Of a DNA stretch of 64,000 bases, positions 1 through 64,000 are shown in pieces; the first letter of the stretch is position 1, and each line of letters begins with the position of its first letter. Where the stretch lies: NCBI RefSeq assembly GCF_013376105.1, contig NZ_JAAMFM010000002.1, forward strand, positions 1 through 64,000, read 5' to 3'. The position numbers were made by a program, and so were the translations under genes. This DNA is from Arthrobacter wenxiniae (lineage in GTDB: Bacteria; Actinomycetota; Actinomycetes; Actinomycetales; Micrococcaceae). The notes below the pieces were generated by a model, which did not search any database, was not told the origin of the DNA, and saw only the letters and a program-made list of their open reading frames with translations.

Positions 1-163
1 GCGTGCTCCCGCTGCCGGTCAGGTCATGGAGGAACTTCGGCGCCGCCGCCCGCGACAGGGGCCACAGCCGCGTTCCGACACCCCCGGCGGGAATCACGGC
101 AAAAAACTTCTCAAGCGGGCTGGTTCCGGGCTGGACGGGGGCATCCGGTTTTTGCGTATTCAT
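1..163 (-). CDS. manC: mannose-1-phosphate guanylyltransferase, N-terminal fragment cut by window edge
   Basis: Reading the minus strand from the ATG at 163-161 gives 54 codons that run off the left edge. After about 20 variable residues comes FFAVIPAGGVGTRLWPLSR, the nucleotide-binding signature (GGxGTRLWPLSR) of GDP-mannose pyrophosphorylases, then PKFLHDLTG, the PKQF-like loop that follows it. The enzyme makes GDP-mannose from mannose-1-phosphate and GTP in the cytoplasm for glycan synthesis. From what I recall of related actinobacteria, a manC-type gene divergent from sdhC is common there. Only the first tenth or so of the protein is visible, so nothing can be said about the C-terminal domain. 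The ribosome binding site is weak. Confidence 0.85.
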   Translation of the reverse strand, partial: MNTQKPDAPVQPGTSPLEKFFAVIPAGGVGTRLWPLSRAAAPKFLHDLTGSGST

Positions 164-348
164 CAGTGCCCAGCCTATGCGATGGCGCTGCAAACGCCGC
201 GATGCGGCGGTAAAGCTCCCCCCACGGGCGCAGCCGGGACACGCCGGCGTCGTCCGTGGGGATGAGGGAACTGCCCCGGGAAACCACCGGGCCCCAACAC
301 GCAAGTCCCACCCCTGTGATTTGTCGCATAGGGCAAGGAGCGCCTAAG

Positions 349-382
349 TTGAATATGCTGTTAGCGAAGCCTAAATTTAGGC
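349..382 (+). promoter_or_regulatory. predicted sdhCDAB promoter with 14-bp palindrome over the -10
   Basis: The 300-base gap between manC and sdhC (164-463) holds no gene. Within it TTGAAT (349-354) and TAAATT (372-377) are 17 bases apart, a good sigma70-type pair. A perfect 14-bp palindrome, GCCTAAATTTAGGC, at 369-382 covers the -10, so a bound repressor would block transcription. The stretch 361-379 matches the 19-bp IdeR/DtxR iron-box consensus at 12 positions, which is too few to call it. The leader to the sdhC start would be about 80 bases. Confidence 0.5.
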
Positions 383-463
383 AAAGTTATGAGTGCTCAC
401 GCCGTGTGCGTTTCCCCGCGTGGAACCACGCCAGCGTCACGGTGATGCAGGAAGGTTTATTCA

Positions 464-844
464 GTGCCGACAAAACCAGCTGGCACTCTGTACCGCGGCC
501 GTGAAGGCATGTGGTCCTGGGTGGGACACCGGATTACCGGTGTAGTGATTTTCGTTTTCCTGTTGGTGCACGTCCTGGACACCTCGTTGGTGCGCGTGTC
601 CCCGGAAGCGTACACAGCAGTCATCGGGGCGTACAAAAACCCCATCATGGGCTTGGGTGAAGCCGCCCTGGTTGCCGCAATCGTGTTCCACGCCTTCAAC
701 GGCCTGCGCATCATTGCCATCGACTTTTGGAAGAAGGGCCCCAAGTACCAGCGCCAGATGCTCTGGACCGTCCTGATCGCCTGGGCCGTGGTCATGATTC
801 CGTTCCTGATCCGCCACCTCTCCATCGTCTTCGGGGGGCACTAA
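464..844 (+). CDS. sdhC: succinate dehydrogenase cytochrome b556 subunit
   Basis: 126-residue membrane anchor subunit of complex II. It binds heme b and passes electrons from succinate to the quinone pool. Three membrane segments are visible at about 23-43, 65-86 and 98-120. The family motif HAFNGLR places the likely heme ligand at His76; His36 in segment 1 is another candidate. The start is GTG at 464, preceded by AGGAAGG with 8 bases spacing. It is first of four genes and its TAA stop directly abuts the sdhD ATG. Small two-subunit anchors of this kind belong to succinate:quinone oxidoreductases with paired SdhC/SdhD. Confidence 0.95.
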   Translation: MPTKPAGTLYRGREGMWSWVGHRITGVVIFVFLLVHVLDTSLVRVSPEAYTAVIGAYKNPIMGLGEAALVAAIVFHAFNGLRIIAIDFWKKGPKYQRQMLWTVLIAWAVVMIPFLIRHLSIVFGGH

Positions 845-1312
845 ATGAGTTCCAACGTCATCGCGTCGCCGCGCTCCAACAGCGCCCAATCGCCCCAGTA
901 CAAGCGCAACAAGTCAGCGCATTCCAGCTTTGAGATGACCGCCTGGCTGTTCATGCGCGTTTCCGGCGTGGTCCTGGTTGTCCTGATCTTCGGGCACCTG
1001 TTCGTCAATCTCATGCTGGGCGACGGCATCCACGCCATCGACTTCGGCTTCGTGGCCGGCAAGTGGTCCAGCCCGTTCTGGCAGTGGTGGGACCTGGTCA
1101 TGCTGTGGCTCGCCATGCTGCACGGCACCAACGGCGTGCGCACCATCATCAACGACTACGCCGAACGCAACGGCACCCGCATGACGCTCAAGACAGTGCT
1201 GTACGCGGCCGCCGTCGTGATCATTGTGCTGGGCACCCTCGTGATCTTCACGTTTGACCCGTGCCCGGCCGGTGCAGTCATCGACCTACCGTCCTTCTGC
1301 CCCGTCCCCTGA
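845..1312 (+). CDS. sdhD: succinate dehydrogenase hydrophobic membrane anchor subunit
   Basis: 155 residues, second membrane anchor of succinate dehydrogenase. A polar N-terminus of about 30 residues is followed by three hydrophobic segments near 33-58, 78-98 and 116-137. His51 and His93 (in MLHGTNGVR) are candidate heme/quinone-site residues, mirroring the HAFNGLR motif of SdhC. It starts with no gap after sdhC, which implies translational coupling. A 127-base spacer with GC-rich direct repeats follows before sdhA. The tail after residue 138 is short, cysteine-containing and not conserved in any way I recognise. Confidence 0.93.
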   Translation: MSSNVIASPRSNSAQSPQYKRNKSAHSSFEMTAWLFMRVSGVVLVVLIFGHLFVNLMLGDGIHAIDFGFVAGKWSSPFWQWWDLVMLWLAMLHGTNGVRTIINDYAERNGTRMTLKTVLYAAAVVIIVLGTLVIFTFDPCPAGAVIDLPSFCPVP

Positions 1313-1439
1313 CCGGTTCGGACCCCCGCAGCGCGGAACCCCGCAACGCAGTACGCAGCGCAGGCCTCAACGGGCCGCGGGGCAGGCAGAAGTGAACACC
1401 AGCATTTTGAACGCAGTACAGAGAGAAAGAGCATCCAGT

Positions 1440-3239
1440 ATGCAGGTCCACAAGTACGACGTCATCATCGTCGGGGCCGGTGGCGCAGGAATGCGTGCCG
1501 CCATTGAAGCCGGACAGAACGCCCGCACAGCCGTACTGACCAAGCTCTACCCCACCCGCTCGCACACCGGTGCGGCCCAGGGCGGCATGTGTGCCGCGCT
1601 GGCCAACGTGGAGGAAGACAACTGGGAGTGGCATACCTTTGACACGGTCAAGGGCGGCGACTACCTGGTTGACCAGGACGCCGCGGAGGTCATGGCCAAG
1701 GAGGCCATCGACGCGGTGATCGACCTGGAAAAGATGGGCCTGCCGTTCAACCGCACGCCCGAGGGCCGCATCGACCAGCGCCGCTTCGGCGGGCACACCC
1801 GCGACCACGGCAAGGCGCCGGTCCGCCGGTCCTGCTATGCCGCGGACCGCACCGGCCACATGATCCTGCAGACCCTGTACCAAAACTGCGTCAAGCACAA
1901 CGTCGAGTTTTACAACGAGTACTACGTGCTGGACCTGCTGACGGTCGAAGAGGACGCAACCCGCGCGGACGGCACCCCCTACAAGCAAAAGCGGATTGCC
2001 GGCGTCGTCAGCTATGACCTGGCCACGGGCGAACTGCACGTGTTCCAGGCCAAGTCCGTCATCCTGGCCACGGGCGGCGCGGGCAAAGTCTTCAAGACCA
2101 CCTCCAACGCCCACACCCTGACCGGCGACGGCATGGGCATCGCGTTCCGCAGGGGCATCCCCCTGGAGGACATGGAGTTCTTCCAGTTCCACCCGACAGG
2201 CCTGGCCGGGCTGGGCATCCTGCTCTCCGAGGCGGCCCGCGGCGAAGGCGCCATCCTGCGCAACTCGGACGGTGAACGCTTCATGGAGCGCTACGCCCCC
2301 ACCATCAAGGACCTCGCCCCGCGCGACATCGTGGCCCGCTCCATGGCCAACGAGGTCCGCGAAGGCCGCGGCTGCGGCCCGAACAAGGACTATGTCCTGC
2401 TCGACCTGACGCACCTGGAACCGGCGCACATCGACGCCAAGCTCCCGGACATCACGGAGTTTGCCCGCACGTACCTGGGCGTGGAGCCGTACACCGAGCC
2501 CGTCCCGGTGTTCCCCACGGCCCACTACGCCATGGGCGGCGTTCCCACGAACATTGCCACCGAGGTCCTGCAGGACAACGACACCATCATCCCCGGCCTG
2601 TACGCCGCCGGTGAGGTGGCCTGCGTGTCCGTCCACGGCTCCAACCGCCTGGGCACCAACTCGCTGCTGGACATCAACGTGTTCGGCAAGCGCGCCGGCG
2701 TGGCCGCGGCCAGCTACGCCCAGACGGCGGAGTTCATCGACCTGCCGGAGAACCCGGAGGCGGCCACCGTTGCGTTGTTGGACCACGTCCGCACGTCCGA
2801 CGGCGGCGAAAAGGTGGCCGCGATCCGCAAGGACCTGCAGGACACCATGGACGCCAACATGCAGGTGTTCCGCACGGCCGAGTCCATCGACAAGGTGCTG
2901 GCGGACATCGCCGGCTTCGAGGAGCGGTACTCCCGCATCACGGTCCAGGACAAGGGCAAGCGCTTCAACCTGGACCTGCTCGAGGCCGTGGAACTGGGCT
3001 TCCTGCTGGAACTGGCCAAGGTCATGACCGTCGCCGCCCTGCACCGCCAGGAGTCGCGCGGCGGCCACTATCGTGAAGATTTCCCGGACCGGGACGATGA
3101 GAACTTCATGAAGCACTCCATGGCGTACCTCGACACGAATGTCACCGCGGAAAGCTCCGCGGAGCACATCGCCGGGATCCGCCTGGAGACCAAGCCTGTT
3201 GTCGTCACGCGCTACCAGCCGATGGTGAGGAAGTACTAA
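1440..3239 (+). CDS. sdhA: succinate dehydrogenase flavoprotein subunit
   Basis: 599-residue catalytic subunit that oxidises succinate to fumarate at the inner face of the membrane. The N-terminal FAD-binding motif VGAGGAG lies at 11-17. RSHTGAAQGG carries His42, the residue that covalently binds FAD in this family. FFQFHPTGL and the RGEGAILRN region form the substrate site. The open frame extends upstream to 1254, but homology begins at the ATG at 1440, which has an AGAGAAAGAG ribosome site, so that start is chosen. It overlaps sdhB by one base (TAATG). Confidence 0.97.
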   Translation: MQVHKYDVIIVGAGGAGMRAAIEAGQNARTAVLTKLYPTRSHTGAAQGGMCAALANVEEDNWEWHTFDTVKGGDYLVDQDAAEVMAKEAIDAVIDLEKMGLPFNRTPEGRIDQRRFGGHTRDHGKAPVRRSCYAADRTGHMILQTLYQNCVKHNVEFYNEYYVLDLLTVEEDATRADGTPYKQKRIAGVVSYDLATGELHVFQAKSVILATGGAGKVFKTTSNAHTLTGDGMGIAFRRGIPLEDMEFFQFHPTGLAGLGILLSEAARGEGAILRNSDGERFMERYAPTIKDLAPRDIVARSMANEVREGRGCGPNKDYVLLDLTHLEPAHIDAKLPDITEFARTYLGVEPYTEPVPVFPTAHYAMGGVPTNIATEVLQDNDTIIPGLYAAGEVACVSVHGSNRLGTNSLLDINVFGKRAGVAAASYAQTAEFIDLPENPEAATVALLDHVRTSDGGEKVAAIRKDLQDTMDANMQVFRTAESIDKVLADIAGFEERYSRITVQDKGKRFNLDLLEAVELGFLLELAKVMTVAALHRQESRGGHYREDFPDRDDENFMKHSMAYLDTNVTAESSAEHIAGIRLETKPVVVTRYQPMVRKY

Positions 3240-4036
3240 TGAGCCCCATTGAAACCGCCGAGACCGCTCCCGAGCCGGCGTCAAAGATTGAACTGCCCGC
3301 CCACCTGGGCGGCGGCGGGGACATCCCCACCTTTGACGTGACGCTGCGCGTGCGCCGCTATGACCCCGAGTTCTCCTCGGAGTCGACGTGGGAAGACTTC
3401 ACCATGACCATGTACGGCACCGACCGCGTGCTGGACGCCCTGCACAAGGTCAAGTGGGAGCAGGACGGCTCGCTGTCCTTCCGCCGCTCCTGCGCCCACG
3501 GCGTGTGCGGTTCCGATGCCATGCGCATCAACGGCCGCAACCGCCTGGCCTGCAAGACCCTCCTGAAGGACCTGGACACCACCAAGCCCATCACGGTGGA
3601 GCCCATCAAGGGCCTGCCCGTGGAGAAGGACCTGATCGTGGACATGGAGCCGTTCTTCCAGTCCTACCGCGAGATCATGCCGTTCCTGATCAACCGCGGC
3701 CACGAGCCGTCCAAGGAGCGCCTGCAGTCCGCCGAGGAGCGCGAGCGCTTTGACGACACCACCAAGTGCATCCTGTGCGCCGCGTGCACCTCGTCCTGCC
3801 CGGTGTTCTGGACCGACGGGCAGTACTTCGGGCCGGCCGCCATCGTCAACGCGCACCGCTTCATCTTTGACTCCCGCGACGACGCCGGCGACATGCGCCT
3901 GGAGATCCTCAACGACAAGGAAGGCGTGTGGCGCTGCCGCACCACCTTCAACTGCACCGAGGCATGCCCCCGCGGCATCCAGGTCACGCAGGCGATCGCC
4001 GAGGTCAAGCAGGCCATCCTCGCCCGCCAGGTCTAG
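3239..4036 (+). CDS. sdhB: succinate dehydrogenase iron-sulfur subunit
   Basis: 265 residues; carries the three iron-sulfur clusters that wire SdhA to the quinone site. The N-terminal 2Fe-2S ferredoxin-like domain has Cys85, Cys90, Asp93 and Cys105, with Asp replacing one Cys as in E. coli SdhB. The C-terminal domain has CILCAACTSSCP (Cys177, 180, 183, 187) plus Cys233, Cys239 and Cys243 for the 4Fe-4S and 3Fe-4S clusters. Last gene of the operon, ended by a strong intrinsic terminator 13 bases downstream. The N-terminal 25 residues are rich in Pro and Ala and longer than in E. coli. Confidence 0.97.
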   Translation: MSPIETAETAPEPASKIELPAHLGGGGDIPTFDVTLRVRRYDPEFSSESTWEDFTMTMYGTDRVLDALHKVKWEQDGSLSFRRSCAHGVCGSDAMRINGRNRLACKTLLKDLDTTKPITVEPIKGLPVEKDLIVDMEPFFQSYREIMPFLINRGHEPSKERLQSAEERERFDDTTKCILCAACTSSCPVFWTDGQYFGPAAIVNAHRFIFDSRDDAGDMRLEILNDKEGVWRCRTTFNCTEACPRGIQVTQAIAEVKQAILARQV

Positions 4037-4048
4037 TTCCAGAGCCGG

Positions 4049-4081
4049 AAGGCGCCGCCCCTCGTGGGACGGCGCCTTTTT
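4049..4081 (+). terminator. intrinsic terminator of sdhCDAB
   Basis: Perfect 9-bp arms, AAGGCGCCG (4049-4057) and CGGCGCCTT (4070-4078), are followed directly by a T run to 4081. Confidence 0.9.
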
Positions 4082-4115
4082 GCTGCCCGGCGTGGCTGCC
4101 GCTGCGGCCCCGTCG

Positions 4116-4159
4116 GCAGTAGGGGCCTGGCAGTAGGGGCCCTGGCGGTAGGGGCCCTG
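4116..4159. repeat. three tandem copies of a 14-15-bp unit
   Basis: The unit GCAGTAGGGGCCCTG occurs three times at 4116-4129 (one base shorter), 4130-4144 and 4145-4159 (one substitution). It lies between the sdh terminator and the convergent S53 peptidase gene and has no evident coding role. Confidence 0.8.
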
Positions 4160-4233
4160 GCGAACGACGCCGGCCCTCCCCTCCTTGCCGCCAAGTCCCG
4201 GACACTTTACCCACCCGCCGCACCCGCCGCGTC

Positions 4234-4307
4234 TGTGGGGCAAAACCCGTGCTGGCTTTGACCCCGGGTGCACTGGGGGCACAACCTGGACTGGGTTTGG
4301 CCCCACA
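4234..4307. repeat. 15-bp inverted repeat in the sdhB/S53 intergenic region
   Basis: TGTGGGGCAAAACCC (4234-4248) pairs with GGGTTTGGCCCCACA (4293-4307) with a single mismatch across a 44-base spacer. Together with the tandem repeat upstream it fills most of the 347-base gap 4037-4383. No U-tract follows, so a terminator role for the peptidase gene is uncertain. Confidence 0.6.
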
Positions 4308-4383
4308 GGGAAGTGCAGCCTTGCGCAAGCGCTGGACCGGCCGGTGAATGTTGCGCTTGCCTGCGCCCCCCGTGCCCGGGGCG

Positions 4384-5898
4384 TCAGCCGGCGCGCACCG
4401 CTGCCACGAGATCAGGCAGCAGCGCCGCGGCATTCGGGGTGCCCAGGCCCGTCACGGGGTCCCAACCGGTGGTGGCCGGGTAGCCCGGAACCGATGGATC
4501 GGCCCCATTGTTGCCCGTCGTGACGTCGTGGAAGTCGTTGGCATACGCCGCGGAGTTCGTGCCGAGCTTGTACAGCGCCGGGTTGATCGGCCCCAGGCCG
4601 CCGCCGTTGATCTGGGCGGCGATGGCCACCAGCCCGGCCCACTGCGGGCAGGACAGCGACGTTCCACCGATGTCATACCAGCCGGTGCTGCACGGCGCAC
4701 TGCCACAGATGAGCCCGCCCAGCCCGTCCGGCGGCAGCGACAGGTAGACCAGGGCCCCTGTCGTGGCACTGGCCTGCAGCGCGATGTCGGGCACGCCGCG
4801 CATGGAGCCAACCGCAGTGCTGCCTGCCGGCAGCGCCGACTGGTAGTCCGGCCGGGCAAAGACGTGGCTGAAACCGCCTCCTGAGGCAATCCAGCCCACC
4901 TCGGCCTGGCCCGGATGGGCCCGGCAGGCGGCAGGCGGATTGGCACTGTCAACGACGCGCCCGGCCGTGGCCGTCGCGTCGGTGCAGAGGTACGTTCCGC
5001 CAACACCGGTCACCAGTGGATCGGAGGCCGGCCATTCAACCGTGGGGAAAGGGAAGGGAGCGCCCGCGTGGGGCCCGCCCACGGGCGCCTTGTCCGGGTT
5101 GGCCGTGCCGCCGTCACCCGAGGACCCCAGCACCGTCACACCGTTCCGGGCGGCAGAGATGAAGGCGTGGCGCAGGTTCAGCAGCGACTGGGCACTGCCA
5201 AATGCCTCCTCCGTGGTGGCGAAGCTCTGGGAGATGACCTGGGCAAGGTGGTGGTCCACCACGTACTGCTCGGCGGCCATCATCTGGGGCAGGCCATTCA
5301 CGCCGAGTGTTTCGGCTGTGGGGGTGGCCACCAGCAGGATGTTGGCTCCCGGTGCGATGGAGTGCGCCGTTTCAACGTCAAGCGCCACCTCCAGTGCCCA
5401 GGCGGCCTTGTCCTTTTGCCCCGTTCCCTTGCTTTGGGCGGGCGGGGCCTTGGTGGCGGGCGAGCCCTGCAGGTGGAGCACACTGAAGGTCGGCATGCCG
5501 GGCGTGCACGTCACGGCTTCCTCCCCGCACATGGATGGCAGGTTGAACGCCTGGTTGTACACATGCAGGTCGTGGGCCATGGTGTCGCTGCCGTAGGAAT
5601 CCACGATCGCGATCGTGATCCCGGTGCCGTCATGGCCCGCAGCATAGAGCGGCCCCACGTTGTAGGCCGCCCGTGTTGACTGCGGGGTGAAGCAGCGCCG
5701 GCCAACGGAATTGCACTGGGCCTCCGTGGGCGGGGTGGTGGAGCTGTTGACCTGAAGATAGTCGCTCACGGCGGGGTGCACCGCGGGCAGGGCGGCACCT
5801 GGCGGCGATGCCGTCGGTACGCCGGCAATGCAGGCTGCGGCCACCAGGGCCGCACCGCCGGCCCATGAAAGGACCGACATTCCAGTACGAGATCGCAT
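4384..5898 (-). CDS. secreted S53 family (sedolisin/kumamolisin-like) serine-carboxyl peptidase
   Basis: 504 residues. A signal peptide with hydrophobic core at about 8-26 indicates export. The peptidase domain starts near 75. Glu170 and Asp174 (ALEVALD) are the paired acidic catalytic residues, Asp262 in SSGDGG is the oxyanion Asp, and Ser414 in GGTSLSCP is the nucleophile. The C-terminus (about 455-490) has the DVTTGNNG and GWDPVTGLGTP pattern of the S53 calcium site. Only about 45 residues separate the signal peptide from the peptidase domain, so the usual roughly 150-residue activation prodomain is absent. The start ATG follows GGAGG. Likely role: extracellular protein degradation, probably at acidic pH as for characterised sedolisins. 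Confidence 0.9.
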   Translation of the reverse strand: MRSRTGMSVLSWAGGAALVAAACIAGVPTASPPGAALPAVHPAVSDYLQVNSSTTPPTEAQCNSVGRRCFTPQSTRAAYNVGPLYAAGHDGTGITIAIVDSYGSDTMAHDLHVYNQAFNLPSMCGEEAVTCTPGMPTFSVLHLQGSPATKAPPAQSKGTGQKDKAAWALEVALDVETAHSIAPGANILLVATPTAETLGVNGLPQMMAAEQYVVDHHLAQVISQSFATTEEAFGSAQSLLNLRHAFISAARNGVTVLGSSGDGGTANPDKAPVGGPHAGAPFPFPTVEWPASDPLVTGVGGTYLCTDATATAGRVVDSANPPAACRAHPGQAEVGWIASGGGFSHVFARPDYQSALPAGSTAVGSMRGVPDIALQASATTGALVYLSLPPDGLGGLICGSAPCSTGWYDIGGTSLSCPQWAGLVAIAAQINGGGLGPINPALYKLGTNSAAYANDFHDVTTGNNGADPSVPGYPATTGWDPVTGLGTPNAAALLPDLVAAVRAG

Positions 5899-6051
5899 GT
5901 AAACCTCCTACAGCATTCGAAGCGGCCGTCGCGTGCGGCATCGTTGCCGCGCTGGCCGTCCCCAGGACGACCGAGGGCCACCCCCGGTTTACGCCCACAG
6001 GATCCCCGCGGTCAAGACTTTTCGTTCCTTGGGCTGTGTCCGGCTGCCCCC

Positions 6052-6079
6052 GGTCCACGGTCCACGGTCCAAGGTCCAG
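6052..6079. repeat. four tandem copies of a 7-bp unit
   Basis: GGTCCAC, GGTCCAC, GGTCCAA and GGTCCAG occur in a row, directly upstream of a coding-like stretch. A slippage product or a decaying gene edge could explain it. Confidence 0.7.
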
Positions 6080-6442
6080 TACATTGCCCTGGACCTTGCC
6101 GGGGATTCCGGCGGATGGTTCAGCGACGACCAGACCAGCGGGGCAGTGGTGTATCGGGGTTTCGGCCCGCGCTACGAGCAGGCCGTTGTCCCCTCCGGCC
6201 AGTACCGCATCATCGACGAGTCACTGGCGGTGGGCCGTGCCTACCTCAACGGGGCGGTCGGCGCGGATTTCGGCGGTGCGGCCTTGAACGTAAGGAGTCC
6301 ATTCGGCAAGCGCGCGACCCGGCCGCGCCCCGAGGTGTTCGAGTCGGCCCGGCGCCGGTCCGGCAGAACAGGCCGGGCGCCTCAGCCCTGGCCGCCGCCG
6401 AGCACCAATTCCTCGTGCAGGGACCAGCCGCCGCGGGCATAG
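6080..6442 (+). pseudogene. coding-like fragment, probable gene remnant
   Basis: The gap 5899-6381 has no intact gene. From 6080 one plus-strand frame reads as ordinary protein with high third-position GC for about 75 codons: IALDLAGDSGGWF, then VVYRGFGPRYEQ, then SGQYRIIDESLAVGRAYL. It then turns into Arg/Pro-rich low-complexity sequence and runs 61 bases into the 3' end of the convergent 2H-phosphoesterase gene. No start with a ribosome site is seen; the upstream part of the frame (from 5933) does not look coding. I do not recognise the family. It could be the tail of a deleted gene or a small lineage-specific protein. Confidence 0.3.
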
Positions 6443-6936
6443 TCGTACAGCCCAATGCTGGTGACCTCCAGCTCCGCCGCGAAGCCGGCCATTTCGGCCT
6501 CCGCCCGGGCCATGACCTCGGGGTCGAGGTCGTGCGCCACGGTCAGGTGCGGCTGAAACTCAAAGTCGAGCAGGTGCTCCACGGGGCCGGCCAGCAGTTC
6601 GTTGTGCAGTTCACGGCATTTCCCGGCGCCCTGTTCCAGGTTCAGGAACACCACCGGGGAGACGGGGGCAAAGGTGCCGGTGCCGCGCAGCGAGATGGTG
6701 AACGGGGAGCCGTTCCGAGCCACGCTGCGGACGTGTTCGGCGGCTTCCGTCCAGGAGCGGCGGGCCCGCCCCGAGACCAGCGTGATGTGGGCGGGCACCG
6801 AACTGCTGCCCGGCCCCGCGTACGATTCCCGCCAGGCGTGGAGCTCGGCCGCGAGGGCCGGCGGCATCGAGATGATGACGCCCAGGCTGTCCGGGTGCGG
6901 CGCCGGGGTTTCCCCGCTCTGGCCAATGCCGGGCAT
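6382..6936 (-). CDS. 2'-5' RNA ligase / 2H phosphoesterase family protein
   Basis: 184 residues with the two histidine motifs that define 2H phosphoesterases: His50 in AHITL and His130 in PHLTVAH, about 80 residues apart as usual. Family members cleave 2'-5' or cyclic phosphodiester bonds in RNA or nucleotides; the substrate here is unknown. It begins 2 bases after the trpS stop on the same strand, so it is the last gene of an xth-trpS run. A link to tRNA or RNA repair is plausible from that context but is inference. Confidence 0.85.
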   Translation of the reverse strand: MPGIGQSGETPAPHPDSLGVIISMPPALAAELHAWRESYAGPGSSSVPAHITLVSGRARRSWTEAAEHVRSVARNGSPFTISLRGTGTFAPVSPVVFLNLEQGAGKCRELHNELLAGPVEHLLDFEFQPHLTVAHDLDPEVMARAEAEMAGFAAELEVTSIGLYDYARGGWSLHEELVLGGGQG

Positions 6937-6938
6937 GG

Positions 6939-7967
6939 TTATGCTACCGTCCCGAGCGGAGGCAGGAAGCCCACCTTGTTGTACACGTCGGCGAGGGTCA
7001 CGGAGGCAATCTCACGGGCCTTCGCGGCTCCGTGGGCCAGCAGGCGGTCCAGCTCGGCGGGGTCGTCCAGCAGTTCCAGCGTGCGGGCGCGGATCGGTTC
7101 GAGCCGGGCCACCACGGCGTCCGCCACGTCCGCTTTGAGGTGGCCGTACATCCTGCCCTGGTAACCGTCCACCAGGGCCCCCACGGGAGTGTCGGTCAAG
7201 GTGGAGAGGATTTCGAGCAGGTTGGTCACGCCGGGCTTGTTTTCGCGGTCGTGGGCGATGACGGTGCCGGTGTCGGTCACGGCGGACTTGATGCGCTTGG
7301 CCGTCACCTTGGGCTCGTCCAGCAGGTTGATCAGCCCGTTGGGGCCCGAAGCGGACTTGGACATCTTCGCCGTCGGATTTTGCAGGTCGTAGATGCGCGC
7401 GCCCTCCTTCTGGATGAAGGGCTCCGGCACGGTGAAGGTGTCGCCAAAGCGGTGGTTGAAGCGCTTGGCCAGGTCTCGGGCCAGCTCCACGTGCTGGCGC
7501 TGGTCGTCGCCCACCGGGACGCCGACGGGACGGTAGAGCAGGATGTCCGCAGCCATCAGCACCGGGTAGGTGAACAGCCCCACGCTGGCCATTTCCTGCC
7601 CGCCCTTGGCGCTCTTGTCCTTGAACTGGGTCATCCGGGACGCCTCGCCAAAGCCGGTGATGCAGTTGAGCACCCAGGCCAGCTGCGCGTGCTCGGGAAC
7701 GTGCGACTGCAGGAACAAGATGGACTTCGCAACATCGATGCCGCCGGCAATGTACTGGGCGGCCGTCCTGCGCGTGCGCCCCCGCAGCTCCACCGGGTCC
7801 TGGGGGACGGTGATGGCGTGCATGTCCGGGATGAAGAACAGGTTCTCGTAGTCGTCCTGCGTTTTCACCCAGTTGACCAGGGCGCCCAGGTAGTTGCCCA
7901 GGTGCAGGGACTCCCCGGAGGGCTGCATGCCGGAGAGGACGCGGGGACGGGTTGGGGTCTCACTCAT
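6939..7967 (-). CDS. trpS: tryptophan--tRNA ligase
   Basis: 342 residues, a class I aminoacyl-tRNA synthetase that charges tRNA-Trp. The HIGH-like element is His22-Leu-Gly-Asn in [15 protein letters not shown], and KMSKS begins at Lys201. GEASRM (about 107-112) is a conserved Trp-enzyme segment. The frame is open far upstream, but the ATG at 7967 fits the family N-terminus and has AAGGAT 11 bases away. It lies 16 bases after xth and 2 bases before the 2H-phosphoesterase gene. Confidence 0.97.
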
Positions 7968-7983
7968 GGCTGCGAAAAATCCT

Positions 7984-8826
7984 TTAGAACTTGTAGTCGA
8001 CGACCAGGGGTGCGTGGTCGGAAAAGCGGGACTCGTACGATTCCGCGCGGTCAACCACGGCCTGCTGCGCCAGGGCTGCCAGTGCGGGGGTGGCCATGTG
8101 GTAGTCGATCCGCCAGCCGGTGTCGTTGGTGAAGGCCTGGCCGCGGTTGGACCACCACGTGTACGGTCCGTCAACTTCTCCGGCGAGTTCCCGGGCCACA
8201 TCCTTCCAACCGATCTCCGCTCCGAAGAAGCGGTCAAAATAGGCGCGCTCCTCGGGCAGGAAGCCGGCCCGCTTGACGTTGCCCTTCCAGTTCTTGATGT
8301 CGAGCGTGGTGTGGCCCACATTGAGGTCGCCCACCACCAGTGCGTGGTCGCTCGCGGCGGCCAGTTGGGGCAGCCGGGTGATCATGGTGTCCAGGAAGCG
8401 GTACTTGTCATCCTGCCGGGGGGTGCCGGCCTCGCCGGAGTGCACGTAGGCGCTGACCACTGTCAGGGTGGTGTCACTGCCGTCGGAGCCCTGCAGCGTG
8501 TAGTCGGCCTCCACCCAGCGGCCCGTGGTGGCGAAGTAGTCGTCGCCGATCCCCGTTCGCGTGGCCGTCGGTTCCAGGGAGTCCTTGCGGGAGGCGATCA
8601 GCACGCCGGCGCGGCCCTTGGCCTCGGCTTCGGCGTGCAGCAGGTGCCAGTCCGCCCCGAGGAAGCCCTCCACGATGGCGTCTGGCGCACGGACCTCCTG
8701 CAGGCACAGGATGTCGACGTCGCGTGCGGCCAGCCAGCCGGCCATGCCGTTCTTGTAGGCGGCACGGATGCCGTTGACGTTGACGCTTGCGATCCTCAAA
8801 TGACCGTTTTGGGTTGCCTTGCTCAC
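7984..8826 (-). CDS. xth: exodeoxyribonuclease III (AP endonuclease)
   Basis: 280 residues, Mg-dependent AP endonuclease of the EEP superfamily acting in base excision repair. LQEVR has the metal-binding Glu44, GDLNVGH holds the catalytic Asp/Asn, and SDHAPLV near the C-terminus carries the Asp-His pair. I prefer the GTG at 8826 because AAGG lies about 10 bases upstream; a GTG at 8835 would add three residues. Transcribed toward trpS with a 16-base gap. Confidence 0.93.
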
Positions 8827-8876
8827 CTGACCCACCTTACCCGTTTCCCGCCGTCCGCCGCGCTGGCGCTGCAGTC

Positions 8877-9488
8877 TCAGTCAAGCACGACGCCGGACAC
8901 GGGCTCGTCGCCGTCGGGCCCCCGGGTGCCGGGCCTGGTTTCGCCGGCCCGGGCGGCATTCTTCTTCTCCATGGCGGCGTCCATCCTTGCTTCCTGCGCC
9001 TCCCAGTTCGGATTGACCATGCCGCGGCCGTTGCGGGCGGTGATGTCGATGGTTTCCAGGGCGCGGGCCACCATGGCGTCGTCCTTGCCCAGGTGTTCGT
9101 TGACGACGCCAATCTGGACGCTGATGATCTTGAAGGAGTGGTCAAGCTTTAGTTCGCGCGCCTTGGCCGCCTGGCGGGACCCGGCGTCGTCGGACACGAG
9201 CCGGGTGCCGCCGTCGGCCGGGGCCTTGGCGCTGGTGCGCTGGGCCATCTCGGCCTGGGCGAGCTTGACCTGGCGGGCGCCAAACGCGGCAGCCTTGTGC
9301 ACTCCGATGTAGACCAGGGTGGACAGCGCCAGCCAGCCGAACGCGATGACCGCGATGACCCAGCCCAGCACCGTGCTGTTGTTGGCGGCGAAAACGATTG
9401 CCACCAGAAAGACGATGGCCAGCACAATGGTGCCGAGGCCGGTGAACTTGCCGGGTTTGGTCATTTTTCCAGGTCCTGGGAGAGTCAT
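8877..9488 (-). CDS. conserved membrane protein of unknown function
   Basis: 203 residues. Two adjacent membrane helices at about 17-36 and 40-62 are followed by a long charged cytoplasmic tail rich in Ala, Lys and Glu that includes a probable helix around 65-90. I do not recognise a named domain. It is upstream of xth on the same strand with a 50-base gap, so it may head the operon. An internal ATG at 9464 is an alternative start; neither has a strong ribosome site. Confidence 0.7.
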   Translation of the reverse strand: MTLPGPGKMTKPGKFTGLGTIVLAIVFLVAIVFAANNSTVLGWVIAVIAFGWLALSTLVYIGVHKAAAFGARQVKLAQAEMAQRTSAKAPADGGTRLVSDDAGSRQAAKARELKLDHSFKIISVQIGVVNEHLGKDDAMVARALETIDITARNGRGMVNPNWEAQEARMDAAMEKKNAARAGETRPGTRGPDGDEPVSGVVLD

Positions 9489-9691
9489 GCCTTCATTCTC
9501 TCAAACCGCGGCCGGTCCCCGCGCCCGCTTCCACCAGCGGCGAACGGTGCGGGACCGCGCTGGCACGCCGCTGCCCGTCCCGAAAGCGCGGATACGGTTG
9601 TCCGGAATCCGCCAGGGCCGCCATTTCTGCGCTTTCGACGTGCCGTCGGGCGGAGCCACGGGGCCGCCGGCCGCAATGGCGTGTTGTTTCC

Positions 9692-9713
9692 GGAAAGAGG
9701 TTTCCTTCTTTCC
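9692..9713 (-). terminator. weak hairpin downstream of the FAD oxidoreductase
   Basis: GGAAAGA (9692-9698) and TCTTTCC (9707-9713) form a 7-bp stem with an 8-base loop, 30 bases past the oxidoreductase stop. There is no clear U run. The rest of 9489-9742 shows nothing. Confidence 0.35.
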
Positions 9714-9742
9714 CGGGGTGGTTTCTTGTGGTGGCCGTGCCG

Positions 9743-11149
9743 TCACGCCGTGGGGGCGACGTTCTGGTTGAGCCGGAACAGGTTGGTGGGGTCGTAGTCG
9801 TTCTTCAGTTCCACCAGGCGCCGGTAGGTGTCCGGCGGGTACGACGCCCGGACCAGCGCGGCATTGGCCTCACCGGTGAAATTCACGTACGCAGCCGCGT
9901 CCGGGCCCAGCGAGGACGTCACGCCGCGCGCCCAGTCAACGGTATCGGCGAAGCCTTCGGCCGCCGGCGTGCGGGCAATGACGTTGACAATGAATTCGTG
10001 GTCGCGGACGGCGAAGGCCGTTGCGTCGGCCGGAACCCGGCCCACCGCGCCACCCAGGTGGTGCAGGTGGACCTCCGTCATGGTGTTGGGCAGCGCCGCA
10101 AACGAGTCCTGCAGCACGCGCAGGGACGCGTCGTCGGCGGTGCGCAGAAATGCCGAGCGGAAATAGTTGTGCACGCCCCGCGGGTACAGCGGGTCGAGGG
10201 CCTGCTGCCACCCCGCGTACGGGTTGGCCGCGAACACGTCGGCGATGAGCGTTCCCAGGGTGCGGAACGGTGCAGTGGCGGCGTCACCGGCGTCGGGATC
10301 GCCGGACCAGCAGCCTCCCACGGCGATGACCGGCTTGCCGTGCACCGATTCCGGCAGGAACGGGACCGGCGGCGCCGTGGTCATGTTGACCAGCGTCGTC
10401 AGCTCATCGGGTGCCGCCGCGCAGGCCGCCCGGTAGCCCCGCAACACCTGCTCCGCCTCCTCCGCGGGGTAGAACGCCAGTCCGGAGAGGACGGTGGGCC
10501 CCACCTCGTGCAATTGATAGTCGAAGGACGTCACCACACCGAAATTGCCGCCGCCTCCGCGCAGCCCCCAGAACAGGTCCGGGTGCTCGCCGGCACTCGC
10601 GTGGACAAACTGCCCGTCGGCGGTGACGACGTCGGCGCCGACCAGGTTGTCGCTGGCGAGCCCGTGCTTGCGCACGAGCCAGCCGATGCCGCCGCCGGTG
10701 GTGAAGCCGGCGATGCCCGTGGAGGAGACCAGGCCGCCGGTCACCGCAAGCCCGAACTGCTGGGTTTCTGCGTCCAGGTCCTTCCAGGTGCAGCCCGGCT
10801 GCGCCGCCACGCGGCGGCGGGCCGGATCCACCCGGATTCCCTTCATCGGCGAAAGGTCCAGCACGATGCCGCCGTCGACGGTGGAAAACCCGGGAATCGA
10901 ATGGCCTCCGCCGCGAACCGCGAGCGGCAGCCCCTCGCTGCGTGCGAGCTCGACCGTGCGGATCACATCGGCCACGCCGGCACAGCGTGCGATGAGCGCC
11001 GGACGGCGGTCGTGGGCCCCGTTCCAGATGCTGCGCTCCAGGTCGTAGTCCGCGTCCCCTGGCCGGACGAGCGTGCCGCGCAGGCCGGCGGCGAACTCGG
11101 CAATCGTGGGCTCCCCGATGCGGGCCGGCCCAGTCTGCGTTGTTGTCAT
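9743..11149 (-). CDS. FAD-binding oxidoreductase, berberine-bridge (BBE) type
   Basis: 468 residues. The N-terminal FAD-binding (PCMH) domain has VRGGGHS with His83, the residue that carries FAD covalently in this family. The C-terminal BBE segment ends with NDYDPTNLFRLNQN, a typical closing motif. The second covalent position, a Cys in the GGxCxxxG loop, is Val here (TGGLVSSTG), so flavin attachment is probably through His only. Members oxidise sugars, alcohols or alkaloid-like compounds with O2; the substrate is unknown. The start ATG follows AGGAGC. The large AfsR-type regulator gene ends 76 bases upstream on the same strand and may control it. Confidence 0.88.
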   Translation of the reverse strand: MTTTQTGPARIGEPTIAEFAAGLRGTLVRPGDADYDLERSIWNGAHDRRPALIARCAGVADVIRTVELARSEGLPLAVRGGGHSIPGFSTVDGGIVLDLSPMKGIRVDPARRRVAAQPGCTWKDLDAETQQFGLAVTGGLVSSTGIAGFTTGGGIGWLVRKHGLASDNLVGADVVTADGQFVHASAGEHPDLFWGLRGGGGNFGVVTSFDYQLHEVGPTVLSGLAFYPAEEAEQVLRGYRAACAAAPDELTTLVNMTTAPPVPFLPESVHGKPVIAVGGCWSGDPDAGDAATAPFRTLGTLIADVFAANPYAGWQQALDPLYPRGVHNYFRSAFLRTADDASLRVLQDSFAALPNTMTEVHLHHLGGAVGRVPADATAFAVRDHEFIVNVIARTPAAEGFADTVDWARGVTSSLGPDAAAYVNFTGEANAALVRASYPPDTYRRLVELKNDYDPTNLFRLNQNVAPTA

Positions 11150-11225
11150 GATGTATTGCTCCTGTTTGCTGTTGGCAGTGCCGGATCCATTTGCCGGATC
11201 CAGGAGTAACGCTAATCACGGCCTC

Positions 11226-14200
11226 TCAACGGGAACTTAACGAGATCTCAACATCACCGCCCGGGGCCTGCCGGCGAAGTGCTGCCAGCCGTTGGCAGGC
11301 AATGACGCATCTCGTGCGGTCGAAAATCGCCGCAACCCTGTCAATTTCGCGGGCCGCCCGATCCGGGTCCCCGAGTTCATGTGACAGCTCGGCCACCATC
11401 AGCCGTTGCCAGCCGGCGAGTTTCGGCCATGGGGCAACCCTTTCGGCTGCCCGCCTGTACATCTCCCGTGCGGCCCGGACCTCCCCGGAGATTAGCTCCA
11501 CAGCCCCCAGAATCGTCAGGGTGGCGCTCATACCCACCTGGTCCCCCGCGGACTCGAACCTGGAGAGGCAGCTCCGGGCGTCGCCCAGGCCGCGGTCGAT
11601 GTCACCACCCATGGCGCGAAGCAGGGCGATGTTAAGCTCGGTCAGCAGCTCGCCCCGCCGGTCGCCCAGGCCGCGCCGGAGCTCCCGCGCCAAGGACAGC
11701 GCCCCAAAGGCCGCGCTTTGCCCGCCACCGTCGCGCAGAATGCAGCCAAGTTGGTGAAGTGCCTGCGCCCTGGCCAGGTCATCGCCCAGCCCGGCGAAGT
11801 ATTCGGCTGCCTCCGCGACGACGGACTCCGCCGACTGCTGGTCCCGCGACAGCCGGGAGGCGTAGCCGAGCGCGGCCAGCGCGTAGCCTTTGGCCTGGAT
11901 GACGCCGACCCTTCTGCCCAACAGCATGGTTTCCTCGAGGCAGGGTGCCAGCCGCCCGGCGATCGGGACCAGTTGCAGACTCGGGGTGATCACCGGCAGA
12001 AAGGCTGGAGTGGCGGTGTCTGACTGCGCGAGTTCATCCAGGCAGATGTTGAGGTGGCGGGCGGCGGGCGGTCCGTCCTCCCGGGCCAACGCGCACTGTC
12101 CGAGCAGCCAACTGCTGGCTGCGGCATGTTCGGCCCTGCCCCCTTCGACCGCCTCGGCGTGCTCGGCGGCTGCCAGCTGTTCGGCCTCCTCCAGGTCAAA
12201 GGTGCTCCAGGCGAGCGAGGTCTCAATGAGCCGGGCCATCACCACCTCGTCGGGTTCGCCGATCTGCCGCACGATCGCCAGGGCCTCCGCGCCGAGTGCC
12301 CGATGCCGGTCGCTGCGGCCCTGCCTGCTGTACAGGCCGGTCAGACCGATCAGGGCCGCCGCGCGGGGCCGGGTCGGGTCCGGCGCCACCGCCAAGGCAC
12401 GCTCGATCCAGCGCGCACCCTCCACCGCGTGGCCGCGGAGGAACCAGAAGCGCCACAGACTCGCGGCGAGCCGGAGCGCGGCCTCAGGCTCGCGCGCACA
12501 CGACCAGCGCAGTGCGGCGCGCAGGTTGTCGTGCTCGCTGTCGAGCAGCTTTGGCGCCTCGATGACCACCCCGGTGGCCTGTTCGGGATTGTGGGCAACG
12601 GCGAAGGCCAGGAAATAGGCGCAATGCGCTTCCGCCAGCCGGTCCGCTTCTCCCGCACGTTCGAGATTCTCGTGGCAATACTGGCGGACCGTCTCGAGCT
12701 GCCGGTAACGGGTCCCGCCGGCATTTCTTTCCGTGACCACCAGGGACTTGTCCACGAGCCTGGCCAGGAGCTCGAGCAGTTCGGTTTGTTGGAGGGGCGG
12801 GTCGGCGCAGACTGCCTCGACGGCGTGGAGGGTGAAACCACCGGCGAACACGGACAACCGGCGCACCAGCACCTGCTCCGGTCTTGTGAGCAGCGCGTGA
12901 CTCCATTCCAGGGTGCCGCGCAGCGTCTGGCGGCGCGTGGCGCCGGCGGGTCCGCCGCCCAGCAGGGACAAGGCATCGCCCAAGCGCTGCACGATCTCAA
13001 CGGGCTCAAGAACGGCGGTCCTCGCAGCGGCCAATTCCAGGGCAAGCGGCATCCCGTCGAGCCGCCGGCACAACTCGGCCACCCCCTGCGCATTGCCGGC
13101 GTCAAGGGCGAAACCCGGACGGACCCGGGCTGCGCGCTCCACGAAAAGCTGGACGGACGGCAGACGGCCAAGTTCGGCCAGGTCGGGGGCGCCGGCGCGG
13201 ACAGGCGGGGGAAGCGGCAGGGATGGGACCCTGAAGGTGAATTCCCCGTCAACATGGAGCGGCTCCCGGCTGGTGGCCAGCACTCTAACCCCAGGAGACC
13301 CGGAGAGCAGCGCGACGACGAGTTGGGCACAGGCCGTGAGCAGGTGTTCACAGTTGTCCAGCACCAGGAGCAGCGAGCGCCGCTGCAGCTGCCCGACCAG
13401 CATTCGCACACGGTCGGGTGCCGCGCCGGAGTCCAGCCCGAGGACCTCGGCCACGGCGTCCGCCACCAGCAGGGCCTCCCGGACCCCGGTGAGGTCCACG
13501 AACCAGACCCCGTCCACGTACCCGCGACGAACCCTCTTCGCGGCCTCCAGGGCAAGCCTGGTCTTGCCGCTGCCGCCGGCCCCGGTGAGAGTGAGCAGGC
13601 GTGCACGGCCCATCAGCCCCTCGACGTCAACGAGCTCACGCTGACGCCCGATGAAGCTTGTCAAGGGGGAGGGGAGATATCCTGTGGTGTCTTCCCTGCC
13701 GGCCGCGCCGTTGTGACCGGCCGCGCCGGCGGGCTTGCGGAGGGGTCCATCGGGCGGGGACCCGGTCAACAACTCGCGGAACAGTTCTGCGGTCCGGGCA
13801 TCCGGATCGGTCCCGAAGGCATCGAGGAGTTCCTCGACCAGCCGCTCATAGCGCGCCAGGGCCTCCGACCGCCGGCCCATTCCCGCCAGCACCGCCATCT
13901 GGGCGCGCACGGCCCCCTCGTGGACAGGATTGGATTCCAGGGCACGCGTGAGGATGACCAGGGCTTCCTCCGGTGCGCGCTGCGCCACCGTGGACGCCAG
14001 TTTCACCAGGACCTCGCGGTGTGCTTCCCGGAGCTCATCGCGCCGTGCCGCCAGCCAGTGGGCATCCGGCAGCTCGGGCAAGAGGTCGCCGCTGTACAGC
14101 TTGGCTGCCTCGCGCAGGCTGGCCTCGGAACCGGAGGCCAGCGCTGCCATGGCCGACCGTTCGAATTGGAGCACGTCGACGGCGATTGGTCCCGTGTCGT

Positions 14201-14510
14201 CCAGCACAACCATTTCACCGCGGATGGCGAGCAGGCCCTCACTTCCCGTGCCCAGCCCGGCGAGCGCTTGACGGGCGACGTACAGGGTCTGATGCAGGTT
14301 CCGCGCGGCCGCCGCGGGCTCCAAGACGGGCCACAGACGGTCCAATACCTGCTCGCGAGGGCTGCGCTGCCCCGGGGCCAGGGCCAGCATCGCCACAAGG
14401 GACTTTGCTTTCCGCAGCCGCCATCGGCCGTTCTCGACGGCGTTCCCGTTCACGCGCACGGTGAACGGGCCGAGCAGCTGAATGCGCAGCCCGCTGTGGG
14501 AAGGATCCAT
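11226..14510 (-). CDS. AfsR/SARP-type transcriptional regulator (BTAD, NB-ARC ATPase, TPR-like repeats)
   Basis: 1094 residues. An OmpR-like winged helix at about 8-100 (IQLLGPFTVRVNG opening) is followed by a bacterial transcriptional activation domain (about 110-250). An ATPase domain follows with P-loop GAGGSGKT (310-317), a Walker B-like LLLVLDNCEHLL, and VRVLATSREPL. From about 650 to the end Ala/Leu-rich helical repeats resemble TPRs. In streptomycetes such proteins activate secondary-metabolism and differentiation genes in an ATP-controlled way. Neighbours are the BBE oxidoreductase downstream and the divergent Gmad2-LysM/protease/inhibitor genes; either set could be the target. No biosynthetic gene cluster is present. 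Confidence 0.9.
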   Translation of the reverse strand: MDPSHSGLRIQLLGPFTVRVNGNAVENGRWRLRKAKSLVAMLALAPGQRSPREQVLDRLWPVLEPAAAARNLHQTLYVARQALAGLGTGSEGLLAIRGEMVVLDDTGPIAVDVLQFERSAMAALASGSEASLREAAKLYSGDLLPELPDAHWLAARRDELREAHREVLVKLASTVAQRAPEEALVILTRALESNPVHEGAVRAQMAVLAGMGRRSEALARYERLVEELLDAFGTDPDARTAELFRELLTGSPPDGPLRKPAGAAGHNGAAGREDTTGYLPSPLTSFIGRQRELVDVEGLMGRARLLTLTGAGGSGKTRLALEAAKRVRRGYVDGVWFVDLTGVREALLVADAVAEVLGLDSGAAPDRVRMLVGQLQRRSLLLVLDNCEHLLTACAQLVVALLSGSPGVRVLATSREPLHVDGEFTFRVPSLPLPPPVRAGAPDLAELGRLPSVQLFVERAARVRPGFALDAGNAQGVAELCRRLDGMPLALELAAARTAVLEPVEIVQRLGDALSLLGGGPAGATRRQTLRGTLEWSHALLTRPEQVLVRRLSVFAGGFTLHAVEAVCADPPLQQTELLELLARLVDKSLVVTERNAGGTRYRQLETVRQYCHENLERAGEADRLAEAHCAYFLAFAVAHNPEQATGVVIEAPKLLDSEHDNLRAALRWSCAREPEAALRLAASLWRFWFLRGHAVEGARWIERALAVAPDPTRPRAAALIGLTGLYSRQGRSDRHRALGAEALAIVRQIGEPDEVVMARLIETSLAWSTFDLEEAEQLAAAEHAEAVEGGRAEHAAASSWLLGQCALAREDGPPAARHLNICLDELAQSDTATPAFLPVITPSLQLVPIAGRLAPCLEETMLLGRRVGVIQAKGYALAALGYASRLSRDQQSAESVVAEAAEYFAGLGDDLARAQALHQLGCILRDGGGQSAAFGALSLARELRRGLGDRRGELLTELNIALLRAMGGDIDRGLGDARSCLSRFESAGDQVGMSATLTILGAVELISGEVRAAREMYRRAAERVAPWPKLAGWQRLMVAELSHELGDPDRAAREIDRVAAIFDRTRCVIACQRLAALRRQAPGGDVEISLSSR

Positions 14511-14627
14511 GGGCCTTCAGTATCCGCCCGCCGCCCGGCGTTGTCGACCACGGACCTGTCCCAAACTTCCCCTTGCCGGGGGCTCGGATTGGGCGCATCA
14601 TGGGGGAAGCTATTGGAGGGGGCCGTG

Positions 14628-15128
14628 ATGGTGGCACCACGATTGATTGAAGTCCGTCAGCCGCAACCAAACGACGTGATTGGGAAGAAATTCGTGATTG
14701 CCGGCCATGGCACCGGCTTTGAGGCGGTGGTGCGCTGGAAGGTCCTGGACAGCGCCGGGCACACCTTGGGGAGCGGCAACATCCAGGGTGCCGGTTCCAT
14801 GGGCGTCATCAAGGACTTCGGCAACACGGTCACGCTGGGAACCACGTCGGCCCGCGGCGCCCATGTGACCCTCCAGGTGTTCGGCGACGACCCATCCGGG
14901 CTCCACCCTCCCGGCCCCGACCTGAACATTGTCCACGTCACGCTGTTCACGTCGCTGGATGGCTTCAAGCTGTATGAGGTCAAGGGCGGGGACAACCTGA
15001 CCCGGATTGCCCAGCAGCAGGGCCAAAACACCACCGCCAACGACATCTTCGAAGCGAACCGGGACCGCATCAGCAACCCGGACCTGATCTTCCCCGGGCA
15101 AGTTTTCCGCATCCCGCTGCTCACCTGA
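14628..15128 (+). CDS. Gmad2 immunoglobulin-like and LysM domain protein
   Basis: 166 residues. Positions about 5-105 (IEVRQPQPNDVIG through NIVHVTLF) match the Gmad2 immunoglobulin-like fold that accompanies export or germination proteins. Residues about 115-165 are one LysM domain (YEVKGGDNLTRIA ... IFPGQVFRIP), which binds glycan chains of peptidoglycan. There is no signal peptide or lipobox, so export, if any, is by an unusual route. GGAGGGGG lies 7 bases before the ATG; a GTG one codon earlier is possible. It is followed after 60 bases by the M4 protease gene and is divergent from the AfsR-like regulator (117-base gap). Confidence 0.85.
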   Translation: MVAPRLIEVRQPQPNDVIGKKFVIAGHGTGFEAVVRWKVLDSAGHTLGSGNIQGAGSMGVIKDFGNTVTLGTTSARGAHVTLQVFGDDPSGLHPPGPDLNIVHVTLFTSLDGFKLYEVKGGDNLTRIAQQQGQNTTANDIFEANRDRISNPDLIFPGQVFRIPLLT

Positions 15129-15188
15129 CAGGCCCGCCGTGCCTGCTGAACCACCGTCATTGGCAACGCCTATGGAAGGGACAAGTTC

Positions 15189-16268
15189 ATGTCAAGGAAC
15201 CATCGCCGGGCGCAGTGCGGAATTGCTCCGCCGGACCTGCTGGGGCGGCTGGCGGTCGAGGGGGATGCCCAACAGCGGGAGGCCGCGGTCCGCGCCCTGG
15301 CCACCTCCGCCGCGATCCGTTCCCAGCGGGCCGTCATGGGCCGGCTCAACCGCCAGCTCAACTTGAACCTCGGGCAGATGATCGGTTTCACTGTTAACCC
15401 GGACCGACGCCTGACGATCTACGACAACCAGACCAACGGCAGGACATTCCTGCCCGGAGTCCGCGTCCGGGACTGGGGGCAGCCGCCGGTGCAGGATGAG
15501 GCTGTCAACCAGGCCTACGACGGCAGCAGCGCAACGTACGAATTCTACCGCGATGTGTTCGCGCGCAATTCCCTGGACGGGGCAGGGCTGGAACTGGTCT
15601 CCTCAGTCCATTACGGCGTTGCCTTCGACAACGCGTTCTGGGACGGCGCCCAGATGGTTTACGGCGATGGCAGCGGCCGGATCTTCCAGGTTGGCGGGCT
15701 GACCCGCTCCCTGGACGTCATTGCCCATGAGCTCACCCATGGCATCACCGAACTCACCGCGGGGCTGGTCTACAGCAAGCAGTCGGGCGCGCTGAATGAA
15801 TCCTTCTCCGACGTCTTCGGCTCGCTCGTCAAGCAGTACAGCCTCAAGCAGTCCGCGGCCGACGCCGACTGGCTGATCGGGGAAGGGATCCTGGTACCCG
15901 CGCTGGGCAAGGCGCTGCGCTCCATGATCAACCCGGGCACCGCCTATTCAGGCGACCGGCAGCCCGGACACATGGACGACTACGTGGACCTGCCGGACAA
16001 CAACGACCCCCGCAATGACAACGGCGGCGTGCACATCAACTCGGGCATCCCCAACCATGCCTTTGCCCTGGCGGCCAACGCCCTCGGTGGTTTCGCCTGG
16101 GAAAAGGTGGGAAAGATCTGGTACACGGTGCTGACCACCCGGCTGCGCCCCAACTCGCAATTCGATGAGGCCGCGCAGGCCACGGTCGACGTCGCCGGCA
16201 CCCTGTTCAGCGCCACGGAGCAGGACGCCGTCCACAACGCCTGGAAGGAGGTCGGGGTCCTTTCATGA
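15189..16268 (+). CDS. protealysin-like M4 (thermolysin family) metalloprotease
   Basis: 359 residues. A short N-terminal propeptide contains GIAPPDLLGRLA, matching the PPxxL element of protealysin precursors rather than the long FTP/PepSY propeptide of secreted thermolysins. The catalytic zinc site is His180-Glu181-Leu-Thr-His184 with Glu204 in LNESFSD as third ligand; VHINSGIPNHAF supplies the downstream active-site His. There is no signal peptide, as in protealysin itself, which is cytoplasmic or released by another route. It overlaps the inhibitor gene by ATGA, so protease and inhibitor are probably made in step. Confidence 0.92.
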   Translation: MSRNHRRAQCGIAPPDLLGRLAVEGDAQQREAAVRALATSAAIRSQRAVMGRLNRQLNLNLGQMIGFTVNPDRRLTIYDNQTNGRTFLPGVRVRDWGQPPVQDEAVNQAYDGSSATYEFYRDVFARNSLDGAGLELVSSVHYGVAFDNAFWDGAQMVYGDGSGRIFQVGGLTRSLDVIAHELTHGITELTAGLVYSKQSGALNESFSDVFGSLVKQYSLKQSAADADWLIGEGILVPALGKALRSMINPGTAYSGDRQPGHMDDYVDLPDNNDPRNDNGGVHINSGIPNHAFALAANALGGFAWEKVGKIWYTVLTTRLRPNSQFDEAAQATVDVAGTLFSATEQDAVHNAWKEVGVLS

Positions 16269-16576
16269 AGCTGACAATCCGCAGGGGAGGCGGCCTTGCG
16301 GGCATGGTGGCGCAGACCGAACTTGACGACCGGTCCCTGCCGAAGACCGATGCGGAGGCCTTTGCCGGGGAAGTTGCCCGCGCCAACCTCCACGAACAGC
16401 CCGAGCCCGCCGCCGCCAAACCGTGGCCGGATGCCCAACTCTACGAAATCCTCCTGGAGGCGGCGGGACCGCCCATCAGCGTCCATTACACGGACGAGAC
16501 CCTGCCCGAATCCGTCCGGCTGCTCGTGGCGTGGGTGGACGGGCGACCCGAACGCGTGGAATCGATCGAACAGTAG
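16265..16576 (+). CDS. emfourin-like inhibitor of the adjacent M4 protease
   Basis: 103 residues, no signal peptide. It opens KLTIRRGGGLAGMVAQTELD and contains PWPDAQLYEILLE and a DETLPESVRLLV segment. This is the layout of emfourin, the small inhibitor encoded next to protealysin in Serratia. The ATG overlaps the protease stop (16265-16268). By analogy it binds the mature protease in the cell and prevents self-digestion. The assignment rests on size, partner gene and remembered family pattern, not on an alignment. Confidence 0.75.
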   Translation: MKLTIRRGGGLAGMVAQTELDDRSLPKTDAEAFAGEVARANLHEQPEPAAAKPWPDAQLYEILLEAAGPPISVHYTDETLPESVRLLVAWVDGRPERVESIEQ

Positions 16577-16608
16577 ACGCCGGCGCCCGGGCCCCGCGGG
16601 TTGGGCCG

Positions 16609-16629
16609 GTCGAGACCTTGCGTCTCGAC
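16609..16629. repeat. short palindrome GTCGAGA/TCTCGAC between convergent operons
   Basis: A 7-bp stem (16609-16615 with 16623-16629) with a 7-base loop lies between the inhibitor gene and folD, which converge. The TCTCGAC arm is the end sequence of a dispersed repeat found elsewhere in this window. It could act as a weak bidirectional terminator. Confidence 0.5.
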
Positions 16630-16674
16630 GCGTCCGCAAAGCCCGCCGCCCGACCACCGGTTGCGGGATCCTGC

Positions 16675-17583
16675 TCAGGCCCGCTCTGCGGACTCCACCA
16701 CGTTCGCCAGCAGCATGGCGCGGGTCATGGGGCCCACACCGCCGGGGTTCGGCGAGATCCAGGAGGCGACCCCGTAAGCGGCCGGCTCCACGTCACCGGT
16801 GACCACGGCGCGGCCGGTGCCGTCATCCACGCGGGAGACACCGACGTCGAGCACAATGGCGCCCGGCTTGAGATCCGCCGCCTTGATCATGTGCGGCTGG
16901 CCGGCGGCGGCGATGACGACGTCGGCCACGCGCAGTTCCGCCGCCAGGTCCAACGTGCCCGTGTGGGCCAGCGTGACGGTCGCGTTGATCTCCCTGCGCG
17001 TGAGCAGCAGCCCCACGGGACGGCCGATCGTGACGCCGCGGCCCACCACCAGGACCCGTTTGCCGCTCAGCCCGATCCCGTGGCGGCGCAGCAGTTCCAC
17101 ACAGCCCTTGGGCGTGCACGGCAGCGGCGAGGACATGGGCCGGTTGACGTTGGCCACCAGCCGGCCCAGGTTCATCGGGTGCAGGCCGTCGGCGTCCTTG
17201 GCGGGGTCGATGGCCTCGAGGACCACGTCCTGGTCAACGTGCGCCGGCAGCGGGAGCTGGACGATGTAGCCGGTGCAGGCGGGGTCGGCGTTTAGTCGGC
17301 GGACGGCGTCGAGCACCTCCTCCTGGGTGGCGGAGTCCGGCAGGTCGATGCGGATGGAGCTGATCCCCACTTCGGCGCAGTCCTTGTGCTTGCCGGCCAC
17401 GTACCACTGGGAGCCGGGGTCCTCGCCCACCAGGATGGTGCCCAGGCCGGGGGTGATCCCCCGTGCCGTCAGCGCGGCCACCCGTTCCTTCAGCTCGGCC
17501 TTGATGGCGGCCGCGGTGGCCTTGCCGTCCAGGATTTGCGCGGTTTGTGCCGCGGGGGCCGCCCCGGGCACGCCGCCTACCAT
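16675..17583 (-). CDS. folD: bifunctional methylenetetrahydrofolate dehydrogenase/cyclohydrolase
   Basis: 302 residues. It interconverts 5,10-methylene-THF, methenyl-THF and 10-formyl-THF with NADP. Seen in order are [14 protein letters not shown], the YVAGKHKDC segment with the catalytic Lys, the [12 protein letters not shown] motif, the [17 protein letters not shown] loop (VGRSxxVGxP in the family) and the terminal [17 protein letters not shown]. The ATG at 17583 has AGGAAG upstream and lies inside the last codons of glyA (7-base overlap), so the two are co-transcribed and share the upstream riboswitch. Confidence 0.96.
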
Positions 17584-18863
17584 TCTTCCTGGCCGGGGTA
17601 TAGCGGGAAGTCGGCGGTGAGCTTCTTCACGCGGGCGCCGAGGGCGTCGACGTCGGCGCCGCCCTTCAGCGCCGCGGCGATGATCTCGGCAACTTCGGTG
17701 AACTCGGGGGCGCCAAAGCCGCGCGTGGCCAGGGCCGGGGTGCCGATCCGCAGGCCGGAGGTGACCATCGGCGGGCGGGGGTCGAACGGGACCGCGTTGC
17801 GGTTCACCGTGATCCCGACGCTGTGCAGGAGGTCCTCGGCCTGCTGGCCGTCCAGCGTTGAGTTGCGCAGGTCCACGAGCACCAGGTGCACGTCGGTGCC
17901 GCCGGTCAGCACGGACACGCCGGCCTCGGCCACGTCGGCGGCGTTGAGGCGGTCCGCGATGATCTTGGCGCCTTCGAGCACCCGCTGCTGGCGCTCCTTG
18001 AATTCCTCGCCCGCGGCAACCTTGAAAGCCACGGCCTTGGCGGCGATGACGTGCATGAGAGGGCCGCCCTGCTGTCCGGGGAACACGGCGGAATTGAGCT
18101 TCTTGGCCCATTCCTGCTTGGCCAGGATCACGCCCGAGCGCGGACCCGCAAGGGTCTTGTGCACGGTGGAGGTGACGACGTCGGAGTGCGGCACCGGGCT
18201 AGGGTGCAGGCCTGCGGCAACCAGGCCGGCAAAGTGGGCCATGTCGGTCCACAGCAGCGCGCCAACCTCGTCGGCGATGGAGCGGAAGGCCTCGAAGTCC
18301 AGGTGGCGGGGGTAGGCGGACCAGCCGGCGATGATGACCTGGGGCTTCTCGGCGATGGCCTGCTCGCGGAGCTTGTCCATGTCGATGCGGAAGGTGTCTT
18401 CCTCCACCTGGTAGGCGGCGACCTGGTAGAGCTTGCCGGAGAAGTTCAGCTTCATGCCGTGGGTCAGGTGGCCGCCGTGGGCCAGGGACAGGCCCAGGAT
18501 CTTGTCGCCGGGGGTGATCATGGCGGCGAGCGCGGCGGCGTTGGCCTGGGCGCCGGAGTGCGGCTGGACGTTGGCGTACTCGGCGCCGAAGAGGTCCTTC
18601 ACGCGCTGGATGGCCAGGTTCTCGGCGACGTCCACGTACTCGCAGCCGCCGTAGTAGCGCCGGCCCGGGTAGCCTTCGGCGTACTTGTTGGTGAGCACGG
18701 AGCCCTGGGCCTCCAGCACGGCGCGGGGGGCGAAGTTTTCGGAGGCGATCATTTCAAGCGTGTCGCGCTGACGGCCGAGCTCGTCCTTCAGGACGGCGGC
18801 GATTTCGGGGTCCAGCTCGGAGAGCGGGACATTGGTCACGGACTGTGTGGTGGAAATAGACAC
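17577..18863 (-). CDS. glyA: serine hydroxymethyltransferase
   Basis: 428 residues, PLP enzyme converting serine and THF to glycine and 5,10-methylene-THF. [19 protein letters not shown] and [18 protein letters not shown] are diagnostic. [14 protein letters not shown] holds the PLP-binding Lys. The start is a GTG at 18863, placed 6 bases after AGGAGT and matching the family N-terminus; the frame is open upstream but non-homologous. First gene of a glyA-folD operon preceded by a ZTP riboswitch, so it should respond to purine/folate stress. Confidence 0.97.
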
Positions 18864-19013
18864 TTCAGGACTCCTGGATGGACAACACGAAAAAACTCTT
18901 CTTAGCCAGATTATCCGGTGAACACCCGCGCCCGCAGGCCGCTTCCTTGTGTGAAGTGCACATGTGAAGTGCGCAGACACGGCTCGTCCACCGCCAAATC
19001 CCTGATTGGCAGT

Positions 19014-19103
19014 CGGGGCCCCTGTCCCAGGCGTACGATCCCAGGGCCTTCGCTCGTGCTGCTCCCCGGTGGTGGCCCACCTCATCGCCAGTCGCAACCC
19101 CTT
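19014..19103 (-). promoter_or_regulatory. ZTP (pfl-motif) riboswitch upstream of glyA-folD
   Basis: On the minus strand the leader reads GGGGTTGCGACTGGCGATGAG (first 20 bases from 19101), then GTGG..CCACCACCGGGGAGC (about 19080-19061), and after a linker CGCCTGGGA (19033-19025). The CGACUGGCG, CCACCGGGGAGC and CGCCUGGG blocks in this order are the conserved core of pfl RNAs that bind ZTP/ZMP. Downstream toward glyA lie a GCCAA/TTGGC hairpin, two direct copies of a 10-base unit (18950-18972) and a U run (18895-18890), likely the expression platform. ZTP accumulates when 10-formyl-THF is short, and glyA/folD restore it. Confidence 0.88.
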
Positions 19104-19145
19104 AACTGTAGTACAGGCCCGCGGCGGGACGGTAATGTTGGCGGG

Positions 19146-20021
19146 ATGACTGAACAGAAGCCCCCTGCCGCCCCTGGCCCCCGCGGCCATGTCCTGACGC
19201 TATCCTGCGCGGACCGGCCCGGCATAGTCCACGCCGTTTCCGGAGCCCTGCTGGAGTCCGGCTGCAACATCACCGACTCCCAGCAGTACGGCAACCCGGA
19301 CACCGGCACGTTCTTCATGCGGGTCGCCGTGGAAACCACGACGTCGTTCAGCCGCCTCCGCGAGCACCTCGACGGCGTTGCCGCAGCGTTCGGGCTCAAC
19401 TGGCAGCTGCACCGCGCCGGGGCGCCGGTGCGCACGCTGATACTGGCCTCCAAGGCCGCGCACTGCATCAACGACCTGCTCTTCCTGCAGCGCTCCGGCA
19501 CGCTGCCCATTGACATTCCGGCCATCGTCTCCAACCACCGGGACCTGCAGCCGCTCGCCGAGTTTTACGGCATCCCGTTTTACCACCTCCCCGTCACGCC
19601 GGACACCAAGGCCGACGCAGAGGCCGCCCTGCTGGAACTCGTGGCCGAGCACGAGGTGGAGCTGGTGGTGCTGGCCCGCTACATGCAGGTCCTCTCCGAC
19701 GACCTCTGCCGCCACCTCGAGGGCCGGGCCATCAACATCCACCACTCCTTCCTGCCGTCCTTCAAGGGTGCCAGGCCGTACCACCAGGCGCACGCGCGCG
19801 GGGTGAAGATCATCGGGGCCACGGCCCACTACGTCACGGCGGCCCTGGACGAGGGGCCCATCATTGAGCAGGAAGTGATCCGCGTGGACCATGGCCATTC
19901 CGTGGAGAAATTCGTCTCCATGGGCCGCGCCGTCGAGGCCCGGACACTGGCCCAGGCCGTGCAATGGCATGCCGAACACCGCGTCCTGCTCGACGGCACC
20001 CGCACGGTCGTCTTCGACTGA
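19146..20021 (+). CDS. purU: formyltetrahydrofolate deformylase
   Basis: 291 residues. It hydrolyses 10-formyl-THF to formate and THF, balancing the one-carbon pool. The N-terminal ACT domain (about 14-95, starting [19 protein letters not shown]) is the regulatory part. The C-terminal domain is a formyltransferase fold with [14 protein letters not shown] and [11 protein letters not shown], holding the catalytic Asn/His/Asp set. The ATG at 19146 follows GGCGGG. It is divergent from glyA-folD, so the riboswitch aptamer lies within its upstream region. Confidence 0.95.
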
Positions 20022-20056
20022 CGCGCTTCCCTTACACCTGCACACCTGCGCCTCGC

Positions 20057-20105
20057 TGGAGCCCAACGGTGCGCCACTTCTCAAGTGGCGCACCGTTGGG
20101 CTCCA
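20057..20105. repeat. perfect 23-bp inverted repeat with 3-base loop
   Basis: The left arm 20057-20079 begins TGGAGCCCAACGG and the right arm 20083-20105 is its exact complement, around the loop CTC. It starts 35 bases after the purU stop. No U run follows, so it is either a strong unusual terminator or a palindromic repeat element. Confidence 0.85.
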
Positions 20106-20166
20106 ACCACGCGCCGCTTCAAAGTTTCCACGGCCCGGATCCGGGGACGGCCGCACGCCCGCCACA

Positions 20167-20183
20167 AGATTGTTGAACAATCT
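20167..20183. promoter_or_regulatory. GntR-type operator in the pxpA promoter region
   Basis: AGATTGTTGAACAATCT is a 17-bp palindrome around a central G, 50 bases before the pxpA start. Its core TTGTTGAACAA (20170-20180) is repeated twice at 25264-25297, next to the GntR gene. It overlaps a TTGAAC -35-like hexamer. Confidence 0.75.
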
Positions 20184-20233
20184 GAAGACTTAAGGCATTC
20201 TTAGAGAACCACATCACGAGACGGGGATCACAG

Positions 20234-20992
20234 ATGCCTTACATTGACCTCAATGCCGACGTCGGCGAGTCGTTCGGAAACTGGACCATGGGCGACGACG
20301 CCGCAATCTTCGGCTCGGTCTCCAGCGCCAACGTCGCCTGCGGCTTCCACGCCGGGGACCCGAGCACCATCGCCCGGACCTGCCGCGAGGCCGTGGCGGC
20401 CGGCGTGACGATCGGCGCGCACGTGGGCTACCGCGACCTGGCCGGATTCGGCCGCCGCTTCCTGGACTGCTCCCCCACTGAGCTGGCTGACGACGTCCTC
20501 TACCAGCTGGGCGCACTCTCCGCACTGGCCGGGGCCGCCGGGGCCACGGTCAAGTACGTCAAGCCCCACGGCGCCCTGTACAACACGATCGTCCACCACG
20601 AAGGGCACGCCCAGGCCGTGGTCGACGCCGTCAAGGCCCATGGCGGGGAGCTGCCCCTTTTGCTCCTGCCAGGTTCCGTGGCCCTCGCCAAGGCCGAGGC
20701 CAGGGGGCTGCGCGCCGTGGCCGAGGCCTTCGCGGACCGCAGCTACACGCCTGAGGGGACGCTCGTCTCCCGCCGCGAGGCCAACGCCGTGCTCCACGAC
20801 CCCGCCCAGGTGTCCGCCAACATGGTGCGCCTGGCCACCGAGGGGACCATCACCGCCGTCGACGGCAGCATCATCGCCATGCCGTCCGAAAGCATCTGCG
20901 TCCACGGCGACACCGCCGGGGCCGTGGCCATGGCGGCCGCCGTCCGTGCCGCGCTGGAGGCGGCCGGCGTGCAGATCAGAAGCTTCGCGTGA
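20234..20992 (+). CDS. pxpA: 5-oxoprolinase subunit A (LamB/YcsF family)
   Basis: 252 residues, usual length. It opens [20 protein letters not shown], the family signature with probable metal ligands, followed by [12 protein letters not shown] and VKPHGALYN. With PxpB and PxpC it performs the ATP-dependent cleavage of 5-oxo-L-proline to glutamate in the cytoplasm. First gene of the operon; overlaps the next gene by four bases (GTGA). A GntR-type operator lies just upstream, suggesting repression lifted by 5-oxoproline or a related acid. Confidence 0.95.
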
Positions 20993-22698
20993 ACACCACG
21001 GTGGGCGCCATCATGGACTCCGCGGCAACCCACCGCGTCACGGCCATCCGCCCGGCGGGCACGCGCGCCCTCCTGGTGGAACTTTCTTGCCTCCCGGCCG
21101 TGCTGGCGCTGGCGGCACGGCTGGCGGAATCGCCCCTGCCCGGCCAGCTGGACGCCCTGTCCGCGGCGGCCACCGTCCTGGTCACGTTTGACTCCCCCAA
21201 CTCAGCCCGCACCGCCGCCGCCGCCATCGCCGCCCTCGACCTCGGCGCTGCCCCCGCCGGGGCCGGCAAGCTGGTGGAGGTCGCCGTGCACTACGACGGC
21301 GCCGACCTCGCCGAGGTTGCCTCCCTCACGGACCTGAGCCCCGAAGCCGTCGTGGCCGCGCACACCGGCCAGACCTGGCGGGCGGCGTTCGGCGGATTTG
21401 CCCCGGGCTTTGCCTACCTCCTGGGTGAAAACACGGCCCTGAGTGTCCCGCGCCGGCGCACCCCGCGCACGTCCGTGCCGGCCGGCGCCGTGGCCCTCGC
21501 CGGTGACTACTCCGCCGTCTACCCGCGCCAGTCCCCGGGCGGCTGGCAGCTGATCGGCCACACCGACGCCCTCCTGTGGTCCCTGGACCGCGCCGAACCG
21601 GCGCTGATCCGCCCCCAGGACCGGGTCCGCTTTACCGCCGCCCGCCCCGCCATGAGCCTGCAGCCCGCGCGCCCCGCCGCGGTGAAGCACGACGCCGGCG
21701 CCTCCCCGGGCGCCCGCGGCACCGCCGCGCCGCCTGCTTTGGGCGGCGGCCTGCTGGTGGCCTCCGCCGGCCTGCAGTCCCTCATCCAGGACCTGGGGCG
21801 GCCCGGCCTGGGCGACCTGGGCGTGTCCGCAGCAGGCGCCATTGACCCTTCCGCGGCACGGCAGGCCAACAGGCTTGTCGGCAACCGGGCGGGGGACGCC
21901 GTCGTCGAAAACTTAATGGGCTCCCTGTCCCTGACGGCCGGGTCCGACCACGTCCTGGCCGTCACCGGCGCACGGGCGGAACTTCGCATCACGCCGGCGG
22001 ACGCCGGCCGCAGCGAGCGGCGGCCCGCCCAGGACGCCCCGTTTGCCCTGCTGGCCGGGGAGACCCTGGCAATCGGTCCCGTCACCGCGGGCCTGCGCTG
22101 CTACGTTGGCGTGCGCGGCGGCGTGGCGGCGGAACCGGTCATGGGCAGCCGGTCCACGGACGTGCTCTCAGGGATCGGCCCGGCGCCGCTGGCCGCCGGC
22201 AGCCGCATCCCGGTGGGGCCCGTCCGCGGGGCGCACGTGGTGGGGTCTGCGGAGCCGCCCAGCCTTCGGCCGCTGCCGGCCTCCGGCACCGCCGTCCTGC
22301 GCATCACCGCCGGCCCCCGGGACGACTGGTTTGGCGCGGCCGGGATGGCGGCCCTGACCGGGCAGGACTGGCTGGTGGGTGCGGCCTCTAACCGGATCGG
22401 CGTCCGCCTTGAACCGGACGCCGGCGGCACGCCCATCCCCCGCATCCGCGACGGCGAACTGGCCAGCGAAGGGGTTGTCTGGGGCGCCCTGCAGGTGCCG
22501 CCGTCCGGGCTGCCCGTGCTGTTCATGGCCGACCATCCGGTGACTGGCGGCTACCCCGTCATCGCCGCCGTCATCCCCGAGGACTTGGGCGCCGCCGCCC
22601 AGCTCCCGCCGGGCACTCGGGTGCGCTTTGTGCCAGCCGGCCCCACTGCCACTGCCACCCCGAGCCACCTTTCGAGCCACCAAGGAACCCGCCCATGA
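20989..22698 (+). CDS. pxpBC: 5-oxoprolinase subunits B and C fused (KipI-KipA type)
   Basis: 569 residues joining two normally separate subunits. The PxpB/KipI (AHS1) part is about 15-225, with [11 protein letters not shown] and [29 protein letters not shown] Pro/Ala-rich linker (about 225-250) leads to the PxpC/KipA (AHS2) part (about 252-560), starting [19 protein letters not shown] and containing YVGVRGG. The GTG at 20989 overlaps the pxpA stop; an ATG at 21013 is possible. AHS1/AHS2 domains also form the carboxyltransferase part of urea carboxylase, which matters because the next gene is a biotin carboxylase. Confidence 0.93.
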
Positions 22699-24494
22699 AG
22701 AAAGTACTCATCGCCAACCGCGGCGAGATCGCCGTGCGCGTGGCCCGGGCCTGCGCCGATGCCGGGCTGGAGTCCGTCGCCGTCTATTCCGATCCCGACG
22801 CCGACTCCCTGCACGTGCGCCGGGCCGGCGAGGCGTACGCCCTGGGCGGGCGTTCCGGCGCGGACACGTACCTGAACATCACCAAAATCATCGACATCGC
22901 CCTGCGTTCCGGAGCAGACGCCGTGCACCCCGGCTACGGTTTCCTGTCCGAAAACGCCGACTTTGCCCAGGCCGCAATCGACGCCGGGCTGACCTGGATC
23001 GGCCCCCCGCCGCAGGCCATCCGGGACCTGGGCAACAAGGTCACGGCCCGCGAAATCGCCGTCCGCTCGGGCGCCCCGCTGGTGCCCGGCAGCGACGGCC
23101 CCGTCGCCTCCGGGGCCGAGGTGCGCGCCTTCGCGGAGAAGTTTGGCCTCCCGGTTGCCATCAAGGCGGCGTTCGGCGGGGGCGGGCGCGGGCTGAAGAT
23201 CGCCCGGACCATGGACGAGGTCGACGACGCCTTCGAATCCGCCGTCCGCGAAGCGACCGTCGCCTTTGGCCGCGGGGAATGCTTCGTGGAGCGGTTCCTG
23301 GACCGCCCCCGCCACGTGGAGGCCCAGGTGCTCGCGGACCGGCACGGCGACGTTGTGGTGGTTGGCACGCGCGACTGCTCCCTCCAGCGCCGCCACCAAA
23401 AGCTGGTCGAGGAGGCGCCGGCCCCGTTCCTGTCAGAGGCGCAGCGGGCCAGCATCCACGCGTCCGCCAAGGCCATCTGCAGGGAGGCCGGGTACCAGGG
23501 TGCCGGCACCGTGGAGTACCTCGTGGCCGACGACGGCACCGTTTCCTTCCTGGAGGTCAACACCCGGCTCCAGGTGGAGCACCCCATCACGGAGGAAACC
23601 ACGGGCGTGGACCTCGTGGCGGAGCAGTTCCGCATCGCGGCCGGCGAACCCCTGCGCTTCACGGAGGATCCGCAGCCCGTGGGCCACGCGTTTGAGTTCC
23701 GGCTTAACGCCGAGGACCCCGCCCGCGGCTTCCTGCCGGGCCCGGGCACCGTCACCGCCTTTGAGCCGCCCACCGGCTCCGGCATCCGGGTGGATTCCGG
23801 GGTGCGCACCGGCTCCACCGTGCCCGGCGACTACGATTCCCTGCTGGCCAAGCTGATCGTCCGCGGCGCCGACCGCGCCCAGGCCCTGCGGCGCGCCCGG
23901 GTGGCCCTGGACGAAATGGTCATCGCCGGGCTGCCCACGGTCCTGCCGTTCCACCGCGCGGTGGTCCGCGACCCCGCCTTCACCGCCGACGATCATTTTG
24001 GCGTGCACACCACCTGGATAGAATCCGAATTCGCCGCAACGCTGGCGGCCTCGGACCAGATCGCCCGGGCCGAGCCGGACGGCCGCCGCGAGGAGCTGAC
24101 CATTGACGTCGACGGCAAGGCGCTGCGGATTGGCCTTCCCGCGCAGCTGCTGGCCGGACTCCGCAGCGGAAACCGGGGAAATCCCGGGACTCCCGGGAAC
24201 GGCGGCGGCCCTGACGGCACGCACACGGGCGGCGGCCCTGACGGCCCCCGGACGGGCGGCGCGACTGCCGTCGCGGCGGACCCCGCCGTGCTGGCCGCCC
24301 CGATGAACGGAAAGCTCGTCAAATGGGTTGCCGCGGACGGCGCTTCCGTCTCCGCCGGGGACCCCGTCGCCGTCCTTGAGGCCATGAAAATGGAATCCAC
24401 TGTCACGGCGCACCGTGACGGCACCGTGGCGCGCGGCCCGCACGCCCCCGGCGACGGGCTGGTGCGCGGCGAGCCGGTGTGCCGCATCGAATAG
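22695..24494 (+). CDS. biotin carboxylase fused to biotin carboxyl carrier domain
   Basis: 599 residues. Biotin carboxylase is at about 1-450: [31 protein letters not shown], the ATP-grasp glycine loop [10 protein letters not shown], and [16 protein letters not shown] linker with GGGPDG-type repeats (about 495-525) leads to a BCCP domain with EAMKMES; Lys565 is the biotinylation site. It loads CO2 from bicarbonate onto biotin. No carboxyltransferase of the acetyl- or propionyl-CoA type is nearby. It overlaps pxpBC by ATGA, so it is part of the 5-oxoproline operon. Alternatively it serves an acyl-CoA carboxylase encoded elsewhere. Confidence 0.93.
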
Positions 24495-24538
24495 GAGACC
24501 TGCGCCGGCGTGGGCCGCGCGTTGGATAGATTGGGTGC

Positions 24539-25270
24539 ATGCCAATGAATGCCGCCCTCGGTGACCTGCCCACCACCGCCACCCATGCCCACACGGGTGC
24601 GTGGGTGGCGTCGGTGCTGCGCAGCCGGATTGCGGAGGGCCGCCTGGTGCCCGGCACCAAGCTCTCCGAACAGTCCCTTTCGGCCACCCTGGGGGTCTCA
24701 CGCAACACCCTGCGCGAGGCCTTCACTGTGCTGGACGGCGAGCTGATCGTCACCCGCATTCCCAACCGCGGCGTTTTTGTCGCCTCCCCCGGCCCCGACG
24801 AGATCCGGGAAATCTACAATGTGCGGCGGATCCTCGAGCCCGCGGCCGCCCTGTGGGGGCCGGGGCCGGACATTGCGGAGCTGCGTTCGGTGGTGGCCGA
24901 GGCCCGCGGCGCGCTGGCCCGCGGCTCCGTGCCGGACATGGCCGCGGCGAACCAGCGCTTCCACGAGGCGCTGATCCTGGGCACCGGGAGCACAGGCCTG
25001 CTGGAGATGATGTCGCGCGTGTTGGCGCAAATGCGGCTGGTCTTCCATGCCATGAGCAACGCCCCCGACTTCCACAGCCACTACGTGGAACTCAACGCCG
25101 AACTGCTCGAGCTGCTGGCCGCCGGGCAGCGTGCGGAGGCCGCCGAGAGGCTGCGGAGCTACCTTGACGTGGCGGAGTCGGAACTGCTGGCGCAGTTCAC
25201 CGGCGCGGCGCCTGCACCGGCGCGTGCGTCCAACAGGACGCCCCGGATCCACTCCCGCCGCGATTGTTGA
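24539..25270 (+). CDS. GntR family regulator with FCD ligand-binding domain
   Basis: 243 residues. A winged HTH at about 20-88 (LRSRIAEGRLVPGTKLSEQSL, LGVSRNTLREAFTVL) is followed by an FCD domain (about 95-215) with the NQRFHEAL metal-site helix. FadR/FCD proteins bind small carboxylic acids. It lies 44 bases after the biotin carboxylase gene on the same strand and just before the transporter genes. Its stop codon is inside the first of two operator copies, so the protein most likely controls the transporter promoter as well as pxpA. A TAGATT -10-like element about 10 bases before the ATG suggests a leaderless mRNA. Confidence 0.9.
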   Translation: MPMNAALGDLPTTATHAHTGAWVASVLRSRIAEGRLVPGTKLSEQSLSATLGVSRNTLREAFTVLDGELIVTRIPNRGVFVASPGPDEIREIYNVRRILEPAAALWGPGPDIAELRSVVAEARGALARGSVPDMAAANQRFHEALILGTGSTGLLEMMSRVLAQMRLVFHAMSNAPDFHSHYVELNAELLELLAAGQRAEAAERLRSYLDVAESELLAQFTGAAPAPARASNRTPRIHSRRDC

Positions 25271-25308
25271 ACAAATACTTGCAGGATTGTTGAACAAAAG
25301 TTTATGAT
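25264..25308 (+). promoter_or_regulatory. double GntR-type operator and promoter of the DUF969-DUF979-DUF2891 operon
   Basis: Two copies of TTGTTGAACAA (25264-25274 and 25287-25297) have centres 23 bases apart, about two helical turns. A TTGCAG (25279-25284) and TATGAT (25303-25308) pair with 18-base spacing makes a plausible promoter, with the second operator between the two hexamers. The core is identical to that at pxpA. Confidence 0.75.
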
Positions 25309-25432
25309 GTAGTTCACAGTGATCGGCGCCACCTCCGGCGGCGTCCTGATCGGCCCGGGGCACCAGCCCGGCCGGGACAACTACCGCCGTATTTGCGGCC
25401 CGCCCCAGCGGCCGCGGCAGGAACGGAAACCC

Positions 25433-26158
25433 ATGCTCGTACTCATCGGGGTCTTGTTGGTGATCGTTGGCTTCGCCATCCGCCTCAACCCCCTCCTGGT
25501 AGTCACCATCTCCGGCATCGTCACGGCCCTGTTGGGCGGCATGTCACCGCTGGAGATCCTCAACGCGTTTGGCTCAGGATTTTCCAGCAGCCGCTCGGTC
25601 ACCATCTTCGTGGTGGTGCTTCCCGTCATCGGCCTCATCGAACGGTTTGGGCTGCAGGAACAGGCCAAGGCACTCATTTCCAAGCTGGCCCGGCTGACCA
25701 CCGGCCGGGTTCTCCTGGGCTACCTTGTCATACGCCAAATCACCGCCGCCCTGGGGTTGACCAGCATCGGCGGCCACGCCCAGACCGTCCGCCCGCTCGT
25801 CTTTCCCATGGCCGAGGGCGCGGCCCTGCGCCGCTACGGCACCGTTCCGGACAAGGTGCGGGAAAAGATCAAGGGCCACAGCGCCGCAGCGGACAACGTT
25901 GGCGTGTTCTTCGGCGAGGACGTCTTCGTCGCCGTCGGCTCCATCCTGCTGATCACCACCTTCGTCGACACCACGTACGGACTCCACCTGGAGCCGCTGC
26001 AGCTGGCCGTGTGGGCCATTCCCACCGCCATCTGCGCCTTCCTGATCCACGGCTTCCGCCTGCTGCGCCTGGACCGCACGCTGGACGCCGCCGTCAAGGA
26101 AGCCCGCGCCGAGGAAACCGCCGCAGCACACGTTTCGCCCGCTGGAGGAATGGCATGA
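25433..26158 (+). CDS. DUF969 family membrane protein, predicted 5-oxoproline transporter subunit
   Basis: 241 residues, mostly hydrophobic, with helices near 2-22, 28-48, 53-75, 160-185 and 190-215. The opening MLVLIGVLLVIVGFAIRLN and RQITAALGLTSIGGHAQ segments are typical of DUF969. In other genomes this family is paired with DUF979 next to pyroglutamyl-peptidase or oxoprolinase genes, and some annotation schemes call the pair a 5-oxoproline transporter. That role is a prediction. It overlaps the DUF979 gene by ATGA. The first 160 bases of its transcript region hold no other gene. Confidence 0.85.
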   Translation: MLVLIGVLLVIVGFAIRLNPLLVVTISGIVTALLGGMSPLEILNAFGSGFSSSRSVTIFVVVLPVIGLIERFGLQEQAKALISKLARLTTGRVLLGYLVIRQITAALGLTSIGGHAQTVRPLVFPMAEGAALRRYGTVPDKVREKIKGHSAAADNVGVFFGEDVFVAVGSILLITTFVDTTYGLHLEPLQLAVWAIPTAICAFLIHGFRLLRLDRTLDAAVKEARAEETAAAHVSPAGGMA

Positions 26159-27132
26159 TCAACGTCGAATCCATCTACTGGCTGATTGGCCTGCTGTTCG
26201 TGGGCTGGGCATTCCTGATTGCCCGCGACGCGACCCACCCCAGGCGCTGGGGCAGCTCGGCCTTCTGGGGCCTGCTGGGCCTGTGCTTCTTTTACGGCAC
26301 CGCCGTCGAGGCGAAGACCGCCCCGGCCTGGGTGCTGGGCATCGCCGTCCTGGTCCTGGTGGCCCTGGCCAGCACCGGACTGCTCGGCGACGGCCGATCC
26401 AAGACCACCAGCGAGGAACAACGCACCGTCCATGCCGGAAAGTTCGGCAACAAGCTCTTCATCCCGGCGCTGACCCTGCCCGTCGTGACGGTCATCATCG
26501 TGCTCCTGGCCCCCGTGCTCAAGATCGGCTCCACGCCCCTCATCGACCCCACCCACACCACGCTCGTGGCCCTGGGCATCGGGGCCATCGCGGCCGCCGT
26601 CGTCGGTGTCGCCATCCTGCGCCCGAAGAACAAGCTGGCCCCGGTGTTTGAGGGCCGCCGCATCCTGGAGACCATCGGCTGGGCCGCCCTGCTGCCCCAG
26701 ATGCTGTCCACCCTGGGCATCCTGTTCACGCAGGCCGGCGTGGGCACCGCCGTCGGAACCCTCGCCAAGGGCGTGCTGCCCAGCGGCTCCCTCATTGCCG
26801 CCGTCGTGGTGTACTGCGTGGGCATGTTCATCTTCACGGTGCTCATGGGCAACGGCTTTGCGGCATTTCCCATCATGACGGCGGCCATCGGCTGGCCCGT
26901 GCTGGTGCAGGGCTTCCACGGCAACCCGGCGATCGTGTTTGCCATCGGAATGCTGGCCGGCTTCTGCGGCACGCTCTGCACTCCCATGGCGGCCAACTTC
27001 AACCTGGTCCCGTCCGCGCTGCTGGAAATGAAGAACAAGTACGGCGTCATCACGGCCCAGGTGGCCACCGGCGTGCCCTTGCTGGCCGCCAACATCGCCC
27101 TGATGTACTTCCTGGCCTTCCACCACGCCTGA
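26155..27132 (+). CDS. DUF979 family membrane protein, predicted 5-oxoproline transporter subunit
   Basis: 325 residues, about nine hydrophobic segments from residue 7 to the end. FVLMGNGFAAFPIMTAAIG-like and GFCGTLCTPMAANFN segments are the family's conserved core. It starts inside the DUF969 stop (ATGA) and 42 bases separate it from the DUF2891 gene. The pair presumably forms one carrier in the cytoplasmic membrane; the cargo (5-oxoproline or pyroglutamyl peptides) is inferred from the oxoprolinase genes upstream and the shared operator. Confidence 0.85.
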   Translation: MINVESIYWLIGLLFVGWAFLIARDATHPRRWGSSAFWGLLGLCFFYGTAVEAKTAPAWVLGIAVLVLVALASTGLLGDGRSKTTSEEQRTVHAGKFGNKLFIPALTLPVVTVIIVLLAPVLKIGSTPLIDPTHTTLVALGIGAIAAAVVGVAILRPKNKLAPVFEGRRILETIGWAALLPQMLSTLGILFTQAGVGTAVGTLAKGVLPSGSLIAAVVVYCVGMFIFTVLMGNGFAAFPIMTAAIGWPVLVQGFHGNPAIVFAIGMLAGFCGTLCTPMAANFNLVPSALLEMKNKYGVITAQVATGVPLLAANIALMYFLAFHHA

Positions 27133-27173
27133 CCCGCCCCGTCGAGATTCGAGCTCACCACGCAAGGAGTGCC

Positions 27174-28226
27174 ATGACCACAACTGCCCTTGACAGCGCC
27201 GCACGCATGGATGTGCTCGCCAACCACTATGCCGGGATCGTCCTGGACAACCTGTCCCGGCCGTATCCGTACGCCTCCCACCACGTGGAGACGTCCCCGG
27301 CGGACCGGCCCGGCCCGCAGGAGCTGCACCCCGCGTTTTTCACGTCCTTCGACTGGCACTCCTGCGTGCACATGAGCTGGCTCGGCGTAACGCTGATCGG
27401 CCACGGGCTCGACGCCGGACACGACTCCCAGCTGCGCGCCATGCTTGCGGCCAACCTGACGCCGGAAAACCTGGCCGCAGAGGGCGCCTACCTGCTGGCC
27501 AACCCGAGCTGGGAGCGCCCCTACGGCTGGGCCTGGCTGGTGCGCCTGGCCACGACGGCGGCCGCCTCGGAGGATGCGCAGGTCCAGGAGTGGGCGGCGG
27601 CACTGGACCCGCTGGTCGACGTCGTGGCCGGCCTCGTTGCCGGCTGGACGGACAAGGCGGAATTCCCCGTCCGCCACGGGCTGCACACCAACGCGGCCTT
27701 TGGCCTGGCCCTCTTGCTCGACGCTTTCCGCGCGCTGGGCCGCGAGCAGGCCGCCGCCGTGTGCGAGCTGGCGGCGCTGCGCTGGTTCAGGCACGACGCC
27801 GGCTGGCCGGGCGGGTGGGAAATGAGCGGCCAGGACTTCCTCTCCGCGGGGCTGAGCGAGGCCGACCTCATGGCCCGGGTGCTCGGTCCCGACTCGTTCG
27901 CCTCCTGGTTCGCCGCCTTCCTGCCGGACCTGGCACCGGATTCGCGGATGCTTGCCAGCTACGCGGTCACCGATGAATCCGACGGCTACCTGGCACACCT
28001 CAACGGCCTGAACCTGACCCGGGCCGGGCAGCTCATCCGCATCGGCCGGGTTCTGCGCCGCGCCGGCACCGCCGGACGGGCCGCCGCCGTGGTGGAGGCT
28101 GCCGTGCCGCCGCTGCTCGAGGCGGGACTTGCCGCCGTGATGACGGACGAGTTCATGTCCAGCCACTGGCTCGCCAGCTTCGCCTGGGACGCACTCGCCT
28201 CAGCCGCCACCCTCGACTTGGGATAA
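27174..28226 (+). CDS. DUF2891 family protein
   Basis: 350 residues, soluble, rich in Trp, His and Ala helices. LHPAFFTSFDWHSCVHMSW near 53-70 and WLASFAWDALA at the C-terminus resemble the inner-helix motifs of alpha/alpha-barrel (six-hairpin) proteins. I recognise the family as DUF2891, of unknown function. It is the last gene of the operator-controlled DUF969-DUF979 operon, with GCAAGGAGTGCC before its ATG. Co-regulation suggests a part in 5-oxoproline or pyroglutamyl compound use. Confidence 0.85.
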   Translation: MTTTALDSAARMDVLANHYAGIVLDNLSRPYPYASHHVETSPADRPGPQELHPAFFTSFDWHSCVHMSWLGVTLIGHGLDAGHDSQLRAMLAANLTPENLAAEGAYLLANPSWERPYGWAWLVRLATTAAASEDAQVQEWAAALDPLVDVVAGLVAGWTDKAEFPVRHGLHTNAAFGLALLLDAFRALGREQAAAVCELAALRWFRHDAGWPGGWEMSGQDFLSAGLSEADLMARVLGPDSFASWFAAFLPDLAPDSRMLASYAVTDESDGYLAHLNGLNLTRAGQLIRIGRVLRRAGTAGRAAAVVEAAVPPLLEAGLAAVMTDEFMSSHWLASFAWDALASAATLDLG

Positions 28227-28271
28227 CGGCGCCCTGCCACGCCGGACCGGACCGGCCCCGGGACCGCCGGA

Positions 28272-29933
28272 TCAGTCCAGGGACAGGGGGCCGTACTCGT
28301 CGAGGAGCTCGCCCGGTCCCGGGTTGCCCGGCGCCGAGGTGCCGCCCAGGTGCCGCACCACCCCCCAGACGGCGTTCAGCGCGGTGGTGACGGCGCCGTC
28401 GGCCCAGCCCGCGGTCCAGGAGACGTCGTCGCCGGCCAGGAAGATGCCCCGCTGCGATTCGGGCAGCGCGTCCTGGGCAAAGTGCGTGAACAGGCGCTGC
28501 TGGTAGCGGTAGTGCCCGGGCAGGTTGGCCTTGAAGGCGCCCATGAAGTTGGGCTCCGCCTCCCACGAGACGGTGATCGGCGCGCCCACAATGTGGGAGG
28601 CGATGTCCACGCCCGGATAGATCTGCGCCAGCGAGTGCAGCATCAGCTCCACGCGTTCCTCGGCGGTGAGCGCCAGCCACTTCAGCGCGTCGTCGTTCCA
28701 GGTGTAGGAGAGCAGGATGACCGCCGGCTTCTCCGGGCCGTTGTCCAGCAGGTAGGTGGCGCGGTTGAGCCGGTCCGTGAGCGTCATGGACATGGTTTCG
28801 CGGCCCGTCGCGGGGTCGATGTCCTTCCAGAAGGGCCGGTCCACCATCACAAACGTCTTGGACGACTGCATGTAGTGGGACCGCTCAATGGCCGTCCACA
28901 TGGGCGCGGCGAACAGCGATTCCTCCGTGTTGATGCGCGTGGACAGCAGCCACGACTGGCAGGTGCTGACCACGGCCGCGAAGCGGTGCACACGCCCCCA
29001 CCGCTCGGTGATCTCGATCGAGCCGTCGCCGGCACGCGCAATCTTCGCCACGGCGCCGCGCGGGGAGCCCGCGTGCAGCGAGCTCAGCGAGGTGCCGTCG
29101 GGCCAGAATTCCATGCCCGACGGCGCGTCCCGCCACAGCGCCTCGGGGAGCCTCTGCGCGCCGCCGGAGATGCTCCGGTGGCCGTCGTCCGCGTCGGTGT
29201 AGACCACGCGCAGGATTTCCAGGATGGAGTTGGGGAAGTCGGTGTCCCAGCCGCCGGTGCCAAAACCCACCTGGCCAAACGCCTCGCGGTGGCCGAAGCC
29301 GGCCTTTTTGAACGCGGCGGAGCCGGCGATGAAGCCATAAAACGTTTCCTCGTCCAGCTCCGGAACCAGGGCGTTCCACAGCTCCTTGATGCGCCCGGTG
29401 TCCCGGGCGCGGATGGCCTCCTGCATGGCCGGGAACGCGGCGCCGTCGTTCACGGCAGCCTTCCAGGCCGCGGCCACCTCGCGGAAGAACTCCGGCAGCT
29501 CCGCCCCGGTGGTGGCATAGTGCCGCTCCCCCGCCAGTTCAATGACGGTGCTGGAGGTGGCCTCGGCGAGCGGGTTCGGGAAAGCGTCCGTGGACAGTCC
29601 CAGCAGGTCCACATAGTGGTAGAACGCCCGGCCCGAGACCGGGAAGCGCATGCCGCCCAGGTCCGCCGTGACGTCCGGGGCGCCCGGGAAGCTGGCCGTG
29701 CGCAGGCGCCCGCCGAGCTGGTCCGCCTCAAAGACGACGGGCCTGAGCCCCATTTTCATGAGCTCGTAGGCGGCGACCAGTCCGGAGAGGCCGCCGCCAA
29801 TGACGGCAACCTCGGTGCCGTGCACCGCGGCCGGGACGCTGCCCAGGCCGGCCGGGTGCGCCAGGTAGTGGTCGTAGCTGAACGGGAAGTCCGGGTTCAG
29901 CATGGTGATTGCATCGGTCATTGCATCGGTCAT
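28272..29933 (-). CDS. davB: L-lysine 2-monooxygenase-like flavin amine oxidase
   Basis: 553 residues. The Rossmann FAD motif is VIGGGLSGLVAAYELMKMG (GxGxxG at 46-51), followed by GGRLRTASF. The C-terminus has GIFLAGDDVSWTAGWADGAV, the second FAD site. DFPFSYDHYLAHPAGLGSVP, VGFGTGGWDTDFPNSILEI and MQSSKTFVMVDRPFWKD closely follow the Pseudomonas DavB pattern as I remember it. DavB turns lysine into 5-aminovaleramide, CO2 and water. An amidase gene fitting the next step lies 5 kb away and a basic-amino-acid permease overlaps it by 4 bases. Tryptophan 2-monooxygenase is the main alternative. The start codon region is a 12-base duplication, giving two possible ATGs (29933, 29921). Confidence 0.85.
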   Translation of the reverse strand: MTDAMTDAITMLNPDFPFSYDHYLAHPAGLGSVPAAVHGTEVAVIGGGLSGLVAAYELMKMGLRPVVFEADQLGGRLRTASFPGAPDVTADLGGMRFPVSGRAFYHYVDLLGLSTDAFPNPLAEATSSTVIELAGERHYATTGAELPEFFREVAAAWKAAVNDGAAFPAMQEAIRARDTGRIKELWNALVPELDEETFYGFIAGSAAFKKAGFGHREAFGQVGFGTGGWDTDFPNSILEILRVVYTDADDGHRSISGGAQRLPEALWRDAPSGMEFWPDGTSLSSLHAGSPRGAVAKIARAGDGSIEITERWGRVHRFAAVVSTCQSWLLSTRINTEESLFAAPMWTAIERSHYMQSSKTFVMVDRPFWKDIDPATGRETMSMTLTDRLNRATYLLDNGPEKPAVILLSYTWNDDALKWLALTAEERVELMLHSLAQIYPGVDIASHIVGAPITVSWEAEPNFMGAFKANLPGHYRYQQRLFTHFAQDALPESQRGIFLAGDDVSWTAGWADGAVTTALNAVWGVVRHLGGTSAPGNPGPGELLDEYGPLSLD

Positions 29934-31534
29934 TGCTTGGGGGCCTTCGTGTGGGGCAAGCCGGCCGCCGGGACCGGGGACGCGGCGTCGAACATGTCAA
30001 TGGTCTCAAGCGAGCGGGCGGACAGCTCCCGGTACTCGGCCTCGGTGAGGGCGGCGACGCGGGAGTGGCGGCGGCCGTAGCCAAAGTAGGCCAGCAGCCC
30101 CACCAGCATCCAGGCCACAAACACCACCCAGGTGATGCCGCCCAGGTTGACCATCAGGTAGAGGCACATGAGCGAGCCGAGGATCGGGGTGGCCGGGTAG
30201 AAGGCCACCTTGTAGCTGCGCTTGAGGTCGGGACGCGTGCGGCGCAGGTGGATCACGGCGACGTTGACCAGGGCGAAGGCGAAGAGCGTGCCGATGCTGG
30301 TGGCGTCGGCGAGGGCGCCCAGCGGGATGAGCCCGGCGGTCAGGGCCACGGCGATGCCGACGATCAGCGTGCCGGCCACGGGGGTGCCGCGCCTTTCGGA
30401 GATCCGGCCGAAGATCTTCGGCACCAGGCCGTCGCGGGACATGGACATCAGGATGCGGGTCTGGCCGTAGAGCACGGTCAGGACAATGGAGGCGATGGCG
30501 AGCACGGCGCCCACGGAGAACACCAGGCCCATCCACGGCTGGTGGGTGATTTCGAGCAGGATCTGCACCAGGGCGGCCTGCGTTCCGGCGAACCAGGTCC
30601 ACTGGCGGGCGCCCACGGCGGCCACGGCCACCAGCACGTACAGCGAGGTGACGATGAGCATGGAGAGCATGATGGCCCGGGGGAGGTCGCGCTGCGGGTT
30701 CTTCGCTTCCTCGCCCGCGGTGGAGGCGGCGTCGAAGCCGATGTAGGAGAAGAACACGCGGGACGCGGCGGCGGAGACCCCGGCGGCGCCCATCGGCATG
30801 AGCGGGCTGAAGTTGCCGGCGCGGAAGGCGGTGAACGCGATGGCGCAGAAGAACAGCAGGATGACGATCTTCACGAAGACGATCACGGTGTTAATGACGG
30901 CGCTTTCCTTGGCGCCGCGCACCAGCAGGAACATGGCCAGCAGCACAATGGCCATGGCAGGCAGGTTGAGGAAGCCGCCGGAGCCCGGGGGCTGCGAAAT
31001 GAAGTCCGGCAGCGCCCAGCCGAAGCCGGCCACGGATTCGTTGATGTACTGCCCGGCGCCCACGGCCACGGCGGCCACGGACACCGCGTATTCCAGCACC
31101 AGGCACCAGCCGCAAATCCAGGCCATGCCCTCGCCCAGCGTCGCGTAGGTGTACGAGTAGCTGGAGCCGGAAACCGGGACCATGCCGGCCATCTCGGCGT
31201 AGGAGACGGCCGACAGCAGGGCCGCGACGCCGGCAATGAGGAAGGAGATGAAGACGGCGGGCCCGGCCAGCGGCACCGAGTCGCCCAGGATCACCAGGAT
31301 GCCGGTGCCCAAGGTGGCGCCCACGCTGATCATGGTCAGCTGCAGCACGCCGAAGCTGCGCACCAGCTTCCGGCCGTCGGTGCCGTTGCCGGCCTCGTGG
31401 AGCATCTGGCCCAGCGGCTTGCGGCGCATGAGCTGTGTGCCAAGTCCGACGGCGGGTCCCCGGCCTTGGGGTGCGCCATCCGTGCCGCCGGCGGTCGCCT
31501 TTGACCGCGGGGCGAGCTGATCACGTAGTGTCAT
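29930..31534 (-). CDS. APC superfamily amino acid permease (cationic amino acid transporter type)
   Basis: 534 residues. A soluble N-terminus of about 60 residues precedes 12 or more membrane helices. The first has SVGATLGTGILVILGD, the APC substrate-site glycine motif; SYAEMAGMVPVSGSSYSYTY and FFSYIGFDAASTAGEEAKNPQRDLPRAI are hallmarks of CAT-type carriers of Lys/Arg. Co-transcribed with davB, so lysine uptake is the likely role. It reads away from the divergent racemase gene. Confidence 0.9.
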   Translation of the reverse strand: MTLRDQLAPRSKATAGGTDGAPQGRGPAVGLGTQLMRRKPLGQMLHEAGNGTDGRKLVRSFGVLQLTMISVGATLGTGILVILGDSVPLAGPAVFISFLIAGVAALLSAVSYAEMAGMVPVSGSSYSYTYATLGEGMAWICGWCLVLEYAVSVAAVAVGAGQYINESVAGFGWALPDFISQPPGSGGFLNLPAMAIVLLAMFLLVRGAKESAVINTVIVFVKIVILLFFCAIAFTAFRAGNFSPLMPMGAAGVSAAASRVFFSYIGFDAASTAGEEAKNPQRDLPRAIMLSMLIVTSLYVLVAVAAVGARQWTWFAGTQAALVQILLEITHQPWMGLVFSVGAVLAIASIVLTVLYGQTRILMSMSRDGLVPKIFGRISERRGTPVAGTLIVGIAVALTAGLIPLGALADATSIGTLFAFALVNVAVIHLRRTRPDLKRSYKVAFYPATPILGSLMCLYLMVNLGGITWVVFVAWMLVGLLAYFGYGRRHSRVAALTEAEYRELSARSLETIDMFDAASPVPAAGLPHTKAPKQ

Positions 31535-31612
31535 TCCTCAGTCCAATTCTTCTCGTGTCCTGCGGGCGCAGGCGGTGCGTCCCCCTGACTCAACAATAGG
31601 GCTGTGACACAC

Positions 31613-31656
31613 GTCTCAAAAAGTGCAAATCATCCTGTACTCTCTTCTTATGAGAC
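31613..31656. promoter_or_regulatory. candidate operator between the permease and racemase genes
   Basis: GTCTCA (31613-31618) and TGAGAC (31651-31656) form an inverted pair with 32 bases between, and CAAA(AA)GTGCA occurs just inside or after each half. The sites flank the racemase start, in the 115-base divergent region, and could bind the PucR-family protein encoded here. Confidence 0.35.
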
Positions 31657-32825
31657 AAAGTGCACTGCCGGCCGTTGATGCGTCCGGCCTCACCACCGGC
31701 ACCGTCAGCGTGGACCTGGAGGCCATCGCCCACAATGTGGCCGTGCTCCGGGAGCGTTCCCGGGCGCCGCACTTCATGGCCGTGGTCAAGGGCAACGCCT
31801 ACGGCCACGGCCTGTTGGAGACGGCGCGCACGGCGCTGGCCGCGGGCGCCGACTGGCTCGGCACGGCCCAGCTGTCCGAGGCCCTGGCCCTGCGCCGCAG
31901 CGGCATCACCGCGCCCATCCTCGCGTGGCTTTACCTGGCCACCAATGCCGGCGGAGCCATTGCCGAGGCGGTGGAACATGACATTGACATCTCGCTGGGC
32001 AGCCCGGCCCAGCTGGACGTGGTGGCCGGCACGGCGCGCGCCCTGGGCCGCACCGCCTTCATCCACCTGGAGCTGGACAGCGGCCTAAGCCGCGGCGGCG
32101 CCCGGCACGAGGACTGGCCGGCGCTCGTCGCGGCGGCCCGCGCGGCGGAGCTGGCCGGCCACGTGGGCGTCCGCGGCGTGTGGACGCACCTGACCTGGGC
32201 CGACGTGCCCGCCCACCCGGCCAACACGTCCGCCGTCGCCGGGTTCGAGCGGGCCGTCCGGGAGGCGCACGACGCCGGGCTGGCGCCCACCCTGCGCCAC
32301 GTCTGCAGTTCCGCGAACATCCTGGCCCGGCCCGAGTTCCACTTCGACATGGTCCGCGCCGGACTCGCCATCTACGGCCTCTCCCCCGCCGAGCACATCG
32401 ACCCGGCCGACCACGGCCTGCGCCCCGCCCTCTCCGTCACGGCGCCGGTGGTGCTGGTCAAGCACGTCCCGGCCGGCACGGGCGTCAGCTACGAGCACCG
32501 CGCCATCACGCACGAGTCCCGCTACCTCGGCCTGATCCCGCTCGGCTACGCGGACGGCATCCCCAAGGGCATCTCCGGCTCGCGGATCGTCATGGTGGGC
32601 GGGCGCCGGGTGCCGGTGATCGGCAAGGTCTGCATGGACCAGTTCATGGTGGACCTGGGCCACGAAACCTCGGTCCGCGTGGGCGACCCGGCCCTGCTCT
32701 TCGGCGACCCGGCCGCCGGGGCGGCGAGCGCCGACGACTGGGGCTCGGCCATCAACAGCCACGGCGACGAGATCATCAACCGGATCGCCCCGAGGCTGCA
32801 GCGGGTGTACACCCATGGCCGCTAG
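31650..32825 (+). CDS. alanine racemase family PLP enzyme, possibly a lysine/broad racemase
   Basis: 391 residues, usual racemase length. Lys47 in AVVKGNAYGHG is the PLP lysine, Arg236 in FDMVRAGLAIYG contacts the PLP ring, and Tyr281 in TGVSYEHR is the second catalytic base. CMDQFMVDLG is the conserved C-terminal motif. The ATG at 31650 fits the family start. Its place between the lysine permease/davB genes and a regulator hints that it converts D-lysine or another D-amino acid to the L form for DavB, as broad racemases do in pseudomonads. Housekeeping Alr for D-alanine cannot be excluded. It overlaps the next gene by 11 bases. Confidence 0.85.
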   Translation: MRQSALPAVDASGLTTGTVSVDLEAIAHNVAVLRERSRAPHFMAVVKGNAYGHGLLETARTALAAGADWLGTAQLSEALALRRSGITAPILAWLYLATNAGGAIAEAVEHDIDISLGSPAQLDVVAGTARALGRTAFIHLELDSGLSRGGARHEDWPALVAAARAAELAGHVGVRGVWTHLTWADVPAHPANTSAVAGFERAVREAHDAGLAPTLRHVCSSANILARPEFHFDMVRAGLAIYGLSPAEHIDPADHGLRPALSVTAPVVLVKHVPAGTGVSYEHRAITHESRYLGLIPLGYADGIPKGISGSRIVMVGGRRVPVIGKVCMDQFMVDLGHETSVRVGDPALLFGDPAAGAASADDWGSAINSHGDEIINRIAPRLQRVYTHGR

Positions 32826-34446
32826 CACCGGCGGAGGCGGCACTCTTGGAAGCACTGCCGGGCGCGTGCGCGCCCTGCCGCTCTCCGACGAGGAAGTCGA
32901 GTCCCGCTTCCGCTCCGTCACGCTCGGGCAGTTCCTGGCCGACCTCCCCTCCGAGCTGCTGATCCGCCACGTGGGGGACCTGGACGCACGCCTGCGCTGG
33001 GTGGAGCCCAGCGAGCTCGAGGATCCCACCCCGTACCTGATGGACGGCGAGTTTGTCCTCACCGCCGGGCTCCCCCTGCTGGAGCGCGGCGGCACGGCCG
33101 ACGCGATTGAGGCGTACGTGGCGCGGCTGGCCGGGGCGCGCGTGTGCGCCGTGGGCTTTGGCCTGACCCCGTACCACGACGAGGTGCCCGCCGCGCTGGT
33201 GGCCTCCTGCCGGCGGCACGGGATCACGCTCGTGGAGGTGCCGCCGTCGGTCCCGTTCGCCGCGATCGGCCTGCAGTTTGCCCAGCTGCTCGAGTCCGAC
33301 TCCGCCAAGGTGTTCCGCAGCCTGGCGGAGACCAACCGGCTGCTCATGCGCGCGGTGCTGTCCCCGCGCCCCGACCACGAGGTCCTGGGCACGCTGGTGC
33401 AGCGGGTCCCCTGCTGGGCCGTGCTGGTGGGGGCCGACGGGAAGGTCAGGTCGCGCGCAGGGACCAACCCGGCCGACGTCGCCCTGCTGGGGCCCCTGCT
33501 GGAGCGGCTGTTCCAGGGGTCGGGGCCGCGCGTGGAGGTGGACAGCTACCCGGCGCCTGGCTCCGAATTTGTGGTGGGGCACCCGCTGCGCAGCAGCCGC
33601 GACGTCAACCTGGGCGCGCTGGTGATCGGCTCTGCCGAGCGGCTGGCGCCGGCGCACAACAACATTGTCTCGGCCGCCGTCGGCCTGCTCGAGCTGCTCT
33701 CCCGGCAGCGCACCAGCGGCTCCCTGGCCCCGAGCCAGCTGGCCACCGCCCTGCTGCTGCACCCGGAGACGCTCGCCGGCGGGACCTCCCGGCAGGTTTC
33801 GGCGGCCAAGGACCTCATCGCGCAAAGCCTGTCCTCGACCCGCTCGGCGCCCATGCGGGTGGTGCAGGGTGTCAACGTGGACGCCCCGCAGTGGAGGAGC
33901 ACCGACAGCCCCGTGCGCGAGCTGCTGCAGTGGCGGCGGACCTTCGACACCAAGCTGGTGGAGATCACGGAGTACGGCTTCGCCGCCGTGACCCGGCTGA
34001 AGGTGGACGATTCCGTCGTGGCGGAGGCGGAGCGGCTGGGCTGGCGGCTGGTGGTCGGCGATCCCGTGGAGCCCAACGACCTTCCGGCCGCCTACCAGCG
34101 GGCGGGATCGCTGCGCGCCAGGGCCCGGTCCACCGCGCAGACGCTGCGCGTCGACTCGGTGACCTGGACCGTCACCGGCCTGCTGGGGCGCGAGGCCGGG
34201 ACCATGCTGGCCGGGCAGGTCCTAGGGCCGCTGCTGGAGCTGGAGCCCGAACGCCGGGACGTGCTGGTGGAGGTGCTGCGCGCCTGGCTGGCCCGCAACG
34301 GCAGCTGGGACGCCACGGCCAAGGCGCTGTCGCTGCACCGCAACAGCGTCCGCCGACACATCGGCACGGCCTTCGAGCTGCTGGCGCGCGACCCCAACGA
34401 CGCCCAGACCCGCGCCGACCTGTTGATCGCCCTGCAGTATCTGTAG
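32815..34446 (+). CDS. PucR family transcriptional regulator
   Basis: 543 residues. The N-terminal PucR ligand domain (about 35-160) has VTLGQFLADLPSELLIRHVG and MDGEFVLTAGLPL. A middle region resembles a degenerate GAF-like domain, and the C-terminus (about 480-540) is a PucR-type HTH with WLARNGSWDATAKALSLHRNSVRRHI. Such proteins usually activate catabolic genes for purines or amino acids. The frame overlaps the racemase gene, and both davB/permease and davA lie on either side, so it is the likely regulator of the lysine cluster. Confidence 0.88.
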   Translation: MAASTGGGGTLGSTAGRVRALPLSDEEVESRFRSVTLGQFLADLPSELLIRHVGDLDARLRWVEPSELEDPTPYLMDGEFVLTAGLPLLERGGTADAIEAYVARLAGARVCAVGFGLTPYHDEVPAALVASCRRHGITLVEVPPSVPFAAIGLQFAQLLESDSAKVFRSLAETNRLLMRAVLSPRPDHEVLGTLVQRVPCWAVLVGADGKVRSRAGTNPADVALLGPLLERLFQGSGPRVEVDSYPAPGSEFVVGHPLRSSRDVNLGALVIGSAERLAPAHNNIVSAAVGLLELLSRQRTSGSLAPSQLATALLLHPETLAGGTSRQVSAAKDLIAQSLSSTRSAPMRVVQGVNVDAPQWRSTDSPVRELLQWRRTFDTKLVEITEYGFAAVTRLKVDDSVVAEAERLGWRLVVGDPVEPNDLPAAYQRAGSLRARARSTAQTLRVDSVTWTVTGLLGREAGTMLAGQVLGPLLELEPERRDVLVEVLRAWLARNGSWDATAKALSLHRNSVRRHIGTAFELLARDPNDAQTRADLLIALQYL

Positions 34447-34454
34447 TCCCCGCG

Positions 34455-34602
34455 GGCGGCCCCCGGACCCCGGTGGTCGAGCAGCGAGCCCCGCGAGCGC
34501 GTCGAGACCCCGTGGATGGCGGCCCACCGGACCCCGGTGGTCGAGCAGCGAGCCCCGCGAGCGCGTCGAGACCCCGCGGGTGGCGGCCCCCGGACCCCGA
34601 TG
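34455..34602. repeat. tandem 63-64-bp repeat, two full copies and one partial
   Basis: Copies begin at 34455, 34518 and 34582 with GGCGGCCC. Copies 1 and 2 differ by a few bases; the third stops after about 20. The core runs from CGGTGGTCGAG to GCGCGTCGAGA, and its ends on the other strand are TCTCGAC and CTCGACCACCG, the same as the repeats at 41631 and 48483. It fills the gap between the PucR gene and convergent davA. Confidence 0.85.
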
Positions 34603-34658
34603 GTGCAGCCAATGCGGGCTTGAGGTGCCCCGGGCCCGGGACAACCGGGCCACCGCAC

Positions 34659-35456
34659 CTACCCGCCCTCCCAGTCCCGGTAGAGCTCCGGGCGGCGCTC
34701 GGCCAGGTAGGGGACCTCGGCGCGGCTGGCCCGGATGGTGTCCGCGTCCAGCCGGGCGTAGAGCAGCTCCGGCCCCGGGCCCGCCGTGGCGAGAAGGGCG
34801 CCGTCGGGTCCGGCGATGACGCTGCCGCCGCCAAAGGCCACGCCGGACTCGGTGCCGCAATGGTTCGCGTAGCCGATCGCCACGTGGTTTTCCAGCGCCC
34901 GCGCGCGCAGGATCAGCTGCGGGACCTCGTCGAAGCCGTGCGCCAGGGCGGTGGGGACCAGCACCACCTCTGCCCCACGCACGGCCGCGGCGCGCACCGT
35001 TTCCGGAAATTCCACGTCGTAGCAAATCACCAGGGAGATGGCCAGGCCCTTGAACTGCACGATGCCGGGGGGCCGGGTTGCGCCGGTAAAGGCCTTGCGC
35101 TCGTCGGGGCCAAAGAGGTGCACCTTGGCATAGCTGAGCAGCTCGGCGCCCTCCGCGTCGAGAAGGGTGGCTGAAATGTTCAGCCCGGCGCCGCCATCGA
35201 GCATGGGGAGGCTGTAGACCAGGCCGATTCCGCAACTGCGGGCAAGGGCCGCCAGCGCCTCCCTGATGCCGGGCAGCCGCGCAGCGTCAAACTCGGCCCC
35301 GATGCGCAGGGGGTCATATCCGAGGGGGAACAGTTCCGGCGTCAGGAGCACGTCCGCGCCCGCCTCCGCGGCCTCGCGGGCGGCCCTGCGGATGGTCTCC
35401 AGATTGGCCGCCACGTCCAGCGGCGCGGCATTGGCCTGCAGCAGTGCCAGCAGCAT
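34659..35456 (-). CDS. davA: carbon-nitrogen hydrolase, probable 5-aminovaleramidase
   Basis: 265 residues, nitrilase superfamily. The catalytic triad is Glu41 (LLTPELFPLGYD), Lys111 (YAKVHLFGPDE) and Cys145 (LVICYDVEFPE). Length and the VHLFGPDERKAF segment fit DavA, which hydrolyses 5-aminovaleramide to 5-aminovalerate after DavB. GGAGGGG precedes the ATG at 35456. Another amidase role is possible, but a DavB-type oxidase nearby makes the lysine route most likely. DavT and DavD, the next steps to glutarate, are not in the window. Confidence 0.82.
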   Translation of the reverse strand: MLLALLQANAAPLDVAANLETIRRAAREAAEAGADVLLTPELFPLGYDPLRIGAEFDAARLPGIREALAALARSCGIGLVYSLPMLDGGAGLNISATLLDAEGAELLSYAKVHLFGPDERKAFTGATRPPGIVQFKGLAISLVICYDVEFPETVRAAAVRGAEVVLVPTALAHGFDEVPQLILRARALENHVAIGYANHCGTESGVAFGGGSVIAGPDGALLATAGPGPELLYARLDADTIRASRAEVPYLAERRPELYRDWEGG

Positions 35457-35644
35457 TCTGGCCCCTCCCTTTCCATGGCTTTGCTCCACAGTAGCGCCGC
35501 CCGGGCCGGTGCCGCTGAGCCAAAACCACCCCAGGGGGCAGAATTTGGGATGATTTACCCGTTGCCCTGGTCCCCGTCGGGCAGCCGTTGGGTAGCATCG
35601 GCACTACCGGTCACTTTCACAACCCGCACTGAATTGGAGCCCCC

Positions 35645-36163
35645 ATGAACCAGCTGGTCCCCTTCGACGGACACACGCCGTCTGTCCATGAATCCGCCTT
35701 CGTGGCGCCCTCCGCCACGATCATTGGCGACGCCTCGCTGGGCGCCGGTTCCAGCGCCTTTTACGGCGTGGTGGTGCGCGGGGACACCGCCACCATCACC
35801 GTCGGCGCAGGGTCCAACCTGCAGGACAACGTGGTGCTGCACGCCGACAAGGGCTTCCCCACCACCATTGGCGACGGCGTCAGCGTGGGCCACGGCGCTG
35901 TGGTGCATGGCTGCACCGTGGAGGACGACTGCCTGATCGGCATGGGCGCCACCGTGATGAACGGGGCCGTCATTGGCGCCGGCTCCCTCGTGGCGGGCGG
36001 CGCCGTGGTCCTGGAGGGGGCCGTGATTCCGCCCGGTTCCCTGGCGGCCGGAGTCCCGGCCAAGGTCCGCCGCGAACTGACGGCGGAGGAACTGGAACAC
36101 GTCAAGGGCAATGCCGCCCATTACGTGGAACTGGCGCGCAGGCACAAGGCCATCCACGGCTGA
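35645..36163 (+). CDS. gamma-carbonic anhydrase family (left-handed beta-helix) protein
   Basis: 172 residues with hexapeptide repeats from about 18 to 145. Probable zinc ligands are His66 in NVVLHADKG plus the two histidines in VGHGAVVHGC. The C-terminal helix has EHVKGNAAHYVELARRHK. YrdA/PaaY-type proteins are trimers; some are carbonic anhydrases or thioesterases, many have no assigned activity. Monocistronic, with a 182-base gap behind the davA start. Confidence 0.88.
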   Translation: MNQLVPFDGHTPSVHESAFVAPSATIIGDASLGAGSSAFYGVVVRGDTATITVGAGSNLQDNVVLHADKGFPTTIGDGVSVGHGAVVHGCTVEDDCLIGMGATVMNGAVIGAGSLVAGGAVVLEGAVIPPGSLAAGVPAKVRRELTAEELEHVKGNAAHYVELARRHKAIHG

Positions 36164-36211
36164 CGGCCGAGCCGTCTTGATGGAATGCGCTTAACACAAA
36201 CGTCGCACGGT

Positions 36212-36236
36212 GCGTTAAGTTCTTGACGTCAAGGCG
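36212..36236 (+). promoter_or_regulatory. candidate ROK-regulator operator, copy 1
   Basis: GCGTTAA (36212-36218) is followed after four bases by TTGACGTCAAGGCG (36223-36236). CTTGACGTCAAG is a perfect 12-bp palindrome. The same arrangement recurs at 37484-37508 before the ABC transporter. Confidence 0.6.
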
Positions 36237-36259
36237 TGACATGGGGCACGCTTGTGCTT

Positions 36260-37465
36260 ATGTTCGACGACGAAGGCAGCACCGGCCGCAGCGACGGGGG
36301 CCCCGCCAAGCCAGGATCACAATCGGCCCTGCGCATGCGCAACCAGCTCCGGCTCACCGACCAGCTGCTGCGCGGCGGCCCCGCCACGCAGGCCGAGCTG
36401 TCCCGGCTCACCGGGCTGTCCACCGCAACGGTGTCCAACATCGTCAAGAGCATGCAGCAGGCGGGGCTGGTCACCCTGACGGCCACCACCAGCTCCGGGC
36501 GCCGCGCGCACTCGGTGCGCTACATCGGCGACAGTTCCATCGCCGCCGGAATAGACTTTGGCCGCAGCCACCTTCGCGTGGTGCTGGCGAACAGGTCGTA
36601 CCAGGTGGTGGCCGAACGCCAGATCCCGCTGCCGCTCGGCCACGACGCCACGGCGGGCATTGCCGCCGCGACCCAATTGCTGGAGGAATTGCTCGCGGAA
36701 AAGGGAATTGCACGCTCCATGCTGATGGGCGCCGGCGCCGGCATCCCCGGTCCCATCGACCGGCGGACGGGCAAGGTCATCCAGGGTGCCATCCTGCCCG
36801 AGTGGGTCGGCATCAACCTGCACGAACGCCTCAAGTCGGCCCTGGACCTGCCCGTGTTCATTGAGAACGACGCCAATCTCGGTGCCCTGGCACAGATTAC
36901 CTGGGGCGCCTACGCCGCGGTGCCCAATCTGGTCTTTGTCAAGATCGGCACGGGCATCGGCGCGGGCCTGATCGTGAACGGGGACCTGTATTCCGGCAGC
37001 ATCGGCGTCACGGGGGAAATCGGCCACCTCACCATCAACGAGTCCGGGCTGATCTGCCGCTGCGGGAACCGCGGCTGCCTGGAAACCATCGCCTCCACGG
37101 CCACCATGATCCAGCTCCTGAGCCGCGGCCGGGACCACCCGGTCGACGCCGAGGACATCGTCGGCCACGCCAAGTCCGGCGACTCCACCACCCTGCGGGT
37201 GCTCGAGGACGCCGGGACGGCCGTGGGGCGCGCACTCGCCAACATCTCCAACCTCATGAGCCCCGACGTCATCGTGATCGGCGGCCCGCTCGCATCGCTG
37301 GGCGAGCTTTTGCTCGCACCCATCCGGCGGGGCCTGCTGCGCCATGCCGTGCCGGTGGTAGGGGAAAACACCACCCTGGCGACGTCGTCCCTGGGGCCGC
37401 GCTCGGAGGCCCTCGGGGCGGTGTCGCTGGTCTTCCAGCACGGCCCTTCACTGCACAACATGTAA
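36260..37465 (+). CDS. ROK family transcriptional regulator
   Basis: About 401 residues from the ATG at 36260; a GTG at 36236 would add 8. The N-terminal winged HTH (about 20-75) has GGPATQAELSRLTGLSTATVSNIV. The ROK sugar-binding/kinase-like domain has AGIDFGRSHLRVVL, GAGAGIPGPID, GTGIGAGLIVNG, and the zinc motif CRCGNRGCLE. XylR/NagC-type ROK proteins repress sugar genes and release DNA on binding sugar. It lies directly upstream of the mmsA-mmsB-chvE transporter, and both promoters share a sequence block. Confidence 0.92.
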   Translation: MFDDEGSTGRSDGGPAKPGSQSALRMRNQLRLTDQLLRGGPATQAELSRLTGLSTATVSNIVKSMQQAGLVTLTATTSSGRRAHSVRYIGDSSIAAGIDFGRSHLRVVLANRSYQVVAERQIPLPLGHDATAGIAAATQLLEELLAEKGIARSMLMGAGAGIPGPIDRRTGKVIQGAILPEWVGINLHERLKSALDLPVFIENDANLGALAQITWGAYAAVPNLVFVKIGTGIGAGLIVNGDLYSGSIGVTGEIGHLTINESGLICRCGNRGCLETIASTATMIQLLSRGRDHPVDAEDIVGHAKSGDSTTLRVLEDAGTAVGRALANISNLMSPDVIVIGGPLASLGELLLAPIRRGLLRHAVPVVGENTTLATSSLGPRSEALGAVSLVFQHGPSLHNM

Positions 37466-37483
37466 AACCGTTACCATCCCGTT

Positions 37484-37508
37484 GCGTTAAAAGGTTGACG
37501 ACAAGACG
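37484..37508 (+). promoter_or_regulatory. candidate ROK-regulator operator, copy 2, before the sugar ABC operon
   Basis: GCGTTAA (37484-37490), four bases, then TTGACGACAAGACG (37495-37508). It differs from copy 1 in two bases of the second block. TTGACG could also serve as -35. Confidence 0.6.
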
Positions 37509-37620
37509 CCGACCGGGTTGAATCTCCTAAGTACCATTTTTTTGATGTACTGCGTCACACCACCTCCCCGGCGGCCGCGGCGCAATGACAAAGACGTCCG
37601 TCTTGGAAAGCGATACGCAC

Positions 37621-39165
37621 ATGCCGACCGCAAACCCCATCATTCTTCAGATGCGATCCATCACCAAGGAATTCCCCGGCGTCAAGGCCCTCTCCGATGT
37701 TTCCATCACCGTGCGCGCCAGCGAGATCCACTCCATCTGCGGCGAGAACGGCGCCGGCAAGTCAACGCTCATGAAGGTCCTCTCCGGCGTCTACCCATAC
37801 GGCAGCTATGACGGCGAGATAGTCTTCCAGAACGAGGTCTGCGAGTTCAAGGACATCCGCGCCAGCGAACACGCCGGGATCGTGATCATCCACCAGGAAC
37901 TGGCCCTGATCCCCGAGCTGTCCATCACCGAGAACATCTTCCTCGGCAACGAGCCCACCAGGTTCGGCATCATCAACTGGACCGAGGCCCGTCTGCGGAC
38001 CCTGGAGCTCATGGCCCGGGTCGGTCTGAGCGAGGATCCCGACACCCCCGTCAAGGAGATCGGCGTCGGCAAGCAGCAGCTCGTGGAAATCGCGAAGGCC
38101 CTGAACAAGTCGGTCAAGCTGCTCATCCTCGACGAGCCCACCGCTGCACTGAACGAATCGGATTCCCAGCACCTCCTGGACCTGATCCGCGGCCTGAAGG
38201 GGAAGGGCATCAGCTGCATCATGATCTCCCACAAGCTCAACGAGATCGAGCAGGTCTCCGACTCCATCACCATCATCCGCGACGGCAAGACCATTGAGAC
38301 CCTGGACGTCCAGGCCGACGGCGTCGACGAGGACCGCATCATCAAGGGCATGGTGGGCAGGACCCTGGGAGCCCGCTTCCCGGAGCACACGCCCAAAATC
38401 GGTGAAGTGTTCTTCGAGGTCAAGAACTGGACGGTGGGCCACCCCCAAATCGCGGACAGGCTGGTCTGCAAGAACTCCAGCTTCACTGTCCGCCGCGGCG
38501 AGATCGTGGGATTCGCCGGGTTGATGGGTGCCGGCCGCACCGAGCTGGCCCGCTCCATCTTCGGGCGCTCCTACGGCAACTACATGTCCGGGCAGATCAT
38601 CAAGGACGGCAAGGAAATCACGCTCCGCAACGTCCCCGAGGCCATCAAGCACGGCCTGGGCTACGTCACCGAAGACCGCAAGACGCTTGGCCTGAACCTG
38701 CTCGACGACATCAAGACCACCACCGTCTCCGCCAACCTCGACGCCATCTCCAAGCACACCGTCGTCGACCTGGGCAAGGAATACGCGGTGGCTGAACGGT
38801 ACCGCAAGCAGCTGCGCACCAAGACCCCCAGCGTCGATGAGGGCGTCTCCAAGCTCTCCGGCGGCAACCAGCAAAAAGTGGTGCTCGCCAAGTGGATGTT
38901 CACCGACCCGGACCTGCTCATCCTGGACGAACCCACCCGCGGGATCGACGTCGGCGCCAAGTATGAGATCTACGGAATCATCCAGGCACTGGCCAACCAG
39001 GGCAAGGGTGTCATCGTCATTTCCTCCGAACTGCCAGAACTGCTGGGCATCTCCGACCGGATCTACACCATTTTCGAAGGCGCCATCACCGGCGTGCTGA
39101 ACAAGAACCAGGCCAGCCAGGAATCGTTGATGAAACGCATGACTGCCGCCAAGAAATCTGCCTAG
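37621..39165 (+). CDS. mmsA: multiple monosaccharide ABC transporter, ATP-binding protein
   Basis: 514 residues from the ATG at 37621, which follows GGAAAG at 10 bases; an ATG at 37585 would give 526. Two ABC domains: the first has [12 protein letters not shown] and [13 protein letters not shown], the second [13 protein letters not shown] (degenerate Walker A, usual here), [15 protein letters not shown] and [16 protein letters not shown]. It powers uptake of monosaccharides (xylose, galactose, arabinose type) with MmsB and ChvE. First gene of the transporter operon. Confidence 0.93.
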
Positions 39166-39191
39166 ACCAAGGGAAGAAACAGGACCCCACC

Positions 39192-40460
39192 ATGAACGCC
39201 ATCAAACAGCTCTTCGGCGGCAACACCCGCCAATTCGGGATGATCTTTGCGCTCGTCGCCCTGGTCGTCTTCTTCCAGTTCATGACGGGCGGGGTGATTC
39301 TCACCCCGGACAACGTCATCAACCTGGTCAACGGCTACTCCTATATCCTCATCCTGGCCATCGGCATGGTGCTGGTCATCATCGCCGGCCACATCGACCT
39401 CTCCGTGGGCTCCGTCGCCGCGTTCGTCGGCATCGTGGTGGCGCTGACCATGCGCGACTGGGGACTGCCCTGGTACATGGGCATCGTCGTCGGACTTGTC
39501 CTGGGCGCGCTCATCGGGGCCTGGCAGGGCTTCTTCGTCGCCTACGTCGGCATTCCCGCCTTCATTGTGACCCTCGCCGGCATGCTCCTCTTCCGCGGCG
39601 CCAACCAGTACTTCGGCAAGTCGCTCACCGTCCCCGTCTCCACGGACTTCCAATTCATCGGCGCCGGCTACCTGCCCGAAATCGGTCCGGACACCGGCTA
39701 CAACAACTTGACCCTGCTCGTCGGCTTCATCGTCGTCGCCGCCCTCATCTGGGGCGAGCTGCGCGGGCGCCGCAAGGCCGTGGCCCTCGGCGTCGACGTC
39801 AAGCCCCTCTGGGTGACCCTCGTCAAGCTCGCCGTCCTCTGCGCCGTGGTCCTATACGTCACCTACCTCTTCGCCACCGGCCGGCCCGGCACGTCCTTCC
39901 CCGTCCCCGGCATCATCCTCGGCTTCCTGGTGCTCGGCTACGGCTTCATCTCCGCCCGCACCACCATCGGACGCCACGTCTACGCCGTCGGCGGCAACCG
40001 CCACGCCGCAGCCCTCTCCGGTGTCAAGAGCAAGCGCACCGACTTCCTCGTCATCCTCAACATGGCCGTCCTGGCCGGCCTCGCAGGCATGATCTTCGTC
40101 GCCCGTTCCAACGCGTCCGGCCCGTCCGACGGCGTGGGCTGGGAACTGGACGCCATCGCCGCCGTCTTCATTGGCGGCGCGGCCGTCACCGGTGGCGTGG
40201 GCACCGTGGTGGGTTCCATGATCGGCGGCCTGGTCATGGCGGTGCTGAACAACGGGCTCTACCTCATGGGCGTCGGCTCGGACATGTCCCAGATCATCAA
40301 GGGCCTGGTCCTGCTCGCGGCCGTGGTCTTCGACGTCTACAACAAGTCCCAGGGCAAGGCGTCCTTCATCGGCCTGATGATGAAACGGCTCGGGGGCCGG
40401 GACAACCCTGACCTGGCCGTGGCCGAACCCCTCAAGGACGCCATCAAGGTCGAATCCTAA
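39192..40460 (+). CDS. mmsB: multiple monosaccharide ABC transporter, permease
   Basis: 422 residues, about 10 membrane helices, with the BPD_transp_2 family core LVIIAGHIDLSVGSVAAFVG and GRHVYAVGGNRHAAALSGV (the ATPase-contacting loop). The length above 400, with a large extra region around 160-215, matches the XylH/GguB subtype rather than RbsC. It starts 26 bases after mmsA. Confidence 0.93.
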   Translation: MNAIKQLFGGNTRQFGMIFALVALVVFFQFMTGGVILTPDNVINLVNGYSYILILAIGMVLVIIAGHIDLSVGSVAAFVGIVVALTMRDWGLPWYMGIVVGLVLGALIGAWQGFFVAYVGIPAFIVTLAGMLLFRGANQYFGKSLTVPVSTDFQFIGAGYLPEIGPDTGYNNLTLLVGFIVVAALIWGELRGRRKAVALGVDVKPLWVTLVKLAVLCAVVLYVTYLFATGRPGTSFPVPGIILGFLVLGYGFISARTTIGRHVYAVGGNRHAAALSGVKSKRTDFLVILNMAVLAGLAGMIFVARSNASGPSDGVGWELDAIAAVFIGGAAVTGGVGTVVGSMIGGLVMAVLNNGLYLMGVGSDMSQIIKGLVLLAAVVFDVYNKSQGKASFIGLMMKRLGGRDNPDLAVAEPLKDAIKVES

Positions 40461-40511
40461 AAACTTCCTTCAGAGCATCACCTCACGAAACCCAACAGAA
40501 AGCGAACACCC

Positions 40512-41609
40512 ATGTTCAAGCTCAACAAGACCGCCAAGTCCGTGGCGGTTGTCCTGGCGGTCTCCGCCCTGGCGCTCACGGGTTGCGGCCGCTCCGAATC
40601 GCCGGCGGCCTCCTCCAGCGGCGCGGGCGGCTTCGCGGCGGGCTCCCTGATCGGCGTCGCACTTCCGCAGAAGACCAGTGAAAACTGGGTGCTGGCCGAG
40701 AAGCTCTTCAACGACGGGCTGACCCAGGCCGGCTTCAAGGGCGACGTCCAGTTTGCCAACAACGGTGTTGCCGAGCAGCAGAACCAGATCAGCGCCATGG
40801 TCACCAAGGGCGCGAAGGTCATCATCGTCGGCGCCATCGACGGCGGCCAGCTCGGCACGCAGCTCAAGCAGGCCAAGGACGCCGGCGCCACCGTCATTGC
40901 CTACGACCGCCTGCTGCTGAACACCCCCAACGTCGACTACTACGTGGCCTACGACAACTTCAAGGTCGGCGAGCTGCAGGGGCAGGCCCTGCTGGACGGC
41001 ATGAAGGCGAAGAAGCCGACCGGCCCGTACAACATCGAGCTCTTTGCCGGCTCCCCCGACGACGCCAACGCCAAGGTCTTCTTTGACGGCGCCATGAAGA
41101 TCCTCCAGCCGAAGATCGACGACGGCACGCTGAAGGTGGTCTCCGGCCAGAAGACGTTCGAACAGGCCGTGACCCAGGGCTGGAAGGCCGAGAACGCGCA
41201 GAAGCGCATGGACTCGCTCCTGGTCGGCAGCTACGGCTCCGCCGCCCTGGACGGCGTGCTGTCCCCGAACGACACCCTGGCCCGCGCCATCATCACGTCC
41301 GTGAAGGCCGCCGGCAAGCCCGTCCCGATTGTCACCGGCCAGGATTCCGAGGTTGAATCCGTCAAGTCCATCATGGCCGGGGAGCAGTACTCCACGATCA
41401 ACAAGGACACCACCGCGCTGGTCAACCACGCCATCGAGATGGTCAAGGGCCTGCAGAAGGGGACCAAGCCGGAGATCAACGACCCGACCTCCTACAACAA
41501 CGGCACCAAGGTTGTCCCGGCGTTCCTGCTCGTTCCCAAGATCGTCACCAAGGCCAACGCCGCCGAGCAGTACGCGAACGACAAGGTCCTGGGCCCGCTG
41601 ACCAAGTAG
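40512..41609 (+). CDS. chvE: multiple monosaccharide ABC transporter, substrate-binding lipoprotein
   Basis: 365 residues. The signal peptide ends in the lipobox ALTGC (Cys25), so the protein is lipid-anchored outside the membrane. The periplasmic-binding fold begins LIGVALPQKTSENWVLAEKLF. It is followed by VIAYDRLLLNTPNVDYYVAYDN and PIVTGQDSEVESVKSI, as in ChvE-type sugar binders. It lies 51 bases after mmsB and ends at a terminator-like hairpin. Confidence 0.93.
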   Translation: MFKLNKTAKSVAVVLAVSALALTGCGRSESPAASSSGAGGFAAGSLIGVALPQKTSENWVLAEKLFNDGLTQAGFKGDVQFANNGVAEQQNQISAMVTKGAKVIIVGAIDGGQLGTQLKQAKDAGATVIAYDRLLLNTPNVDYYVAYDNFKVGELQGQALLDGMKAKKPTGPYNIELFAGSPDDANAKVFFDGAMKILQPKIDDGTLKVVSGQKTFEQAVTQGWKAENAQKRMDSLLVGSYGSAALDGVLSPNDTLARAIITSVKAAGKPVPIVTGQDSEVESVKSIMAGEQYSTINKDTTALVNHAIEMVKGLQKGTKPEINDPTSYNNGTKVVPAFLLVPKIVTKANAAEQYANDKVLGPLTK

Positions 41610-41619
41610 CCCAAGGACA

Positions 41620-41681
41620 GGGCCCCCGGGTCTCGACGGGCTCGACCACCGCTGGTCGGGCCCGTCGGGATCCGGGGGCCC
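41620..41681 (+). terminator. terminator-like hairpin after chvE
   Basis: GGGCCCCCGG (41620-41629) pairs with CCGGGGGCCC (41672-41681), with further pairing inside and CTTGT after it. The inner part is a copy of the dispersed TCTCGAC repeat. Confidence 0.6.
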
Positions 41682-41712
41682 TTGTCATGTCCGGTGGTTG
41701 GGCCTGTCGAAA
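41631..41712. repeat. inverted pair of a 21-bp dispersed repeat
   Basis: A plus-oriented copy at 41631-41651 (TCTCGACGGGCTCGACCACC and one more base) and a minus-oriented copy at 41692-41712 share about 17 of 21 bases. Related sequences occur at 34455-34602 and 48483-48503. Confidence 0.65.
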
Positions 41713-41744
41713 CCCCGCGGCGCCATTGCTGGCAGAATGGCGCC

Positions 41745-42842
41745 ATGACCATTCCCCGTTTTGTCGGCCGGCCCGACTGGTACACCACCTTCAACCCCGA
41801 GACCCTCTCCGCCACGGGCACCCCCCTGCGCTGGGGCGTGGTGGCGACCGGCGGCATCGCCACGACCGTCACGGGCGACCTGGCCCTGCTGGAGGATGCC
41901 GTGCTGCAGGCGGTCAGCTCGCGCAGCGAGGCCGGCGCGGCGGCCTTCGCGGAAAAGTTCGGCTTCGCCACCCGCTATTACGACGGCGGACGCGACGGCC
42001 TGGGTGGCCCGGGCCATCTCCAGCTGGTGCAGGATCCGGACGTGGACGTGGTGTACGTCGCCACGCCGCACGCCCAGCACTACGACATTGCCAGGGCGGC
42101 GCTGGAAAACGGCAAGCACGTGCTGTGCGAGAAGTCCCTGACCATCACGGCCGCGGAAGCCCGCTCGCTGATTGAACTGGCCCGGGCACGGAACCTGTTC
42201 CTCATGGAGGCGATCTGGGCGCGTTTTGTGCCGGGCTTCCAGCGGGCGCTGGAAATTGTCGAGTCCGGGGAGATCGGCGAGGTCAAGTGGGTGCGCGCGG
42301 ACCTCGGCTTCCCGGCGCCGCCCGATGACACCGCCCGCATCTGGGCCCCGTCCGACGGCGGCGGAGCCCTGCTGGACATCACCGTCTACCCGCTGCTGTG
42401 GGCGTGGGCGACCTTGGGAAAGCCGGCCTCCGTGTCGGCCACGGGCGAGCTCACAGCCCTGGGCGTGGACGCGCAGAATTCACTCGCCCTGGGCTACCCC
42501 AACGGCGCGCAGGCGCAGCTGATGAGCTACCTTGGCGCGCAGGGTCCGCGGACGGCCTCCGTGGCCGGGACCAGGGGCTTCCTCGAGACGGTGGGATCGG
42601 TCAACAACCCCAAGGCGCTGCGCGTCTCCGTGGGCTGGGATTCCGAACGCATGGAATCGTTTGAGCACCCCGGCCGGGGCTACACCTACCAGCTGCGCGA
42701 GGTGACCCGCTGCATCCAGGCCGGGCTGACCGAGAGCGCCACGATGCCGCTGGACGATTCCCTGGCCATCATGGAGCTCTTCGACGAGGCCCGCCGCCAG
42801 CTGGGCGTGACGTACCCGAACGATTCCCGCACGGACCTCTAG
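41745..42842 (+). CDS. Gfo/Idh/MocA family oxidoreductase
   Basis: 365 residues. The N-terminal NAD(P)-binding domain has LRWGVVATGGIATTVTGDL, and the catalytic region is YVATPHAQHYDIARAALENGKHVLCEKSLTI, where the family EKP is EKS. The C-terminal half has the expected GGGALLDITVYPL motif. Trans-dihydrodiol dehydrogenase-like and sugar dehydrogenase members share this pattern; the substrate is unknown. Position after a sugar transporter makes a sugar or inositol-type substrate likely. A 135-base spacer with a terminator separates it from chvE. Confidence 0.88.
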   Translation: MTIPRFVGRPDWYTTFNPETLSATGTPLRWGVVATGGIATTVTGDLALLEDAVLQAVSSRSEAGAAAFAEKFGFATRYYDGGRDGLGGPGHLQLVQDPDVDVVYVATPHAQHYDIARAALENGKHVLCEKSLTITAAEARSLIELARARNLFLMEAIWARFVPGFQRALEIVESGEIGEVKWVRADLGFPAPPDDTARIWAPSDGGGALLDITVYPLLWAWATLGKPASVSATGELTALGVDAQNSLALGYPNGAQAQLMSYLGAQGPRTASVAGTRGFLETVGSVNNPKALRVSVGWDSERMESFEHPGRGYTYQLREVTRCIQAGLTESATMPLDDSLAIMELFDEARRQLGVTYPNDSRTDL

Positions 42843-42853
42843 CGAACACGGCG

Positions 42854-42964
42854 CTGGCGGTGGCGGACCGGCATTTTTCCGTCGACTATCCGACCGACGG
42901 CCGCGGGCGGCCTTACGGTCTCCTTTACGTCGACTACAAAAAACGCCGGCCCCGCCACCGCCAG
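42854..42964. repeat. large imperfect palindrome between convergent genes
   Basis: CTGGCGGTGGCGG (42854-42866) and its exact complement (42952-42964) bound a 111-base region. Inside them ATTTTT faces AAAAAA and GTCGAC occurs on both sides. It may terminate the Gfo/Idh/MocA gene. Confidence 0.6.
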
Positions 42965-43000
42965 GGGCCCACAAACGCGAGGGATTTGCCGTGAGCGGAG

Positions 43001-43048
43001 CGGAATTGGGGGCTGGCGGCGCGGTGCGGGCACCAGCCCCCAATTCCG
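43001..43048 (-). terminator. 16-bp-stem hairpin after livF
   Basis: CGGAATTGGGGGCTGG (43001-43016) is perfectly complementary to 43033-43048, with a 16-base loop, 15 bases past the livF stop. No strong U run. Confidence 0.65.
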
Positions 43049-43062
43049 TGCAGCTCAGCGCA

Positions 43063-43776
43063 CTAGCCGACGCCCAGGTAGGCTTCCTTGATGGCCGGGT
43101 TGGCCAGCAGCTCCTTGCCGGTGCCGCTGTGCGTGATCTCCCCCGTCTCCAGGACAAAGGCACGGTGCGCGCGGGCCAGCGCCTGGTTGGCGTTCTGCTC
43201 CACGAGCAGCACCGTGGTCCCCTGCGTGTTGATCTCGGTGACGATCTTGAAGATCTGCCGGATGAACTGCGGGGCCAACCCCATGGAAGGCTCGTCCAGC
43301 AACAGCAGCTTGGGGCGGGACATGAGGGCACGGCCGATGGCGAGCATCTGCTGCTCCCCGCCGCTCATGGTGCCGCCGTACTGCTTTTGGCGTTCCTGCA
43401 GCCGCGGGAACAGCGTGAACACGCGCTCCAGGTCGTCCTTCACGCCCGTGCGGTCCTTGCGGCCGAAGGTGCCCATGTCAAGGTTTTCCAGGACCGTCAT
43501 GGCCGGGAAGATCCCTCGTCCCTCGGGTGCCTGGGAGATCCCCTGCACCACCCGGATGTGGGCCTTCATCTTGGTGATGTCCTCCCCCATGAACGAGATG
43601 ATCCCGCCGGTGGGGTTCAGCAGGCCCGAAATGGTCTTCATGGTGGTGGTCTTGCCGGCGCCGTTGGCGCCAATCAGGGAAACAATCTCCCCTTCCTCCA
43701 CCGTGAAGGACATCTCCTTGATGGCCTGGATCCGCCCGTAGTGGACGGAAATGTTTTTTAGCTCAAGCAAAGTCAT
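43063..43776 (-). CDS. livF: branched-chain amino acid ABC transporter, ATP-binding protein LivF
   Basis: 237 residues. Walker A is GANGAGKTTTMK, the signature MSGGEQQMLAIGRALM and Walker B LLLLDEPSMGLAP, with the LivF-typical VPEGRG-like QAPEGRGIFP segment. Energises uptake of Leu/Ile/Val (or related amino acids) with LivG, the permeases LivH/LivM and LivJ. Last gene; overlaps livG by 14 bases. Confidence 0.95.
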   Translation of the reverse strand: MTLLELKNISVHYGRIQAIKEMSFTVEEGEIVSLIGANGAGKTTTMKTISGLLNPTGGIISFMGEDITKMKAHIRVVQGISQAPEGRGIFPAMTVLENLDMGTFGRKDRTGVKDDLERVFTLFPRLQERQKQYGGTMSGGEQQMLAIGRALMSRPKLLLLDEPSMGLAPQFIRQIFKIVTEINTQGTTVLLVEQNANQALARAHRAFVLETGEITHSGTGKELLANPAIKEAYLGVG

Positions 43777-44644
43777 CTTCGGGCTCCCCCAGATAAGCGG
43801 AAACGACCTTGGGGTCTTCCCTGATCACTGATGGCACGTCGTCGGCAATTTTCTTCCCGAACTCCAGCACCACAATCCGGTCGGTCACCCCCATGACCAG
43901 TTTCATGTCGTGCTCAATCAGCAGCACGGTGTAGCCGTCGTCGCGGATGGTCCGGATGAGCTGCATGAGCTCTTCCTTTTCCGCGGGGTTGAAGCCTGCC
44001 GCGGGCTCGTCCAGGCACAGGACCTTCGGGTCCGTGGCCAGGGCGCGGGCAATTTCCAGGCGTCGCTGGCTGCCGTAGGGCAGGTGGCGGGACAACGTGG
44101 CAGCCTGGTCGGCGATGCCCACAAACTCCAGGAGGGCCATCCCGCGCTCAATGGATGACTTTTCCTCCCGGATGTGCCGCGGCAGGCGCAGCAGTGCCCC
44201 GATCACGGACGTCTTGTGCCGGGCGTCCAGGCCCACCACCACGTTTTCCAGTGCCGTCATCTCGCCAAAGAGGCGGATGTTCTGGAAGGTGCGGGCCAGG
44301 CCGGCGCGGGTGATCTTGTGCTGCTTGACCCCGTTGAGCACCCGCCCCTCCAACAGCACCTGGCCGCCGGTGGGCTTGTACACCCCGGTCATGGCGTTGA
44401 AGCAGGTGGTCTTGCCGGCGCCGTTCGGGCCGATCAGTCCCAGGATCTCTCCGCGCTTGATGGTGAAGCTGATGTTGTCCAGCGCCAGCAGGCCGCCAAA
44501 CTTCATGGTCAGGTTTTTCACCTCGACCAGGTCGTCACCGACCTTGACGGCGATGTCGCGTTCCGCGGCCGCAGCCTCTGCCACGTCCGTGTCCACGCCG
44601 GGGATGCCGGCATGGCGTCCCGTTTCTTCAGTCGACTCAGTCAT
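43763..44644 (-). CDS. livG: branched-chain amino acid ABC transporter, ATP-binding protein LivG
   Basis: 293 residues from the ATG at 44644, which overlaps the livM stop by ATGA. About 40 acidic residues precede the ABC domain: GPNGAGKTTCFNAMTG, then ARTFQNIRLFGEMTALENV (the LivG Q-loop), LPYGSQRRLEIARAL as signature, LCLDEPAAGFNP as Walker B. The N-terminal extension is longer than in E. coli LivG. Confidence 0.95.
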   Translation of the reverse strand: MTESTEETGRHAGIPGVDTDVAEAAAAERDIAVKVGDDLVEVKNLTMKFGGLLALDNISFTIKRGEILGLIGPNGAGKTTCFNAMTGVYKPTGGQVLLEGRVLNGVKQHKITRAGLARTFQNIRLFGEMTALENVVVGLDARHKTSVIGALLRLPRHIREEKSSIERGMALLEFVGIADQAATLSRHLPYGSQRRLEIARALATDPKVLCLDEPAAGFNPAEKEELMQLIRTIRDDGYTVLLIEHDMKLVMGVTDRIVVLEFGKKIADDVPSVIREDPKVVSAYLGEPEDDFA

Positions 44645-45858
44645 GATGCGGCCTCCGTCCCGGGCTCGGCCTTGGTCTTGGCGGCCTTGGCGTCGGCGCC
44701 GGCCCTCACCGCGGCGTACGCGTTCCTGCCATAGGCCAGCAGCTGTTGCCGCGCGGCCAGCAGTCCGTGGGCGCGGTAGATCATGATCAGCACCAGCGCC
44801 AAACCAAAGATCAGGTACTTGTAGTCGGCGATCGCCGTGAACCGCAAGGGGATGTACGCCACGAGGGCACCACCCAGGATGGCGCCCACCTTGTTGCCTG
44901 CACCGCCCAGCACGACGGCGGCGACGAACAGCACGGAGGTGACGACGTCGAACTTCTGGTTGTTGACGAAGCCGACCTGACCGGACATCAGCGCACCGGA
45001 CAATCCGCCGACGCCGGCGCCGATCGCGAAGGCCCACACCTTGTACTTGAAGGTGGGGACGCCCATGGTCTCCGCGGCGTCCTCGTCCTCGCGGATGGCG
45101 ATCCAATTGCGGCCCACGCGGCTGCGTTCCAGGTTGCCGGCGAGCAGCAGCACGATGATCAAGATCGTCAGAGTGAGCCAGTACCACGGTGTGCCGTTGG
45201 AGTTGGCGAAGATTGGCACGCCGCTGGCATCGGTTCCCGGCGGGTGGCCCACGTTTTGAAAGCCGACCTGGCCCTTCATGGCCGGGATGATGGTGGCGAG
45301 AATGCGGACGATCTCACCGAATCCGAGGGTGACGATGGCCAGGTAGTCCCCCCGCAGGCGCAGGGTCGGCACGCCGAGCAGCACGCCGAAGAACATGGTC
45401 ACGGCCATGGCCACGGGAATGGTCCACAGGTACGGGATCTTCAGGAAGGTGGAGTCGGAACTGGTCAGCATCGCCGTCACATAGGACCCGACGGCAAAGA
45501 AGGCGATGTAGCCCAGATCCAGGAGGCCGGCGTAGCCGATCACAATATTCAGCCCCACTGCCACGAGCGCCCAGACGGCCATGGTCTGGCAGGCCAGGGC
45601 AAAGTCGTTGCCGGGTTCGGTGGAAATCAGCGGCGGATTGATGATGGGCAGCAGGTACGCCAGGATCACCACAATGATCAGGAACGCCCATTGCTTCTGC
45701 CGCGGAAGTGCCTGCCACTTCTCACCGAGTCCGCCAAACCAGCCCCGGCGCACCGCGGCGGCACTGGAGCCGGGCGGGGTTCCGACCGCCTCGCGGTTCT
45801 CCGCCGCCTGGTCCCCCTTCGCCGTGTGAAGGGGTGTTGGCCCGTCTACCATGCTCAT
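44641..45858 (-). CDS. livM: branched-chain amino acid ABC transporter, permease LivM
   Basis: 405 residues from the ATG at 45858, preceded by AAGGAGC. A soluble N-terminus of about 55 residues leads to roughly 9-10 helices. GYAGLLDLGYIAFFAVGSY and GRNWIAIREDEDAAETMGV are family-specific; the latter is the ATPase-coupling loop. Overlaps both neighbours by four bases. Confidence 0.95.
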   Translation of the reverse strand: MSMVDGPTPLHTAKGDQAAENREAVGTPPGSSAAAVRRGWFGGLGEKWQALPRQKQWAFLIIVVILAYLLPIINPPLISTEPGNDFALACQTMAVWALVAVGLNIVIGYAGLLDLGYIAFFAVGSYVTAMLTSSDSTFLKIPYLWTIPVAMAVTMFFGVLLGVPTLRLRGDYLAIVTLGFGEIVRILATIIPAMKGQVGFQNVGHPPGTDASGVPIFANSNGTPWYWLTLTILIIVLLLAGNLERSRVGRNWIAIREDEDAAETMGVPTFKYKVWAFAIGAGVGGLSGALMSGQVGFVNNQKFDVVTSVLFVAAVVLGGAGNKVGAILGGALVAYIPLRFTAIADYKYLIFGLALVLIMIYRAHGLLAARQQLLAYGRNAYAAVRAGADAKAAKTKAEPGTEAAS

Positions 45859-46874
45859 GCCTTGCTCCTTCCCAGCGAGGTGCCCAGGATGCCCTCTGGC
45901 CGCAACAGCAGCACGAGCACCAGGACCACAAACGCCACGACGTCGGTCCACTGGGAGTTGCCCAGCAGGATTTGTCCGTAATTGCCAATCAGTCCGAGCA
46001 GCAGGCCGCCGAGCAGGGCCCCGCGGACGTTGCCGATGCCGCCAAGGACGGCTGCGGCAAAGGCCTTGATGCCCAGGATGAATCCACCGTTGTACTGCAC
46101 ACCGGAGGGGATCTTCATGACGTAGAACAACGCGGCCGCGCCGGCAAGGATGCCGCCGATCACGAACGTGGTGATGATGATCTTTTCCTTGTTGACACCC
46201 ATCAGTGTGGCGGTGTCCGGGTCCTGCGCCACGGCGCGGATGCCGCGGCCGGTGCGGGACTTGCTGATGAAGCGTTCCGTGATGACCATCATGATGACCG
46301 CCGCGATGACAATGATCAACTGCTGGTCGTAGATGAAGGTGCCGAAGACCTCGAAGATGGGCCGCGACTTGAACATGGTCAGCGCCGGCTCCGGGTTGGG
46401 TCCGCGGACAAGGAAGATCGTGTACTGGATGGTGAACGAGGCGCCGATGGCCGTGATCAGAAAGACCAGGCGGGGCGCGTTGCGTTTGCGCAGCGGTTTA
46501 TAGGCCAGCCGCTCCAGCAGGAACGCCGTGAGCGCGGAGGCACAAATGGCCACGACGAGCGCCAGCAGCAGGTTGACGATGATCGAGCCGACGGACAGAT
46601 TCGGTGCGGACGGGCCGAAGCCCAGGAAGCTGAGCGTGAAGAACACGCCGTAGCAGCCCATGATGAACACTTCGGAGTGCGCGAAGTTGATGAGGTTCAG
46701 CACGCCGTAGACGAGTGTGTAGCCCAGGGCCACCAGGGCGTAAATGGAGCCGAAGGTCAGGCCGTCGAAGGTGGCGGACCAGAAGTTCTGCATCAGCGAC
46801 GGGATATCGAAGGTGATCCAGGAGCTGTCGTCTGCCGAGGCTGCGGGCAGGAGCGTTAGTAAGGTGGGAATCAT
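45855..46874 (-). CDS. livH: branched-chain amino acid ABC transporter, permease LivH
   Basis: 339 residues from the ATG at 46874. Eight or so helices; YGVLNLINFAHSEVFIMGCYG and GRGIRAVAQDPDTATLMGVN are the expected LivH motifs. The leader to LivJ is 132 bases with a hairpin. Stop overlaps the livM start. Confidence 0.94.
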   Translation of the reverse strand: MIPTLLTLLPAASADDSSWITFDIPSLMQNFWSATFDGLTFGSIYALVALGYTLVYGVLNLINFAHSEVFIMGCYGVFFTLSFLGFGPSAPNLSVGSIIVNLLLALVVAICASALTAFLLERLAYKPLRKRNAPRLVFLITAIGASFTIQYTIFLVRGPNPEPALTMFKSRPIFEVFGTFIYDQQLIIVIAAVIMMVITERFISKSRTGRGIRAVAQDPDTATLMGVNKEKIIITTFVIGGILAGAAALFYVMKIPSGVQYNGGFILGIKAFAAAVLGGIGNVRGALLGGLLLGLIGNYGQILLGNSQWTDVVAFVVLVLVLLLRPEGILGTSLGRSKA

Positions 46875-46960
46875 GCGGACATCCTGATCTTGGCAGCGCC
46901 CTTGGCATCGGATGGGCCGGGCTCTGCCGGTAGAGCGAACGGGATAGGGCGGCACGCAAA

Positions 46961-46993
46961 GGCTGTGGGCCGGAGGTCCCCCGTCCCACAGCC
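46961..46993 (-). terminator. hairpin between livJ and livH
   Basis: GGCTGTGGG (46961-46969) pairs with CCCACAGCC (46985-46993). It has no U run and sits between the binding-protein gene and the permease genes. It may stabilise the livJ message or attenuate read-through so that LivJ is made in excess. Confidence 0.5.
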
Positions 46994-47006
46994 ATGTGCG
47001 CTTGGA

Positions 47007-48239
47007 TTACTCGCCGATGGCGCCGATCGGAACGATCTTACCGTTCTCAACCTTGTAGCCGTAGACGGTCGGGGCCTGAAGCTCGCCCTTGTCGTTCCAC
47101 TTGTAGTGCTTGCTCAGTCCGTCCTTGTCATAGCCCTTGACCCAGGTGAGGAGCTTGGACCGGTCCTGGTTGCCGGCGTCAATGCCCGCGAGCAGCACGG
47201 TGGCGGCGTCGTAACCCTCAATGGAGTACGTGCCGGGTTCCGCGTTGTTCAGGGCCTTGTAGGCGGATTCAAACGTCGGGATCAGCTCGCCCGGGATGCA
47301 GGGGCAGGTGAAGAACGCGTTGGCCGAGGCATCGCCGGCCTGCTTGATGAACTGGTCGTCCTTGAGACCGTCCGGGCCGATGAAGGTTCCGGTGTAGCCC
47401 TTGGCGACCAGCTGCTGGTCGAACGGCGCGCCCTCGGCGTAGTAGCCGGAGTAGAACACCGCGTCCGCCTTGGCGTTCATGATCTTGGAGATCGTGGCCG
47501 AGAAGTCCTTCTGGCCCGTGGTGACCTTGTCGGTCCCGATGAGGGCCGCACCCAGGCCGTCGGAGGTTGTCTTGCCCAGGCCGATGCCGTAATCGGAATC
47601 ATCCTGGACGAGGTAGACCTTCTTGGCACCGAGCTTGCCGGTGATGAACTTCGCGGCCGCCGGGCCCTGCACCGCGTCGTTGCCCAGTCCGCGGAAGAAG
47701 GTGGTCCAGCCGTTGTCCGTCAGCGTCGGGTTCGTGGCCGCCGGGGTGATGTGGACCAGCTTCTGCTGCTCGAAGATGTTGCCGGTTGCCTTGGACTCGC
47801 CGGAGAACGGCAGGCCCACGACGCCGATGATGTTGGCTTCCTTCGTGGCCTGGGTGACGGGGCCGGTGGCCTTGTTCGGGTCGCCTTCCGTGTCAAACTT
47901 CTTGAACTGGACCTGGCAGTTGGCATTGGACTTGTTGTGCTGGTTGATGGCCAGCTGGATGCCGTTGAAGATGTTGATTCCGAGCTGGGCATTGGCGCCG
48001 GTCTCGGCCCCGATGTACGCCAGCGTGGTGGTCGACGGGCAGGTGGCCTTGCCGTCGCCTGCGGGGAGCACCGCATCCTTAGGCGTTTCGATCGAGGTCA
48101 GCGCCGGGATATTGACTTTGGATGAGCCTCCCCCGGCACTTCCGCTGCTCTCAGGGGCTGCCTGATTCGCACAACCTGCCATGAGCATGCCAAGCGTGGC
48201 GGCAGCAGCCAGCGTGGTCATCACTTTCTTACGGTACAT
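47007..48239 (-). CDS. livJ: branched-chain amino acid ABC transporter, substrate-binding lipoprotein
   Basis: 410 residues. A signal peptide ends at the lipobox LMAGC (Cys22), followed by a Gly/Ser spacer. The binding domain (Peripla_BP_6 type) starts near STTTLAYIGAETGANAQLGINIFNG and includes VVGLPFSGESKATGNIFEQQ and VFYSGYYAEGAPF. ATG with GGAAGG at 10 bases. First gene of the liv operon; ligand specificity cannot be read from sequence. Confidence 0.93.
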   Translation of the reverse strand: MYRKKVMTTLAAAATLGMLMAGCANQAAPESSGSAGGGSSKVNIPALTSIETPKDAVLPAGDGKATCPSTTTLAYIGAETGANAQLGINIFNGIQLAINQHNKSNANCQVQFKKFDTEGDPNKATGPVTQATKEANIIGVVGLPFSGESKATGNIFEQQKLVHITPAATNPTLTDNGWTTFFRGLGNDAVQGPAAAKFITGKLGAKKVYLVQDDSDYGIGLGKTTSDGLGAALIGTDKVTTGQKDFSATISKIMNAKADAVFYSGYYAEGAPFDQQLVAKGYTGTFIGPDGLKDDQFIKQAGDASANAFFTCPCIPGELIPTFESAYKALNNAEPGTYSIEGYDAATVLLAGIDAGNQDRSKLLTWVKGYDKDGLSKHYKWNDKGELQAPTVYGYKVENGKIVPIGAIGE

Positions 48240-48421
48240 AGATTCGCCTTCCGGACTATGTCGCAAAGGCCCGGCGGACGTCGTCGTCCCCGGGTTTCCC
48301 TGCTCTTCACGAGATCTGACACTACCCTCCCAAATGTGGCGCCGGACACGTTTAGCGTAAAGATCTGGTAACAGATGCATTTTTGCGCCGAACGGCACGA
48401 CGGCGGGGCCCGGGGACAATA

Positions 48422-48452
48422 AAAAGCCCGCCTCCTGTGGAGGCGGGCTTTT
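48422..48452. terminator. strong bidirectional terminator downstream of icd
   Basis: AAAAGCCCGCCTCC (48422-48435) pairs perfectly with 48439-48452 around loop TGT, with T runs on both strands. It ends icd transcripts before the liv promoter. The rest of the 302-base gap 48240-48541 holds a diverged dispersed-repeat copy at 48483-48503 and no gene. Confidence 0.9.
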
Positions 48453-48541
48453 ATTGTTGCCGGTGTCGGGGGCGACCCTGGATCTCGACACGCCCGATCA
48501 CCGGACAGGCGCGACCGCCGGACGTTGCCCGACGACCGCTG

Positions 48542-50785
<2,244 letters not shown>

Positions 50786-50932
50786 TCAATGGATAGCTGC
50801 GCAACTACTTTCTATTTCTTTCCCCTCCAACTTACCCGAACGGGCCGCTTTGGAGCGTATCGGGCAGGGAAGGGACCCCCGGCGTGAAGCGGGCACCTGA
50901 CAAGACGCCCCGCGGTCAGTAGCGTGGAACCC

Positions 50933-51442
50933 ATGGAACTCAAAGGGAAATTCGCAGACGCCGTCAACGACCAGGTCACCATGGAACTCAAGGCCGCCAT
51001 GGTGTACCGCCAGCTGTCCATCGAAATGGACTACAGGGACCTGCCCGGCATGGCCAGCTGGTTCCTGATCCAGTCCGGGGAAGAGCTAGGGCACGCGCAG
51101 AGGTTCACCGACCACATGACGGACCGCGAGGCCTGCCCCAAGATTGAAACCATCGAGGCCCCCGGCCTCACCATCAAGACGCCGCTCGACGCCTTCAAGG
51201 CGGCCCTGGACAACGAGCAGCAGGTGTCCGAGTCCATTCGGAACCTGTACCGGATGTCCCAGGAAGTGGGCGACATCGACTCGATCCCGCTGCTGAACTG
51301 GTTCATCAACGAACAGCTCGAAGAGGAATCCACGGTCAGCGAGATCATTGGCCGCATCAATTTGATCGGCGACGACGGCGACGGCCTCCTGCGCCTCGAC
51401 GCCGAGCTGGGCGCCCGCAAGCCGGAACCGGGCGACGGGTAG
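50933..51442 (+). CDS. ferritin-like iron storage protein
   Basis: 169 residues from ATG 50933 (a GTG three codons earlier is possible). Four-helix ferritin with ferroxidase residues visible in DQVTMELKAAMVYRQLSIEMDY and SGEELGHAQRFTDHM (Glu-x-x-His). LNWFINEQLEEESTVSEII supplies the C-helix Glu residues. No haem-binding Met pattern of bacterioferritin is evident. Oxidises and stores iron in the cytoplasm. No recognisable iron box was seen in the 170 bases upstream. Confidence 0.92.
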   Translation: MELKGKFADAVNDQVTMELKAAMVYRQLSIEMDYRDLPGMASWFLIQSGEELGHAQRFTDHMTDREACPKIETIEAPGLTIKTPLDAFKAALDNEQQVSESIRNLYRMSQEVGDIDSIPLLNWFINEQLEEESTVSEIIGRINLIGDDGDGLLRLDAELGARKPEPGDG

Positions 51443-51676
51443 GGGAACCAGGCAAGGCACAGAGCCGGTGCGCCCGGGCGCACCCTGCCCACCACCAGCA
51501 GCACCACCAACGTCACGATGACGAGCGCAGGGACGCCTACCGCCGCCACGACCCACACCGCACCTGGCATGGTTCCTGCTCCCCCTGCATGACCGACTTC
51601 CCGGTATTGCGTTCACCTGAGCATGCCCCCGGACGGTGCCCCGGGCAACATGTCCGTGCTGTCAGTGTCCGTGCTG

Positions 51677-53341
51677 TCAGTGGAAGAAGTGGCGGGAGCC
51701 GGTGAAGTACATCGTGGCGCCGGCCGCGTTGGCGGCGGCGATGACTTCCTCGTCGCGGATGGAGCCGCCGGGCTGGACCACGGCGCGGACGCCGGCGTCG
51801 AGCAGGATTTGCAGGCCGTCGGCGAAGGGGAAGAACGCATCCGAAGCGGCAACGGAGCCGAGCGAACGCTGTTCGGAAGCGCCCCCGGGACCCGCGGCGC
51901 CGCCCGCCGCGTCAACCGCTGATTCCACCTGGATGCCCAGCGTGTTGGCGCGTTCCACGGCCAGCTTGCAGGAGTCCACGCGGTTGACCTGGCCCATGCC
52001 GATGCCCACCGTGGCGCCGTCCCTGGCCAGCAGGATCGCGTTGGACTTGGCGGCCCGGACGGCGGTCCAGGCGAACTTCAGCTCGGCCAGCGTGGCGTGG
52101 TCGGCGGCGGGGCCGGCGGCGAGCGTCCAGTTGGCGGGGTCGTCGCCGTCGGCGTCGATCCGGTCGCTCATCTGCACCAGCATGCCGCCGGAGACCTGGC
52201 GGACCTCGGCCGGGTACCGGCCGTAGCCCTCGGGCAGGGCCAGCAGGCGGATGTTCTTCTTCGCGGAGAGGATCTCCACGGCCCCGGGCTCAAAGTCCGG
52301 CGCGATGACCACCTCGGTGAAGATGCCCTTGACGGTGTCCGCCATGGCGGCCGTGACGGTGCGGTTGGCGGCGATGACGCCGCCGTAGGCGGAGACGGGA
52401 TCGCAGGCGTGGGCCTTGCGGTGGGCGTCGGCGATGGGGTCCGCCGCGCCGTCGGACGCCACGGCCACGCCGCAGGGGTTGGCGTGCTTGACCACTGCCA
52501 CGGCGGGTTCGGCGAAGTCGAAGGCTGCGCGGAGGGCGGCGTCGGCGTCCACAAAGTTGTTGTAGCTCATGGCCTTGCCGTGCAGCTGGTCCGCCTGCGC
52601 GATCCCTGCCGGGGCGGCCCTGTCCACGTACAGCGCGGCCTGCTGGTGCGGGTTTTCGCCATAGCGCAGCACCTCGGAGCGTTCCAGCGAGTAGCCGGCG
52701 TAGGCGGGCCAGTCGATGAGGCCGTCGCCGTCCTCGTCCAGGAACTGGGACGCGGTCCAGGCGGCCACGGCGTTGTCGTAGGAGGCGGTGTGGGCGAAGG
52801 CGGCGGCGGCCAGGCGCTGGCGCGCGGCCAGGGTGAAGCCGCCCTCGGCCGCGGCGAGCACCACGTCGTCGTACCTGGCGGGGTCCACCACCACGGCCAC
52901 GGACGGGTGGTTCTTGGCGGCGGCGCGGACCATGGACGGGCCGCCAATGTCGATCTGTTCCACCACGGCGTCCTGTTCGGCGCCGGACTTCACGGTTTCC
53001 ACGAACGGGTACAGGTTCACCACCACCAGGTCGAACGGCTCCACGTGCAGTTCCTCCAGCTGGCGGACGTGGTCCGGCAGGCGGCGGTCGGCCAGGATGC
53101 CGGCGTGGACCATGGGGTGCAGCGTCTTGACCCGGCCGTCCAGGCATTCGGGGAAGCCCGTGAGCTCCGAAACCTCGGTGACGGGGACGCCGGCGGCGGA
53201 AATCCGCGCAGCCGTGGAGCCGGTGGAAACGATGGAGACTCCGGCGGCGTGCAGCCCCGTGGCCAGCTCCTCCAAACCGGTTTTGTCGTAGACCGAGATC
53301 AAGGCCCGGCGGATTGGAACACGGTTAAGCACGCTGGTCAC
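51677..53341 (-). CDS. purH: bifunctional AICAR transformylase/IMP cyclohydrolase
   Basis: 554 residues. The N-terminal MGS-like IMP cyclohydrolase domain opens [20 protein letters not shown] and has STGSTAARI and [16 protein letters not shown]. The C-terminal transformylase domain has [14 protein letters not shown] and [11 protein letters not shown], with the catalytic Lys-His. It ends [28 protein letters not shown] start at 53341 with CGGAG upstream. It catalyses the last two steps of IMP synthesis using 10-formyl-THF and consumes ZMP, the ligand class of the riboswitch near glyA. Confidence 0.97.
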
Positions 53342-53417
53342 AGAATTTCTCCGTAGGGTTGGTCGATGATGGCGACTCCTAGAGTTTATGCCACTACCAC
53401 CGGGTAGGCTTTCAGCC

Positions 53418-55022
<1,605 letters not shown>

Positions 55023-56043
55023 CGGGGCCGGCCGGCGGCGGCTGCAGGGAACGCAGGCCCGCCGACACGGAGAACGCCCAACCCAGGATCCCGGCCAGCG
55101 CGATTCGCTCCGCCAGGCCCAGATAGGCGGGGACATATCTGCCGCTCAGGCCCAGGGCGCCCAGGCCCGCGGCTGTCAGCGCGCAAAATCCCGCGGCCAG
55201 CGCGGAAGTCCGCCGCAGCCGCGGACACGTCCGGAGCCATGCCGTCAGCACCAGGATGCCGGCGAATGCGGCCAAAAATCCAACGCCCGCCACCGCCAGA
55301 TGGACGGAGCCGGCCCAGGTGGTCGCGGACAGGCCGGGGGCGGCGGCTGCCCGGCCGGGGGCGCCGGCTGCCCGGTCGGGAGCCGAGGGGCAATTCCCGG
55401 CGTTGACGCACGTGCCGGCCCCGGCGCCGGCAGGCGCGTCACCGCCGGGAATATCGGTGGGGAAGAAAGCCAGGATGCCCGAGCACGCTCCGCCGAGACC
55501 CAGCAGTGCCGCACCGGTCGTCCTGAGCGGGGATGCGGGCCCGGTTCCGAGCACCGCCCGCACCAGGCAGAGGGTCGAGGCTGCCCGTCCGACGAAGTTC
55601 AAATTCATGATCCAGCCAAACGGCCCCACGGCAAGGTTGCTCTCCGCGTCGCGAACCAGGCTGTAGTGGGGCGGCAGCCGCTGCAACACGGCGTCGACGC
55701 CCACATAGGCGCCGACGCCGACCATTGCGGCCACGCTGTACCGCCGTCGCACGTGCAAGGCGGTGTCCTGCCCCCGGGACAAACGAGAACGTGCTGGCTT
55801 TTTCACTGTGGCACCTCGAGTGGCCGCTATCGTCGTGGGCAGGTGCTCCCACGGTACCTGTTCCGGCCCGGGATTGACGCAGGCAGATCCTCCGGCACGA
55901 GGGCAGATGCCATCGTTGCCGGCGGCAAACCGCACCAGCGAGGGGCCTGACGCGGGTGGACCATCGCGGGCAATTAGACTGGTTACCGCCGGGCAATTGA
56001 CCGCCCACGGCGGCGCAGCCAGTCATGAAATGGAAGGCCAGCC

Positions 56044-56973
56044 TTGACCCCTTCGGAGAATGAACTGCGGTCCGAGCTCGAGTTGCTCGTGACCGAATCC
56101 GCCAACCCCGCCTACCCGGACCTGGCCGCCCTCAGCACAAGGGAGCTCGCCGCCGCCATGAACACTGAGGACGCACTGGTGCCTGCGGCCGTGCAGCGCC
56201 ACGTCCCCGCCATTGCCGCCATCATCGATGAAATCTCCCGGCGGATGAAGCGCGGCGGCCGCCTCGTCTACGTGGGCGCCGGCACCCCCGGGCGGCTCGG
56301 GATCCTGGACGCCAGCGAGTGCCCGCCCACCTTCGGCACCGACCCCACGCAGGTGGTGGGCGTCATCGCCGGCGGCCGCGCGGCCGTCAAACAGGCCGTG
56401 GAAGATGCCGAGGACAGCGCCGAAAACGCCCAACAGGACATGGCCGCGCTGCGCCTCACCACCAACGACTCCGTCATCGGCATCGCCGCCTCAGGCCGCA
56501 CCCCGTACGTCATCGCCGCCGTCACGGCCGCCAGGGCACAGGGCGCCTACACGGTGGGCTTCTCCTGCAACGAAAATTCCCCGCTCGGCGCCGCCGCGGA
56601 CGCCGCCCTGGAGATCGAGGTGGGCCCGGAAGTCCTCACCGGCTCCACCCGGCTGAAGGCAGGCACCTGCCAAAAACTGGTCCTGAACATGCTCAGCACC
56701 GCCACCATGGTCCGCCTCGGCAAGACCTACAAGAACTTCATGGTGGATCTGCGCGCCACCAACGCCAAGCTGCGCGCCCGCAGCGAACGCACCCTGATGC
56801 GCGCCACGGACTGCGACGCCGCCACCGCCGCCGCGGCCCTGGAAGCCGCCGGCGGCCACGTCAAGGCGGCCATCCTCGCCGTCATGACCGGCCTCCCCGC
56901 CGCCCGCGCCGCCGAGCTGCTCGAACAAAGCCAGGGCTTCCTGCCGGCCGCCATCACCGCCGGAACCCGATAA
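56044..56973 (+). CDS. murQ: N-acetylmuramic acid 6-phosphate etherase
   Basis: 309 residues. SIS-domain enzyme that splits MurNAc-6P into GlcNAc-6P and lactate. ESANPAYPDLAALSTRELAAAMN and LVYVGAGTPGRLGILDASECPPTFG are the signatures; the usual GAGTSGR has Pro for Ser here. SVIGIAASGRTPYV is the second sugar-phosphate loop. Start codon is TTG with GGAAGG 8 bases upstream. First of three genes with an AmiE-like hydrolase and an MFS carrier. No RpiR-type MurR regulator is adjacent. Confidence 0.95.
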   Translation: MTPSENELRSELELLVTESANPAYPDLAALSTRELAAAMNTEDALVPAAVQRHVPAIAAIIDEISRRMKRGGRLVYVGAGTPGRLGILDASECPPTFGTDPTQVVGVIAGGRAAVKQAVEDAEDSAENAQQDMAALRLTTNDSVIGIAASGRTPYVIAAVTAARAQGAYTVGFSCNENSPLGAAADAALEIEVGPEVLTGSTRLKAGTCQKLVLNMLSTATMVRLGKTYKNFMVDLRATNAKLRARSERTLMRATDCDAATAAAALEAAGGHVKAAILAVMTGLPAARAAELLEQSQGFLPAAITAGTR

Positions 56974-56996
56974 GAGTACGACGCCGGAGCCCACCC

Positions 56997-58073
56997 ATGC
57001 CTGCACCTTACGGACACGTGACCACCGAACTGCAGCGCCTCCTCGACCAGGCCGTCACGGACGGCGTGGCACCCGCGGCGAGCTGCGCCGTCGTACTTGA
57101 CGGGGAGGTGCTGCCCGCCGTCACGGCCGGCGCCGCCGTGCCGGAAACCTTCTTCGACCTTGCCTCCGTGACCAAGCTTTTTACCACCGCCGCGCTGCTG
57201 TCCCTGGTGGACGGCGGCCACCTGGAGCTGGACGCGCCGATCGGCGGCTGGCTGCCGGCCTACGGGCACGGGGACAAGGCCCGGGTCACGCTGCGGCACC
57301 TGCTCACCCACACGTCCGGCCTGCCGTCGGAGTGGCGCGGCTGGGAACGCGCGTTGCGGGAGGGCCGGTCCTTTGACCGCGTCCTGCTTGTCGCCGACCT
57401 CCTCGGCACGCCGCTGGAGGCCGCGCCCGGAACGCGCTTTGAGTATTCCTGCGCCGGCTACAACACCGCCATGGCGCTGGCCGAACACGTCACGGGCAGG
57501 CCGTGGGCGGAGCTGCTCGCGGACAACGTGCTGTCCAGGCTCGGCACCGGCGGGATCGCCGGCACCCCGGGCCCGGAACGGTGCGCGCCCACTGAATACC
57601 AGCCGTCGCTGGGCCGCGGGCTGGTCCGGGGGATTGTGCACGACGAGGCGGCGTGGTCGCTTGGCGGGCTCAGCGGCAACGCCGGAATGTTCGCCACCGC
57701 GCCAGGGCTGGCGGCCTTTGGCGAGGCCCTCCGGCTGGGCCTGCCCGGCATCCTGTCCCCCGCCCTCGCCGCCGACATGTGGCGCAGCCAGCTCCCCGAG
57801 GTGCTCGGGCGCAACTTCAACCCGGAACACCCGGGGTACGGCCACGGGCTGGGGCTGCGCATCAACCAGCAGCCATGGATGGGAACCCGCGGCCGGCACG
57901 CCCGCGGGCATGGCGGCTTCACCGGCACCTCGCTGCTTGCGGACCGTAAAAACGGCATCACGGTGGCGCTGCTCACCAACCGCGTCAGCCCCAGCCGGGA
58001 CGGGGACGACGCAACGGCCCTGCGCAAGGCCGTGTCCGACGTCGTCTATTCTGGTAAAAATGACTCTAACTAA
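56997..58073 (+). CDS. serine hydrolase, beta-lactamase/AmiE-like family
   Basis: 358 residues, no signal peptide. The active-site motif is Ser57-Val-Thr-Lys60 (LASVTKLFTTAALLSL), the second element is AGYN in EYSCAGYNTAM, and HGGFTGTS replaces KTG. In Bacillus, a member of this family (AmiE/YbbE) sits with murQ and nagZ and removes peptides from MurNAc. The 23-base gap after murQ and co-orientation support the same role here. Secretion would be expected for AmiE, so absence of a signal peptide leaves an intracellular amidase or esterase role open. Confidence 0.85.
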   Translation: MPAPYGHVTTELQRLLDQAVTDGVAPAASCAVVLDGEVLPAVTAGAAVPETFFDLASVTKLFTTAALLSLVDGGHLELDAPIGGWLPAYGHGDKARVTLRHLLTHTSGLPSEWRGWERALREGRSFDRVLLVADLLGTPLEAAPGTRFEYSCAGYNTAMALAEHVTGRPWAELLADNVLSRLGTGGIAGTPGPERCAPTEYQPSLGRGLVRGIVHDEAAWSLGGLSGNAGMFATAPGLAAFGEALRLGLPGILSPALAADMWRSQLPEVLGRNFNPEHPGYGHGLGLRINQQPWMGTRGRHARGHGGFTGTSLLADRKNGITVALLTNRVSPSRDGDDATALRKAVSDVVYSGKNDSN

Positions 58074-58079
58074 ACGGGG

Positions 58080-59441
58080 ATGGGCGCCATGGGCACAAAC
58101 ACGGCAACAATCACGGGCGACGTGGTGGTCCAGGAACTGCCGTGGCGGTGGCGGGTGCAGGGCAGCATCTTCCTCATCGGCGGCCTCGGCTTCATGTTCG
58201 ACGCCTGGGACGTCACGCTCAACGGCTTCCTGATCCCGCTGCTGTCGAAGGAGTGGGGCCTGGCGCCGGGGCAGGCCGCCTGGATCGGCACGGCGAACCT
58301 GATCGGCATGGCCGTGGGCGCCTTTGCGTGGGGGTCCATTGCGGACGTGATCGGGCGCAAGACCGCGTTCACCCTGACGCTGCTGATTTTCTCCGTGTTC
58401 ACGGTGCTGGGTGCCGTCTCCAACGACATTGTCCTGTTCTGCGTCTTCCGCTTCGTGGCCGGCTTCGGGCTGGGCGGCTGCATCCCGGTGGACTACGCGC
58501 TGGTGGGCGAGTTCACCCCGCGCAAACACCGCGGCCGTGTCCTGACCGCCATGGACGCCTGGTGGCCGGTGGGCGCGTCGCTGTGCGGGGTGGTCTCGGC
58601 CGTGCTGATGGCGTCCTTCGGCAACTGGCGCTACCTGATGCTGGTCATGGTGCTGCCGGCCCTGCTGGTGTTTTGGGTGCGCACGCACGTGCCCGAATCC
58701 CCCCTGTATCTGGTGCGTGCGGGGAAGCCGGACCAGGCCAGGGCGGTCATCGAGCGGCTCATCGAGCGGACCGGCGCCGTGGTGGGGCCCTGGAAGCTGC
58801 CCGATCCCGCCGCCGCCCCGCGGCTGTCGCTCGGCAGGGTGACCGGCCAGCTGGCCGGGCTGTGGCGCTACAACTGGCGTGTCACCGGGGTTGCGTGGTC
58901 GCTTTTCCTGACGATCCTGCTCGTGTACTACGGCGCGCTGACCTGGATGCCGTCCATCCTGGTGGCCACCGGATACGCGCAAAACAAGGCGTTCATGGCC
59001 ACGGCGTCCATGACGGCCATCGGCTTCCTGGGCGTGGTGGCCGCGGCGCTCCTCGTGGAACGGGTGGGCCGCAAGTGGATCCTGGCCGTCACGGGCCCCG
59101 GCGCCGCGCTGTCGCTGGTCATCTTCGCGCTGGTCCTGGACGCGCCGGCCGCCGCCCAGCTGTGGCTGCTGGTGTTTGGCTTTGTGGTCCAGGTGGCCAT
59201 CCCGGTCCTCTACACCTACGTTTCGGAGCTGTACCCCACGGAGCTGCGCGCCACGGGGTTCGGCTGGGCGTCCACCGTGTCCCGTGTGGGCGCCGGCCTG
59301 GTCCCGCTCATCTTCGGTTCCCTGCTGTGGCCGGTGCTGGGGCTTCCGCTGACGTTCGCGCTGACCGGGGGGCTGGTGCTGCTGGCCGTCCTGTGGATGG
59401 CCGTCGCCGCCCCGGAGACAAAGGGCGCCGTGCTGCACTAG
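58080..59441 (+). CDS. MFS transporter, possible MurNAc or sugar-acid carrier
   Basis: 453 residues, 12 helices, in the sugar/metabolite:H+ symporter branch: FLIGGLGFMFDAWDVTLNGFLIP in helix 1, GSIADVIGRKTAF in loop 2-3, VGEFTPRKHRGR in loop 4-5, and TYVSELYPTELRATGFG in the second half. ATG at 58080 or 58089; GGGGA fits the latter better. It lies 6 bases after the hydrolase gene. The substrate is unknown; its operon partners make a peptidoglycan-derived sugar or peptide likely. Confidence 0.88.
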   Translation: MGAMGTNTATITGDVVVQELPWRWRVQGSIFLIGGLGFMFDAWDVTLNGFLIPLLSKEWGLAPGQAAWIGTANLIGMAVGAFAWGSIADVIGRKTAFTLTLLIFSVFTVLGAVSNDIVLFCVFRFVAGFGLGGCIPVDYALVGEFTPRKHRGRVLTAMDAWWPVGASLCGVVSAVLMASFGNWRYLMLVMVLPALLVFWVRTHVPESPLYLVRAGKPDQARAVIERLIERTGAVVGPWKLPDPAAAPRLSLGRVTGQLAGLWRYNWRVTGVAWSLFLTILLVYYGALTWMPSILVATGYAQNKAFMATASMTAIGFLGVVAAALLVERVGRKWILAVTGPGAALSLVIFALVLDAPAAAQLWLLVFGFVVQVAIPVLYTYVSELYPTELRATGFGWASTVSRVGAGLVPLIFGSLLWPVLGLPLTFALTGGLVLLAVLWMAVAAPETKGAVLH

Positions 59442-59455
59442 CCGCCGCCCAGGTT

Positions 59456-59740
59456 TTGACCAACTTCAGCCGATACTCTTGCCTGCACATCCAGGCTGCG
59501 CGCGCCACCCAGGACCGCCGGCTGGGTGGCGCCGTCCTGGCAGCTGCCGGCGCGGCCGCGTTTCTCGGTTGGCGAAGGAACGCCGGCACCGGGCGGGCCG
59601 CCGGCCTGACCGGCGCCTACCTTGCCGCCTTTGGCGCGTCCCATCCGCTGGCCAAGAAGATGGGCGCCTGGCCGGCCGTGTACACGGTCACGGGCGCCAC
59701 CGCGCTCGCCTCGCTGCTGTTGGGCCGAAAGCGCAAGTAG
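59456..59740 (+). CDS. small membrane protein of unknown function
   Basis: Up to 94 residues. The part from about residue 22 reads as a real hydrophobic protein: GGAVLAAAGAAAFLGWRR, then GLTGAYLAAFGASHP, and a last helix WPAVYTVTGATALASLLLGRKRK. The only in-frame start I find is a TTG at 59456 with a weak ribosome site, 14 bases after the MFS stop. A start further in at a non-canonical codon is possible. Confidence 0.5.
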   Translation: MTNFSRYSCLHIQAARATQDRRLGGAVLAAAGAAAFLGWRRNAGTGRAAGLTGAYLAAFGASHPLAKKMGAWPAVYTVTGATALASLLLGRKRK

Positions 59741-59814
59741 CCGCCCGGTCCATGGTGCAGATCGTCGACGAAAAACCCCGGCAAACGGAGAAATCGCCCC
59801 AAGACCTGCACGGG

Positions 59815-60378
59815 TCAGGCGCGCGCCAGGTCCCCCAGGACCTGGATGAGAAGTTCGCGCTCGGCCACCTTGATGCGTTCGTGCAGGGTTTCCTCGGTGT
59901 CCCCGTCCAGCACGGCCACCGGGGCTTGGGCGATGATGGGGCCGGTGTCCACGCCGGCGTCGGCAAAGTGGACGGTGCAGCCGGTGACCTTCACGCCGTA
60001 GGCCAGTGCGTCACGGACCCCGTGGGCGCCGGGGAAGGCCGGAAGCAGTGCGGGGTGCGTGTTGACGTAGCGGCCCTCGAAGGCGTCGATGAAGCCAGGC
60101 GCCACAATGCGCATGAAACCGCTGGAGACCACGTAGTCCGGTCGGTGGGCGGCCACGGCGTCCAGCAGCGCGGCGTCCCAGTCCGCACGCGCGGGATAGT
60201 CCTTGAAGTTCACCACGAAGGTCTCCAGGCCGGCGGCGGCGGAGCGCTCAATGCCGACGGTGCCCGGCCGGTCCGCACCCACGGCGGCAATCTCCACGGG
60301 CAGCTCGCCCGCGGCAACGGCGTCGATCACGGCCTGCAGATTGGACCCGGTGCCGGAAACTAAGACAACTATGCGCAT
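59815..60378 (-). CDS. purN: phosphoribosylglycinamide formyltransferase
   Basis: 187 residues. It transfers a formyl group from 10-formyl-THF to GAR in purine synthesis. RIVVLVSGTGSNLQAVIDAV binds the ribonucleotide; VNTHPALLPAFPGAHGVRDAL holds the catalytic Asn-His pair, and HFADAGVDTGPIIAQ the Asp. It lies 45 bases after DUF6350 on the same strand. In many actinobacteria purN and purH adjoin; here about 6.5 kb of other genes lies between them. Confidence 0.96.
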   Translation of the reverse strand: MRIVVLVSGTGSNLQAVIDAVAAGELPVEIAAVGADRPGTVGIERSAAAGLETFVVNFKDYPARADWDAALLDAVAAHRPDYVVSSGFMRIVAPGFIDAFEGRYVNTHPALLPAFPGAHGVRDALAYGVKVTGCTVHFADAGVDTGPIIAQAPVAVLDGDTEETLHERIKVAERELLIQVLGDLARA

Positions 60379-60423
60379 GCGCTCAATTTTAGGGGCACGT
60401 GCCGGAGGGTCCCTATTCGCGCC

Positions 60424-61734
60424 CTATTGGCGGCGCGACAGTTGCGGCGCGGCGGCCCGGTCCGCTTCCAGCCACGGCCCGGCCAGCGAGCCCAGCACGA
60501 CGCCGGCACCCGCCTCGGCGCCCAGCCAGAGCGCCGCCGTGAGCGGAGTGGGCCCCACAGCGGTGAACCGCCCCAGGCCGACGGAGCCGCCGGAGAGCCA
60601 GAACACGGCGCAGGACAGCACGGCCGCCACGAGCCCAACGGCCAGGCCCAGGACCAGCGTGGACGCGGGCAGCGAGAGCCAGCGCTGGCGGACCTTCAGC
60701 GAGAGCCATTCGTCGAAGTGGTTTTCCCCGGCCCGGACAAACCACCAGCCGGCCAGCATTCCGGCCGCGACGGGGATGGCCAGGGCGGCAATGCCCCATG
60801 CGAGGGTGCCTGTGGGCAGGGCGGCCAGGAGCGGGATGGGCGGCACGGGGGCCACCACCGTTCCCAGCGGCGTGACGGTGGAGCCGGCGCCGAGGTTGAA
60901 GCCGGCGCCGCTGGTCCAGGCCAGCGACCACACGGCGAGGTTGGGCATGAAGCCGAGCTGGCCCAGGGTCAGCGCGGCGCCGCCCGGGCCGCCGGCCGTC
61001 ATGCCCTGATAAACGCCGATGACGTCGGTCCAGCGGGCCGCAACGTCGACGGCCAGCAGCAGCGAGGCTGCGCACAAGGCGGCCATGAGCGCGACAAAGC
61101 CGGACCGCGCCACGGCCCAGGCGTAGGAACCGGCCCAGCGCTGGTCCTGGCTGGTCTTGGCGATCCAGTCCGCCGCGTTGACGCCGATCAGCCGGCCCCA
61201 CGAGCCGGCTTCACGCCGGGAGCCCACCACCAGTCCCAGCCCCGCCGGAATGAGGGGTATCAGCATGCTGGCCAGCAGCGGGGCCTCCGCACCGGGGCTG
61301 TTGCAGACGAAAGCTGTGGCCAGGCCGGCGGCGGCATACACCATGATGGCGCCCAGCAGGGGTTGCCAGAGCTGGTCGGTGTAGGACGCCCGGGCGAGCC
61401 TGCGGCCGGCACGCCAGGAGAGGAAAAAGGGGATGAGGACCAGGCCCATGGGCAGCAGGGTGAAGGTGCCGGTTTCCACAGACGCGGAGCTGGGACCGTT
61501 GGTGACGCTCAGGTAGAGCGGGACGCCGTGCATGACGAGCCAGAACTTTCCCGCCAGCCGTGCGATGACGGACATGTCCCGTTCGGCAAAGCCGCCCGAA
61601 AACCAGACCGCCGCCAGGGGAACGACCACGACCAGGGCCGAGATGACAAAGACCTGGGCAGCCTCGAAGGCCCCCTGCAGACCGAGCGGCATGGGAAGTC
61701 CGTCGCGTTGGCCCCGGGCCGCATTGGTATTCAT
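60424..61734 (-). CDS. DUF6350 (PerM-like) membrane protein
   Basis: 436 residues from ATG 61734 with GGAAG close by; an ATG at 61752 is an alternative. About 9-10 helices between residues 25 and 410. The family is found directly upstream of purN in actinobacteria and is sometimes described as cell-division membrane protein PerM. No catalytic motif seen. GTFTLLPMGLVLIPFFLSWRAG is a well-conserved section. Confidence 0.85.
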   Translation of the reverse strand: MNTNAARGQRDGLPMPLGLQGAFEAAQVFVISALVVVVPLAAVWFSGGFAERDMSVIARLAGKFWLVMHGVPLYLSVTNGPSSASVETGTFTLLPMGLVLIPFFLSWRAGRRLARASYTDQLWQPLLGAIMVYAAAGLATAFVCNSPGAEAPLLASMLIPLIPAGLGLVVGSRREAGSWGRLIGVNAADWIAKTSQDQRWAGSYAWAVARSGFVALMAALCAASLLLAVDVAARWTDVIGVYQGMTAGGPGGAALTLGQLGFMPNLAVWSLAWTSGAGFNLGAGSTVTPLGTVVAPVPPIPLLAALPTGTLAWGIAALAIPVAAGMLAGWWFVRAGENHFDEWLSLKVRQRWLSLPASTLVLGLAVGLVAAVLSCAVFWLSGGSVGLGRFTAVGPTPLTAALWLGAEAGAGVVLGSLAGPWLEADRAAAPQLSRRQ

Positions 61735-61810
61735 CGTCTTCCATGGTGCCACATGGAACTGTGGACGGCCGGGAGAAGCGCCGGGCCGTGCGGGCGCGGG
61801 TGGTTAAAGA

Positions 61811-61842
61811 CGGATAGGGCCCGGAAAACCGGACCCTATCCG
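61811..61842 (-). terminator. terminator-like hairpin after the cold-shock gene
   Basis: CGGATAGGGCCCGG (61811-61824) pairs with 61829-61842 with one mismatch and a four-base loop, 57 bases past the csp stop; TCTTTAA follows on the minus strand. Confidence 0.7.
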
Positions 61843-61899
61843 CTCCAGCCTGTAAAGACTAAAGAAGTTGCGCGGTTGCCCGCACGGCTGCTTTAGAAA

Positions 61900-62103
61900 T
61901 TAGATAGCCTGGATGTTGACTGCCTGAGGACCCTTGGGACCCTGCTCAACATCGAAAGAGACCTTCTGGTTCTCTTCGAGGGAGCGGTAGCCCGAGGAGT
62001 TGATTGCGGAGTAGTGCGCGAAAACGTCCTGGCTCTGGTCATCGGGAGAGATGAAGCCGAAGCCCTTTTCAGCGTTGAACCACTTGACGGTACCTGTTGC
62101 CAT
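61900..62103 (-). CDS. cspA: cold-shock protein
   Basis: 67 residues, complete. A single OB-fold cold-shock domain with [19 protein letters not shown] (RNP1) and DVFAHYSAI (RNP2); ends VNIQAI. Binds single-stranded RNA/DNA as an RNA chaperone. ATG follows AAGGAAAT. It has a long structured leader, as common for cold-regulated csp genes. Confidence 0.96.
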
Positions 62104-62258
62104 TATTTCTATTTCCTTCTGAAGTTGGAGATTCCGCCCGACCTTCGGGCCTCCTTTTTTACGGTGTAAGTCCGCTTCTCCAGAAAAGCGACGTCGTCCC
62201 GAAGGATGGCGTCGCTTCAACTACAAAAAACGCAACACTACAACTACGTCCCAGTATA
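62104..62258 (-). promoter_or_regulatory. promoter and long structured 5' leader of the cold-shock gene
   Basis: On the minus strand TATACT (62258-62253) is a near-consensus -10, with a poor CTGGCA -35 at 17 bases. The predicted leader is about 140 bases. It contains the stem AGCGACG/CGTCGCT (arms near 62190 and 62211) and GCCCGAAGG/CCTTCGGGC-like hairpins near 62135-62152. Such leaders often fold differently in the cold and raise translation. Confidence 0.6.
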
Positions 62259-62486
62259 CATGCCTGTTTCGGGAATGCCAGTAACCAGGGAGAGGTCAGT
62301 CACCCTTTACCCTTTGTTCATGGTTCGGCGGGAGCAAACCCGCCGGATCCAGCCGTTTTTCGGGGCCGGCGGCGTGACGCGTCACTCAATCTGTCATATA
62401 GGTTCACCGGAATTTAAGGTGGGGAGGGCGCCGTTCAACGACGACCGCACCCTGCTACGCCCGCATCCCGTTACGCCCGCATCCCG
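62259..62486. other. non-coding gap between aidB-like gene and csp promoter
   Basis: The only clear structure is CGGCGGG/CCCGCCG (62326-62345, 6-base loop). Short open frames here have no ribosome site or protein-like composition. Confidence 0.5.
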
Positions 62487-64000
62487 CTACGCCCTGGCCA
62501 GGATGCCCGCCAAATCGGAACGCGGCGGCAGGTTCCCGTAGTTGAAGCAGCGGTCCGGTCCCAGCCGGGAGGCCACAAAGGCATCCGACACCGCGGCCGG
62601 AGCGTGGCGGATCAGCAGCGATGCCTGCAGCGCCAGGGCCATCTTCTCCACCAGCATCCGCGCCGACCCGGCAAACTCCGCCGGCGCCGCCCGGACCGGG
62701 GCAGCGTCCTCCTTCAGCCGTGCGACGAAGGCGTCAAAGAGTTCGTGCGCCCCTGAGGCCGTCCGGAGCTCGGCAAGGAACGCGTCCACCGACTCGGGTT
62801 CCTTGGCCATGGCCCGCAGGACATCCAGGGCAATGACGTTGCCGGTGCCTTCCCAGATGGCCATGACCGGCTGCTCCCGGTACCTCATGGCCAGCGGGAA
62901 GTCCTCGATGTAGCCGTTGCCGCCCAGGCATTCCATGGCCTCGTAGGCGTGGTTGGGCCCGCGCTTGCACACCCAGAACTTGGTGACCGCCGTCGCAAGG
63001 CGCCGGAAGGCACGCTCGGAGGGTCCGGCGTCGTCGTCAAAGGCGCGGGATAGGCGCATGCCGACGGCGGCGGCTGCCTCCGCCTCAAGCGCCAGGTCCG
63101 CCAGCACGTTCGCCATCGCCGGCTGGTCCACCAGCAGGGACCCGAAGGCACGGCGGTGGCGGGCATGCCACACGGTCTCGGCCACGGACTGGCGCATCCC
63201 GGCAGCAGTGCCGAGCACGCAGTCCAGCCGGGTCTGGGCCACCATGCCCATGATGGCCGGCACGCCGCGGCCGGGTTGGCCAACGCGCCAGCCGTGAGTG
63301 TTGGCGAATTCCACCTCCGACGACGCGTTGGAACGATTGCCCGCCTTGTCCTTCAGCCGCTGGATCAGGAACGGGTTGCGGGACCCGTCCGGCAAGACAC
63401 GCGGCAGCAGGAAGCACCCCAGGCCGGCGTCGTCCTGGGCCAGGACCAGGAACGCGTCGGACATGGGCGCAGAGCAGAACCACTTGTGGCCCGTCAGCAG
63501 GTGGTGTCCGTCAAACGGAACCGCCCGGGTGGTGTTGGCGCGCACGTCCGAGCCGCCCTGCTTCTCCGTCATCGCCATCCCCAACAGGGCTCCCGGCTTG
63601 CCCGCCGCCAGCGCCGGGGAGTACTCCCGCGAATACAGCCGCGGCAGCCACTCCCCCGCCAGTTCAGGAGCCAGCCGGAGCGGCTCCACCGCGGCATGGC
63701 TCATCGAGACGGGGCAGGCGTGCCCCGGCTCCACCTGCGCGAACAGCATGAACGCCGCGGACCGCCGGGCGTTCGCGCCCGGTCCCGGCTCCGCCCACGC
63801 CGAGGTGTGCGCGCCCGCCGCCACCGCCTGGCCCAGAATCCGGTGGTACGCGGGGTGGTACTCCACCTCGTCGATCCGCTCCCCATATTTGCCGTGGGTG
63901 CGCAGGACGGGCGGGTATTTGTGCGCCTGACGTGCGTCCTCCTGGAACTGCGCCGAACCCACGACGGCGCCCACCGCCGCCAGCGGCTCCGGCGCCGTTG
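62487..64000 (-). CDS. AidB-like acyl-CoA dehydrogenase, N-terminus cut by window edge
   Basis: At least 503 codons. The frame continues through the right edge, so the true start lies outside; the GTG near 63974 is probably internal. LRTHGKYGERIDEVEYHPAYH, LGMAMTEKQGGSD, LTGHKWFCSAPMSDAFLVLAQ and RLKDKAGNRSNASSEVEF follow AidB closely as I remember it. MECLGGNGYIEDFPLAMRYREQPVMAIWEGTGN is the C-terminal core. E. coli AidB is a flavoprotein induced by alkylation damage and binds DNA; its enzymatic role is weak isovaleryl-CoA dehydrogenase activity. Confidence 0.92.
   Translation of the reverse strand, partial: TAPEPLAAVGAVVGSAQFQEDARQAHKYPPVLRTHGKYGERIDEVEYHPAYHRILGQAVAAGAHTSAWAEPGPGANARRSAAFMLFAQVEPGHACPVSMSHAAVEPLRLAPELAGEWLPRLYSREYSPALAAGKPGALLGMAMTEKQGGSDVRANTTRAVPFDGHHLLTGHKWFCSAPMSDAFLVLAQDDAGLGCFLLPRVLPDGSRNPFLIQRLKDKAGNRSNASSEVEFANTHGWRVGQPGRGVPAIMGMVAQTRLDCVLGTAAGMRQSVAETVWHARHRRAFGSLLVDQPAMANVLADLALEAEAAAAVGMRLSRAFDDDAGPSERAFRRLATAVTKFWVCKRGPNHAYEAMECLGGNGYIEDFPLAMRYREQPVMAIWEGTGNVIALDVLRAMAKEPESVDAFLAELRTASGAHELFDAFVARLKEDAAPVRAAPAEFAGSARMLVEKMALALQASLLIRHAPAAVSDAFVASRLGPDRCFNYGNLPPRSDLAGILARA

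Follow-up and report, generated by a model that had tools for sequence, protein, structure and literature searches.

A leaderless Gmad2-LysM protein encoded before a protealysin-emfourin pair in Arthrobacter wenxiniae: a possible toxin, immunity and carrier module

Three consecutive plus-strand genes of Arthrobacter wenxiniae, which we call G, P and E, encode a Gmad2-LysM protein, a protealysin-like metalloprotease and a putative inhibitor of the emfourin family. They lie in a stretch of 64,000 nucleotides (contig NZ_JAAMFM010000002.1, positions 1 to 64,000; the window), and none of their products carries a hydrophobic leader. The trio recurs in the same order in a second genus, there behind the gene cluster of an extracellular contractile injection system (eCIS), and G shares a promoter-like motif with P genes of relatives in which no G adjoins. 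Tentatively, we read G-P-E as a module of toxin, immunity protein and carrier that would be freed by lysis or loaded onto an eCIS, where the loading and the carrier role are what we infer. The genome of the window is labelled G000, its genus g1 (23 genomes) and the second genus g225 (5 genomes).

Table 1. Features at the G-P-E locus, in window coordinates.
Feature	Coordinates	Strand	Start and stop codons	Support
AfsR-like BTAD/NB-ARC regulator, divergent neighbour	11226..14510	-		PF03704 and PF00931 above cut-off
Promoter-like motif TTGCC-N17-GCATCATG-NN-GGAA, 19 nt before the G start	14573..14608	+		matrix score 35.3
G, leaderless Gmad2 and LysM protein, 166 aa	14628..15128	+	ATG 14628; stop 15126-15128	Pfam PF10648 and PF01476 above cut-off
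P, protealysin-like M4 metalloprotease with short PPDLL propeptide, 359 aa	15189..16268	+	ATG 15189; stop 16266-16268	PF02868 and PF01447
E, emfourin-family inhibitor (putative), 103 aa	16265..16576	+	ATG 16265; stop 16574-16576	PF20242

Coordinates and frames bear out the preliminary description of three consecutive genes, the last two overlapping by ATGA: the start of E precedes the end of the P stop codon, so that both genes share 16265-16268. A GGAGG lies upstream of the G start, and 60 bases separate the G stop from the start of P. The absence of signal peptides, already noted in that description, agrees with our leader calls, which were made by Kyte-Doolittle hydropathy alone; the highest 15-residue means within the first 55 residues are 0.92, 0.71 and 0.47 for G, P and E, respectively. 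Between the AfsR-like gene and G there are 117 bases (14511-14627), and the motif is found on the G side of this interval. The AfsR-like regulator probably stands outside the G-P-E unit.

Profile searches place the three proteins in the Gmad2, LysM, M4 and emfourin families proposed earlier, all above the Pfam cut-offs. P matches Peptidase_M4_C with 178.7 bits (cut-off 24.4) and Peptidase_M4 with 96.6 bits (cut-off 22.4). Protealysin-like M4 enzymes have a short PPxxL propeptide in place of the long one of thermolysin; in P, PPDLL occupies residues 14-18 and Pfam gives no FTP match. The best solved relative is 2vqx (1.4e-84, aligned over query 13-357), which we take to be the protealysin precursor, and since the match begins at residue 13 it includes the short propeptide. 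The translation of P also contains the zinc motif HELTH and the glutamate motif NESFSD, as first described. The eCIS_core domain (DUF4157), which is frequent but not universal in or beside eCIS toxins, was not found in P by Pfam. E matches Emfourin with 53.6 bits (cut-off 27) over profile positions 1-90 of 91 and is the sole emfourin match of the window's genome in the profile search; no solved relative of E was found by sequence.

The pairing of P with E is already known and common. According to the available text of PMC9505478, protealysin and emfourin share one operon in Serratia proteamaculans, as the preliminary description had stated, and the protease acts intracellularly on FtsZ. The same text reports less FtsZ and lower viable counts in Serratia without emfourin; its authors assume a role in competition, and a dedicated delivery machine is not named in it (PMC9505478). 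Emfourin is present in 124 of 395 family genomes and in 17 of the 23 g1 genomes, and a near-complete close P adjoins it at 16 of 19 g1 emfourin loci. The pair is also found on plasmids: 15 plasmid records cover at least 80% of P, and three of the four examined (Caballeronia, Streptomyces, Nostoc) carry the label 'protealysin inhibitor emfourin' beside an M4 gene, the fourth, another Nostoc record, having no such label. On contig C87 of the g1 genome G021 (loci L017 and L019), two diverged emfourin-like matches lie about 0.5 kb apart, with no close protealysin adjoining.

G combines Gmad2 (50.7 bits, cut-off 25.7) with LysM (44 bits, cut-off 20.9); up to an E value of 1 Pfam gives these two domains alone, and no BON domain was found. 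Its short N-terminus is common to its relatives, and no hydrophobic leader that could serve as an export route was found by Kyte-Doolittle analysis. In the AlphaFold2 model of G (mean pLDDT 83.6), an all-beta part is followed by a tail in which strands flank two helices, and this tail looks as expected for a LysM domain. Among solved structures, the nearest LysM is that of Kbp (7pvc, 8.7e-17), and LysM domains of solved wall-binding proteins match more weakly. With the Kbp LysM as its nearest match and no leader of its own, G is at most a candidate for wall targeting. Potassium sensing, a candidate suggested by the likeness to Kbp, was dropped since Kbp binds potassium in its BON domain, as the accessible part of PMC9481166 describes, and this domain is absent from G. 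An origin of G from mobile elements was also rejected. None of the 15 plasmid records matching G covers 80% of it, and the matching places listed are stretches of LysM; of 84 viral-contig stretches that matched a pattern none encodes a relative. PHROGs matches of G are confined to its LysM part.

Full-length relatives of G occur in at least 22 of the 395 family genomes; among the matches listed, 10 genomes hold a close relative (57% identity or more) and 12 a distant one (31-41%). At order level, a G profile found full-length matches in 6 of 396 genomes. The order G-P-E is found at 4 of 22 full-length-G loci among the matches listed (the window, G410, G426 and G370). Of the 395 family genomes, four thus carry the trio, three of them among the five of g225. 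Because the order is the same in three genomes of another genus, we consider the arrangement to be more than chance. The three genes form a real unit, as the preliminary description had put forward, and the motif common to G and P, present even where the two are unlinked, strengthens this view; their co-occurrence is not conserved within g1, where G adjoins the pair in only one of 17 emfourin-bearing genomes; conservation of the trio throughout g1 was therefore rejected. In g1 taken alone, G is associated neither with emfourin (p 0.27) nor with sheath genes (p 0.43), and in the g1 genomes G016, G018 and G021 it is located away from any P. At the 12 distant G loci among the matches listed, neither P nor E lies within 1.5 kb, and no protease was seen near G in the eight loci inspected gene by gene. 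Wider neighbourhoods of 11 g1 relatives show P-E beside folD in eight, as in the window; G016 and G018 carry a diverged pair at another site, and the emfourin locus of G021 has no close P. The genomic site of the g225 trio differs from the folD site of g1.

A second line of evidence is the promoter-like motif, which was seen in aligned upstream regions both before P in pair-only g1 genomes and before G. A matrix of 36 positions was trained on 10 P sites from relatives without an adjacent G. Applied to the upstream regions of G, it scores 35.3 in the window, 29.1 in G410, 25.5 in G018, 23.6 in G370, 23.3 in G426, 19.9 in G016 and 16.4 in G021. The first of two G copies in G321 scores 21.2, with no further site assignable to the second copy, and the matrix misses G391 (-8.1) and G685 (-4.8). 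Eight of the 11 close G copies, some of them in genomes where G and P are unlinked, exceed every one of 592 background upstream regions (maximum 10.1; some regions are repeated and loci overlap). All eight distant G upstream regions tried score below 0. On the side of the protease, the motif precedes 11 of 11 pair-only P genes of the main clade, 10 of which trained the matrix, and the four P genes outside that clade (G004, G005, G016, G018) score 6.7 or less.

The specificity of the motif was gauged by scanning all collected sequence (1.58 Mb with overlaps). Other sites exceed 13; the best reach 26.2, 22.1 and 18.0, all three in loci chosen for matching the pattern, and two more reach 17. Since other sites outscore it, the G021 site, the weakest of the eight before G, is not beyond doubt. 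In whole-genome pattern searches the matches outnumbered those of the reversed control 2- to 15-fold, and this held too for G391 and G685, where no motif precedes G; mismatched matches are therefore mostly not this promoter. Exact matches elsewhere are found, among the matches listed, which do not include those of the window's genome, in G006, G007, G410 and G426. In G001 every site but the P promoter has two or more mismatches to the longer pattern. In loci searched with a stricter pattern, eCIS genes showed no motif. G321 has the motif before G, yet its genome yields no emfourin match; the motif thus probably belonged to G first, with P-E joining under it.

A hint of a delivered function comes from g225. 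In all three trio genomes of this genus an eCIS cluster of like gene order precedes G-P-E, and an AAA_16-GerE regulator follows. The G426 cluster, which spans about 28 kb and precedes G, encodes two sheaths, two tubes, hub, spike, two eCIS_core proteins, gp25, baseplate J, Tail_P2_I and an AAA ATPase, with other genes interspersed; two genes, each without a Pfam match, then lead to G, P, E and the regulator. Its two eCIS_core proteins (1148 and 759 aa, domain N-terminal) are encoded about 13-19 kb upstream. This eCIS of G426, with its duplicate sheath and tube genes and its eCIS_core proteins, lies at L129:13447-18205 and on L130. The eCIS genes were checked with Pfam in G426 and by BLAST against G426 proteins in G410 and G370, where the order is the same with two exceptions: G370 has no called gp25, and both genomes differ more from G426 in the eCIS_core region. 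The gap between the last cluster gene and G measures 0.35 kb (G426), 2.6 kb (G410) or 4.0 kb (G370) and holds small called genes.

The genome of the window has an eCIS of its own on another contig, C78 (L151, L152), where Pfam confirms sheath, tube and AAA ATPase. G003, G006 and G017 have similar clusters, and G004 has the beginning of one. Family-wide, sheath genes occur in 35 of 395 genomes, in 6 of the 10 close-G genomes versus 29 of 385 others (p 5e-5, a value that ignores kinship). For emfourin, 107 of 124 bearing genomes in the family have no sheath match, and outside g225 we saw by eye no emfourin-sheath pair on one contig within about 0.6 Mb, most being on different contigs; within g225 the comparison gives p 0.10 in a group of 5 genomes, too small to decide. 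The earlier idea of a released weapon with built-in self-protection fits the eCIS context in g225; in the window the module is not beside an eCIS. A survey of eCISs, in the text accessible to us, describes toxin genes as tending toward the 3' end, BTAD and GerE genes as regulators and LysM as a shell domain; antibacterial eCIS toxins are said there to be mostly without recognisable immunity genes, and how producers survive the synthesis and loading of such toxins is called a mystery (PMC8213781). Peptidases account for 46 proteins, or 2%, of eCIS toxins in the corresponding part of PMC11297309.

G also keeps company with other enzymes. In G685 (L111:7232-13135), genes for an M36 protease, an M28 peptidase and a trypsin plus non-specific nuclease (trypsin-nuclease) form a same-strand run with G last, possibly a second delivered enzyme set. 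The tandem G copies of G321 (L112:2760-7647) have genes for a BTAD regulator, a subtilisin and a PG-binding matrixin in their vicinity; the subtilisin gene is followed by an overlapping 76-aa ORF without a Pfam match. In the first residues of the G685 and G321 proteases no leader was seen, as judged by eye. No protease was seen directly beside G in G391, G016, G018 and G021, the G018 contig ending soon after G. BTAD or LuxR-type regulators are found near G in g225 and in G321. The divergent AfsR-type gene of the window, proposed at the outset as a possible controlling gene, found no support as a dedicated regulator, with no homologue among the genes called in 20 neighbourhoods. An FAD oxidoreductase occurs near G both in the window and in G018; it was set aside as a coincidental neighbour, since this is a common family and the AfsR-type gene intervenes in the window. 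A role in phage defence was likewise discarded: PADLOC gave no convincing match, the best E values being 0.0073 (P) and 0.0023 (the regulator).

How the trio was assembled can be followed in part from trees. P of the window groups within the g1 clade (12 rows, 99/99), which the g225 P joins with moderate support (15 rows, 85/84). In a tree of flanking proteins G000 and G006 are sisters (100/100), and G006 is without G. From the two trees it follows that either an old operon lost G two or more times or G joined the pair two or more times. The counts tie, and the shared motif favours the old operon. No remnant of G was detected in pair-only leaders, all six leaders scored falling below the best of 200 shuffles.

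In the module that we tentatively propose, G, P and E would be co-transcribed from the motif before G, and P would be produced as a cytosolic zymogen. E, translated right behind P, would bind the matured enzyme and so protect the producer. G would act as a leaderless Ig-like and LysM carrier, a partner of leaderless proteases, which may either help to load P onto the phage-tail-like particle (eCIS) or hold it at wall fragments or targets after lysis of the producer. P would then cleave proteins in cells without E. In g225 the module stands at the 3' end of the eCIS cluster, where a cargo set would be expected; since the eCIS of the window's genome is on another contig, delivery would there proceed in trans or by lysis. 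A more far-reaching version seems doubtful: a new contractile-injection cargo module, with a leaderless thermolysin-family protease, its inhibitor as immunity protein, a Gmad2-LysM carrier serving several leaderless proteases of unrelated families (M4, M36, M28, trypsin-nuclease, perhaps subtilisin and matrixin) and a dedicated promoter kept by P-E pairs without G. With a protease and a known kind of inhibitor at the end of an eCIS, producer self-protection becomes testable with defined parts. If true, the proposal would show how a protealysin-type enzyme can be delivered, and it would give leaderless Gmad2-LysM proteins their first role.

Ordinary intracellular proteolysis is nearly as likely as such a delivered module. 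P-E would then be a protealysin-type switch for trimming proteins of the cell itself under stress or in stationary phase, G a cytosolic stress protein with the same promoter, and the proximity to the eCIS in g225 a chance relocation. That the pair is common without G or eCIS, that distant G relatives stand alone and that the LysM of G is nearest to Kbp's all speak for it, as does the cleavage of FtsZ inside Serratia cells described in the available text of PMC9505478. Against it speak the like eCIS clusters before the trio in three of three g225 trio genomes, the other leaderless proteases that G joins in G685 and the lack in G of the BON domain to which the accessible text of PMC9481166 assigns potassium binding.

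An improbable alternative, put forward in the preliminary description, is an enzyme targeted to the wall: after lysis, G would bind peptidoglycan through its LysM and keep P on the walls of neighbouring cells or of the producer, which would be remodelled. The LysM match above the cut-off and the weaker matches to solved wall-binding domains agree with this idea, against which count the missing leader and the closer likeness to Kbp; we know of no export route for G. Least probable of all is that G merely landed upstream of the pair with no functional tie. Its position beside the pair in just one of the emfourin-bearing g1 genomes would be expected in that case, but the same order at a different genomic site in the second genus and the presence of G's motif before P in 11 relatives without an adjacent G argue against it.

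Among the titles and abstracts listed from the open-licence literature, we found no description of the trio, its eCIS link or the shared motif, nor any that brings emfourin, protealysin or Gmad2 together with injection systems, in line with the first impression that the link to a Gmad2-LysM protein had not been described. Three known systems offer points of comparison. Kbp/YgaU (BON-LysM) has the closest solved sequence to the LysM of G, but Gmad2 occupies the place of its BON domain. The operon of Serratia proteamaculans resembles the window in that an M4 protealysin-type protease gene is followed by an emfourin gene; in the window, P has the PPDLL propeptide and no leader, E overlaps P by 4 bases and G stands before the pair, whereas LysM proteins (0 occurrences) and eCIS go unmentioned in the available text of PMC9505478. 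Compared with eCIS-associated toxins, P is without eCIS_core and the window's module lies away from its eCIS. The g225 arrangement nonetheless resembles this class as portrayed in the accessible parts of PMC8213781 and PMC11297309, with an enzyme gene at the eCIS 3' end, a GerE regulator near it, and peptidases already among the members of the class (PMC11297309).
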